Assembly (NCBI GenBank): GCA_030272155.1
Contig: CP126197.1
Coordinates: 6,006,001 to 6,070,000, forward strand
Direction: 5' to 3'
Length of the DNA stretch: 64,000 nucleotides
Source of the DNA: Tetradesmus obliquus
Lineage: Eukaryota > Chlorophyta > Chlorophyceae > Sphaeropleales > Scenedesmaceae
This document shows, one piece after another, positions 1 to 64,000 of the stretch. The position numbers and the translations under genes were made by a program. How positions within the stretch are numbered: position 1 is the first letter of the stretch; each line of letters opens with the position of its first letter. The notes beneath the pieces are model-generated. The model was not told the origin of the DNA, made no database searches, and saw only the letters and a program-made list of their open reading frames with translations.

Positions 1-706
1 CCCTGCAAGCAGGCTGCTGTGCATGCCTTGTGAACATCTGCAGTGCACTCTGGCTGGGTGCTGCAATTGCCTTGACTGTGAAACAGGGGAGAGACTCAAA
101 CATGCGGACGGTGACAACGACACAGCAACACAAGGCAAGCAATGCTCACACGTGCAAACCGCTCTTGTGCAGTTGGACCGGCGATGGTCAAAGCTGTCAT
201 GACAGAAACTGCGCCCACCACGGGGCAGAAACGCTTGCCTCGGTCGATCGAAATGGTGGCAGATTGTGGTCCAGACCATGCTGAATTCATAGCTTCCAAG
301 TGGTAGCTTCTCTCACACAGTCCTGTAGCAGTTGAATGAGACAGGTCGCATTCCAGATTCATTATATGCCCAACCTCAATGTAATTTGAGAGATCGTTGT
401 CGCTGTTCTGTCGGGATAAGCCTGAAGACACGGAGGAAACAACAGCGATGGTAACTACGACTTCAAACTGGCCGAAACTGCAGCTGCAAGAACTGGCTAG
501 ATGACACTGCATCACAGCTCCTCAGAACCAGCTGAATAGATTGCTGTGTATATTGGGCATTCCTCGGCTCTTCGCGAGCATGGTGTGCAGTGCCAACCTG
601 ATGTTGCTGTTGTGTCTCTGTGCTGGCCACTGGTTGTTCACAGACGCTGTGTCTCGCGTGTTTCTTACTCTTCCTTCAGCTAGTCGCCGTTCTTCTGCTC
701 CTGCAG
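1..706. other. Upstream of the channel gene, no supported gene
   Basis: No exon could be supported. Open stretches on both strands show no family features. The 5' end of the channel gene may lie here or to the left of the window. A TGTAA occurs near 379. Confidence 0.5.
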
Positions 707-3700
707 GATCCTCCACCCCCAGCCCATGCTGCTGTTGGGGTGTCCACACAGCTGCAGCAGCAGCTGATGCAGCAACAACAAACGCAGCAGCCACAGCAAC
801 TGCAGCAACAGCACCCCCGATTGCAGCAATTGGCAGTTGAGACTACTGCACAGCAAACACAGCTGCCCCTGGGAGATACCCAGCAATGGTTGCAAGCGCC
901 AGCTGCAGGACCTCTTGCAGCACTGGACCCTGCACAGGCACTACAGCCGCAGCAGCAACAGCAGTTTGGCACAGCACAGCCCCAGCTGCAGCCGATACAG
1001 CAGCAGTACATCCAGCTGCAACAGCAGCAGCAGATGCAGATGCAGGCCGTTCTACTGCACCAGCAGCAGCAGCAGGCAGCCCTCCTGCAGCAGGCTGGCC
1101 TGCAGGCTGGCAGTGCATGGCCGGGCTACCTGACCCCTGCAGCACCAACAGCAGCCCTGGCAGGCCCTGCCGACACATTCGCAGTGCAGCAGCAGCAGCA
1201 GCAGCATCTAGCAGTGGAGCCCCCAACTCAGCCCATTGCTATACCTCAACAGCAGCAGCAGTGGCTGCCAGACATTGCTGTGCGTGGCCAGCCAGGGGGC
1301 ATGAGCCCCAGCAGTGCCGCCAGTAGTCAGCTCGGCCCCAGGAGCCAGCTGCAGCTGCAGCACACACATAGCAGCAGCCTGCTGGCTGCTGCAGCAGCAA
1401 GGACAGACAGCGCCACTGGCCTCACTGCTGCCCAGCCCCTGGAGCTTGCTGCACAGGCTGCCCAGCAGCAGCAGCAGTTGATGCAGCAGCAGCTAATGCA
1501 GCAGCAGCTTCTGCAGCAGCAGCAGCAGCAGGCACGGCTTGCAGGCAGCAGCAGCCCCCGCGCCTTTGTGCCGAGCCCGCTGAAGACGCAGCTCAGCATG
1601 CGGCAGCAGCTGGCAGCAGCTGTGGCGGATGACGGCGCTGCCGCAGCCTCGCTGCTGCTGATGGGTGCGTCACCCGGCAGCGGGCCGCGCCTGTCAGGTG
1701 AGCTGCAGGCCTGCTGTTGCCGAAAGAGGACATCGTTGCTGCTGCGGCTGCTGACTGCTGTGCATGTGCGCACTGATGGCCGCGGCAGCCAGCAGAAGGA
1801 TCAACATTAGCAGCGGGACGCCGCACTAGTTGAGGGTTATGACCATGCTCGCTAGGTCGCTCATTACCATGCCATACACCTGTATTACAGCAGCGTAGCA
1901 AGCTAACCAATGCCGGCGTGCTAAGCTGCTCCTGCCTGCTGCCTGCGCATACACATGCTTTCAGGCTGTGGCGCCAAGTCCCTCAGCCCGCGGCCCAGCC
2001 AGCAAGGCATGCAGGCAGCAGCAGCAGCAGCGGCAGCAGCGGCAGCAGGCCAGGCCATCACCCCGCAGGCATCTTTGCACATGTCACGTGCAGCCTCGCT
2101 CACAGCCTCTGCTGCTGCTGCACCAGCAGCAGGCCCAGCAGGTGCCAGCAAGCTGCGACCCAAAGCTGCTGCTGCTGCTGCTGCTGCTGTGGTGGACAGT
2201 GACGACACAGACTACAGCAGCTCAGATGACGACGATGACTATGAGTTTGGGGAGGCCAAGATCAAGCGCACATTCAGCAGGCAGCAGCGACGCCAGCGGC
2301 GCCAACAGCAGCAGCAAGCACAGCAGCAGGCGGCGCAGCAGCAGCAGCAGGTGGCAGCTGCAGCGCAGCAAGCAGCAGCGCAAGCAGCCGCCGAGCGGCC
2401 ACCTAGCCAGCCGCAGTCGCCGCACCGGCCGCGTGGCGCATCCAACGATGGCAGCGTGGCGAGTGCAGCAGGCAGCATGGGCGCGCCAAGCAGTGTGATG
2501 GGGGCAGTGGTGGGCAGCTATGGCGCAGCCAGCAACGCCAGCAATGCTGTGCTGCCGCCTTTTGCTGTCGTCCCCGGGCGCGGCTCAAGCCCTCCACCAG
2601 CCACTCGCATTGAGCCTGCTGCAGAGTCAGCTGCGCTGCACAGCATCAGCTTTGGTGCAGGCGCTGCTGCTGCAGGCAGCAGCCAGGGAGCCTCACCATT
2701 TGCTGCTGCTGGTGCCGCAGGAGCTGCTGCTGCTGCTGCTGCTGGTGGGCTAGAGCTGGCGCCTGCTGCACTGTCAGGCAGCCTCAAGTCAGACGCCAGT
2801 GTGCCGCAGGAATGGCAGCAGCATGTGCAGCAGCAGCAGCGGGCACAGGCGCAGGCTTCAGGTGGTGCTGTGCCTGACGATGCAGCGTACAAAGCAGCAG
2901 CAGCAGCAGCAGCTGCCTCTGGGGGTGGTGCTGGCGCCGCCTCAGTCGACAACTCCAGGGGGCCTAGTGGCACTGGCACTGCTGACTCGGCAGCAGCAGC
3001 AGCGGCACCCGGCAGCGCATGTGCAGCAGCAGCAGCAGCAGATGCAGCAGCAGCAGCGCCGGCCTTTGACCGGGCGGCGAGCAGGGAGGCATCCTTCAAG
3101 GAGCACTTTGCAGCTGCGGCAGCGGCAGCGGCAGCTGGTGCTGGTGGCACTGATGCCAGCGCATCAAAGGGCGGGGCCGACCAGGGCAAGGGTGATAGCG
3201 GGCAGCAGGGCACCACTGAGCTGCAGGCGGAGTTCCAGGGCCTGTCCCTGTTTGAAGATGTGAGCTGCAGCAGCAACAGCAGCAGCAGCTGTTGGAAATG
3301 CAGCATCTGTGTCGGGCAGCGTTGCTGCGGCCTGGCATTGCCAGGGAGCTGCTTTGTCAGCAGCCGCTACAGCCATGCATGCTGCAGTCATGCTGCGCCA
3401 TGCAACTGTTTGCCAGCTGCGGCCCTATGCATGCAAACGTAGCGCACGCACACTGACGCCACTGATGCATGTGTGCCTTCCAACTCTGTGCAAACAGAGT
3501 GCAGAGCAGCATCTCTCTGTGTATCTCACCCTGTGCCCTGCTGCTGTGCACCGCCTGGCCTTGCTGTCTCCATAGATCAGGATGACGACGAGAGCTGAAT
3601 GGATGCCCTCTATGCGTGATGTTCACTGTGCCGTGTTGCGCTGTGATGTGCTGCCCTGCTGCAGGACGATGACGACGAGGGCGAGGGCCTGGAGGAGCAG

Positions 3701-4573
3701 CGGCCCTGGCACAAGCGGCCCAAGGTGTGGCTGCACGTCGTGGCCTTTGGCCTGAGCGGCTGCCTGCTGCTGGTGGGCGTGGGCAGCCAGTTCGTGCCCT
3801 GGATGAACGTGGTGAGCGGCGGCTGCCAGTGGGGCCGCAGCGGCTAGCAGGGCGAGACATGTATCGCTGCATGGAGGCTGGTGCCAAGTTGTTACTGCAA
3901 AGAGGACGGGTGCGGCGTGCTGTGACCCTGGCGCATCATGACAGGCACTGCATGAGGTCAAAAGGCGCCACGGCATGCTGCTGCTCCCGTTCAGCGACGC
4001 TTGCGCTGCGTGCTGGCCTTGCTGCGCGCCCACCCACCCGCCCACCCACCCACCCACGTCTGCATATGTATATGCTGCCCGCTGCTGCCGCCGCAGGTGA
4101 ACCAGAACGGCATCGCGCTGTTCCGCTGGATGTACTTCTTCTGCGCGTGGCCGGTGCTGTGGGTGCTGGTCAACTGGGCCAACAACCGCATCTTCGCCTT
4201 CGTGGAGTGGCTCGTCTACAGGGACGCCATCACATACCTGGACAGGTGCGGCACACAGCAGCAGCAGCAGCAGCAGCTGGCTCTTTGTAAGCTGCCAGGG
4301 CAGGAGGCGCGGCATGCGCGTGCGGCGGCTGCACTGCATGCCAAGAACACAGCAGCTGCAGCCTGTGTGCGGCTGCCGTGCAACTTGCGTGCCCTGCGGC
4401 ATGTGTGCGGCAGTTGCAGTGTGCAAGCCACACTCACACACACACACAGGCCTGCTGCTGCAGCACCGGAGGCAGTGCAGCTTCTGGTGCTCTGCTGCCA
4501 GGCTGCGCTGCTGGCCACTGCGCACTGATGTTTGACATGCTGACCACACAACTCCCTCTGCCCTGCTTGTCGC

Positions 4574-4611
<38 letters not shown>

Positions 4612-7600
4612 AGTGTGCGGCGCACCGCGCGCAACCTGGTGTTCATGTGCCTGGTGCTGCCGTGGTTTGTGGTGTGCTTCTGGACGCTGTGGTGCGACAC
4701 CGGCGGCTGCGAGCAGCAGGGAGAGTACAAGCGGGTGAGGCGCTTGTATGGTGGGCAGGGGCTGGGGGTCATCGTTTGAGGTGGCAGGCAGGCGCATCCG
4801 TGCAGCGTGTGCTGCATATACGTGCACAAGCAGACGTGCAGACGCCACTATAGCATCGCTGGGTGCTGCAGAAGCTCCTGTTGGCATGCCGGTGTTGCCT
4901 CTTCTGCGCCTGTCGGCTCCCGCCGCATCTTTGCAGCAGCCTGCACGTTGCTCACCCCCGCCTGACTGGTGGCTGGCTGCAAGTTCACTGTACAGTGTAC
5001 TGCAACAGTGCTTGTTGTCGTCACAACCGCTCACTCATCAACGCCTCCTGCCTCCTGCCCCTCCCCCTGTCCCCAGGCCACGGACATTGTGTGGAAGCTG
5101 CTGGTGTGCCTCACGCTGTTCAGCCTGGCCAACTTCCTCAAGAGCTTCGTGACCAAGCTGCTGTCCACACACTTCTACCGCACCGCGCACTTCAAGAAGG
5201 TCAAGGACGCCATGTGAGTGCTGCATGTGATTGAAGCGCACGGCAGCTACACCCTGTTGTTGTAGTTGTGTTTGCAACAGTGTCAGCAGCGCATGCAGTG
5301 CTGCCGCTGTTGAACCAGCTGCTGGACTCCCTTGCACACTGAAGTGCAGAAAGCCACACTAGACTGCTGTAGCACATAAGACACCGCGGCGACAGCCTGC
5401 AGGACCGTGCATGCAAGACCGTGCATCACCAGCGCATGTGTGTCTGGCTCTCTGCTGCCATGCCCCGCAGCGAGAAGGAGTACTACCTGCTGATGCTGAG
5501 CCAGCCGCGCCCCGCCAAGCCCGCCAGCGCAGCAACTGGCGAGCCTGGCCTGGCGCGCATGTCGCTGAGCAACCTGGTGGGATACTCATCAGCAGCGGCA
5601 GCAGCAGCAGCAGGCGGCGCAGACATGCTTGAGAAGCTGCGCCGCATCACGCTTGAGCGGGGCGAGGGCGAGGCCGGCAGTACTGGGCAGCATGCAGGCT
5701 TCAGGGAGCGGCTGCTGCATGGCAAGTCGTTCTCGACAACAGGTGAGGGGGTTGCTGCTGCTGGTGGGCTGGTGCAAGTGGAGGTGTGTGTGGTACAGCT
5801 GCTTTGGGGCTTGCAGAGCGCTGCTGCTTGGCCAGCCTGTGTTGGCGTCTGCTGTTGCCGGTGGTTGCAGCAGCCTTGTTGTAGAGCAGCACTGGCTTGG
5901 CACCCAGCTGAACGCAAGCTGCCCTGGAGAATGCTGCGCCGGCCGCGCCCATCTCATGCCTGCTGCTGACCCGCTGCCCTGCAGAGCTGGAGGCGCCTGC
6001 TGGCCCTGACCAGGCTGGCCTGCAGCCGCTGGCCTCAAAGTCGGTCAACTTCCCAGCAGCGGCAGCAGCAGCGCTCCCCGCTGAGCCAGCAGCAGCAGCA
6101 GCGCAGCCTGGCCGCGGGCGCAGCCGCATCTGGGGCAGCCGCAGCAGCCGCATGCAGCCCTGGCTGGAGGTGTCTGCCTCAGCAGGGTCAGGCTCTGTGG
6201 ACGCTGCTGCTGCTGCTGCAGTGGCGTCTGCAGACACTGCTGCTGCTGCTGCGCTGCCTGCTGGGTGGCAGGTGGCTGAGCGGCAGCAGGGCCTGGGGGC
6301 GGGCTCTGCTGCTCATGTGGAGCTGGTGGGGACGGCACCTGCCAAGGCCCAGCAGCAGCAGCAGCAGCAGCAGCTTGTTGCTGGGCAGGCGACTGCCGCG
6401 CCTGTGGCACGCAGGTAAGCGGCATGCAGGGGCCGCGGCAACAGTTTGCATGCTGCATTGCTGATCTGTCAGTTTCTTGTCGCCGATGTTGTGAGCTATG
6501 CGCATGTTGCTCGCGCAGAGCTTGACTTACAGCGAGTTCCTCATAGTTGCAAAGCTCATAGTTTTTGGTGGTGCTGACTTTGGCGATCTTCCTGCTGTGG
6601 CTGTCTGTTGCTGCGCTGTGCGCCTGCATGCATGCGTGCGCTGGAGGTGGGGCTGGTGGCGGCGCTCGGCCTCGCAGCAGGAGCAAATTTTGAGTGTTTT
6701 GCTGTGCTAATCATGGCAATGTGCTTGCGTTGCTGTCTGTCCCTGTGCGTGCTTGTGTCAGGTGGGGCTGGTGGCGGCGCTCAGCCTCGCAGCAGGAGCG
6801 GCTGCTGGACCCCCGCAGCGCCAGCTCAGCAGAGCAGCACGCCATCGCCATCCGCACAGGCTCCTCGCCACCCTCAGCTAATGCAGAAGCAGCAGCAGCA
6901 GCAGCGCAGCAGCAGGTGTCCTCACGTACTGGCAGTGTGGTGGGCAGCGGCAGCAGCCCCTTTGCTGGCAGTGCAGGCGGCATCCCGCTTGGCCCCGGCG
7001 CGCCAGTGCGCACCTTCACACAGGAGTCTGCCGGCGCAGCAGCAGCAGCAGCAGCTGGCAGCAGCGCAGCCACGCCGCGGGCCAGCATGGAGCGCTCCAA
7101 GCAGAGCGGCATGCTGCGGGGGTCAGCGGGTGGCAAGGGGGGCGGGCCTGGGCTGGGGCGCAGCGCGTCCATGGCTGCTGGTGGTGGTGGGGGGGGTGGG
7201 GGTGGGGGTGGTGGCAATGTGTCGAGTGACCCGCTGCTGCAGGCTGGCATGTTGGAGAAGGTCAACGTGCTGGGCAAGCAGGTGGGGGGGGGGGGGGGGG
7301 GGCTGGGAGTTACCTCCAGATCAGGGATGCTGGCTGTGTGCTGGTGGTTGGTGCGCCTGCAGTGCTGCCGTGCTGGACAAGCCGGTGGGGGGGAGGGGGG
7401 AGGGGAGAAACATCCAGATCATAGAGGCTGGCTGTGTGCTGCTGGTTGGTGTGCATGGACTAGGGCCAGATCAAGGGCTGCTGGCTGTGTGCTGCTGCGG
7501 GGTGGGGGTGCCTGTGGTTGCCTCACCAGAAAGAGATGCTGGTGGCAGGATGTTTGCACTGCCTGCTGCCACATACGACGTATAGCTGAGTCGCACAGCA

Positions 7601-10600
7601 CTGCAACACCTCCCCGCACCTTTGCTCTGCCACATAATCCTCCCATCCCCTTAGGTGGACACCAGCAGCATGCGCCCGGGCGAGTGGGAGCGGCTGCGCA
7701 CCGGCATCGCGCTCAAGACCTTCACCGCGCTCATGAAGCGCTACCAGCACATGAGCGCGGCGGAGGAGGCGGCCAAGCTGCGCGAGGCGCGGCGCTTCGC
7801 CAAGGTGGGGGCCGGGGGTAGATTTTGCAGCTTTGCATTGATGCTGTTAGGGTGTGCATAACGCAGTGGTGTGGGCTATTGACGTCTTGGTGCGCGTCCA
7901 CCCAGGTGCACATACAGCAGCTTGCATGGATTCTTTATGTTTAGTCTAGTGTCTGCATTGCTGGATAGCTGGCTGAGGTTGGTGCATGACACCCCCAGCG
8001 CCTGCAGCACTAACCGCGGCCTGCGTTCTTGCCCTGCCTGCTGGCCTGCCTTGTTGCTGCAGGGCCTGTTCTACAACGTCCGGGGCGATGCCAGCAGGTG
8101 CGGCCAGGGCTGTGGTGGCTCATGCATGCAGGGGCACCCACAGGCCAGGTCAACCTAGGGTGGCTGGAAGGGGGCAGGTGGCAGCTGCTGGCACCTCACC
8201 CAGCGACTGCTTCAGTGACAGCAGCAGCGTATGGCAGTGCCAGCTTGCTTGCATCATCATAGCATCATCGCAGTCCGCAGTTGACCACAAACAGATTAAT
8301 ACAGTCTGCTGGCGTCTTCACAACCAGCCCTTGCACCCAGCCATACCATCCACTGACTGCCGTGCCTGCGCCGCCCCCCCCCCCCCCCCCCCCCCCCCCC
8401 GCCCGCCCGCGCCGCGCAGGCCGTACCTGATTCGTGAGGACTTCAGCCCCTTCTTCGACTCAACCGCCATGGCCGACCAGGTGAGCCGCTGTGCATAGGT
8501 GAGCACGTGCGGCAGCGCCGTGCATGCTGCGTTGGTGATGGGCATGCAGCGCAGCCAGCAGGAAGCTGCCGCTGACACCCATCAGTCCCGGCAGTTTGCA
8601 CTCTTTGCTGCACACCAAGAAAGACCCGGCATGCAGAGTAGCAGTGAATAGCATAAGGAGAAGGACTGGTGCTATGCTTGCACTCGTTGCTGCGATTTTC
8701 AGTGATGATGAGCTACGTTCTCACTCTGCTACTACCTGCGATGCATGGCACAGTTGCAATGAATTGACTGTGGAAATGTGTGCCGTGTGTCTCGCTGCCA
8801 TGTGCAATTGCCCCCCCGCTGTGGCAGGCCTTCACTTACTTTGACAAGGACAACGACGCGCAGCTGACGGTGCGGGAGATGAAGGACAGCGTGGTCGCGG
8901 TCTTCAAGGAGCGCAAGAACATGGCGCACTCGCTCAAGGTGAGCCGGGGGTTCCAAGCAGCCTTGGAGCTTATGGTGTGGGCTGGACAGGGCCAGGTTCA
9001 TTTCCAAGGATGGCGGAGGGTGTCTGGCAGAAGCACGCCACGCAGGTGGCGGCAGCGGCGGCTGCATATGGGACGCTGCTTGCATGAACCAGCGGTGTGT
9101 CAAAAACTTTGCCAACAGCAGCAACAGCAGGCAATGCTGTGCAACAACTCCCTTGCGCATTGCATCTGCTGCTAGACAACTACATGTCACTGCTTGCTCA
9201 CCCCTGCCCCTGCAGGATACGCACAGCATCGTGGCCACGCTGGAGGCAGGCATCGGCTTCCTGTTCCACTTTGTGTTTGCGGCCATCTACCTGCTGGTGT
9301 GGGGCATGGACATCGTCAAGGGCTTCTCCACCTTCTCAGCAACAGTGCTGGCGCTCACCTTCGTGTTCGGCAACAGCGTGAGGTGCGCGGCATGTGGGAT
9401 GCATCAGATTGCAGTAGCATACAGATTGTTTGTGGTGCCGCTGTTGTGGTGCCTGTGTGCACTTGCATGATGGCGTGCTGCGCATACCCTTGGTTGCCCG
9501 TCACAGCACCAGCGCTTGCGTTCACCTTCGTGTTCGGCAACAGCGCAAGGTGTGTGTTCCGCCCACCGGTGGTGCGGGCGGCTGGCTGTTATGCTGTGCT
9601 CCGCACATCCTTGCTTGTCGGGCAGAGACTCGTTGAGACTCGGTGCCCTGACACTGCTGCCCTTCTCTGTGTGACTGCACGCACCTCCTGCTGCTTCCTC
9701 CTCGCGCCCCCTCCCCCTCCCCCCTTGGGCCCCATCTTCTGCCCCCCGCAGGCAGATCTACGAGTCCATGCTGTTCCTGTTTGTGGAGCACGCCTTTGAC
9801 GTGGGCGACCTGCTGGAGGTGGAGGCGGTGCAGTACAGGGTCAAGAAGATCGACCTGCAGTTCATAGTGAGTGACTGCCGGTGATAACATCCACATGCAG
9901 GGTCAAGAAGATCAACCTGCAGTTCATAGTGAGTGACTGCCGGTGATAACATCCACATGCAGGGTCCAGAAGATCGACCTGCAGTTCATAGAGAGTGACT
10001 GCCGGTGATAACATCCACATGCAGGGTCAAGAAGATCGACCTGCAGTTCATAGTGAGTGACTGCCGGTGATAATATCCACATGCAGGGTCAAGAAGATCG
10101 ACCTGCAGTTCATAGTGAGTGACTGCCGGTGATAATATCCACATGCAGGGTCAAGAAGATCGACCTGCAGTTTATAGTGAGTGACTGCCGGTGCTAACAT
10201 CCACATGCAGGGTCAAGAAGATCGACCTGCAGTTCATAGTGAGTGACTGCCGGTGATAATATCCACATGCAGGGTCCAGAAGATCGACCTGCAGTTCATA
10301 GTGAGTGACTGCCGGTGATAACATCCACATGCAGGGTCCAGAAGATCGACCTGCAGTTCATAGTGAGTGACTGCCGGTGATAACATCCACATGCAGGGTC
10401 CAGAAGATCGACCTGCAGTTCATAGTGAGTGACTGCCGGTGATAACATCCACATGCAGGGTCAAGAAGATCGACCTGCAGTTCATAGTGAGTGACTGCCG
10501 GTGATAACATCCACATGCAGGGTCAAGAAGATCGACCTGCAGTTCATAGTGAGTGACTGCCGGTGATAACATCCACATGCAGGGTCAAGAAGATTGATCT

Positions 10601-12214
10601 GCAGTTCATAGTAAGTGACTGCCGGTGATAACATCCACATGCAGGGTCAAGAAGATCGACCTGCAGTTCATAGTGAGTGACTGCCGGTGATAACATCCAC
10701 AGGCAGGGTCAAGAAGATCGACCTGCAGTTCATAGTGAGTGACTGCCGGTGATAACATCCACATGCAGGGTCCAGAAGATCGATCTGCAGTTCATAATGA
10801 GTGAGCGGGGATGCTGCAGGGCGACTGGTGTTCACTGACAGCAATATGATGTGCCTGTGCTGGTGACTTGTGTGAGCTGCCGACAAAATTGTTGAAGCTG
10901 CTGCGAGGACAATGCTGAGGGTGCGGCTTCATGTCGCAAACGCGCCCGTCCACCTGCTGTGCAGCGGCAGCAGCTGTGCATGTGTACAACACTTTCTGCC
11001 TGTCCATAACCGCCCCCCCCCCCCCAGGTGCTGGTCAAGTCCACAGGCGAGCGCGTATACTACCCCACCACGCGCCTCATCACGCTGCCCGTGATCAACC
11101 TCACGCGCTCCACGGCGCGCAGTGAGAAGGCGCTGTTCCTGCTGGACGTGGGGCGGGCTGCTGCCAGCGCGAGGGAGGCGCTGCTGGAGGCAGTGAGGGC
11201 CCACTACGCGGAGAATGAGAGCGACTTCAACAGCTGCCCCAGGTGAGGGAAAGGCACAAGGGTGTAGAAGGTGGGGGGTTGCATTGCTGCGGATGGCCAT
11301 GGGGCAGCTACGTCAACAGCTGCCCCAGGTGAGCTGGGGGCGACGGAAAGGGGAGACGCGACAGCTGCGGATGCCTGAGTACGAAATCTTCGTTCTGGCA
11401 CAGGCGGTGCGCCCTGCAGTGCTCCACCTGTACCTTGTGGTTTTGCAGCGTGCATGTTCCAGGGTTGGCTTCAAACATCACTCCTCTAAACATTTATGTT
11501 TTACTGACTGCTGCTGCCTGTTGTCTGCCTGTCTGCCCGCCTGCCTGCTGCCGCGCACAGTGTGAACTTTGTCACGCTGCTGGACCCCTTCAAAGTGCAG
11601 CTGAGCGTGGTGTGGACCTACAACTTCGGACGTGAGTGACCACACACACTGCTGCTGGCGTTGCAACTGCTTTCACTTACCAGCACTACACATTTTCAAC
11701 CAACTGTGCATTGAAGAAATCGAGTGCTGAAGTGAATTGACAGAGAGCATGTACGCAAGAACCGCCTGCCTCAACCCAAGTGCCTGAGGCAGTCAGCCGG
11801 CGTGAGGCCTGCTCCAGCTGCCCCTCTGACATCCACTGCCTGCCTCCTACTGCCTGCTGCACCCGCCCTTTCCGCCCCTCTTGCTTGCCACTGCCGCTGC
11901 CCCTCCCAGCCGAGGAGTTCAAGCGCACCAGCCAGGTCAAGACGGCGCTGCTGCAGGCCGTCAGCGACTGCCTGGGAGCACTGGAGCACCTGGAGTACAC
12001 GCTGGTGCGCAACAACGAGGGCCAGGGCCAGGGCGGCAGCGGCACCAACAGCAGCAGCAATGCAGCAGCAGCTGAGATGCTGGCCAGCGGTAGGACGGCG
12101 GGGCTGGGGGCGGGGCTGGGGGCAGGCATGGCGCCTGGCGTGCTGGGGCCAAATAGCGCTGCGGTGACTGGGGCGGCGGCTGTGGTGGGCGTGACGGGCC
12201 TGGCTGTGCTGTGA
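707..12214 (+). CDS. EF-hand MscS-like mechanosensitive ion channel (5' end unresolved)
   Basis: Channel gating ion flow on membrane tension; the EF-hand suggests Ca2+ control, as in fission yeast Msy1/Msy2. Eighteen exons join in phase: 707-1697, 1965-3259, 3665-3811, 4097-4245, 4614-4734, 5077-5213, 5471-5742, 5985-6414, 6762-7281, 7655-7804, 8063-8097, 8420-8480, 8828-8938, 9216-9382, 9752-9866, 11028-11242, 11561-11631, 11910-12214 (TGA), giving at least 1763 residues. Residues 1-762 are Gln-rich then Ala/Ser-rich low complexity with an acidic patch; four membrane helices lie at about 770-945; a low-complexity loop follows at 950-1350; an EF-hand (DKDNDAQLTVRE) lies at about 1441-1452; two more helices including the MscS pore region and beta domain (FVEHAFDVGDLLEVE) lie at 1480-1660. 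The first exon starts after an acceptor at 705-706; the first in-frame ATG is at 767, so upstream exons may exist. The Msy-like assignment rests on domain order (helices, EF-hand, MscS). Confidence 0.88.
4575..4610 (+). repeat. (CTG)12 directly before an acceptor
   Basis: Twelve CTG units run into the CAG acceptor of exon 5 of the channel gene (exon starts at 4614). The longest clean example of the CTG-before-acceptor arrangement. Confidence 0.95.
6645..6799 (+). repeat. Duplicated 3' splice site and exon start (channel exon 9)
   Basis: About 40 bp at 6645-6684 is repeated at 6760-6799 with few differences. The second copy is the true acceptor and first codons of exon 9; the first copy also has AG before GTGGGGCTGG. 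Offset 115 bp, not a multiple of three. Confidence 0.9.
7284..7302 (+). repeat. G19 run at the exon 9 donor
   Basis: The donor of channel exon 9 (CAG before GT at 7282) continues into 19 consecutive G. A poly-Gly coding stretch of G-rich triplets lies just upstream at about 7180-7215. Confidence 0.9.
8374..8400 (+). repeat. C27 run upstream of exon 12
   Basis: Twenty-seven consecutive C shortly before the acceptor at 8418-8419 of channel exon 12, acting as its pyrimidine tract. Confidence 0.95.
9351..9554 (+). repeat. Duplicated exon 14 end and donor (channel)
   Basis: The last coding bases of exon 14 plus donor (9351-9387, ending CAGCGTGAG then GTGCG) recur in the following intron at about 9518-9554 (ending CAGCGCAAG then GTGTG). 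Confidence 0.9.
9839..10796 (+). repeat. 62-bp minisatellite carrying an exon end and 5' splice site, 16 copies
   Basis: Units start at 9839 and then every 62 bp to 10769. The first unit is the genuine 3' end of exon 15 of the channel gene. Each unit holds a 28-nt exon-like piece (GGTCAAGAAG...TTCATA), then GTGAGTGACTGCC, then a tract ending CACATGCAG. So each unit offers a donor and an acceptor-like AG. Variants: GGTCC instead of GGTCA at 9963, 10273, 10335, 10397 and 10769; the donor GT is changed to GA in the 9963 unit and to AT in the last unit; the 10583 unit has GTAAGT. The period was checked against line coordinates. Confidence 0.97.
11225..11334 (+). repeat. Duplicated exon 16 end and donor (channel)
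   Basis: CAACAGCTGCCCCAGGTGAG occurs at the true exon 16 donor (within 11225-11247) and again at 11311-11334, offset 86 bp. Confidence 0.92.
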
Positions 12215-12311
12215 AGTGGTGAGTTGAGGCTGATGCCGCGGAGGCGGTGGTAAGGTTTGCACGTTCGCAGAATTTGTTGCTGTGTGTGTGACGGGCCTGG
12301 CTGTGCTGTGA
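12191..12311 (+). repeat. Duplicated stop-codon region (channel)
   Basis: The last seven codons plus TGA (12191-12214) are repeated exactly at 12288-12311, offset 97 bp, in the 3' UTR. Confidence 0.93.
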
Positions 12312-12560
12312 GCGCACAATGGTGGGGCTGGCCAGCCGTGGTGGTGGGTGGTGCGCTGAGGCGTTGTGTAGCGGAGAGTGTGTGCGGGCAGGCGCTGGGC
12401 GCTGGTGTGAAGCTCAAGTTTGTCTTGATGCGCTCGCTGTGCCTCGCCCACGCTGCCAACGTAGTTAGGCGGCTGGCACTGTCGAAAATGGAATCTTTTG
12501 TTTGATCTTTTGTTCTGGCGGAGGCTGCACACCTCGGACGAGTACCACTGGCCAGCTGGA

Positions 12561-12662
12561 GCACTTGGGGAGCCAGGTCATAGGTGTTGCAGGTAGCGTG
12601 GCGCAGCACATGCACTTGGGGAGCCAGGTCATAGGTGTTGCAGGTAGCGTGGCGCAGCACAT
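12561..12662 (+). repeat. 51-bp tandem duplication
   Basis: Two adjacent copies starting GCACTTGGGGAGCCAGG at 12561 and 12612, almost identical. Confidence 0.95.
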
Positions 12663-13206
12663 GCAGCGGCCGGACTGTTGACATGAGAGTTGTTTGGTAC
12701 AGCAGCGGTGATCACCTGAAACAGCAACGCCACTGTTGGACACGAACTGTATGCTGCACAGTGGTGACTGTTGAGAACGGGCTGTGCCCTACACACACGC
12801 ACAGCCTCCTGCCCTACTCAGGGTGCAACTGGCAGTGGAGGTGTGGTGTGTTCTCTTCGTGATCTTATGTATGTATGTGAGACTGATTGTTTATTTAAGG
12901 GAGCTGCTCAGCAGCTGTGGTGCTGTAGCAGTCTCGCTTGTGAACATGGGTTGCGTGATGCCTGTGGTGGCTTGCCAGGTTTGTTGCGCCTGCGATGACG
13001 CACCTCCAAGGCGGAGGTGTTGAGACAAGCACGTGCGTCGATAATCAACCAGTACAGGGAGCAGCTCTGCCAAGTCTGGCCAGTGCGCCTAGGTGGCAAC
13101 AGCTGAGGATTTTCGCTGGCTTTTTGATGGCCTTCTAAAGCAAGGCTCCACTTTCTGATTCAGCAAGGAAATCAGGCGTGTGCGGCACACCTGCGGGTCA
13201 ATGTAG

Positions 13207-13238
13207 AGTGTGCCGCAACTTTAGTGTGCCGCAACTTT
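13207..13238 (+). repeat. 16-bp tandem duplication
   Basis: AGTGTGCCGCAACTTT twice in a row, in the intergenic region upstream of the phosphate transporter. Confidence 0.95.
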
Positions 13239-14195
13239 ATTAAAGAAGCATTAGCTCAGGCCCTTGACGCTATGATCGTGTGGACTCCACATCGGATGTG
13301 TGTGGGCAGCCCTCGTGCCTTCACTCAGAGCTTGTCAACATGTGTGAATGGCTGTGCGTGTGCTACTTATCAGAAGTACCGGTGTTTTTCTTTGGACAAC
13401 AGCAAAGGCCCCATAGTATAGGCAGTTGACGCAGTGACATGTTGCTGTGAAGTGGAGTAACAGGGAGGGAGCTGGTATAGACGAGCGGTGACTGACCAAC
13501 TCAGGCTGGGGTGTTGGCAGGCAGCACTTGGAAAGTGCTGGAGTTCCAGCCATTGAGCATGAGCTGCAGCCATGTGCGCTGCGGCCTGCGCTGCTCTGCA
13601 GCCTGCGCATGCTGCGACAGCCACGCGTGTGCGTGAGGTAGCTGCAGCTGTTTTGGTGTGCCAGCAAGGTGTTGCGAGTCTGGTCAGCATATATCATTGG
13701 CAAGCTGTGTTGTTGCATACCATGGCTAGATAGATGGGCGTGGCTGCCATCTATCTTGGCTCGCGTCAGCCAGCCAAGGTTGCCAGCTGGCTCCAGGTGA
13801 AGTTCCAGCAGGCGTCCTGCCTGCCTGGTTGCCGTGGGGGCAGCAGGTGCCTGGATGCACATACATTGCTTCAAGGAGTAAATATCGACCTTTCAACACG
13901 TATTTTGCTTAGCACACCTGCGTTGCCTCGGAGCAGAAAGGCATAATGACACCGAATGAGGAATCTTTCCACACCAGCCACTCGACTGTACAAAGCCACC
14001 GGCACGTACAGAGCACACCATCCTCCCGGCTTCACTCCTTCACTGCTACCGTTTCTGGGCCTGCTTCACTGCTCAGCAGGAGAAGCGAGACGCACCTAAA
14101 CGCCCACCACACGCCTCCTTCTCCCAAGGTTACGACCCTCAGCCTTTTGGAGCCCAAAACTTCCTTGACACGTATTTCAAGCGTTCATCGGCAAA

Positions 14196-16143
14196 ATGGC
14201 ATGGGCGGTGAGTGTCAGAATGCACGGCATGCAGCAGGACGGCTGCGCAGGCATGAGTCGCACCTGTCTGCGACGGACGATCCAGCTACGATCTTTTCTT
14301 GTGCACTGATACCCAGCTTTTGAGTATCTGAAATTGTTTTTGTTTCACAAAATTACGTTATGGCCTTTTGGCGGCTGCCTCGGGCAGATCGACAAGCTTG
14401 TGGCGGGCACTGCTGGCAGGCAGAACCTGCTGCTGCAGCGGCACACCAGTGCCTCGACGACGGATATGCCTGAATAATAGTATTATTATAATACTGTGTT
14501 GTTGTTAATGTAGCAGAGACGTAGCTCATGAGCTGCTGCGCGGACTCTGCCCTCATGTATTTTCGTGTGTTGCCTGCTGTCTGCTGCAGGAGCTCACCTG
14601 GATTGTGGTCATCCACGGCATTGTGGCCTGGCTGGATGCCTACGGCATTGGAGGTGAGCCTTCCTGCTCTCGTGCCTGTTTTGATGCCCCCCACGGTGCA
14701 ACACAGCAGTTCCTGCGCATGACAGCTGTACAGCTGCACATGTCCGAGGCTGCCTGTTGAACATCTCCTGCATGCACTCAAGCTCATGGAATGCACAGGC
14801 GTGAAGTTGTAAGTGCATCAAAATGGCTGACAATGCAGCATTCATTGTGCTAGCCTGCACTCACCCACACACACGCACAACGCATCAACCTGGGCGCTGC
14901 TGCCATGCTTGTCCTCCGTTGCTGCTGTGCCTGCTGCTGCTGCCGCTGCTGCCGCAGCCAATGATGTGGCCAACTCCTTTGGCACAAGCGTGGGCAGCAA
15001 GACGCTCAAGCTGTGGAGCGCTGTGGTGAGTGGCTGCCCAGACTGAGGCCAGGCAACCACCCCCAGTGGGGTACAGCCCCCGGCTGCTGCATGAGTTGCA
15101 ACACCACACAGCACACTGTGACAGTGTCATGTGTTCCGCCGTCACGGCAATCAGCTTCTTGACACAACACAAGTGGATTGGCTGCTTACAGTTGTCAGCT
15201 GGAGGCTTTAGTTTGTGTGTTGCTGACTATCCAGTCGCCATTGCTACTGCTTCGCAGGTCATTGCTTCTATCTTCGAGTTCCTTGGAGCCATGCTGCTGG
15301 GTGGCCAGGTCACAAAAACCATTGCTGGCGGCATCGCCAAGACATCCACCTTTGCCAAGTTTCCGGCTCTCTTCGCTTTCGGTGAGGCGTGTGGAGCTCC
15401 GTGAATCTCTTCTCGGGGCGATGTGACTGCCTGGGCTTGCACTGCGTCCATGGCTTGAGCAGCCAGCACCCACCACCATTAAATGCTTGAAAGCTGCACA
15501 ACTCCTTGTCACAAGTTAGCCCTTGCGCAGCTCATGGCAGCTCCTATTCACAATCCTCCGCCTGCCCCTACCTGGCCGGCCCCATGCATGGCAATGCCTC
15601 CTCAGCCGGTGCTAGCCTTCAACCACCCATGTCGCTGACGATGCGCGCCTGTCTGCCCTGCATCCCACCCCACTCTGCCCCCTCACATCCCTCAGGCATG
15701 TTGACGGCTGAGACCGGCGCCATGATGTGGCTGCTGCTGGCCACCTACCTGGAGCTGCCTGTGTCCACCACGCACTCGATTGTTGGAGGCATCATCGGCT
15801 TTGCGCTGGCCTTTGGTGGCGGCAGCGCCGTGGTGTGGTACGAGCCCAAGGCAGACTTCCCATACATCAACGGCATCGTGCCGGTGAGTGCAGCCCCGCA
15901 GCCCCAGCTGCCTGCCCTGCTTGAAATGCCTGTCTGCTTGCCTGCTGCGCTTACGTCAATGGCATCGTGCCAGTGAGCGCGCCGTGGCGGCCAGCCTGCA
16001 TGGCTACCTGCTGGGCCGAGTGTGCCTAGAGTGTAAGCCTGTTGTGTTCGCCTGCCTGCCTGCTGGGCCGCGTGTGCAAGCTTGCCCTGTACACAGCTTC
16101 TGCCTCAGTACATGGCTGACCTGCCGCCACCGGTCGCCGCCGC

Positions 16144-16177
<34 letters not shown>

Positions 16178-18051
16178 GCAGATCGTCATCTCCTGGTTCC
16201 TGTCGCCCCTGGCTGCTGCGCTGATCGCGCTGATCATCTTTGTTGCCGTGCGCACTGTGGTGCTGCGCCGGCCCAACTCCACCAGCATGGCCTTCTACGT
16301 GCTGCCGGTGCTCATCCTGATCACCATCTGGGTCAACCTCTTCTTCATCTTGGTGAGCCCTCTATTAACATGTTAGCCTTTTTATTTCTGAATTCAAATT
16401 ATTGTTATATAAAATGTAAATATATTTCTGTAAAGCACTGCCCCACAGCTGGTGCCAGCATGCACTGCCTGGTGCCGATGGAGGCTGTGTGCGCGTATGC
16501 TGTCTCTGTGCACAGTCTAACAGAGCATGTCGTGGCGTGTTCCAAACCTTCGCAATCTGCACCACTTGCTGCCTCGCTCAGCCGGCCACAAGCCACTGAG
16601 CAGCGCCTGAGCTGCAGCTCGCCTCCCGCCCTCACACCTTGTGCTGCCGCCTGTGCTCCTCCCCCTCGCAGACCAAGGGCGTGCGCGGCATTGCAACCAT
16701 CGACATCAACCAAGCCGCCTGGATCGCCGCCGCTGCTGCCAGCGGCTGCGCCGTGCTGGGCTCTGCCGCGCTGTGGCCGCTTATGAAGCGCATGCTGCGC
16801 AACTACGATGCGGCACAGAACAGCCTGCCCTCCAAGGACGCCCAGGGCGCTGCTGCTGCTGCTGTTGATGTGGAGGAGGACGCCTTCCAGAAGGCCATTG
16901 AGAGGAAGCTGGCGCCAGTGGAGGTGGACCCCAACGACAAGTCGGTCAAGGCATACTTCAACCGCTTCAGGTGAGGGGAGAGGCTGCCGGTGGGTGCTAG
17001 TCAGTGCCTGCTGCTGATGCCTGATGTTGACGTTGCTGCTCCAGAAGCAACAGCCGAGCTTGTCGATCTCACTCACATCGTGCTGCTGATGCGGCGTGCC
17101 TCGCCCCGCTCTGGCGTGGCCTGCTTGCAGGAACATTGCGCTGTCTGGCATGACGCACGACATCCACGCCGACGTGCAGCAGGACGAGTCCATCATGGCC
17201 ATGCACGCCGATGCGGAGCGCTTTGACCCCCGCACAGAGGAGGTGTTCAAGATCCTGCAGGTATGCTGGCGGGTGAATGACTGCTGTTGACACTGAAAGA
17301 GATCGCAATCAGGTGCATACAAGCAGGCTGGTGGTACATCCTGTTGTGGGGCAGGCTGCAAATGCCTCTGAACGGCACAGTGGCCTGCTGGGCGGTGGCT
17401 GCGCCATGGATTCTACTGCCTAGGTGCACAGCAGCTTGCACTGCAGACGCTGCTTGCACGCCGCCCGCATCGCATGGAAGAGATGCAGCCAGCGCTTGCA
17501 GAGTACCGTGACGACACAGATCGCTGCTTCTGCCGAGGCTGCCGCTGCTGGCTGCATCTGCTGTGCTGCAGGTCATCACCGCATGCGCCATGTCCTTCGC
17601 GCACGGCGCCAACGATGTGGCCAATGCCATCGGCACCTTTGCCGCCACCTACTACGTGTACCAGAACTACACCGTGCCCGGCTCCAACAGCAACGTGTAC
17701 CCCTGGTGAGGCACCCGCAGAGGTCTACTAGAACTAGCCTATTAGGCTTCACTATCCAAGCTGGCCATGTTGCAGCTGCAATTATGCTTGTCCTGGAGCC
17801 AGCTGGTGCTAGTAGTGCACCCCTGGTGAGGCCACGCACGGCTTCCTCGGAGCCAGCCAGTGCTCGCGAGTGGCGTGCCTGCCTGGCATGCTGCGGGGTG
17901 GCAGCTCTTACGACTGCGCACAGTCCTCGTGCTGCATTGGCTGCTGCTGACCAATATGCCGTGTGCATGGCTGTTGTGTCCAGCCACTCAGCCATTAGGT
18001 CACCCGCCAGCCAGTATGCTGACTGTCAGTGACACCTGCCTGCCTGCCTGG

Positions 18052-18097
<46 letters not shown>

Positions 18098-19648
18098 ACA
18101 GGATCCTGGCCATCGGAGGCACAGGCATTGTGGTGGGCCTGGCAACATACGGTGCGTGCCAGGTCGATCACGCTGCTGTACAGCACGGAATGTGATGGAA
18201 CATTGCAGGAATGCGCTGTTCACCTTGAAACAAGCAGCGCCATGCAACCAGATAATCACGCCGCACGTTGGAGAGCTATGCTCGTTTGTGGTGTTGGTGT
18301 TCAGTGGCTGCATATGGATTACCAAAAACGTGCGTCACCCTGCTGCTGCTGCTGCTGCTGCTGCTGTCCTGCAGGCTACAACATCATGCGCGTGCTGGGC
18401 GTCAAGTGCACCCACATCACGCCCAGCCGCGGCTTTGCCATGGAGCTGTCCACCAGCTTCGTCATCGCAGTCGGCTCAGCCTTCGGTGAGTGCCGGCCGC
18501 TAGCTTTAATTCAAACCTGAAATCTAAGCAGGCATAAGGCCAGGCCGTCATTGCAGTCGGCTCAGCCCTCGGTGAGGCGCGGCTGCACAGCCCAGGCCTG
18601 ATGCAGCCATACGAGACCTGTCCTTGTTCTTTTCAAAACCACACACGGAGGAGCATAGGCTCAAGCAGGCTTGCCTGCTTCTGATGCGTAGGACTTGTAA
18701 CTCATGCAGCCAGGCCTGATGCATCTGCTTGTCTCTGCTTGTCACGTGAATGCTACCGCACTACTAACTGCGAGCCGTGTTACCAGCGGCATGCATGTAC
18801 TGCTGAGCCGGGCATATGCTTTGGCCCGGTTGTCAAAAGAGAGCTGTGCTGACTCTGTGTTGCGCTGTCGTGCACCCACCTCCCCCCCCCCTCCCTGCAG
18901 GCCTGCCGCTGTCCACCACGCACACCATCACTGGCGCCACCGCTGGTGGAGGCATTGCTGAGGGCCGCGCCAAGGCCATCAACTGGATGCTGTACGCCAA
19001 GATGTTTGGCGGCTGGTGAGCAGCGCAGCACCGCCTGCAGGAGGAGGTAGCTGCATGGCATCGCGCGTGCATGTGCATGTGCGTGCTCTGTTTGCTCCAT
19101 GCTGCCAGCGTGCGGCACAACCACAGGAGACCGTGACGTGGGCTCGCTTTGACATCTGCAATGGTTTCACAGCTGACCAGGTGGCAGTGAGGATTTGCTT
19201 GGACTGTACTGTGCTCCTCACTATAAACAGCTTAGGCCAGCCTTGTGCCATTCCATGCACTGCCATGCGGCTCACGGTTTTGCATGTGCCGTGCCTTTCC
19301 TCCTCCCCCCGCAGGGTGTTCACGCTGATCATCGCCGCAGCCATCTCCGCGGTGCTGTTCCTGATGGGCACGCACTCCCCCAGCCAGCCCGACCAGCAGC
19401 AGCTGATCATGTACCAGAACCTGCTGCTGCAGCAGAGCAACAGCTCGCTGCGCTTCCTCAACACAAGCAACAACGCGCTGCCCACACCCAGCGCGGGCCT
19501 GGCCGCCAATGTGAGCAGCCTGGGCAATGCCACCGCCAAGCTGCTGGCCAGCAAGGCCTGGCTGGATGGCAATGCAGTGGCGGCCAACTTCAAGAATGTC
19601 AACTTGCTGCTGGGCAACAACACCGAGTTTGCGGTGGCTGGGCCTTGA
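14196..19648 (+). CDS. PHO4-family phosphate transporter (PTB/PiT type)
   Basis: Imports inorganic phosphate, probably with Na+ or H+, across the plasma membrane. Thirteen exons in phase: 14196-14207, 14590-14653, 14958-15025, 15258-15381, 15696-15883, 16182-16352, 16672-16970, 17131-17260, 17572-17705, 18102-18151, 18375-18485, 18901-19015, 19315-19648 (TGA), giving 599 residues. The family's inverted duplication is visible: [10 protein letters not shown] (about residue 25) with STTHSIVGG, and [11 protein letters not shown] (about 361) with STTHTITG. About ten hydrophobic helices flank a hydrophilic loop at about 250-350; the C-terminal tail is Asn/Ser-rich. The start is inferred: a 12-nt exon (ATGGCATGGGCG, then GTGAGT) gives MAWA-ELTWIVV, matching the short N-terminus of this family. 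Na+ versus H+ coupling cannot be read here; PTB in Chlamydomonas is the closest family I know. Confidence 0.93.
14462..14469. promoter_or_regulatory. P1BS-like site in intron 1 of the phosphate transporter
   Basis: GGATATGC fits the PHR1/PSR1 binding consensus GNATATNC. It lies in the first intron about 260 bp after the start codon. With six fixed positions the pattern is expected by chance about once per 4 kb, so it is only suggestive. Confidence 0.25.
15861..15980 (+). repeat. Duplicated exon 5 end and donor (phosphate transporter)
   Basis: The exon end and donor at 15861-15890 (GGCATCGTGCCGGTGAGT) recur at 15951-15980 (GGCATCGTGCCAGTGAGC) in the next intron. Confidence 0.9.
17697..17835 (+). 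repeat. Duplicated exon 9 end and donor (phosphate transporter)
   Basis: ACCCCTGGTGAGGC at the true donor (17697-17715) recurs at 17817-17835, offset exactly 120 bp. Confidence 0.8.
18035..18097 (+). repeat. (CCTG)n tetranucleotide tract at an acceptor
   Basis: About 15 CCTG units with one interruption, directly before the CTACAG acceptor of transporter exon 10 (exon starts at 18102). Confidence 0.95.
18461..18582 (+). repeat. Duplicated exon 11 end and donor (phosphate transporter)
   Basis: The exon end and donor at 18461-18496 (GCAGTCGGCTCAGCCTTCGG) recur at 18547-18582 (GCAGTCGGCTCAGCCCTCGG), offset 86 bp. Confidence 0.92.
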
Positions 19649-21836
19649 ACCCGCACCTGACCTACACCTGGCGTTGACATGGATATTTGTGAGTCATGAT
19701 TGACAGAGTTGTGAGTTCTGAAAGGACATGTTTGTTGGCTCAATGTGGGTTGCCACATTGCTGGCTGCTACTACACAGTACTGAGTAGTAACGCATGTTG
19801 TGCACGGGCACACCAAACTATAATAGGTGCATGGATCCAATATTGCGGCGCTGTGGCGAATAGGCCGGTTGCGCTCCAACTTTCGAGTGCCGTGCCGCAC
19901 TGCATTTGCCGGCCAGGTCGTGCAGCAGTCAACTATACTGCCCACTTGTGCTGCTGTGCTGGCTGTGCTCATAATCAGCATTGTGTTACTGTTTGACTGG
20001 GTGTGTGTGCAGTTACTTGTTCTTTTACTCCTTGTATGCCAGCACTGCTGGTGCTTGGCTAATAGCTGTGTACAGATGCACCTCAGCAGTATCTGGTCTT
20101 ATGGTTGTAGGGAGCATAGGCACCCAACAGTGGCTCATGGCTGGCTGCTGAGGCTCAACCTGATGTGTACAACCCTTACATGCACACAATCAGAACCAAC
20201 CAGGTGTGACAGAGCTGCTGCACATGCTCTGCTGTGGCCTTGAGCCGTGAGGAGTGCTGCAACCAATCCAATCTCAGATGGCTGGCCCGGCACTGCATGG
20301 TGCCCGGTGCTGTTGACAACCTGCATGGGCAGTGGTGGTGGTGGTGGTGGCAATGCCAGCTGAAGTGCCTGCCACCCACCTCCTGTGTTCTTCTGTTGAG
20401 GCTGAGGCTGCAAGCTGCACCAATAAGTGCGGCTGTTCAAATATAGTGGTGTCCCAGGGTTAGGAATATGGTTGTGTTCTTTCATGTTGCGCTGTCGCAC
20501 TAGCATCATGATGGTTGTTGTGTACAGATGCTTTTCAGCTTAACTGGACTTTCTGCATGCACACGTTGCTGCACACTGCGACACCAGCTGTCGTTGCAGT
20601 TTGTTCCAGCACCTTAAATCAGCTTGCTCAGTTACTTGGCGTATACGCAGTACGTACTGCATGGCTGTGCACTTTGCCAAGCCGTCCTTGCTGGCGTGGG
20701 GTGCTGCACACCCCCAGCATGCTTTGGCTCAGCCTGGCAGCTGCCCTGTGCCGCCTGTTGGCGCACGCAATGGCGCTGCACTTTGTTGTCGACTCTGTTG
20801 CTGTGCCTCATCCTGACTCTGTTGCTCTGCCTCACTGGCAGGCTCTGCTGGTGGCACCGGCTTGCTCAGTTTGGTGTTCTCAGTCGTGCGACAGTGATGG
20901 TTGCTGCAAGCATCTTCTGCTGCTCTTTCATGTGTCGTTTGTGATGCTCTTCTTGTTTGTTTAGTGGGAGCATTGGGTGTTACAGCTGGCGGTTTGCATT
21001 GAGGTGCACTGGTCGGCTTCAGGTTACAGCGTGACAGTGCTATGCAGCATCACCCAGTACAGCAGGGATAATAATAATAGTCTTCTTGTAAGCCATACCT
21101 TGTCATCGGCATCGGCAACCGCGCCCCGTACGGAGCGGAAACTACGACTATTATTGCCTCTTTATTGGTGAGGGGTAGACCACCCATGGGATGTCCTTGC
21201 TATGCTTGCTATGTAATGAATGGGGGTTGTTGCTGCATTGTAACGTTACACGCACTTGACTCTGTAGATGGTCGGACATTCAAGCTAATGCACGGTCTGT
21301 CCGACAGAGTCTGGGAGTAGCTGGAGTAATACCAGCGGAGGGATGCATGTAGCCGTGCATGCATGACATACGACACCATTCGTACATCAGTTCATGCCAA
21401 CTCATAGGAGCCACCAGCTTGCTGCCAGAGCATGCACCTGTCAGTACCCGGCCAATCAATCTGCACCAGCCACTGGCTTAACCGTCAATGCACCCTTCTG
21501 AGCACGATCCCACTGCAGACACATCCACCGCTGATAAAGGACAGCGCGGGCTGTGACTGCAGCCTGAACCCAGCTCGCAAATACTGCCGCAAGCTGGGCA
21601 TCAGCAGCACCGAGCGAGCCGTTATGCATGGGCGTAGCGCCTGCTTCTCAGCTTCCCCTAACCATGCACTTGCTACGTGCTAGTTTGCACACCAGCGCAG
21701 GCTACTCAACACGACAGCATGGACGCATCCGCTGCCCAATCAGCAGCTGCATGATCAAGCTGCAACTCTAGCAGCAGTGCCCCAGCACCCCTGCACGCTT
21801 CCTGCAGCAGCAGCACAAGGCAGAAGCCCCCTGCGC
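19649..21836. other. Convergent intergenic region, no supported gene
   Basis: 3' UTRs of the phosphate transporter and NEDD1 plus about 1 kb of unassigned sequence. Holds a short TGG run near 20335-20350, an imperfect hairpin at about 21258-21314 (GACTCTGT...CGGAC / GTCCG ACAGAGTC) and TGTAA motifs near 21085 and 21210. Open frames here show no family features. Confidence 0.5.
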
Positions 21837-24800
21837 TCACAGCCACGGCATCAGGCTGCCCGGCTGCGCCTTAACGGCGCGCAGGCCCTGCAGCGCCCCC
21901 GCCAGCTCCGCCACCATCTCCGCCAGCTGGTCCTGCCGCTGCACCACGCCGTCCACCACGCTCACCAGGTCCATCTGCAGCAGCAGCGCGCGGTAGCAGG
22001 AGCAGCAGCAGCGCCGAACAAAGCAGCACAAGTGAGCAGGGGCAAGCAGGCAGGCTGACACATGCATCCTTGCACCAAAGCCGCAACAGCACCACGCGGT
22101 GCGCGCCCAAGTAAAGCAGCGAGATCGCTCATTTCTGCAGCAAGCCTGTGCAGCTGCACCCAGATGGAGCAAGGCATGGCATGCTTTCAAAGGTGACAGT
22201 GCCTACAGTACAGAACTCTCCTCATACGGTCATACCTGTGCCTGGTGGAACTGGCGCAGCATGTCCAGGTGCATCGCTTTGATGTCCTGTTTCAGCTCCT
22301 GCAGCACGCAAAGCATGGGAAGCGGCAAGGTTGGCAGCAGCAAGTCTGCGATGGCCCAGCAAGGACAGGGCAGTGCACGGGCCCCGCAGTCTGGCCCCTG
22401 CTCAGCTGCTGCGCCTTGCCACTTTGTCTGCAGGAGCTGAAGGAGCGCAGGATCAATGCCACTGTTTTGGGTGCGGTTCCCTGATCGCTTGTGGGGATCC
22501 CACTGTACATGGCCCCTACGTGCATGCATCACATTCTGTGCATCCAGGGAGCGCGGGGTCACGAGCAAGCAATCCATGCAGATGCTGCATTAGTGCGCCA
22601 AACTGCTGTCAACCTCGATGCCATGCCACTGCTGCTATCCGGCACTAGCTATGCTGCAGCGGACCCACCTTCATGTGCTGGTCCATGTATGCCCTGAACA
22701 CATCCTCACGCAGCCCACCAACAGCAACAGCAGCAGCAGCAGCAGACCCGGGCCGTGGCGCAGCCAGCAGCAGCCCTTCAGCACCCTGGCCCTGGGCGCC
22801 TAATTCTGCAGCACCAGCACCCTCAGCGCCAGCACTTGCTGCTGAGCCAGGCCTGCTGCCCACTGCACCAGCTGCAGGCGCAGCAGGCGCTGCTGCGTCA
22901 GCGCCGCCATCTGCGCTGCTGCGCGTGCTGCTGCGGCTGCCGCCGGCAGCAGCACCGCCTGATACAGCACTGGCACCAGCACCTGCACCCGTTGAGGGCC
23001 GGCTGCCTGCCCTGCTGCTGGTGCCACCACCAGCAGCAGCACCTGCTGCTGCAGCCAGGCCTACCCCGCTGTTGCTCCTTGACGGCCCGCTGCCCTTGCC
23101 ACTTGCTGCGCCACCACCACTAGCAGCAGATGAGCCGCCACCTGCCACGCTGCTGCCTGCGCCAGCAGCAGCCCCAGGCAGCGCGCTGCCGCGGCCTCCT
23201 GGCTTGCCTGCGCCTGCTGCTGGCGGCGGCCGGCTGTCCAAGCCAGCGCTGCTGCTGCTGCGCCTGCTGCCAGGCCGCCCGGTGGCCTCTGCTGGCGCTG
23301 CTGCAGGCTCAGGGGCGGCCGCTGCAGCCGCTGCATTAAGCTGTGCGACTGCTGCTGGCACAACGACGGCGCCAGATCCTGCGCCTGCCGGCATGCTGAC
23401 AGGCGTGATGTCTGCGCCTGCCAGCGGGGTGGTGTCAGCACCGTTCAGATAGCCCAGCCCTATGCCAGGAGTGAACATGAACGGGGCAGCGCCGGGCCCT
23501 GCAGATGCCAGCGAGTCAGTAGGCGTGGCTAGCGCAGGCGGCGTCACAGTGGCTGCTGCTGCTGCTGCTGCTGCTGATGTGTGTGGGGGTGCAGCTGGCG
23601 TGCGCAGCGAGCTTGTGCCTGGGGCTGGCCCTGCTGCGGGCTGCAGCGGTGGCGCTGACTCTGCCTCGTCTGCTGGGGAGCCCAGCAGCTGCACGGGTGA
23701 CAGCGCCCGGATGCCAAAGTCCTGCGGGCAGGGCGGCAGGTCACGGGTGGCAGGGGTGCAGGCTGCTTTTACTTTTAGGTTTTGGTAGCAATATGCCATT
23801 GCATGCATGCAATCTTGCTGTGTCGTGCTTTATAAACAGCAGCACAACCATACACATCTCAACAGGACAGGGCTGTTCACACAACACAGGCAGCGTAAAC
23901 AGCACCAAGCGGCAAGTAGCAGGCACAGCTGCTGCCGTTGCGTCATGCTCTGTGACGGTAGGGTGGCGCACTCACCATGCTCGCAGATGTGTTTGACACC
24001 TCTGGCCTTGGCGACCTGGCAGTACCACCAGCAGCAGCAGCAGCTGTGCTGCCTGCTGCTGCGGATGCTCTTTGGCCTGGCGCAGTTGGTGGTGCATGCT
24101 GCCGCTGCCATGTTGCCGTCGTAGCGGAGCTGACAGCAGCACTGGCAGGCGGCGCCACAGACGTGGAGGGCGTCACTGTGCTGGATGGAGCCATGGATGC
24201 TGACGCAGGGCGCGAGCTGCTGCGCGATGTGTGCGGGTGCTGCCAGCGCACGCTGGTGACTGGGCTGCTGGTGTCGCTGAACTGCTGCAGCGACAGCGCC
24301 GTGCTGGCGCGCCGAATGTCGTGCACCTGCACGCAGCCCGCGCTGGTTCCCAGCGCCAGCAGCGTGCCGTCATGCTTGGCTGACAGGCTGCTGAAGGAGC
24401 TGCCACGCGGCGCAGCGATGCTCCACACCGCCTGCAGGAGCACAGCGCGGTGTTTAAGCCACAATGTTTGATTTGCATCAACGGTCCAAGGTGCAGGTAC
24501 ATGTTATTGAAAGCTCAGGCAGGGCAGGGACCTGATGCTGTTGATACTGTTTTTCCAGCTAGCAGACACTAGCAGTGCTGTTGCAGAACACGCCAGCTGC
24601 TGCGCCTGCGCTGCCAACTGCCACCTCACCTTTGCCGTGCGCCTGTCTGTGCACTTGGCGGTGCCGTCCGCGCTGCAGCTCAGCAGCAGCTCAGCGCCGG
24701 CCTCATAGAAGGACAGTCCAGTCACAGCGCCCTGCAGCAGCAGCAGCAGCGCCGCAAACACGCGGCTCAGCAATAACACTGCTGCATCCACACGTGCAGC

Positions 24801-26729
24801 TGATGTGAAGCAGGTGCAGGTGTTCATTGCCACGCTTTCCTTGCATCCCAGGCCTTGCTGCCAGCGCTGCTGCCAGCTTAAGCTGCTGCGCCCGTACCTG
24901 CCTGCCATACATAACAAACGCACCTTGTGCACACCCAGCTCATCAGCCAGCTCCATCCTGTCCACGTCCCACACCAGCAGCGTGCCGCTGCCGCTGCCGC
25001 CAGCCAGCTGGCCAGGCGCCAGCCGGCTGAAGCTCAGGCTGCCTGCAGCAGTGCCGCTGCCGCCGCGCAGCAGCGACTTCCACTTCTGGCCTGTGTTGAA
25101 GTCGTGCAGCAGCACCTGGCCGGTGGAGCTGCGCAGACGAAGGGCAAGGGGCAGAGCAGCAGGCACGCAAGGTGCACAGAGCAACAGCAGAGGGTGATGA
25201 TTGGCGGCTGCAACAAGGCTGCACAGTTGTTGGGGTCAGCGCAGCAAATCTGCGGACACTTTGCCACCACACCATATGCGTCCTCGTGCAGCGCTGCTGT
25301 GCACTGCTGCCGCTGCTCCTCCTACTGCAGCAGCTGCACCTCCACCTGTGAGTTCCTGCTTTCAATGACACTAGCACAACCCCGTGGCATGATGCCACGG
25401 CCCCAAGCCTTTAGAGGCATACTCCTGTGCGTGACATATTCGAAAGCAGCAACAGATGGTGACCGTCTCTAGCCGACAGAGCGGCATGAGGCTCGTAAAC
25501 TTATTTGATCATAACTTTAGCACACCAATAACTTCCTCGAAACCCCGTTCGTCCTTTGCTCGCCCTCACACTTGCACGTTCTCACTTTTGTCCACATCCT
25601 GAAGCGCCCTCTGAAGCACCCGAGTATCGCTGTAAAATTACACTACTGCAAAACAAACCGTTTGAGCTGTGAGGCACTATGCTTTCATTGCAGTTTGCGA
25701 GAAAAAGCCCTTGAAAGGGTCTTGTGCTGCCTGTTCTCCCAACACGGGCAACCATTTGCCCTGAAACTTCTGCAACCACCTTTCCTAATTTACTTCTTTA
25801 CATTAAAAGTGTGCCTGTGGCTTGCAGCTGCCTGGCACGTCCCCACCAGGGGGTCACCTTATTCTTTTGATATATAGGATTTGCTCCTTCAGCTGCAGGC
25901 ACGCTGCTCCTGCTGCTTCTGCCGTGCACACTAGCTGTGTAAGAGTGCTGTGCTGCTGGGTCACCTTGCTGAGGCCAGCACCTCTGTGGTGTGGTTGATG
26001 GCCACTGAGGTGGCGCTGCCAGTCAGGCCAGTCACGACGCGCTCATCCTGCAAGCACAGCCACACAGCAGACGTTATGCGGCGCCGCTGGATCCTGCCGG
26101 GAGTGCAAGCATAGATGCCACCTGGCATGTACGTTGTGTATGGTTGAATTCACACTGCTGTGTTCCTGCAGCGCTGTGTCCTCGAGACACTTGCATCATG
26201 CTAGCGCTAGCAGTGTGTGATCATGCGCTGGCAGCACCTGCCATGCTGGCTCTACTGGCTCTGTCCTGAAGCCAATGCTTCCCCTTGTTCTGCATGTAAT
26301 GACTGCTGTGACAAAAAAACAAGGTTGCAACCTCGTGGCGCTGCGGCTTACCTTGTGTACGTCCTTCGAGCGCAGAGACCAGATGCGCACCGTGCCGTTG
26401 CGTGCACCGCCGATCAAGTGCGTGTCACTGGCCGCAAAGCGCACACAGGTGATGCAGTCAAGGCCAGCCTTGGGTATGTCTGGGCAGCGCCCTACTGCGC
26501 GGTCACCGTTGGGTGGCTGGGGCCTGTTGCTGTACAGCACCACTTGGCCCTTGTCGCCTGCCACTGCCAGCACTTTGTTGTTGCGCGAGAAGTCCACAGA
26601 GGACACGGATGTGCCCTCAAATATCTTGATCTCGCTGGTGGGGTCTCCTTGCTGCCATACTTTGACCAGCTCGCCGCACCCAGCTGCTAGGCAGTCAGAC
26701 GTGGGCCACACTGCTGCTGACGGGGGCAT
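21837..26729 (-). CDS. NEDD1: NEDD1/GCP-WD-like WD40 protein (gamma-tubulin recruitment)
   Basis: WD40 adaptor that brings the gamma-tubulin ring complex to centrosomes and microtubules. Eight exons, reading down: 26352-26729 (ATG), 25965-26047, 24924-25128, 24630-24731, 23976-24431, 22669-23721, 22236-22298, 21837-21974 (TGA), giving 825 residues, all phases consistent. The N-terminal half (about 1-330) is a WD40 propeller, with blade motifs such as GTVRIWSL, GQVLLHDF and GTLLVWDV. Residues about 330-750 are a Ser/Ala/Pro/Gly-rich linker. The C-terminal helix AMHLDMLRQFHQAQ followed by a heptad-like segment resembles the gamma-tubulin-binding end of plant NEDD1 and separates it from the katanin p80 WD proteins. 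Convergent with the phosphate transporter. A possible algal poly(A) signal (TGTAA on this strand) lies at 21246-21250. Confidence 0.82.
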
Positions 26730-27437
26730 GGTGCTGCTGCCTCTTGCTGCAGGATGACCCTGAGGCTGCGTGGCGTGCTTTACTGCTATCTAGTGCTTTT
26801 CTCTCGCTGGTTACAGTGCTATAACACCACTGTTAGGCTTTGGTGAGTGCTAAAATTCAAATTGCAGCCTCAGCTGTCGCCTCCTGCTGTCTCCCGTAGC
26901 CTGTCTCTGCTGGCTGTCGCCTACGCTTCATCTGCTTGATCACTTCAAAGCACGTACGTTTTGCTTGATAAATCAACTTTACTCTGTACAACCCACACAG
27001 CAGATAGGACGCTCCTCGGCCAGTTCAAAAGGCGAACAACGATTAAACACTCGATCGACTGCAGTCTGTTGTTTTACGAACATCAAATACACTCCTAGCG
27101 CCCGAAGTGATGCTTAACACTACCCTGTCAGGGTTGTAGTACAACCGTTGTACTGGCAGTGCTGTCATGCATAACACAGGGGGCCCCCAGCACTAATGGC
27201 GACACTGAGAACGAGTTGTGTTGCTGCGATCCCTCACTTTTTTTGTTTGGAAAGTCCCTGGAGCCACTGCTGTATGCTAAGGCGTAACAAGCTGCTGCCT
27301 GTTGCTGCTGCTGCCACAGGCCTGTACAGCACAGAGCATTTGGCATCACCATGTCACCTTCTGCTTGACTCGCAGCTCAGGCGTTGTGTTACAATGTTGT
27401 CTTCAAATGTTTAACAAACGATTAAGGGCTGCTGCTG
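26730..27437. other. NEDD1 promoter region / methyltransferase 3' UTR
   Basis: No gene supported. Upstream sequence of NEDD1 (start at 26729) and downstream sequence of the N-methyltransferase (stop at 27438), both on the minus strand. Confidence 0.6.
27389..27393 (-). terminator. Candidate TGTAA polyadenylation signal of the N-methyltransferase
   Basis: TTACA on the plus strand, TGTAA in sense, about 45 nt after the stop codon. TGTAA is the usual chlorophyte polyadenylation signal; the position is plausible for a short 3' UTR. Confidence 0.4.
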
Positions 27438-29993
27438 CTACTGCTGCTGTGCTGGCACCTTCAGCACGTACATGCGGACCTCAAACAAGTTCTTGGGGAA
27501 GTTCTTCTGCTTGATGTTGTACGCCACAGACAGCCCTGCGCGCCCAAACAGGTTCATCATGTAGCTGTTGCTGCGCGTGAGGCTGTTGTCGTCCTTGTCC
27601 ACGATGAAGCCCTCCTTGCATATGTTCTCCTTCACCTGCAATTGCAAGGGAGGCAGAAGTGCCAGGGGTGAAGGGAGGCAGGCAGCGCACCCGCTCGGCC
27701 ACAGGGCCACGGGTACAAGTAGCTGACGCCAACTGCACACAGGTGTCATGCAGCACTTCGTCCGATGTCGTCTGATGTCTGCAGGAAGGTTACGTGACGC
27801 ACACACGCATGCACACACAGCGGCCTGCTTCCTGCAAGCCTGCCGCCGCCGCACCATGATGATGCCGTCCGGCTTGAGCCCTGCCTTGCAGCGGTTGAAC
27901 AGTGCAATGGCGTCATCTGCGGCAGCAGCCACAGCATCAGCATCAGCATCAGCAGGTCAGCGCGCCCAAACTGTGGCAGTTTCAGCGCATGGTTGTGTTG
28001 ATGACTTGCATGAACTGGTACTGCACAGCTAGCTGCTCTGCCAGCAGCGCCTGTTGATCATGCTGCAGCTGGCACGGCCTGGCATTGATACATTGTGCAG
28101 AGCATGCTTCCTTGCCTGCACCCGGCCAGCCCCAGCACGCACCGTCTGTCAGGTACAGCAGGCACCACTGGATCCAGATGCAGTCATACCTGCGGCAGCA
28201 GCAGCAGCAGCAGCAGTAGCGATGGGCAACGCAAGGAAAGCAGATGCGACACGCAATCAGTGCCGGCACAGCAACTCGCAGCGCTGCGCATGCCCAGCAT
28301 CAACGCTGCAAAAGTTGCGGGTGAAGCAGCCCTGGCTGGCATGTGAAGTCATGCGGCACGCCAGGCACTGTGTGCTGCCACATCTGCACATCACCACAGA
28401 CCGAGGCATCCGCAGCTGCCAGCAGCAGGCAGGCACCGCACCTGCCGGGCTGCGGCTCAAACTGCTGCAGGCCCTGGCACAGGCACTGCCCCAGCGCGTG
28501 GCCCGCAGGGTAGCTGCCGCCCGCCACTGCTGCCTTCAGGTTCTTCTGCGCTGCGTCCAGCAGGTGCCTGCTGGGCTCCAGCAGGTCCACTGTGGAGAAG
28601 TGGCCCAGCAGCAGCTGCTCGCTCACACGGCCCACGCCGGCGCCGCAGTCTGCAGGGCAGGAGGGCCAGCAGCAGCAGCCAGGCGGCGAAGGAGGCAGCA
28701 CAGGCAGGAGGCTCGGTTGCTGATCACAACACGACGCTGTGCAGGTAGCATGATGAGTGGTGTGCGGCTGAGCTGAAGTGCTGCGCAAAGCTAGCAGGCA
28801 CAACCGAAAAGTATGCCGGCTGCCGTCACAGCCAGGGCCAGCATGTGCTGCTGCAGCGATTACGCATCCAGCAGGCGCTGTCGCTTTCAAAACCTGCTGG
28901 CAGTCTGTACTACACACCCGCGTGATGACCTGTTGTGCCTAGCTGTGCACGCAGCTGGCTGCTGTAGACATGGAGTTCACATGAGCTTGCAGTGTACATG
29001 TAAGCAGAGGACCTACGCTGGCGTCAACATGATGTGGGATCAACGCAGTTACGACACTGCTGTGAGAGATGCGTCAATCAGCAAGCATGCTCGGCATGCT
29101 TGCCCATGTGCCAGGCAGCTCGCACCTACTACTGTCAGCTGCCGCTTGCCAGCTGCTGCCTGCTCCAGCTGCTGCTTCATGGCCTGCGTGCAGCACAGCG
29201 GCAACAAGACAGGTGTATCACACCCTGTTCTCAGTCGTGCCCAAGCAATGCTGAATCCCATGAGTCAGTGGCTTTACAGCGGCTGGCGGCATCTGAAGCA
29301 CACCATCAAGTAGCAGCACATCACGCACGGCAGCTGGAGACATGTCCAGCAACTCGACGCCCATCAGCCTGAGGAGTCAGCGTGTTTAGTTCACACATAC
29401 TACGCCTACTGCTGCTGGTATCACTTCACCTGTCTGCATGCCTGGTCAACCTTGCTGCTGCAGCAGTGCATGCTGCGTAATACAGTTCCTTGGCAGGCTG
29501 CACAGCGCCGCTGCCCCTGCCACCCCTGCCAGTGCTATGCCCCTCCCCCCACAAGCGCACCCGCTGCAGCAGCGCCCTGCTGTCGCTTATGTCGCTGTCT
29601 GACACAAAGCCGAAGCCGCCCAGCACCCCATCATACGAAGCCTCCTGCGCATCCCAGTAGGCGACTGCGCCTTCATACCACTGCTTGTGTGTGCCGTCCT
29701 CGCCCTTGGCCTTCTGCCACAGCTGCTGGGGGTCTGCATACTCCTCCTGCGCCATGCAGCGGCATGTATGACAGTTTCCAATGCCAAGCAGTCAGCAATG
29801 AGTTGTGCTCGAGTGCAGTGCCGATAAACGCTATGACACATGAGTGTCTGGCGCACATGTGCGTGCTGCTGCAGCAGCAGGTTTGCAGCAGGCTTGGAAG
29901 CAGCAGCACAGGTGCTGCAAATGCAGAAGAAGCGGTATAATACCGTGAACAATATCCTACCTTGCCGCTAGCATCTTTGCCAGGCTGGCTCAT
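27438..29993 (-). CDS. Alpha-N-terminal protein methyltransferase (NTMT1/METTL11A family)
   Basis: SAM-dependent enzyme that methylates the alpha-amino group of proteins starting X-Pro-Lys. Seven exons, reading down: 29961-29993 (ATG), 29430-29746, 29304-29368, 28442-28649, 28143-28189, 27855-27916, 27438-27635 (stop), giving 309 residues. Seen: the substrate-site segment YWDAQEASYDGVLGGFG, SAM motif I (LDDCGAGVGR), DLLEPSRHLLDAA, and the family signature WIQWCLLYLTD followed by KPDGIIMVKENI. Between LLQR and motif I are about 60 residues where the plant protein, as I recall it, has about 15. A shorter exon 2 ending at 29561 (CGG before GTGCGC) is conceivable, but its phase does not fit the next exon, so the longer form was chosen. 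Confidence 0.88.
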
Positions 29994-31468
29994 GTTGGCG
30001 GGCGAGGCTGCTACTGCTGCTGCTGCTGCTGCTGCTGGTGGTTCTGTTGCTGCTTCCGGCCTGTTACTGCACCAGCTGCGATGTTGAGACGTTATTACGT
30101 TCAGATGCAGGCCGCTTTGTGGATCGTGCCCAAGGAAGGCGGGAGCGAGGTTGAATTTGTTGCACTTCTTTCAATGTTGGCGCGCTGCAATGGCCAGCTG
30201 GATCGACGGGGAGCGCGGACTGCTCTTATGCTGAACATATATCGGATGAAGTTGTAAAAAGAAGTTTTAGCTGGCCACAAGCAGTAACATGAAGTACAAA
30301 TTTGAACGAGGTTCAGCTCTGACTATTCACCATCCCTGCACACCATGGGCAGTGCAGGGCATCAACCTGTCCTTTGCCAGTTACCGGTACAAGAGTGTCC
30401 AAAGCAACAAACGTGGGTTTGTCTTATTGGTAAGCCTGACACCGCATCTAGCAGAGGCTGCCGTGCCCTCAGCAAGCACGTGATGCGCAGGCAGCACGCA
30501 CGTGCTGCCTGCGCATCACGCGTGTCCAGTACACAGCACATCTTGATTGCAAATGTTCCAGGAATGCTGCATGTAAAATGACGAATGGCCAGCAAGCACT
30601 TGCTAGTCATCACACAACGGCTGCCAGCCTGACTTCCCCTGCATGCACAAGCCCAACGCACAGCCTGTGATATCTGAGATCGATCAAGAGATCGCTTCCA
30701 GGACACAAGGGTGCTCCACCCGCCTTGCCACTGCCCCAACAAGACACAAAATGCCACTGAACACAGACCCCCTAACACAGACTTGATAATCTGGAGTGAA
30801 CAGCACAGCCACCAACGGTAGCCACTGAGGAAGATCCATGCAGAAGTACCACGCTTGGTAGTAAGAAAGCAGGAGTCACAAGGAGTAAGAACGCAACGTT
30901 GAGTCACAGGTTGGCAGCTGGGCCGCCACCTGCCTGGCAGCTGGCGTCTATAACATACAGATGATGGATGATGTGTAACATCTAGCAACAAGTGTGAACT
31001 GATGTACTCATACGCTGCTGCCAGCCAGTGGCTGAGTGTCAGCATGCTTCGTGTGGCCGTGACAGGCTGTCACTGACAGCCAAGCCCACCACACTGTGCC
31101 CCCACCACCATACCCAGCCACACACCCCAGCTAGTCCCACAGATGTTCAACCTGCAGCAAATGAGCTGGTGCCGTGATGCTCTGGTTGAAAAGATGCCGT
31201 GGTTGAAAAGAAGACACGCAGCATGGTACATGCTGCTGGTGACGGTGTTGGCAGCCAGCAGCGGCCAACCCCCACCCTCACACGCCCTCATCCGGCCCCA
31301 CCTCCACGCTGCACAACAGCGCCCCACCAACCTTGCCATTGGGCCGGGTGGCCGCCGCAGCCACTCCACCCTGTAGCAGCCACCCCGCCACCCTCACACG
31401 CCCAAGGGTGCCCCACCAACCTTGCCACTGATGGGCCGTGTGTCTGCTGCACACAACGCCCCAGCCCC
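29994..31468. other. Intergenic: methyltransferase promoter and FAD oxidoreductase 3' UTR
   Basis: No gene supported. Contains a CTG run near 30010-30035, a perfect 20-bp-arm palindrome at 30479-30520, and duplicated stop-region sequence of the FAD oxidoreductase at 31276-31312. Confidence 0.6.
30479..30520. repeat. Perfect inverted repeat, 20-bp arms, 2-nt loop
   Basis: Left arm 30479-30498 (CGTGATGCGCAGGCAGCACG), loop CA, right arm 30501-30520 the exact reverse complement. In intergenic DNA about 490 bp upstream of the N-methyltransferase start. Confidence 0.96.
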
Positions 31469-31503
31469 TCACACGCCCTCATCCGGCCCCACCTCCACGC
31501 TGC
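31276..31503 (-). repeat. Duplicated stop-codon region (FAD oxidoreductase)
   Basis: Thirty-seven bases covering the last codons and stop (31467-31503) are repeated exactly at 31276-31312, 191 bp further downstream in sense. A related pair around CCCCACCAACCTTGCCA lies at about 31320 and 31409. Confidence 0.92.
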
Positions 31504-33054
31504 CGCGCATCATGGCCTCACTCTCCTCACGGCTGGGCGGCACCCAGCGGCCCCCCACAATGTTCATCCACGGCCGCGGCGCCGCCACCTGCTGCTGCTG
31601 CTGCTGCCCGCCATCATGCTTCTTGCGGTAGCTGGGGTCAGCAGGCAGGCTGGAGGTAGCTGAAGCAGTGCCTGGCTCTGCTGCAGCAGCAGTTGAAGAT
31701 GATGATGCACTGCCAGCGGCTGCTGCGGATGTGGCAGCTTCCTGCTGCTGGCCCCGGCTGCTGCTTGGCTCGTCAGCCCAGTCGATGACCTCTGTGCTGT
31801 CCACTGAGTGCATTGCATCATTGCACAGCGGGCTGTCAGGGCGGCACAGCGCATCATCTGCATCGGCACCCTCATAGCCGCCAGGGGGCAGCAGGGAGTC
31901 CTCATACGTGTCCACGGAGTGGATTGCGTCTCTGCCTGCATTGCTGGCACTGCTGTCGGCTGCTGCTGCTGCTACTACTGGGCCACGACTGCTGCTGCTT
32001 CGTTGTGCAGACCAGTCGATAATTTCAGTGCTGTCCACTGAGTGCCCAGGGTCCTCGCAAAGAGGGCTGTCAGGCCGGCACAGCGCGTCATCTGCAGCGT
32101 CAGCACCCTCATAACCGCCAGGGGGCAGCAGGGAGTCTTCATAGGTGTCCACAGAATGTGCTGCATGGCCAGCTGGCATGCCAGCACTGCTGCCCGAGCC
32201 TGCTGCTGCTGCTGTGGTGCTGCTTTTGCTGCTGCCAAAGCCCTGGTTTGGCTGGCTGCTCCAGTCCTGCACCTCTGTGCTGTCCACAGAATGCCCTGGG
32301 TCCTCACACAGTGGGCTGTCAGGGCGGCACAGCGCATCATCAGCATCGGCACCCTCATAGCCGCCAGGGGGCAGCAGGGAGTCCTCATACGTGTCTACAG
32401 AGTGGGTTGCATCCTTGGCTGCAGAGCGGTTGCTGGCGCTGGCAGCTGCTGCTGCCGCCCGGGTGCTGCTGGTGCTGCCCTGCCCAGCCTCCCGCTCCCA
32501 GTTGATGACCTCTGTGCTGTCCACTGAGTGCCCTGGGTCCTCACACAGAGGGCTGTCAGGCCGGCACAGCGCGTCATCTGCAGCGTCAGCACCCTCATAG
32601 CCGCCAGGGGGCAGCAGGGAGTCCTCATACGTGTCGACAGAATGTGCGGCATTGCTGCACACAGGAGCAGTGACAGTACAAACGGGAGCAGTCAAAGGGT
32701 GTATATTGTAACCAAGCTGGATCAATGTATCAGATGATGAAACTGTCACCAGCATTGCAGCAAATCACACAGGCCGCACCACAAGCAGCCAGCCGCACCA
32801 CAAGCAGCCAGCCCCGACGCAGTAAGGAAGCTGTACAGAAGCAAGCACTGCAGCTGCATCATGCTGGCCTGCCACACCGACTCAGCTGGCCCATGCGGCA
32901 GCTGGTGAGCAGGCCACCCTGTGCCCACCTGTTCCCGCCAGCCCCGCCTGCAGCAGCAGCAGCGGCAACTCTGCGCTGCTGCTGCCTGCTGCTGGTGGTC
33001 CCAGGGAGCCAGCCAGCCCTGCACATGCTGCCACCCCAAGCGACGGGGTTCATT

Positions 33055-33085
<31 letters not shown>

Positions 33086-34458
33086 CTGGCCGGGTGTTAC
33101 AGCACTGCCGCCGGCTGCCGCCACTGCCGCTGGTGCTGCTGCTGCCCCAGCCGTCATTGGCAACATCGCTCCAGTCGATGACGTCATACTCGTCATACGA
33201 CCTGACGCAGCCGGTAAGGGACAGTGCGCCAACATCAGTGAACTCGTCACGTCAACTGTGACCTGTGATCAGTCTCGCTCCGCAGGATCCTGCATGTTTA
33301 GCAGTAGTCCTGCTCACTTTGACCCCATGCACGTTCCCCGTGGTCCCTTTGTTGTCCCTGACCCATGGTTTAAGCTGACAATACAAGCAGACCGCACGCC
33401 TGTTCCTGTCAGCGCCTCACCGCGCCAAGGTCCAGCTGCGGGTCCAGCACACCCCTTGCTAAATGCCTAACCACACCACAACTATCTCCCGCCCAGTGTA
33501 CATTTATACTCTCACCGTGCAGGGTCCAGCTGCGGGTACAGCAGCCGCGCCGCGTCCGCGCCCTCGTAGTGGCTCACGTCACCGCCAGGCCCCGGCTCGG
33601 CAATGCTGACGACGTCACGCGACTCGCCAGTGGACTGGTGCCTGCGGTGGTGGCAGCAGCAGCAGCAGCGGCGGCACACAGCGGTGACGGAGAGCATACC
33701 GGCAGTGAGGCAGCGCATGGACCGCACCATGAACGTCGTGAAAGCAGTTGCAGGATGGCCACTCTACCAAGTGCAGTTGCTATAAGATCCACACGCAAGC
33801 AGTGAGAACTATGATGCCTGCTGCACCAGGCGGACATAGAAGCTGTCAGAGCAGCATCAGGAACGCAGCCGCGCTTGCAGTGTGCCGTCAAGCTTGAAAA
33901 CAGGCGCCCCACCTGCCATGCTCCTCGTGCACCACAATGGACAGCAGCAGCTGCTCCAGAGCCCGCCGCTGCTGCCGGTGCAGCGCGGCATTCTTGTCGC
34001 CGCCACTGCTGCTGCCGCTGTCACCGCTGCTGCTGCTGCTGCCGTTGCTTGCAGCCATGGCAACTGGCCTGGCACGGAGCATCTGGTTCCTGCTGCTGCT
34101 GCTGCTGCTGCTGCTGCAGTGCACAGCTGGCAGCACGCTGCCGCCCCACACAGCCGCCTGCTTGCTGGCAGGCCTGCTGCTGCCGCTGCTGCAGCCGCTG
34201 CTGCATGCTGCAGCAACACCTGAGCCGCTCCTGCTGCCGCTGCTGTGCTGCCCCCAGCCCTGCCCAGCCTCCAGCCCCCAGTCGATGACCTCTGTGCTGT
34301 CCACTGAGTGCATTGCATCATTGCACAGCGGGCTGTCAGGGCGGCACAGCGCATCATCTGCATCGGCGCCCTCATAGCCGCCAGGGGGCAGCAGGGATTC
34401 CTCATACGTGTCTACAGAATGGGTCACATCACGAGCGCCGCTTGGCGCTGCACCTGTG

Positions 34459-34490
<32 letters not shown>

Positions 34491-36021
34491 AGGCGCCCAG
34501 TCTGCGCCGCTGCCGTAGCGCCATGCGTCAGCGTAGCGGTGCCACGCGTACAGCAGGCGGGGTGACAGGCGCGACAGCAGCGCCTCATGCAGCGGGCCTA
34601 CAGGGGGAGGTGGGTGGGGTGAGGTGAGGGGCAACAGTGGGCAGCTGCAGCAGGCAACATATGCGTGCCCACCCTGCTGGCGCTGCAGCGCCCTGGCACA
34701 GGCGATTCCACATGCACACACCAGATGCACATGCAGCAGACTACTGGTATATGCACAAGAGACAGCAAACACACCTGTGAGGGGCGTGGCTGCGTGCAGC
34801 GTGATGATATGCAAATGGCAGACAACAATACAGTAGGCAGCAGGGCACATGTCGACGCATATACACCGACTGCCCTGCCCACGCCACAAGCAGCACCGCA
34901 GCATCACGGCCCACCTGTGAGGGGTGTGGCTGCGTGCAGGGCGCTGTAGGCGGCAAGGCCAGCCAGCCCGGCCAGCAGGCGGGGCGCGCTGCGGGTGTCA
35001 TTCAGGAAGCGGCTGTAGGACAGCAGCTGCGGGCCGGCACAGGTGGCAGCACACACGCAGTGCAAGATCAACATGCCTTGTGATCGTGAGGAGCTGACTT
35101 CACGGTGATGCACGAGTACGCAGAGGCACACATCTGGCCTGTGCTAGAGCAACGGAGCTTTCGTGGCAACGCAGCTGCCTGCACACTGCGCAGCCACAAG
35201 CAGTGTTGCAAGCGTGGCCATGCACACATCCAGCCACCCCCCCTCTCCCGCCCGCCCACCTGAGGCAAGTCAGCCCTGGCCTGTGCTGCCATGCCAGCAG
35301 CCAGCGGCCCCCACTGCAGCCGGTCAGCCACAAACGGCGCCATGCCGGCAGCCCCCACAGCGCCCCACATTGCACTGAAGCTGGCCCCCATCATGTCAAG
35401 CACCTCACTGCCACTCACAGCTGCACTGCTGTTGCTGCTGCTGCGGCCGGGCTGCGCACTGCTGCTGCTGCTGCTGCCGCGTATGGTTGGCGCCTGGCAG
35501 CTGTACACGGCCATGGTGCGCTGCATGGCTGTGCTGGCGGCCACGCCGGGGCACCACGGCTGCAGCAGGCCCAGCTCCTGCAAGAGCGGGGAACAGAGGC
35601 ACGGGGCAGGAGCAACTACTGGGGTGAGCCGCAGGAGCGAGCAGATGTGCGGGTATGTATGTGAGTGTGCCTGTCCTGCAAAGTCGACCACTGGTTAGGA
35701 AAGTGCAGGTGAGGAAGCACTTGCAGCTGCAGGCTGGCATCCTGCAGCCACACGCAGCCGTATCCATGGCACAACAACAGCACAACACAACCCCACAGGG
35801 GTGAGCTGCAGCCCATCAGCTGCCTTGGCAGCCACAACCACATCAGCTGCTTGGTGCTGCTGCCGGCCCCCGCACCTGCTTGCTGAGCGCGCCGGCCGCC
35901 AGCGCCTCGCGTATGCCCCCCGTGAGCCGTGGCAGGTGGCGCAGCAGCGCGCACAAGCCCGCCAGGCTCAGCGCTGACCTGCGGTGTGGGGGATGCAGCA
36001 GCAGCAGCAAAAGCAGCAGCA

Positions 36022-36064
<43 letters not shown>

Positions 36065-38955
36065 AAACAGAATAATGAAACAGCCGGAGTGTCCAGTCGT
36101 CAAGCACACAGTTGCAGCACACGACCTGCAACGTGCCTCACTCAGAGCCACATGCGCTAGCTGCCCAGCAGCTGACTGTGTGGTGAGGCTGCAGCTATCG
36201 CACGATGATGCCTTTGCCCGCCTGGTGTTGTTGCCGCTCCATTGGGGCGCGGGGCCGATGGCGTTGATGCTATGGCTTGATGGGTAACATGATGCTTTGG
36301 CCGGCTGATGACACTACACACCTGTTGCCTGCTGCGTCCGCCACCGGCAGCAGCCTGTCAACCAGGGGCGGGGTCCTGCTGCTGTAGCAGGGCACCACGC
36401 CAAACACGCCACGCTGCACAGCCAGCGACCCAGGCGGCACGCCTGCAGCAGCAGCAGCAGGAGGAGGAGCAGCGGCGGCGGCGGCGGCGGCAGAAGCACA
36501 GGTCAGCAGGCGCTGCCAATGGCTGCATGGCAGCAGAGCGTCCTGTCTGACATGCTTCAAGGGCAATCCCTGGCATTGTTTCTGTTTCGCATCAACACAG
36601 GGCTCCCTTCACGCAAACCAGACCTTCTATTTGACTCAAACACTCGAAGCCAAGCAGTGAGTTTCCAGCTTGGCAAGCAGCACTGCCCACACAGCAACAC
36701 CCGCAGCCCCGGCAGCAGCAGCACTCACCGAGGTAGGTCGGGAGTTGAGCGGCGTACTGCCGGGCCATGTGCTGCAGCAGGCCTGCGTTGGCTGGGTCGG
36801 GGTCTGTGAAGGCGAACATGTAGCTGCTGGTGGCTGCGCCGCCCTGCGCAGGGAAGCGCTCCCACCAGTACTGCTGGCAGGCAGCCCTGCAGGGTGGTGT
36901 GTGTGGGGGGGGGGGGGGGGGGAGGGGGGAGTTGGGGGCAGCAGGTAGCAACCCACACGACACTTCAGCAACAATATGATCTGCTGTTGATCAAAGCATT
37001 CCTAGGCGAGCCAACACAGCAACCTGCAACCTGCGGGGGCCTGTGCTGCGATGACGACTCGCAACTCAAATTGAAGGCGCATGCACGCTCCTGCAAGGCG
37101 CCCAGCAAGGGCTGCTGCACGCTGCCTGCATCGCTTCTCTCACCTGTCTAGTGGCGTCCAGCCCCACAGCACATCCGCGCTGCTGCTGCTGGCAGCCTGC
37201 TGCCCCGGCCCCTCCACGCAGCTGCCCACCAGCAGCATGGCAGCCTCAGGCCTGCTGCCAGCTCTTGCCTGTGCTGACAGCGGGCTCAGCCCACCCAGTG
37301 CATCAAGCACCAGCCGCGCTGACACCACCACAGCGCTGCTGCTGCTGCTGCTGCTGCCAGCGCTGCCGCTGCTGCCTGCTGGGGTGCGTTCTGCATCAGT
37401 AGGCAGCTCGAACGCAGCACCCCTGCCACCTGCACCGCCAGCCTCACTGCTGTTATTTGGTGCAGCTGCTGCTGCGTGCTGCTGCTGTGCTGCTGCCGGG
37501 GCGAGGATGAGCAGTGCTGTGTCGTCGTACACATCCAGCTGGCTGAAGGCGGTGTCCTCCAGCAGCACGCCACCCAGGGCAGTGAAGCGCCTGGCAGCAG
37601 GCAGCAAGGGGGCAGCAGGGGCGGGGATATGCAGTGGCAGGCAGGGATACGCTGCAAGTGCAATGAACCTGGATCAACACACAAGAGAAGCTGCTGCTGC
37701 TGCTCGAGCATGCACCTGTAATGCCAGTGTGAAGCAACACTGCCGGGCCTGCTGGCACAGAGCTGTCCTGCTGCAGGTGTCAGTGCTGGCTGCAGCCCGA
37801 ACACTGCAGCAGTAGTAAACACAACTGCGGTGGCTGCCCGTAGAGCCTGCCTGCCTGCACAGCGCCGCATGCTCCACCGCCCCACCTGGCCAGCAGTGCC
37901 AGCAGCGTGGCGGGGCACACACCGCAGTCCATCACGCCCTGCAAGCTGAGCTCAGCACGCCCCGCCACACCTACGCGCACGCTGCTGAATCGCGTGGCCA
38001 CTGCCTCCTCCACCTCATGCGGCTGCAGGAGGCCCAGCTCCACAAGCACCTGGCAGCAGCGGCAGCAGCAACGATGTGTGTGAGTTCGCCACATGCACTG
38101 CCATAGCATCGGCATGTTATGCGCAACACAGGAACCTCCGCAACCACTCTGCTGAATAAGCCACAAAGCGCCACGTCCATGCTGCTAGCCAGGCACTGCG
38201 AGCGACTTGAAGTCGCCTGCATGCAGCTGCCATGTGCTCAACCCCAAACAGCTGCAGCAACCCAACCAGGTGCTGAAAACTGCCGCCTGCTGCTGCACAC
38301 CGCCTGCAGCCCCTGCAGCAAACTGCACAGCAACACAAGCGCGACACTGCCAACTGCTATTCCACACCATCTGCAGCCAGTGATGGACAGCCGCGCTGCA
38401 GCCGCACCTGCAGGTCGCTGTGTGAGGCGTTCCACTCCTGCTGCCGCCCCTGCAGCTTGCCGCGCTCCACCACAGCCACACGCAGCGGCGCAGCGCCAGG
38501 CTGCTGCTGCTGCTGTGCCAGCAGTGCTGTGGCCAGCAGTATGCCCAGCGTGCCGCCCAGCACCACCACGTCATATGCATCACTGGCAGCACCCTGCGGG
38601 AGGCAGCGCGGCACGACAGAGGCGCACCAGCAGCAGCCAGCACAGCAGCAGCAGCAGTACAGGCAGTGAGTAGTGCAGGTGAGCATCGGGGCAAGCTGCT
38701 GCACCATGGCATGGAGTGGGCAATGCATGCAACCCCGCAGTCTGTCTGCTGAGTGCAGTACATTTGGAGGGCCTGGCTGCCAGTGCATGATGCTGCAGCA
38801 GTGCTGGCAGTGCAGCAACCAACCTTGGGTGCTGGTCCTGGGCGGCTGGTAGCCACGTGGGGCGGGGCCGGGGGCCCCTGCGTGCACAGCCGCTGCCAAG
38901 CTGCTGCTGCCCTGTGCAGCACTGCCTGGTCTGCTTCCGGGATGCTCTGCAGGAA
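31469..38955 (-). CDS. Plant-type FAD/NAD(P)-binding oxidoreductase (lycopene-cyclase-like) with repeated C-terminal tail
   Basis: Relative of the plant plastid FAD oxidoreductases annotated 'lycopene beta/epsilon cyclase-like' (Arabidopsis At2g32640 type); the reaction is not established. In-phase exons, reading down: 38824-38955, 38408-38593, 37886-38049, 37144-37590, 36729-36886, 36322-36442, 35876-35978, 35260-35577, 34915-35026, 33913-34597, 33516-33641, 32929-33201, 31469-32654 (TGA), at least 1336 residues. Seen: the dinucleotide fold YDVVVLGGTLGILLATALL, VVERGKLQGRQQEWN, FAFTDPDP, VADAAGN and the conserved end WHRYADAWRYGSGADW. After this the protein continues for about 700 residues of acidic repeats in Ala/Ser/Gln linkers. 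The 5' end is unresolved: a small in-frame exon may end at 39020 (AAGCCG before GTAAGG), but no ATG was found, and a plastid transit peptide is expected upstream. Confidence 0.8.
31778..34421 (-). repeat. Five-copy acidic protein module (HSVD...CRPDSPLC...HSVDSTEVIDW)
   Basis: Within the FAD oxidoreductase tail, five modules of about 48 residues lie at 34278-34421, 32498-32644, 32261-32404, 32012-32159 and 31778-31921. Each reads HSVDTYEDSLLPPGGYEGAD, one or two Ala, DDALCRPDSPLC, (N/E)D(A/P)(M/G), HSVDSTE(V/I)xxW. Both halves begin with HSVD. Two degenerate relatives sit between them: HYEGADAARLLYPQLD in exon 33516-33641 and SYDEYDVIDW in exon 32929-33201. Linkers are Ser/Ala/Gln-rich and unconserved. 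Near identity of modules between variable linkers suggests selection or recent duplication. I recognise no family. Confidence 0.92.
34772..34939 (-). repeat. Duplicated exon end and donor (FAD oxidoreductase)
   Basis: The exon end and donor at 34912-34939 recur at 34772-34799 with one mismatch, 140 bp into the following intron in sense. Confidence 0.92.
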
Positions 38956-41210
38956 CTGCGACACACAGCACGGTAGCAGGGTCACGCAGAGCTAAAGAAG
39001 TGCTCATGCGCGTCCTTACCGGCTTCCGCAGCTGGACTGTCTCGGGAGACAGCACATGCAAGTGCTACCGGTAGTGTCACCGAAAGCAGATCTTGCTTTT
39101 TACAGCGCGATCTCGCCCACTCACCTCATCCACGGCATCTGTATCTTTGAAGTTAACTTTTGTTGTAGCTCTGCAGCCCGCAGTGGCCACCAGGGGGTGC
39201 TGCAGGTGTCGGACACCAACATGCCGCGTCCGCGCCAGACATCCATGCAAACATGGTTTCAGGTTGCTCAAAGTTAAGCCTGTCTTCCTAGCCTTGCCCG
39301 AAAGCATGCACCTGCTGGTGCTCCTGACGGACACTGTCTGCATCTTGCAAACTTGGAAGGCAGGGCAGATGCCGAAGCATCGAACAGTCGTGCCACATAT
39401 GTTGGCAGAGTTTATCGCTTACAGCAACTCCAGGCACGCTCCGGCGCCATTTGACCGCAGCGCTGTAGGGCTTTACAGCTAGGGCTTCTCGATAACACTG
39501 CCCCACAGTCAGGGAGCCGTGCAACCTGCCAGCAGCCAGTGTGTTTGCAGCCAGAGGCAACATATGTGGCCTGCAGCAATTGCAACAAGTGCTGCCGCGT
39601 TTCGGATCAGCCACCAACAAACATGTCTGCCTCTGCGGTTACATGCCCTGAGGTCCTAGACTGGGACTCCCAGCTAGTGCTGCACAACAATCGGCTACCC
39701 CAAGTCTGCAGGCCTCCGAGGCAGAGTCTGCTGCCAACATGAAGACACATACGCGCACAGGCCGGCAGTGCCAACACCATTACGTTAACTGGACGCCCAG
39801 TGTGCACCTGTCTAGCACCTGATGGCAGCGGCAGTCATGCCGCACTGCAGTTATGCAGTTGTTGGGAGCTGCGCCAGTGACGGTGGCACCTGCTAAGCGG
39901 ATCAGCCATCTGCTGATCCAATCAGGCTGGCAGCCACCACATGCGCTGCAGCACGGAAGACCCAACGCGACCGGATGTGGCTGGAGCTGCTCCAGCAACG
40001 GCGCTGCGAAGACACCATGGTGCAGTAAACGCCTTGGTTCATTCACAGCAAGTGAGCGCATCCCACACGCCGCTGCATGACAGCGGCAGATTTCACACCT
40101 GTTCCGCTGACACAAGACGCGTGGCGCAAGGTGGCAGCAGCACCCTACACGCAACTACATAATTACGCACAGAAGGTGACTTGAACGCCATGTCAAAACC
40201 TGCCGTTTGGAAATGGTGCAGAGCAATCTTCGGCTCAGCCACCCATGAGCTGCCCAGCAACCCTCCCGCACTGCAATGAGCCATCCCTGAAGCCAGCACC
40301 CAAGCCACCCATGAGCGCCCAGCACCACCTGCTGCACTGCTGCTGTCATCAGCAACATGTATGTGCTACGCATCCAAGGCAGACGCTCGCTGCGCATTGC
40401 CGGCAGCAAGGCAAGCACACCGCGGGCTTGACGGAGTGCACGCCACTGCAGCAACCAAGCATGCCTTGCCAGCAGCAGCAATTGCTGCATAGGTGGCAAC
40501 CTTTGCACACCAACATGCATCAAGCGGCAGCTGAGAGACCCTCCTGACCACCCACCCCCGCTACTCTAACTGCACCACCCCCAAGCAAGGTGCGTATACC
40601 CCTGCCAGCAGCATGCATCGATTGCAAAACAGGTTTGGCCAGCGACCTGCTGCAAAATGAATGATTCGCCAAAACTGCTGCCACAAAAACGCCCAGCGTT
40701 CCAAGCAGGGCAGGCGGGCAGCCATCTCAGGCTGGCAGCACCAGCAGCCTGGCACCTGCCCCCAAAACGCCCAGCATGCAGCACCCCTGCCGGGCCCGGT
40801 TGCCGAACGCGCCACCCAGCAGGCAGGCTTGCTGCTGCCACAACACAGCTGTGTGCAGCTGCCAACCATGAAGCTAGGATGTGCAGCAATGTTGCGCAGG
40901 CCCATGCCTACTGCAATGTTGCGCAGGCCCATGCCTACTGCAATGTTGCGCAGGCCCATGCCTACTGCCCAGACCAGAGCAACCCCAGCGTATGCAAAAG
41001 AAGCACACCGCTAGCCCACATCCCACCTCTGCGGTGCACCTACATGCAAGCAGGCCTCCGCCACTCCACCAGGCAGACCAGCATGCTGCACCTGGCAGTG
41101 CATGCAGCATGCCCGCGTGCTGCACGCCACAGGCCAGCCTCACATGCCTCCTCCCCTGCTGTGCCGTTGCCTCTGGCCGCAGCCTACACATGCAACGCAT
41201 CATCACAATC
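38956..41210. other. Upstream of FAD oxidoreductase / downstream of SnRK1 subunit
   Basis: Probably contains the unresolved first exon(s) and promoter of the FAD oxidoreductase and the 3' UTR of the SnRK1 subunit. A candidate exon end with a GTAAGG donor lies at 39020 (minus), with a stop in the same frame about 48 nt further upstream. A 27-bp triple repeat lies at 40887-40967. No separate gene supported. Confidence 0.5.
40887..40967. repeat. 27-bp unit repeated three times
   Basis: CAATGTTGCGCAGGCCCATG plus seven bases, three exact head-to-tail copies, in presumed 3' UTR or intergenic DNA. The 27-bp length keeps any reading frame, but no gene is supported here. Confidence 0.96.
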
Positions 41211-41777
41211 TCACAGGAACAGGTATGCTGCCACGTCACTGAGGCTGACCAGGCCCTGCACGCGCCTGGTGGCCCGGTCAACCACCACCAGCCGCCGCAC
41301 CCCGGGCGCAGCCAGCCGCTCCACTACAGCTCGCAGCGGGTCGTCCCTGAAGGCCACAGCCACGCGGCCCCCGGCAAGGCTTTGAGAGGCGCTGAAGCTG
41401 GCGCCAGCAGCAGCACCGGGCGCGCCGCCACGCAGCTGTGAGTCGGCCAGGTGCGGGTTTGCTTGCACTGCAGGAGGGTGTGAGGGAGGGCGCAGGGCGG
41501 GGCGGCGCATGTGGTGGTGTCAGCTGGGTGCACGCCAGCAACAGGCAGAGGTGCAAAAGCAGCTGAGTCAACGGTGGCCAGGTTCGACACTCCCAATGGA
41601 AGCGGGTGTACATAGTGTTGACAGTGACACCAGCTGCTGCTGGTCCCCCCGCCCTCACCTGCATAGTCGGGCACCAGCAGGTGCCCCCCGCTGCCTGCGC
41701 TGGCCTGGCTCCATGCGGCTGGGTTGGCGCTGGACAGCGACAGCGCCTGGCCCACCTGCAGGAGGCAGCAGCACAGT

Positions 41778-41810
<33 letters not shown>

Positions 41811-43848
41811 GCGCTCAGCAGCAGTCCAAGTGGAGCATTTGACGTATCGAGCAGTGTTGGCGCAAGGACATGTGGCAGATCAAGCCTGATGGTTGCTGGA
41901 AGGTTGCGGCTCATTCACAACACAGTGCAGCACGTGTAGCTTGCCCCCCCCCCCGCCCCCTCACCGTGACGTCCTCCCACTGCAGCCTGTTGTAGGCGTT
42001 GCCCTTGCACAGCTTGGTGATGTCGGCGCGCGCGTAGATGTCCTGCAGCACGCCGCCCTCGTCAACAACAGGCAGCGCAGACACCTGCAGCAGGGGCAGA
42101 CGGCGCGGCAGGGGGTGTGAGCAGGCAGGAAACAGCTAGCAGTGAAAGGCCGCACTGTTCAAGCAGTGCTCGCACATGCAATACGCAGTATTAAACGCTT
42201 TACAGCAAGCAGTTACAAAGCACGCCTCAGGCACAACCAAAACTGCCACTTCCCAAGTCCAGCACCCCTGCCCATGCACCCCCCTGCAAACGCTCACCCC
42301 AGCGTCCAGCAGCATGCCCAGCGCTGACGTCAGCGGCATGCCAGGCGTGACCGCGTGCAGCGGCGCCACAGTGCGCCCAGCCACCACGCCGCCCTCGCCG
42401 CCCCCCTTGCCAGCCGCCGCTGCTGCCGCCCTGTCCTTCTGCCCAACTAAACCACCATTGGCCATACCCCCTCCTGCGTCACCCGCTGCTGCTGCTGCTG
42501 CCGCTTCTGCTGCTGCTGCTGCCGGGCCGAACTGCGAGTCGGGCGCCCAGGTGCCCAGCGGCAGCGCCCCCAGCGGCTGCGCCAGCAGCGGCAGGCTGGC
42601 CAGGCTGGCCCTGAAGTGGCGCATCAGGCAGGTCAGCACGCCGCTCAGCGTGGCGATGTGCAGCACGCAGCCGGAGGGCTGCCCGGGGGCCCCGCCCAGG
42701 ATGGGCGCGCTGCTGCAGCGCGCCGCGAACAGCGTGCGCACCACTGCCGCCAGGCTGTCGCCGGGGCGCACAAACACGAGCGGCTTGGGGGGCCGGCCCT
42801 CACCCAGGCCCTCCTCACGCATGGAGCGGATCTGTGGGCAGGGAACAGGGTTCAAGGGGTTTGAGAGAAGCGAGGGTTTGGGGGTGTCAGTATGAGAGTG
42901 CAACCAGCAGGCAACAGGTGGGCAGCAGTTGCGCAAAGGGCCGCCAGGCGTCATGTTGTTGCTGCAGCAGGCATGCTGCACAGTGTCAGCTCCACGGTCA
43001 TGCACAAGCAGCTACAGCAGGATGCAGCCAAGCAATGCCCCCTGTCCCCCCCCCTCACCGTGTGTGCGTCCATCTCCGCCTCGCTGAGCGGGTTGCTGCC
43101 GCTGCTGACAGCGTGGCGCAGCCGCCGCAGCGTGTGGATGAAGTCACTGGCGCTGATCACGCCCACCACCGCGCCACACGCGCTGTCGTACAGCGGCGCT
43201 GACGCGATGCCCTGCGCACACATGTGACAGCATGCCGCACAGCAGCAGCCCAGCAGACCGTCAGGCAAGGCACCTGGCAGAGTTGTTTTAGTTGCGGCTA
43301 CAGAGCAGACACCGACAGACATGCCAGTGATGCAAACGGTGACAGCTTGCAGGAACGACGCGCGTGTAGTGCAGCGGCACGCATGCAATGCCCTGCAACC
43401 GCGTCGTTAGTTGTGACAGCAACGCAAACAACAGCAGCACACGGTGTTCGTACGGCCAGCTACTGGGCAGTAACAGGGTCACAGCTGCAGGAGAGTTGGT
43501 GTCACTGAGGCAACTAGCAGCAGCTTGCAAAGAAGGTGTGCAGGGCAGCCCCAGGCCGGCATCTTTCAAAACAAGAGCACCGTGCACGGCTGCGCACGGC
43601 AGCTGATCTCATCCCAGCCACCTCCCCACAACAGCCTCCTGCTGGCAACTACTAGCCAAATGCTGCTGGCGCTGCTGCTGCTGCCTGCCACAAGCCTCCG
43701 CACCTGCTCGTGCAGCGCGTGGAAGGCCTGGCGTATGGGCAGGTCCAGGTCCAGCAGCACCACCTTGCCGCTCTCAGGGATGAGCTCGTACGCGGAGTGC
43801 GCGTGCAGGAAGTCGCTCACCTTCTTCTTGGTCAGATCCTGCAGGGAG

Positions 43849-43882
<34 letters not shown>

Positions 43883-44470
43883 GAGTGAGCACGTTGTGCG
43901 CATTTGTGAGTGACGGGCTGGATGCCGGGTGATACTGTGCGTATACTCCTGGAAGAGCGCACGAGTAGTTGTTAACATAGTGCAGGGTGCAAACAGCTCA
44001 GCAACCGCTTGCAGAAGCATGCTGCATTGCAGGCTCCTGGCAGGCGCTGCGCTACACGCTGCAACCACTCACCGGCTCGCGCTCGTTGTGCAGAATGATG
44101 GGCGCCACCACGCTGTCTGCAGCAGCCATGTCCACGTCACCCTCGCCAGGGGGGCTGCCGGCAGCAGCAGGCGCCGGCGCCACGCGCTGCTGCTGAGGCG
44201 CGACAGGCAGCGCCTGCGCGGGCGGCACGCGGCTGCCGCCACCTGCTGCTGCTGCTGCTGCTGCTGCTGCAGTGCCCGGCTGCAGCATCCCCGGGTGGTT
44301 CAGCCCACCGCCTGCTGCTGCTGCTGCTGCTGCTCCTGGATTGGCCACTAACGGCTGCGCCTGGCTGGCAGCCGCCCGCTGCTGGTTGAAGGCTGCCTGC
44401 TGCGCCTGCAGCGCCTGCTGCTGCTGCTGGACCTGCTGGGGCTGCTGCTGTTGTACCTGCTGCTGCTGTA

Positions 44471-44517
<47 letters not shown>

Positions 44518-45690
44518 AGCTGCGCTTGTAGTTGCTGCACTGCAGCCTGAGCAGCAACGGCCTGCGCTGCCTGCTGCTGCTGTTGCTGCTGTGACAGGGC
44601 CGCTGCGGCTGCTGCTTGCTGCTGCTGCTCCTGCAGCTGTTGCATGATGGCTGCGTGCTGGTCGAAGCCCAGCCTGCAGGCACAAGCAGTACATCAGCCG
44701 CCGACGCAACACACCTCAGTGCCAGGGATAATCGCAGCACGCTCTGCTTGATCAACTGCAGCCATTGCACCAGCACATGATGCTAGCAACACCACGTATT
44801 CAAATAACATGCCATACAGTCGCATGCAATGCACTGGCATGCAGGGTGTCATGTAACAGCCTCAGGGCGGCCCCGTGTGCTGCCGCGATGCTCACCCCGG
44901 TGCTGCTGCTGGTGGGTCTATCTTGCGCACAAACAGCCAGTTGTTCACGTTGCCCAGCGGGTCGGGCATGTATGGCGCGGTCTCGTCGTGCATCCACTTG
45001 CCGTCCACTATGAACTTGTACTGGTGGTAGCTGCGGGCGCAACAACACAGCAGCACAGCAGCAACAACACAAACACACAGCAACACACAGCAACAGAGGC
45101 GTCAGTGGCTGCCGGCTGGCAGACATCAGCAGCACAACAGCCAGGCGCATGTGTGCCGGTGCTGTGCTGATGGGGAGGCCGGAACAGGCCTGTACACTGC
45201 GGCCATCCCTGCAGCCAGCTGGATCTGGCAGGCACTGGCAGGCACGGGTTGCAGCTGCGCGAGAGTCCTCAGCCTGCACCGGGCCCAGCATTGCGCCCCG
45301 CAGCGCCAGCGCCCTGCACGGCGCGGCACACGCTGCAGCACAGCTGGCTGCGCAGCAAGAGGCAAGCACACCAACCGCCCAGGGCCTGCACCGGGCCCAG
45401 CACTGCGCCCCGCAGCGCCAGCGCCCTGCACGGCGCGGCACACGCTGCAGCACAGCTGGCTGCGCAGCAAGACGCAAGCACACCAACCGCCCAGGGCCTG
45501 CACCGGGCCCAGCACTGCGCCCCGCAGCGCCAGCGCCCTAGCCTTGCCCCCAAGGCACTGCTGCACGGCCAGGCTGCTGCCTGCCCTGCTGGCGCCTGCC
45601 ACGGCAGCAGAGCAGCTGCTATGCTGTGCAATGCGAGCACTGTCATCTGTGTATTAAGGTTGCATCTGTTGCAATAAACACGCCTAAAGC

Positions 45691-45726
<36 letters not shown>

Positions 45727-46202
45727 CTCACCCTGGTGGCAGGTGCACCACGACCGCAAACACGCCCGGCGTGCCGTCCACTGAGGCCATGGGGATGGTC
45801 TCCACCCAGCGCGTGAAGCTGCCACATAGGTGCACCTGCGGGGCAGCAGCAGCAGCAGCAGCTCGCTCAGCAAGGCCAGGCAAGAGAGTACAGCAGCAGC
45901 GTGCATCAGCATCAGCGCAGGCAATGCACGGCAGCTGCAGCGGCATAGTTGCGGTGTTGCAAGTGATGGCTGTGTTTCCACATGAGGTGCAGCTGCTGTC
46001 ATGTGCTCAGGATGCCATCAAGTGCTGCACACACTGCGCTGCACGCAGCCATCAGCAGCAGTGCAGCTGTCAGCAGCAGCTGTGGCAGGAACAGGGCTGC
46101 CCAGCAGCCTGCTGAGAGCCTAGGCAAGCTGCAAACATACAAATGGTTCACCTGTCGGCCACCAAACCTCCACACAAAGCGGGTTGGCACGAAGAATGAC
46201 AT
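41211..46202 (-). CDS. SnRK1/AMPK beta-gamma subunit (KIN-beta-gamma, SNF4-like)
   Basis: Regulatory subunit of the plant energy-sensing SnRK1 kinase, combining a carbohydrate-binding module with four CBS domains. Ten exons, reading down: 46152-46202 (ATG), 45732-45835, 44896-45030, 44073-44673, 43704-43838, 43059-43211, 42298-42831, 41965-42084, 41659-41755, 41211-41467 (TGA), giving 728 residues. N-terminus PTRFVWRFGGRQVHLCGS and GYHQYKFIVDGKWMHDE match the plant beta-gamma CBM. Residues about 97-295 are a Gln/Ala-rich insert absent from the plant proteins I know. CBS1 spans about 300-390 (ASAPLYD, GVISASDFI), CBS2 395-470, CBS3 530-610 (SALPVVDEGG, ARADITKL), CBS4 660-728 (RRLVVVDRATRRVQGLVSLS). 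A further Ala/Gly insert sits between CBS2 and CBS3. Divergent from the neighbouring plus-strand gene. Confidence 0.93.
45272..45540. repeat. 112-bp tandem repeat, about 2.4 copies, in an intron
   Basis: Copies start at 45272, 45384 and 45496 (GCCTGCACCGGGCCCAGCA...). They lie in the intron between the two CBM exons of the SnRK1 subunit (45031-45731). Because 112 is not a multiple of three, the repeat is open in shifting frames and yields long spurious ORFs. Confidence 0.95.
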
Positions 46203-46748
46203 CCTTCCTGTGCACGCCCACCCAACACGCCTTGCTTATGGGGACTGTGCCTGCTGCTACTCTGCCATGATTTCCTATTCACACAGCAGCTCTATGTAAC
46301 ACAGCTGCTCATAGTAATTAAAGGGCCAGCCATTGGCTGGCCAGAGCAGTGGCCAGGCGATCACGGCCTCGCGAACCCGATCTGTGGCTTCAGGGTCAAT
46401 CACTATCACCTATGGTTGTTTGCAGCTGAAAACGATGCATAGCAGCCTACTCAGCTTGCCATCACGGCACAAGTGCTCGGGACTCGGCCAAGCCCTTGCT
46501 GACCTGGACCCCAGGCCGCACACAACACTGCAGCCCAGCAACAGCACCCGACGCAATTGCAAGCGAGTAAAACAGCTAGGCCGCCTGTGTGCAAGCCCGC
46601 AGTATCCCTCACAGTGCCTGGCACCGCACACGTTTGCCCATACACCGCAGTTACTCTCAGCACGTAGTTGAAAGTTTCTTATCAAATCAAACAAACGTAT
46701 TGCTGGGTGACCAGCCCTAGTAACAGCAGCAGCATAAGCAGTGCCACC
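46203..46748. promoter_or_regulatory. Bidirectional promoter region
   Basis: 546 bp between the ATGs of the SnRK1 beta-gamma subunit (minus) and the 114-residue protein (plus). Contains the CCAAT palindrome at 46324-46342. No TATA box stands out. Confidence 0.6.
46324..46342. promoter_or_regulatory. Perfect 19-bp palindrome with CCAAT core in a divergent promoter
   Basis: Arms GGCCAGCCA and TGGCTGGCC around a single T, containing ATTGG (CCAAT on the other strand). It sits in the 546-bp gap between two divergently read starts (46202 minus, 46749 plus), 122 bp from the SnRK1 subunit ATG. A role as a shared promoter element is inferred. Confidence 0.35.
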
Positions 46749-48410
46749 ATGAGCTTCCTCTCAAACCTGCTAAAGGGCGTGAAGAAGCCATGGGAGGTAC
46801 GCATTCGCTGCCGGGGACGTGCCTGAGGGCGCTGCAGCGCTCCACAGTCCATGCCAGGGCCAGATCTTGTGCCCTGTGCTGCTTGCGTGCAGCATGATGG
46901 TAGGGCAGGATGCCTGCAGCTGCTGTTGTGTGTGGCGCCTTGCCATTGCCTGTGTTTGTCTAGGCATACTACTGAAAGCCCATGCATGGGGATGCGGGTG
47001 CTGTGGCTGCTGCACCTGCTGCAGATCACCGGCATCGCCTCCACTGCTGACTATCTGGACTACCTGCCAGGCGCTGACGAGTTCAGGAAGCACGCCCCAG
47101 GGTACGCCGCATGGCAGCTGCTGCAGCAAGCAGCAATCAGCAAGCAGCAGCATGGTGCTGAGGTTTCCCAGCACTGCCGGCCAGCCTAGCAGCTACCCGC
47201 CCAGCTTGCGCAGCGTTGGCATGTATCTTGGCGCGTCATGGCATGCAGCAGGCTCCGTAGTAGCCTGCGCCAGGGCCAGATGCTCGCTGCATGTGTGCCT
47301 GCATGCCTTGCAGCAGGGCACCCTGGCGCATCCAACAACAATCTGGCAGCAGCGCCTACCATGTGGCAGGCATCAGCATTCAGCAACACGAGACGCAGGC
47401 AAGCTGCTAGCCGGTGGTGGTTACAGGTGCTCTATCCTGTGCTGCTGCTGCTGCTGCTGCTGCTGCAGGTCGCAGCCCATCAAGGCAGTCATCCCTCACG
47501 ATGTGCCGCAGCTGGTGTTCAACACACGCTACTACGGTGCGGCACGGCGCTGTGTTGGAAGCCAACAGGAGCAGCAGCAGCTGCAGTGCTCTCAGCATCA
47601 CTTGTGCTGCTCGAAAGGCCTGGCACCACCAGCAGCTGCTGCAGCTGCCTGTTTGCATGTTGCTGTTGGTGGTGTCTCTGTTCTGGCACACGTTCAAGTT
47701 CAACCTTGTGAGGTTTAATAACTGCAATTGCAGCGGCCAGCAGGTGCCTGCCGCATGGACGCATGGACGCATGGCAGCTCAGTCGTGCATGTGCTGCGCT
47801 GCCTTGCTGCTGCATGCTGTGCATGTGCTGCGCTGCCTTGCTGCTGCAGGGCGTGACTACCGCCGCCACAACAAGTACGCGGCGCGCAAGGTGGACCGCT
47901 CGCCCCTGGACTTCAGCCAGGTGCGGCCCCTGGCGGGCGCGTGTGTGTACGGGCAAGGGGCATGGGTGCACGTGACTTGCAGCACACAGCCACAGCAAAA
48001 GGAGGGCGCTCAGGCGTATGGGTGGAGAGTGCAATGATGGTGTGACCAGGCGCTGTTGGGTTCATCGGGTTTGCTGCTGTTGGACTTACGTCAGGCGCGC
48101 GAAAATCGACTGCAGCCTTGCTTATGTCCTGCATCTGGCATGCTTGCAGTACACCATGTCACAATCTGCTGCTGCACAGCAACCCACTCCGCGCGCGCAG
48201 CAACTGTGCTTCCACGACCATGCACGCTTGCCTATCTGCGGCAGTGTCTTACTAGCCCAGTGAGCCATCTCCAAACATATGTGGCTGCCTGTTGCTCTCT
48301 GCCATGTGGCTCCGGCTGCCTGTGCGCAGCTGATGTCGTCCATGCCACTCAAGCCGGAGGACGTCACGTATGCGCCACGCACGAGCTTGGTCAATGACCG
48401 CGGCGTGTGA
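46749..48410 (+). CDS. 114-residue conserved protein, possible mitochondrial complex I accessory subunit
   Basis: Five in-phase exons: 46749-46796, 47025-47101, 47469-47536, 47850-47920, 48330-48410 (TGA). The start ATG sits in GCCACCATGA and begins MSFLSNLLKGVKKPWE. Later segments include ITGIASTADYLDYLPGADE, PQLVFNTRYYGRDYRRHNKY and a C-terminus MSSMPLKPEDVTYAPRTS. The pattern (short basic amphipathic start, ITG, FRKHAP, YYGRDYRR) reminds me of small plant NADH dehydrogenase accessory proteins of the B14.5a/NDUFA7 type, but I cannot confirm this by alignment. It has no membrane helix, and no other neighbour hints at its role. The gene model is firm; the function is a guess. Confidence 0.72.
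47785..47848 (+). repeat. Duplicated 3' splice-site tract
   Basis: Thirty identical bases at 47785-47814 and 47819-47848, four bases apart. The second copy ends in CAG and is the acceptor of exon 4 of the 114-residue protein gene; the first ends in CAT. Confidence 0.95.
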
Positions 48411-49642
48411 GCAGGCAGCAGTTGCGGCAGCTTGCTGCGACGTTTCGTTAGCATGTTGCCTGGCAGCTGGGCAGAGCCGAGGCTGCAGGGAGCTACCGGG
48501 ATAGGGGCCTATCCAGCAACAGCTGGCAGGGTGGCATGGTCCTAGAGGGGTGCACCTGTGCAGCTGCAGCAGGGTGAGCAAGGCTGGCAGTTGCAGCAGG
48601 CTGCTTTGCTGCCCAGCCCGAACTGCAGTGCAGGCACGGTGCAAGGGCCTGCTAGGGGCAGCTGGCTGTGCCAGAATTGAAGAATGTGTGGTGTTGATGG
48701 TGGCATTGCCACATGTTACTATTTAGCAAAAGCATCGACAGTCAGCAGGTAGTACGACTGCGCAGCTCAGCGCTGCGCGTATACGTATGGAGTAAGCAGT
48801 GCTGCAAAAGCACTTGAGGTAGCTTGAGAGTAATTGTGTGATTCTTGTGAAGCGGCCTGCTGGCAGCTGCCAGGGCTACTAGCCTGCCTAGTAGGCATTT
48901 GCAAGATCTTGCTCCAGAGCGCTCGAGAGCACACATGCTGCGCAGTCTGCTCTCTGCGGCTCGTAGTAAACCACACTATCACAGGGTTCAGGCGGTCTCT
49001 GGCGATGCCACACGTTTGCTTTGCTGTCAGCCGACGGTCAGCCACTCCACCGTCAAGCGGCGGATGCTTGCCCGGCAGTGCAGTGCAATGGGCAATAGGC
49101 TATTGCTGCCCAACCAAGCGGACTCTCACTGAGGAACCCTCGGGCACAAAAACACGTGGCCTCTGTTTGTTACAGCCGAGACGGCTTCCCAACCACACCA
49201 GCTGTGTGTGCAAAGCGCACAGCCGCCTTGCGGCGGCCGCGCAACCTTTCATGAACGATATGAGCGTGGTAGACAGCCAGACGTCGCAGTAAACATCAGC
49301 ACAAAAACTTTAATCAGCAAAAGCACAGCAAAAGGTAGTTGTGAGCTCCCAAAGAACCAGTCAGTGGCGGCGGCGCAGCGCAGCCGGCTGTCACGCCAGC
49401 GCACGCAGCACCGCCGCGCTCATCCCGGCCGGCCTTGGTGAGTTCGCGAGGAGGATTGCAGGCCGCCCTGCCTCACCACACACAAGTCCACGCAGCCAAC
49501 CACAGCATGCGCAGATCCCCAGCAGCCTCAGCAGGCTGCAGCCGCCTCTGCTGCAGCAGCGCCGCGGCCAAGCAGCGCTGCCGTTGAGCCAGCAGGGTGG
49601 CAGCAGTCGCCTGGGTGCTGGAGCCAGCAGCCCGTGGCGTGC
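48411..49642. other. Convergent intergenic region, no supported gene
   Basis: 3' ends of the 114-residue protein gene and RPL10A. An imperfect hairpin (GGGCAATAG / CTATTGCTGCCC) lies near 49088-49112. No further gene supported. Confidence 0.6.
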
Positions 49643-52591
49643 TTAGTACAGCCTGAAGGGCTTGCCCATGGAGGACTTGATGTACAGGCACTTCACGTTC
49701 TGCAGGCAGGCAGGGCAGCACAGCAACATGGCAGCAGCAGCAGTGGCAGCGTCAGCAAGAGACAAAGCTACATCGCTTGGTTGGTGACCTCGAACACATT
49801 TGCGCATGCTGCAAGAACCTGTCATCAGAGCCCAGTACAGCTGCCACTTGACTCCATCTGTAATGCCACTCTGTGTCCCACTCCACTGCTGATCCACTCT
49901 GTGTCCCACTCCATCTGTAATGCCACTCTGTGTCCCACTCCACTGCTGATCCACTGCACACCCTTCCTGTGACACCCTTCCTACGCACTGCCTGACAGGC
50001 ATCCTTGAACAAGATACACACCAATGTCTCAACTGCAGCCATGTAACTGTCCTCCAAGCTGTGCTACTGTACTGACAACACTGCTGCTGAAATTCTACGG
50101 CCATCTATCCTGGAGGATGGATGGCTGTGGTACTTGAGCAGCAGTAGTGTTGTCGGTAAAGCAGTACAGCTAGGAGTGGTAGCTACAGTTCTGACACTGC
50201 CCACATTACTGCTACTGCGCTTGCATCATGTGCAAGGCTGCACAAATGCATAGCCGCTTGAATCAAACTTGTCTGCTGCTTGCTGCCATAGTCTCAGCCA
50301 ACACGATCACAACAATCTGACCCGCCTCCCAGTGGCAGGCTGAAGTCACCGTACATGCCACACGACAGTGGCGACATGCACGCCAAAAACACAGCTGCAC
50401 ACCATTGCCAGCACTGATGTGGCCTCCACATGTCACATGACCGCAGTCCCACCCTCACCTGGCAGAACTACATGCGACAACAGATTTCTGCACGCCTCAC
50501 ACAGCGTGGCGCAGCTGGGTACAACAGGTAAGAGCTACAGCACACCAGCGACAACAGTGCAGCGCACAAAGCCAAAGCGCACAGACTGCCAGCAGCCCCT
50601 GATGTCAACCGCAACCGCAACGAGCCAAACACCGCCCCGCCGCCCCCCCCCCCCCCCCGCGCCCGCCTGCGCCGCACCTGCCAGTTCTTCTTGAGCAGGG
50701 ACACCAGGAAATTGATGGCGTACATGATGTTGGTGCGGATCTGGCCCTCCTCCATGTCGATGTTGGCCACAGCCACGCCCATGCACAGCACCTTCTTCAG
50801 CTGGAACTTGATGCTGGCCTTGGTCTCGTTCACCTGGCCGGTTTGGCAGGGGTGGTGGTGGTCGGGCAGAGCAATCACCAGAGCACACGCTGGGAGGATA
50901 TAGGGTAAGCAGAAAGGCACAGCAGACCAGGAGCAGCTGCCACAGGTTTGGCTGACTGTACACAGCACACTCATCAACCGCAACGCCAGCCCTGCCACTT
51001 CATTTCACTCACCATGTCCTCCACGGTCTTGCCGCCGGAGATGGGGCTGGGGAACTTGCCTGCCTTGTTCAGGCCGGGGCCCAACAGACGCGGGATCTGC
51101 TTGATGACCGCCTCAGAGGCCAGGAAGGCGTGGTAGCTCTTGGCTGCAGTGGGTGGTGGTGAGGTGGTGGGGTGGTGGCGGGGCGGTAAGGTAAGAGACA
51201 GGCAAACAAGGCAGAGTGTCAGTTGTGCAGAGTGGAGGCACAGCGTTGCAGAAGCAATACGCTTTTGGTGGTGGCGTCATGCGTGGACAGCAAGCGAAGC
51301 ACAGTGATTCATTGAGGCAAACCAGCACGTCCAGCATGCGTGCTGACTAGCTGAGCGGCAGCTGGTTCTGCCACACTGCTGCTGCTGTCATGGCTGGCGC
51401 TCCACATGACAGCTGCTGCACCGAAGCACTGCTGCCACACACAGCCACCAGCCCAGCACCATACTACTACTGCTGCTGATGCCGGGCTGCTGCTGCCACG
51501 GCACCACAGCCAGCTGCAGCAGCTGCCCTGCAGCTGCCGCCAACCCTCAGCTGCTCGCAAACTCAGTTGCACAGCAACTGCCACTGCTGCTCGAGCTGCA
51601 CCCTGCACAGCTGCAGCGCCAGTGCTGCCCAGCAGCTGCCACCGCCGCCACTCTCAGCTCGCCCCCTCAGCCCAGCTGCTGCTGCTGCACATCTGCGCTG
51701 CCCTGCTGGGCCTTCAAACCAACCCTCCCGCCCCTCCGCCTCCGCCACCCCCCTCACCCAGCTTCTTGACCAGCTTCTTGTTCTTGTTGAGCTTCTTGAG
51801 GTCCTCCACGCTGCGCGCGTCCACGCCGATGGCCTGCGCCTGCTCGCAGTGCTTCACGTCGCCCAGCACGCACACCTTCATGGCGGGGCGCGGGATGTAG
51901 GGCAGCTTCACGCTGCCGCTGAAGCGCTTGTCCTTCTGCGGGTCATAGTTCTTCAGGCCGATCTGCAGCTCGATGGTCTCACGGAACTTGCGCGGTTTGG
52001 CCTTGGCACCCTCCAGGATGCCTGCGGTGATGATGCGGTGGCAGGGTGGGTGGGTGGGTGGGGCAGAGGCAGGGTTGGGTACGCGCCACACATCACACAT
52101 TCAACAGCATGCGCATGGCAGGTGTGCACGGCAGCTGCTGCAACATGGGTGGTAGCACAAGTGCTCGGAGAATGGTTGTCTCAGGCGTGGGAGTGGTAAG
52201 CAGACACTGCTGCTGCTGTTGCTGCTGCTGCTGCATCCTGCACTGCTCTTGCTGAATCCCTGCCACTCCAAAAATTCCAGCCAACAAAAGCTTGTCCACG
52301 GCAACGTCGCTCCACCTGCTGTTCAACTGCTGCCATTGCTGCTGCTGCTGCTGGTGGTGATAGCACTGCTGCAGCAGCTGCTGCTGCTCTGCTGCCCATG
52401 GCCAGCAAGGGCTGTGCATCGTGCTACAGGTAAATCTGCATCGTCTAGACTGCTCCCGCTGCCTGAGCCATGCCCTGCCGCCTAAAAGCTTCCAAGGCCG
52501 TCGCAGCAGCAGTGACCTCCTGCCATGTGGCGGGCTGCACGAACTCACCCGCAATCCCCTCCTTAAGAACGTCGCTCGAAACCTTAGACAT
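49643..52591 (-). CDS. RPL10A: 60S ribosomal protein uL1 (RPL10A)
   Basis: Large-subunit protein forming the L1 stalk near the tRNA exit site. Five exons, reading down: 52549-52591 (ATG), 51758-52021, 51013-51143, 50678-50833, 49643-49699 (TAA), giving 216 residues, the normal length for the family. Seen: [76 protein letters not shown] and the conserved end [13 protein letters not shown]. All splice phases agree. Divergent from RPL5, with 2.5 kb between start codons. A possible poly(A) signal (TGTAA in sense) lies at 49170-49174. Confidence 0.97.
49854..49955. repeat. 57-bp tandem repeat in RPL10A intron 4
   Basis: Units begin CCATCTGTAATGCCACTCTG at 49854 and 49911; the second copy is truncated at about 49955. 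Each contains the sub-repeat CTCTGTGTCCCACTCC. Confidence 0.93.
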
Positions 52592-55112
52592 GCTTGCTGA
52601 TTTGCTGTTGTGCCTGCAAGGTAAAAAACGGGAACAGGCTTCAGAACGAGCGCACTGCCAGGCTGCTGCTCAACGAGCTGGGCTGAAACCTGCACGCACC
52701 CTTTACTGTCTGGCAAACATTGAAAGAGGGAGAGGCAGGGCCTTGCTCCGCGACAAGTACAGCAGCAACATGTGCAGTCAAAACCGCGAGGGTCTTGAGC
52801 CGTCAAAATGAACGAGCCTGCACGTATGCACACGGTTTGTTGTCAGCAGACCAGATCATGTTTCCATGTAGTTGTGTGCTTGACTGGGGCTTTTGGTCGC
52901 CGCGCTGACTGAGGAGCCTGTTCAGCAGCAGCACCACTTCAGTGCTGATGTTGGTGTTCACATCAACAGCTCAAGCTGCCCTGTCTCAATTTCTTAGGTC
53001 TCCTCACGCTATTTCAGGCTCATACTGGAGACATTTTAGATACATTGACGCCTGTGCAAGCATCCACCTTGTGGCAGAGGGTACTTGTTCCCTAGCAAGG
53101 CAGGCATGACTACGCCTGATTGCAGTGATCAGTTCCACTTGCTGTCAGGACTGTGCTGATAAGCAGTGGTGCATGGGCCTGGCCAAGTCAGCTAAGTAAG
53201 TGTGGAAGGGATATGTGCGTGCTTACTCTGAGTTGCGTATCCCAAGTGGCTGCGCTGCAATGCACATCCCGGATGCCCGCACATTGCACGCTTCGTGGAC
53301 AACCAGCCGGGCTCTTTGCTTGCACATCGGGCCTGACACCTTGAGATTGTCACAGCAGTCAGCATGTGGATGGCATCTCCTTGCTCAGCCGCATGTCGAG
53401 CAATTGCTGTAGTGTTCCGCTGTGCTCTTTGGATGGTCTCTCTTGCACTATCTTGACAGACAGTGTTTGAACTTCCTTTGGACTGTGGAGCATCTGCCAT
53501 CCTGGCACATACACCACATGCAACCGTGCTGCTGTGCAACGTGGGTGCTGTTGGCCTCCCCTGCTGTTGCACCATGCATGCCCGAGTCCTGCTGCGCCGT
53601 TGGCGCGTGGATGCACTGCCAGTGCAGCAAATTTTGCACACATCACCAGAATACCAGCCAGGCAAGGGTAAGAAAGAGCTCAATCTGTTGTCAGAGACTG
53701 CCACGTTACTCACTGCCACTTTGGAGCTTTCAGCAGCTCCGTCACAAGGGCATGCGCTGCTGGCGAGCTGCGGCACATGCAGTGTGACTTCGTGGTGGCG
53801 GTGGTAGCCAAATTGTGCTTGGTGCGCTTGCAGTTGCCTGCGATCCCATGCTGTGCATATGCATGCCATGTGCTTGTCGCCGAGGGCTCACAAATTCTTT
53901 CCACAGACCAGTGTGCATCATTCGCCAGCCAGGCCACTTCCTCCACCAGCAGCAGCTGCCTGCATGGCGCCCCAGCTCCTGCAGGGGCTGCTGCAGCAAC
54001 GCCTCAGCACAGCATCCAACGCCTGGCCAGGCATGAGCACGCAGTGATGCCCAGAACAGCCAGCGTCCTCTGGATCCTGGCTTTGTCTAAAGTTCGTCAT
54101 TTTACAGCCTGTCCTGTGCTGAGTGCCTGCCGTAAGGTGCACAGTGGCGCGCCTGTCCTGCCAGCGATCCATGTGCACAAGGATCACTCGCGCACCTCCA
54201 ATAGTTCGTTGGCAGTTTGTTGCGCAGGACACTGGAAGAACTGCCATGCACAGAGCAATGACTGTTCTGCCAGTGCTTGCCAACTTGGCAACTTGAAGTT
54301 GGGAGTGCATGCGACACCCCTGCGCTTGCTGCCTTTGGTGTATCAGGCCGGCCAGCCTGGGCCTGCAGTGCCAATGGCACGGCGCACACGTATGCTCATC
54401 AAGCATGCACAAAAGGTGCACACTTTTTCAAATGCACAAGGAGACCGCCCCGTTGCAAGACACTGTGAACACCCACGCCAACCATACTGCAGAACGTGTA
54501 ACTTGAGCCACAAAGCAAAACCAGAATTGTTCCTGGTTTGATTTCAACGTGCACGCATGGATTTTGACACATGCCATGCTCAGCAAGGCTTGCTACTAGC
54601 AAGAATACTTGCAGCAGACCTGGTTGCGCCGCACCGGCCCGGGGTGCAACTTTTGAGATACAAACGCTGCAGAGTGCTGGGGTTGGGGGCCAAGCTGGGG
54701 CGCAATATCCTGCGTATAGGTTTGAATGCCCACAATATCATGCATCAGAGCTTCCTCTTTGGATATGTGTTGAGGCCTAGGGAAGTGCAGGCCTGCCCTC
54801 AGGACTTTCTGTCAATCATTTCAGTTACGGACTTAGATCAGCCTCAGAAGCGGCGCAAAAAACTCCAAATATACTCTGATACTAAACAGAAGAGGAGTTC
54901 GACTCTTGCGACGGCCGCAATTCAAGCACTCTCGTGTTATTTGCCCTCGCCTGTACCTCGACAGACCGCGACATGCTACTTGTGGGTCGATCCCTCACAC
55001 GATCCTTCCTTTTCAGCCCTGGTGCAACACGCATTCAGAGGCCAGAACACAGCAAAGCCGCCAAAGGCAGGTGGCTGGTGAATCTACTGCGTGTTGCCTG
55101 TAGTCAGTAAAG
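52592..55112. other. 2.5-kb spacer between divergent ribosomal protein genes
   Basis: Upstream regions of RPL10A and RPL5. Contains three overlapping long open stretches on opposite strands at about 53192-54541 and an ATG-initiated 174-codon frame at 54557-55081 that ends 31 bp before the RPL5 start. None shows recognisable domains, splice logic or family motifs, so none is called a gene. Confidence 0.5.
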
Positions 55113-58100
55113 ATGGGATACGTCAAGGTTGTGAAGAGTAGCAGCTACTACTCTCGCTACCAGGTGAGCTGCGCACACCTGGGTGCCTGAGGCTGCTTCA
55201 CTGTGCCTGCCGCCCTGTTCTGCGGTGTGCCACTGTGGGCAGCAAGCTGACGGCGTGTTTGTGTTGCGACCACAGGTCAAGTTCAGGAGGAGGCGTCAGG
55301 TGGGCAGCGGGCTGGTGCATGCAGGCTAAAACGCAGCTGAACAGTCGATGCTCGGCCTGCTCGAGCCTCAGTGGCAGCTCAGGGCCAGCAGCATGAGCCT
55401 GCAGCCGTCGATCAATGAAATCAGTATCTCGAGGATGCAATGGCAACGTTGGGCGCCAGGCAGCAGCAGCTATGCGGCAGCAGCACATGCAGCAGCAGTC
55501 GAGGCGACTGCTGCTGTCATTGCAAGCTTGGTGGCCGGCTGCTGCAGCTGCAGTGGTTGGAATTCCTTGTCAAGGAGGGGCTTGAGGACTGAGGAGCAAC
55601 AGCATGCGATCTGAGTACAACAGCGCAGCGGCAGCAGCAGCAGCAGCAGCAGCAGCAATGGCGCACTTCTGGACACAGCCACAGCTCCCTTTGGCACTGT
55701 GACTACAGCTCCTGTGCCAATCAGCACAGCAGTCAAGCAGTAGAGCTGTGAAACAGCAGCAACAACTGCTGTACATACTGCAGCTGAACCTGCTCCTTTT
55801 GTGCCTCCGTGTGCCTGCCTTCGCTCCCTGTGCTGCTGCTGCTGCTGCCCCCAGGGCAAGACCGACTACCGTGCCCGCCTCAGGCTGACCACCCAGGACA
55901 AGAACAAGTACAACACCCACAAGTACCGCCTGGTGGTGCGCTTCTCCAACAAGGACATCACCTGCCAGGTGGTGTACGCAGCCATCGCCGGAGATGTGGT
56001 GGTGGCAGCAGCCTACGCGCACGAGCTGCCCAAGTTCGGCCTCAAGGTGCGGGGTGGGGAGCAGGCAGGGAGGGGCAGGGAGAAGGGCGCAGGCAGCAGC
56101 AGGCACGGCTGTTGACGCGCAGATGCTGATGCTGGCAGCAGCATCAGCAGCCAGTGGGGGCTGGACAGCAGCAGCATTACCAGCAGCAGGGCGACCGGCT
56201 TGCAGTAGCAGGGAGGTGGCGGGCGAATACACAGCAGCTGAGCTGCGTCATGGCAAGAGGCTGCAACAACACGCTGGCTTGCAGCTGCAAGTGAACAGGT
56301 GGCAGTGAACAGTAGCTTGCAGGCACTGCTGCTGCTCCCCCTTGGCCAGCAGCAGGCGAAGCACACGCAGCAGGCACAGCAGCAGCTGCGAAGGAGCTGT
56401 GCTGGCGGCAGTGCTGCGCACTTGCGGCTGAAGCAGGCGCGCAGTAGCGCATGGCAGCTGTTCAGACAGCAACAGCTCAGCACCTGCGCAGCAGCAGCCG
56501 CCAGGCAGCGCAGCAGCAGCCTGGGTGCTGCAGCCGACGCGCACCTGCAGGCGGAGCAGCCATTGGTTCAGTGGCAGCCAGTGCTGTTGCGCTGGCCTTG
56601 CCGCTCAGCCCGTGCAGTGCGCCGCTGGTTGAAGGCAGCTGCTGCTCGCACATAGGCCGGCAGCGACCTTGTTGTGAGCATGGGCATGAACCCTTGCTGG
56701 CAACTGATGCAGCAGCAGCAGCAACAGCAGCGGCAGAGACACGTTGCCGGAGCAGCTGCTGCATGAGGCGGGGTGCAGCAGGGGCACGAGAAGCCTCAGT
56801 CAGCAGCGCAATGCAGCATGCCAGCTGTGAACACGCAGCGAGCTGTGCCAGTAGTGTTCAGCCATGTGCTGCACATGCACCATTGCACCAGCAGCACCAT
56901 GCCAGATGTGCAGCAACTCCTGTGCTGAGCATGTAATCTGGCCTTGCATGCTCCTTCTGTGGCTGTACAGCAGTTGCCTGTAGATGGTGGTACAGCAGCC
57001 AGCACCAACAGCAGCAGTGAGGCCAGCTTGCGGCTGCCTGATTAGTCGGTTGTAGTGCATCAGGCAGTAAAGCAAGCTGCTGCGTCGCCACAGTTGTCTG
57101 GTGCCTGCCATTGCCCACACCATTGTGCACGTCAGCGATGAGTCAAAGTTTACATGTTGCTGCCTCTCCAGCCGCCGCACACCCCACGTCACTCTGCTCT
57201 CATCAACCCATCCGCGCCTCTCTGCAATTCTATCCTTCCCGTTGCCGCAGGTTGGCCTGAACAACTACTCTGCCGCGTACGCCACGGGCCTGCTGCTGGC
57301 GCGCCGCGTGCTGACCAAGTACGGCCTGGCCGACACCTACAAGGGCTGCGAGGAGCCCGATGGCGAGGACTTCAACGTGGAGGCGGCCGAGGAGGGCCCG
57401 CGGCCCTTCTACTGCCTGCTGGACGCGGGCCTCAAGCGCACCAGCACCGGCAGCAAGACCTTCGGCGCGCTGAAGGTGCGGCACGCTGGGGGAGGGGGCA
57501 TGCTGCAGCAGTAGTAGCTTGGGAGGTGGCTGCAGGCGGCCTGTCAAGGCTGAGGCGGTTCGGGTGTCTGCAGCTGTTGCCTGCACCCAGCGTGCTGGCC
57601 TGCGTGCTTGTGCTGGCAGTGTTGTTCAGGCCTTGCTGTGCACATGTCTGCCAGCATGCAGTGTCGGTTGCAGCAGTTGGCGCCACATGTGTTCCTGCTG
57701 GCATGGCCCATCATACACATTGTCACGTCGCCAGCAGCTCCCCATCTTTCAACATCATTTGCAACAGTAGGGTAAACAATTGCATTAGTTGTCACGTTCA
57801 AGCTGCTTCGTAGCTGTATGCTCACTTCTGTTGCTTCCCCCCCCTCCCCCCCACCAGGGTGCGCTGGACGGCGGCCTGGACATCCCCCACAACGAAAAGC
57901 GCCTGGTGGGCTGGACCAAGGAGGAGGGCCTGGAGGCTGAGGTGCTCAAGAAGTACATCTACGGCGGCCACGTGGCGGAGTACATGGAGGAGATGGAGGA
58001 GGAGGACCCCGAGAAGTACAACAGGTGAGGGGGGGGGGGGGGGGGGCTGACACAGGGCAATGCTGAGTATGCACTGTCAGTGCCGTGCGCTGCAGCTCGA

Positions 58101-58847
58101 GCTTGCTCTTTGCAACTGCATCGGCGTCTTTCAGTCAGTGCAGCATGTGCATGTGTCAGCTGCGCTGTGCTTTCAGCACCTGATGGCTAGCAGCTGAATG
58201 TGCTTGGCCTGCCTGTTGCTGCTGCTTCCCCTGCTGCTGCTGCTGCTGCCAGGCACTTTGCCGCGTACATCGAGGAGGACCTGGGCGCTGACGACCTGGA
58301 GGAGCTGTACCAGAAGGTGGGCGGTGGGGGCAGGCAGAGGCTTTATCCAGGGGCATGCCAGCTGGGCAGCAGGTCTCATGCGGCATGTGGTGATACGGGC
58401 TTGTGGGAGAGGCCAGCTGCAGCTCGGCCACTGTTGTTGAAGCTCATCAGCGCAGCACTGTGACTGCTGTGCGCTGGTTGTGCTGCAACCGTCGCTAGTG
58501 GTGCTAGGGTTTGTTTGACAACCTTGTGTTCCCATATCAGGTGCGTCTGACCACGTGCCGCACTAAATTTTGCGGCAGTCTGTCTTCTTCCCTTCATGCT
58601 GTATCCCGGCCCCTTCGCTGCTGTATGACTGTGTCCCTCACCATGTTGCTGCTTCTGCTGCTGCTGTGTGTGTGTCCCGCCCCCTCAGGTGCACGAGGCC
58701 ATCCGCGCCAACCCCGTGACGGAGAAGAAGGCGCGCTCCAAGCCCGCCGACGCCAAGCGCTGGCAGCCGGCCAAGCTGACCTACGAGGAGCGCAAGGAGC
58801 GCCTCAAGGCCAAGCTCAACACGCTCATGGAGGCAGACGACGAGTAG
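55113..58847 (+). CDS. RPL5: 60S ribosomal protein uL18 (RPL5)
   Basis: Binds 5S rRNA and carries it into the large subunit. Seven exons: 55113-55163 (ATG), 55276-55299, 55855-56046, 57251-57475, 57858-58024, 58253-58316, 58689-58847 (TAG), giving 293 residues, close to the usual 297. Seen: [88 protein letters not shown] and a charged C-terminal tail. Exon 2 is only 24 nt. The exon 5 donor runs straight into an 18-base G tract. A possible TGTAA poly(A) signal lies at 59447-59451. Confidence 0.97.
58029..58046 (+). repeat. G18 run at the RPL5 exon 5 donor
   Basis: The donor GTGAG at 58025 continues into a run of G. Second case of a G tract fused to a 5' splice site in this window. Confidence 0.9.
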
Positions 58848-60042
58848 GCCGGCAGCCATGGTACCATGGGTGCTGGCTGTGCTTGCCGCATGCCGGGCTG
58901 CAGGGCGCTGGCTGCAACGCGAGGGCGCAGGGCAGAAAGGGCGTGCTTCTAGTGCGTACGCAGCGAGAAAAGGGCTGTTGCCGGGCACTCTTCAGCCAGC
59001 TGCGTTACCAGCTGCTGCCATCAGCTGCATGCGTGCTGGGGCTGAGGGCCCATGTTGGCTTGTCAGCTGGGGCTGAGGCTGTCTGTGGCACCAGCCTTGC
59101 TGGCAGAGCCTGGTGGTCACTTTGTAGATTGAGGTTCTGGTAACAACTCGCTGCTTTCAACCAGTGCTCGCGAGGCACGTTGTTCACCATGAATTCATGG
59201 TCCTGGAACACTGAATCCTTGTTGTATCGTTGTTAGAACCCAGCTTGCGTGTTTTGGGCAGGTTTGCAGCGCTTCCTTGTAGCGCCTGGCAAAAGTGTCA
59301 CAGCGCGACCACGAGCTGTGCTTGCAAATGACCTGCACAGGACGCAGAGCTAAAAAGCCCGCAAGTCAGTTCAGACGCATTCTTACACTGCCAAAGGCTG
59401 GCCAGCGGTCCCATGGGGACAAGCTAGCTCAACTTGGCTCAATGATTGTAAACGCCCTGCGAAGGCTCATGCTCAGCAGCCAATGCAGTAGGCTCAAGTA
59501 ATGCGCAGCTACTAGCCTCAAAGGCATGCCGCCACATACGTCATAGCATGTCTGTCACACGCCTGGCTAGATAGCATACCCAGCAGTAAACTATCACCAG
59601 CGGCATCTTGTCACCTTCTGCTACCACACTATGCCACAGCAGTATGTACTGCCAACCATCCCAGCTGCAGCACAGCTGTTCTGGGCTGTGGCGTGGTGTC
59701 AGTGGCTGGGGCCATCACAAATAAACCAAATGATGCAATGCACCACCGAGCGTGGCAGTGCTGTCCATTTCAAGCAGGTAATCCGACATGCGTGCAAACC
59801 CATCCTTTCATGAACATGGTAACATGCCATAAGTAGCAGTAACATACCACCGCCACAAACACGTTCTGTTTAAATAACTTTAGCCTTAGCAGCACGCCAT
59901 AATTCACATCAAATGAAAACCTTGCGTTGTCATTTGCAGCGCAGCATTGATCATGGACAAAATATAAGATGTCTGCGCATGATTGTGTGCATGCCCGACC
60001 CTCCTGCAGCGTGCCGGCAGTTCTTCCTCAGCAGCAGCAGGC
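58848..60042. other. Convergent intergenic region, no supported gene
   Basis: 3' regions of RPL5 (plus) and the PKG-like kinase (minus). TGTAA on plus at 59447-59451 and TTACA (TGTAA on minus) near 59393 would give overlapping 3' UTRs if both were used. Confidence 0.5.

Positions 60043-64000
<3,958 letters not shown>

Follow-up and report, generated by a model that had tools for sequence, protein, structure and literature searches.

An expanded tandem array of an exon end and its donor in an MscS-like channel gene of Tetradesmus obliquus, a probable by-product of duplication across a splice border

One intron of an MscS-like (MSL) channel gene of the green alga Tetradesmus obliquus begins with a long series of copies of the preceding exon end, most of them with an intact donor, which raises the question of how such a series arose and how an mRNA with an open reading frame is still obtained from it. 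The locus lies in a 64-kb stretch of contig CP126197.1 (assembly GCA_030272155.1, positions 6,006,001 to 6,070,000 of the forward strand), referred to here as the window; all coordinates are positions in it. The features of the array and its flanking exons are as follows.

9752..9866, forward strand: exon of the channel gene whose end is repeated in the array (open frame QIYESM...DLQFI; homologue alignment)
9836..10804, forward strand: 62-bp tandem array (TRF and unit table), the unit being exon end, donor and 23-nt filler
9867..9872, forward strand: first donor, GTGAGT, its use predicted from homology
9929, 10053, 10115, 10177, 10239, 10301, 10363, 10425, 10487, 10549, 10673 and 10735, forward strand: donors with a 9-mer identical to that of the first (unit comparison)
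10611, forward strand: variant donor, GTAAGT (unit comparison)
9991 (GA) and 10797 (AT), forward strand: lost donors (unit comparison)
10805..11027, forward strand: remaining 223 nt of the intron, with a C-tract and the real acceptor AG at 11026–11027
11028..11242, forward strand: next exon of the channel gene, joined in frame to 9866 (homologue alignment)

The array was detected by TRF with a period of 62, 15.6 copies and 97% matches, and its score of 1812 is the highest in the whole window. Comparison of the units resolves 15 full 62-bp copies with 0–3 differences each and a partial sixteenth, whose 39 nt match apart from three substitutions and end at 10804 (10803 was set as the end in some counts, such as the AGGT search described below). 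Each unit opens with the exon end (the last 28–31 nt of exon 9752–9866), continues with a donor and closes with a tract whose last letters are CAG. The donor reads GTGAGT in 13 units, GTAAGT in unit 13, GA in unit 3 and AT in unit 16; GT is kept in 14 of the 16 units, and 13 of these GT donors share a letter-identical 9-mer. The initial annotation of this DNA had described a sixteen-copy array of just this composition, with some fourteen competing donors of which the first must be chosen, a final unit without GT and one internal unit with GA, and both TRF and the unit table agree with it, the sixteenth copy being partial. With up to three mismatches allowed, a 25-nt pattern that includes the filler occurs 15 times in the genome, always within this array, and a derivation of the filler from elsewhere in the genome was accordingly rejected. 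A 1101-base query matched at least one place in the genome, and Rfam returned no matches in the window.

Joining exons 9752–9866 and 11028–11242 leaves no gap relative to MSL10 or to algal homologues, and Flycatcher1 matches over this stretch too, with equal lengths. The gapless alignments support the joining of the first donor to 11028 in the mature mRNA, in keeping with the donor (9867) and acceptor (11026–11027) named by the initial annotation, which do join the exons in frame. Exon 9752–9866 was also returned by our own gene finder, itself seeded with that exon. Translation confirms the consequences foreseen for other paths: read-through beyond the first donor meets TGA as its sixth codon, one 28-nt microexon from the array shifts the frame, and two produce TAG. 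The accompanying claim that the first donor alone keeps the frame stands for read-through and for 28-nt microexons, but a 6-nt microexon (CTGCAG/TTCATA/GT), the AG of which is weak, would also preserve it, so that the frame can, strictly speaking, be kept in more than one way. The copied exon end encodes QFI, against M-x-T in 9 of the 14 homologues that cover it (M in 10, T in 13), which hints that the exon end of the channel gene itself may have been altered.

Several further copies of exon edges, on the donor or the acceptor side, and a further array are present in the window.

6645..6684, forward strand: copy of an exon start and its acceptor AG (original 6760–6799, spacing 115 nt, 39/40 identical), in an upstream intron of the channel gene
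7369..7399, forward strand: weaker copy of the exon end and donor 7266–7296 (spacing 103 nt), partly a G-run and the least certain
9504..9552, forward strand: decayed single copy of the preceding exon's end and donor (original 9337–9385, spacing 167 nt), in the intron upstream of the array
11306..11333, forward strand: copy of the exon end and donor 11220–11247 (spacing 86 nt), in the next intron downstream
18546..18576, forward strand: copy of the exon end and donor 18460–18490 (spacing 86 nt), in a neighbouring gene
45272..45539, reverse strand: 112-bp array of 2.4 copies, 98% match, over a predicted exon and intron

Homologues are gapless through FGNSVR/QIYES, the junction of the intron that holds the copy at 9504–9552, and joining 11242 to 11561 across the copy at 11306–11333 gives FNSCPSVNF, as in homologue P0009 by eye. 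The copy at 6645–6684, which lies in intron 6, was missed by one scan, since the scans drop low-complexity segments, and was found by two others. That at 7369–7399 scores 19, under the cut-off of 20 used in the survey below, and that at 11306–11333 is not among the 48 introns counted there because the gene finder took part of it for an exon.

The survey covered 314 kb from three contigs (the window, the C1 sample and a held-out 50 kb) and introns of at least 100 nt. Gene models came from our own gene finder, run with a minimum intron length and seeded with the hand-built channel gene; it called some copies as exons. Copies were sought by an ungapped scan (+1/−2), with low-complexity segments dropped and a cut-off score of 20. 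Copies of an intron's own exon edges were found in 46 of 288 introns. In the controls, exon edges, each compared with one partner intron, matched another gene's intron in 0/288 cases on either side and their reverse complement likewise in 0/288 on each side, and queries from intron interiors gave 5/229. The held-out 50 kb, from another contig, gave 12/52 introns with a copy, and 0/52 for other introns on each side and for the reverse complement (donor side only). A conservative count, which drops introns whose copy leaves less than 50 nt and whose model is often doubtful (9 of the 46), retains 37/288, or 48/340 with the held-out sample. The window by itself contributes 4/102, far under the C1 sample. 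The share of introns with copies rises with length, to 27/49 above 400 nt and 15/26 above 500 nt.

Many of the copied edges retain their splice dinucleotide (GT in 23/30, AG in 19/26). Copied donors are weaker on average than those used (5.60 versus 7.23, 24 pairs, p = 0.0007), with 9/24 equal or better, and so are copied acceptors (3.95 versus 6.33, 20 pairs, p = 0.016), with 8/20 equal or better; position therefore need not be the sole cue. Homologues were consulted for 14 copy-bearing introns in five genes, namely the channel gene and 4 of 18 listed copy-bearing C1 genes picked by eye, and they back the outermost sites in 11 of the 14, the three that point neither way being channel introns 6 and 7 and one kinase intron within a repeated exon.

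Copy-bearing introns are also longer. The 288 introns have a median of 243 nt, and in the pooled conservative set the median is 453.5 nt with copies versus 222.5 nt for the 292 introns without a counted copy (Mann–Whitney p = 1.6 × 10^−18). Removing one copy spacing per side lowers the former to 255 nt (versus 222.5, p = 0.049). The spacings show no frame bias: remainders of 0, 1 and 2 modulo 3 occur 33, 37 and 33 times in a set of 103 repeat clusters of every kind, and 14, 18 and 12 times over the 44 copies that leave at least 50 nt of intron. The array is the most expanded case of this wider pattern. Its period of 62 bp is shorter than any spacing among the other copies (86 nt or more, at a score of at least 18), which counts against a shared origin.

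We consider it probable, at roughly 0.8, that the array is an intronic by-product of ordinary tandem duplication, tolerated through use of the first donor and the last acceptor. A tandem duplication would have taken in the 3′ end of the coding exon together with the first part of an intron that already existed and had a normal length, and the duplicate would then have expanded to about 15.6 copies, a minisatellite. Because duplicate and expansion lie downstream of the original donor, the mature mRNA would be unchanged for as long as the first, exon-attached donor is used, a choice that could be made by exon definition or in an oriented 5′-to-3′ manner. The by-product, in which 13 GT donors follow the first and 12 match it exactly, would be neutral and probably unstable. 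The process would be common here: genes of this genome would accumulate tandem duplications, frequently about 100–140 bp long, those inside exons would tend to be purged, and those across a donor or acceptor would survive because the outermost sites are used. Decay of the intronic part would leave a recognizable exon-edge copy.

The placement of repeats bears on whether they are instead aimed at exon–intron borders, for example by R-loop breaks or splicing-coupled repair, which would make such borders hot spots. In the C1 sample, 50 of 65 copied segments cross a border versus 26.2 ± 3.7 after shifting (0/2000 shifts reach it), only one is confined to an intron (11.6 expected), and 17 of 24 arrays with a period of at least 40 overlap a border versus 10.1 ± 2.6 under whole-sequence shifts. 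Part of this excess among segments is to be expected if the intronic copy alone decays, but such decay may not account for all of it. Whole arrays, in contrast, are placed at random within genes: among 34 genic arrays with a period of at least 60, shifted within genes in 2000 draws, 27 span a border (25.0 expected) and three are intron-only (3.1 expected), and of the 17 best preserved, 15 span a border (12.3 expected, 216/2000 as high). Nor is the excess significant in the window (segments 6/9 versus 4.3, 278/2000 as high; arrays 2/4 versus 2.7). Exon-only arrays are rare, significantly so at periods of 90–150 alone (0/25 versus 4.7, 11/2000 draws as low); the figures are 3 versus 6.0 for all 34 (252/2000) and 1 versus 3.2 for the best-preserved 17 (270/2000). 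A border-aimed origin thus appears improbable.

The initial annotation had suggested that the array could act as a decoy or as a copy-number-sensitive NMD switch controlling the channel. In such a role the donors would titrate U1 or give rise to a regulated fraction of frame-broken mRNAs, and copy number would tune channel expression. The 13 letter-identical donors would suit such a role, as would the 14 of 14 tested read-through products that stop at the sixth codon past the first donor, and mutation of the first-repeat donor in human factor VII is described as activating downstream donors (PMC6627357). The rest of the evidence speaks against it. Similar copies occur in the introns of other genes. 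Ranked among predicted acceptors, the acceptor-like CAG lies at the 12th–13th percentile in 14 of the 16 units and at the 3rd in the other two, and a second AG at the 6th–10th in the three units scored, whereas the real acceptor is at the 36th. Folding of the first four units as RNA showed nothing unusual (z = −0.49). Two of the 16 donors are already lost, and the donor hexamer, which makes up 6 of the 62 positions, carries 2 of the 15 differences in units 2–15 and is no better preserved than the rest of the unit. We regard a regulatory role of this kind as unlikely.

A tandem duplication had also been proposed as an early stage of exon or intron birth from a segment containing AGGT. The duplication across the exon end and 5′ splice site is borne out; the birth of the intron by it is not. 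The AGGT model, in which the duplication creates the intron, does account for exonic sequence tandemly duplicated beside splice sites, and is exemplified in several species according to the accounts in PMC3443670 and PMC4974935. The array (9836–10803) contains no AGGT and stops short of the final 223 nt of the intron, acceptor included, so that the repeat does not supply both splice sites. Subtraction of 15 periods of 62 leaves 231 nt, an ordinary length, and the other copy-bearing introns also reduce to near-normal lengths. Since AGGT is absent and the length without the extra units is normal, the intron most likely predates the array, and its creation by the duplication is very unlikely. An introner, or mobile intron family, was rejected, the filler pattern being confined to this array and exon edges matching none of the other genes' introns with which they were compared (0/288 on each side). 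Least credible is the creation or multiplication of the copies by the assembler: at 97% identity the exact number of units does depend on a single assembly, but the units share a structured set of variants, and matched stretches elsewhere are 84–100% identical, many below 95%, and occur on three contigs.

The closest precedent, by analogy, is intron 7 of human factor VII (F7). As described in PMC6627357, which cites Borensztajn 2006 as the primary source, it contains repeats of 37 bp, every one of which carries a 5′ splice site; the most upstream site alone is normally used, a choice ascribed to oriented scanning. There as here the tandem repeat begins at the real donor and the copies are highly homologous; the units of the present array repeat the donor that is predicted to be used, and its preference is consistent with the gapless homology and the frames. 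Set against that account, our case differs in its 62-bp unit, its occurrence in an alga, the frame-breaking read-through, the many genes concerned and the involvement of acceptors. In the potato RdRp gene, as presented in PMC4974935, the duplicated segment likewise crosses an intron–exon boundary and carries splice signals, but a new intron was created, whereas an existing one seems to have been lengthened here. The same source lists introns from AGGT duplication (Rogers 1989; ATP2A1 in Hellsten 2011; 24-bp repeats in fission yeast), in which duplicated exonic sequence also ends up spliced out, in multiple copies in fission yeast. Internal gene duplication (Gao and Lynch 2009, as cited in PMC3443670 and PMC4974935) is similarly a within-gene event; relative to its treatment there, we count partial-exon copies that lie within introns and keep decoy sites.

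The array amounts to a natural experiment, since one intron offers 13 letter-identical donors among which site strength cannot explain the choice. Of greater importance is the wider pattern: it supplies pairs of used and ignored splice sites, several equal in strength, with which exon definition can be tested in algae. It also puts automated annotation at risk, as the calling of some copies as exons by our own gene finder shows. Chlamydomonas and its relatives are described in PMC8226300 as having conspicuously long introns that lack the usual 60–110-nt peak, for a reason unknown. Duplications across splice borders, concealed as they are by splicing, offer a specific source of such lengths that can be tested. 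That introns of this algal lineage grow chiefly in this way, in steps of about 100–140 nt, with its spliceosome following a strict two-sided outermost-site rule and ignoring many intact decoys, is a tentative proposal that we hold to be rather doubtful; if true, it would go some way towards accounting for the length of chlorophycean introns.

Besides the 62-bp tandem array in its intron, the MscS-like (MSL) channel gene contains further copies of its own exon edges. Comparison of the 13 modelled introns with their flanking exons identified the exon end and donor in two further introns and the exon start and AG in one; the intron following the array intron carries one more exon-edge copy. A wider scan relied on gene models from our own two-strand hidden-Markov finder. 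The window and 200 kb of contig C1 of the same genome served as its training sequence, and the hand-built channel exons and long ORFs as its seeds; it recovered 13 of the 14 hand-built exons, a figure that is not independent as those exons seeded the finder. Each of the 288 introns measuring 100 nt or more was searched with its own flanking edges (45 exon and 10 intron bases). At a score of at least 20, 27 donor-side and 26 acceptor-side copies were found in 46 introns. The same queries matched nothing in one intron of another gene (0/288 for donors and for acceptors) or in the reverse complement (0 and 0 of 288), and intron-interior control queries, one per intron, matched in 5/229.

The window is poor in such copies (4/102 introns, 2/11 genes) and the C1 sample is rich (42/186 introns, 20/42 genes). 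A frozen version of the finder was applied to 50 kb of another contig, C12, where 12/52 introns bear copies, with 0/52 on each side for the other-intron control and 0/52 for the reverse complement, run for the donor side. Over five iterations of the finder the conservative C1 rate was steady at 17-19%, and the window count moved from 5/55 to 4/102. The regions were chosen arbitrarily and these rates refer to them, not to the genome. A neighbouring gene in the window (14196-19648), whose translation resembles by eye a PHO4-type phosphate transporter, has one exon-edge copy.

At a score of at least 18 in the 288-intron set, copies lie 86-378 nt (30 donor cases) or 93-246 nt (26 acceptor cases) from the original; across 103 repeat clusters of any kind, spacing peaks in the 100-139 nt bins (42/103) and is even modulo 3 (33/37/33). 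The GT is intact in 23/30 donor copies and the AG in 19/26 acceptor copies, doubtful models included. Most copies are single, with at least two in 15/55 sets (counted at 75% identity); the largest set is the channel array, with 15. On the conservative count, 48/340 introns in the three pooled samples bear copies, and prevalence rises with intron length.

Copy-bearing introns by intron length (three samples pooled)
100-200 nt: 0/117
200-300 nt: 5/116
300-400 nt: 16/58
400-500 nt: 12/23
more than 500 nt: 15/26

This trend is partly built in, because introns are lengthened by the copies they hold and must offer space for them. Median lengths are 453.5 nt for copy-bearing introns and 222.5 nt for the others; subtracting one spacing per side from the former leaves 255 nt (p 0.049 versus other introns).

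In C1, 50 of 65 matching segments cross an exon-intron border, compared with 26.2 in shifted controls (0/2000 shifts as high), and intron-only matches number 1 versus 11.6. The window shows no significant border excess at this level (6/9 versus 4.3; 278/2000). A process aimed at borders is kept as a minor rival. For whole arrays of period at least 60 (36 in the 314 kb from three contigs, 34 of them at least partly genic), positions inside genes are as expected at random, with 27 border-spanning versus 25.0 expected and three intron-only versus 3.1. The segment-level excess is therefore interpreted chiefly as the result of decay in the intronic halves of the copies. Exon-only duplications are likely to be purged, as is partly shown by their deficit at periods of 90-150 (0/25 versus 4.7 expected; 11/2000 as low); with every period included, it falls short of significance (3 versus 6.0; 252/2000). 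One repeat in the window, 31777-32652 (- strand; 237 bp, 3.7 copies), lies entirely within predicted coding sequence and is probably a protein repeat, since 237 = 3 × 79.

Joining the outer splice sites gives a gapless homologue across the junction in 11 of 14 copy-bearing introns examined, in five genes.

Copy-bearing introns supported at the outer sites
Channel gene: three introns, the third by eye
ClpP-like gene: two introns, gapless homologue
Starch-branching-enzyme-like gene: three introns, gapless homologue
Gene related to PDB 2ekm: one intron, gapless homologue
Protein kinase: two introns, with a one-residue gap five residues from the first junction

Judged from these alignments, the mRNA is predicted to be spliced at the outer sites. 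Copied sites are weaker on average than those used, but equal or better in 9/24 donors and 8/20 acceptors; the choice thus cannot be put down to site strength alone. One supported ClpP-like intron combines a donor-side array with an acceptor-side copy; this array (L003, C1:1019320-1019859; 118 bp, 4.6 copies, 98% match) repeats the exon end and donor and closely resembles that of the channel. In the branching-enzyme gene the finder called copies as exons, which appear as insertions relative to the structure. In the kinase a 63-nt exon is repeated in a 183-bp array (L008, C1:1066346-1066858), where VDAW(A/V)MGVLLYLLVTGTYPFE occurs four times in the finder's model and once in the aligned kinase structure; splicing either selects one of the four near-identical exons or disregards the additional copies.

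For the channel gene, exons 9752-9866 and 11028-11242 join into one open frame, and plant MSL10 (PDB) aligns without gaps across the 9866/11028 junction (E 1.8e-10). Flycatcher1 matches over this region too, judged by the equal lengths to either side of the junction, and algal homologues (Monoraphidium, Gonium, unnamed entries and one labelled Chrzof1, which we take to be Chromochloris) agree with the junction. Many of these algal homologues contain PF00924, a domain matched at four other places in the genome. The hits point to a chlorophyte alga as the source, probably a member of the Sphaeropleales. The copied exon end (9858-9866) encodes QFI, where 9/14 homologues covering the site have M-x-T by our own count; it was possibly rewritten when the array formed. 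The final coding bases and stop codon of the channel model (12191-12214) recur 97 nt downstream (12288-12311, 24/24 identical), as if the same duplication process also operated where the coding region ends.

TRF reports the array (9836-10804, + strand) as a single repeat of period 62 with 15.6 copies and 97% matches, the top score in the window. Counted from 9836, fifteen units show 0-3 differences from the consensus and a sixteenth is discernible over 39 nt, ending at 10804. TRF and unit-by-unit reading bear out the repetition of exon end and donor described in the initial annotation; the AGGT-containing segment proposed there occurs nowhere in the array. The donor hexamer is GTGAGT in 13 units and GTAAGT in one, with GT replaced by GA in unit 3 and by AT in unit 16. 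Shared variants (C at unit position 8 in units 3, 8, 9, 10 and 16; T at position 53 in units 4, 5 and 7) fit growth by exchange or slippage, for which such a pattern is expected. The GT-to-AG span within a unit is 34 nt. Removal of 15 × 62 nt from the 1161-nt intron leaves 231 nt, which fits the length pattern of copy-bearing introns.

In each of the 14 later units tested, use of the later donor with the first retained places TGA at codon six of the retained part; inclusion of one 28-nt microexon breaks the frame and inclusion of two creates TAG, as first proposed; the accompanying claim that a single path keeps the frame does not hold, as a 6-nt microexon would also preserve it. With a weight matrix trained on 375 predicted introns, percentile scores are 21 for the 13 identical donors, 4.5 for the GTAAGT donor and 36 for the real acceptor; the unit CAG acceptors rank at the 12th-13th percentile in 14/16 units and the 3rd in two. 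Thus, donor sequence does not mark the first unit, and the internal acceptors are poor. The nearest precedent is intron 7 of human factor VII, in which splicing normally takes the most upstream of the 5' splice sites in its 37-bp repeats and no other, a choice ascribed to 'oriented scanning' (PMC6627357).

Duplications across exon-intron borders are a known source of introns (PMC4974935; PMC3443670). The literature searched, which covered few subscription papers, contained no report of exon-edge copies widespread in algal introns, a hint that such a feature may be new. The array itself, initially proposed as a possible decoy, switch for nonsense-mediated decay or nascent intron birth, is a genuine observation that we reinterpret as an extreme, probably neutral by-product. 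The population of border copies, above which the array stands out, is the more interesting fact.
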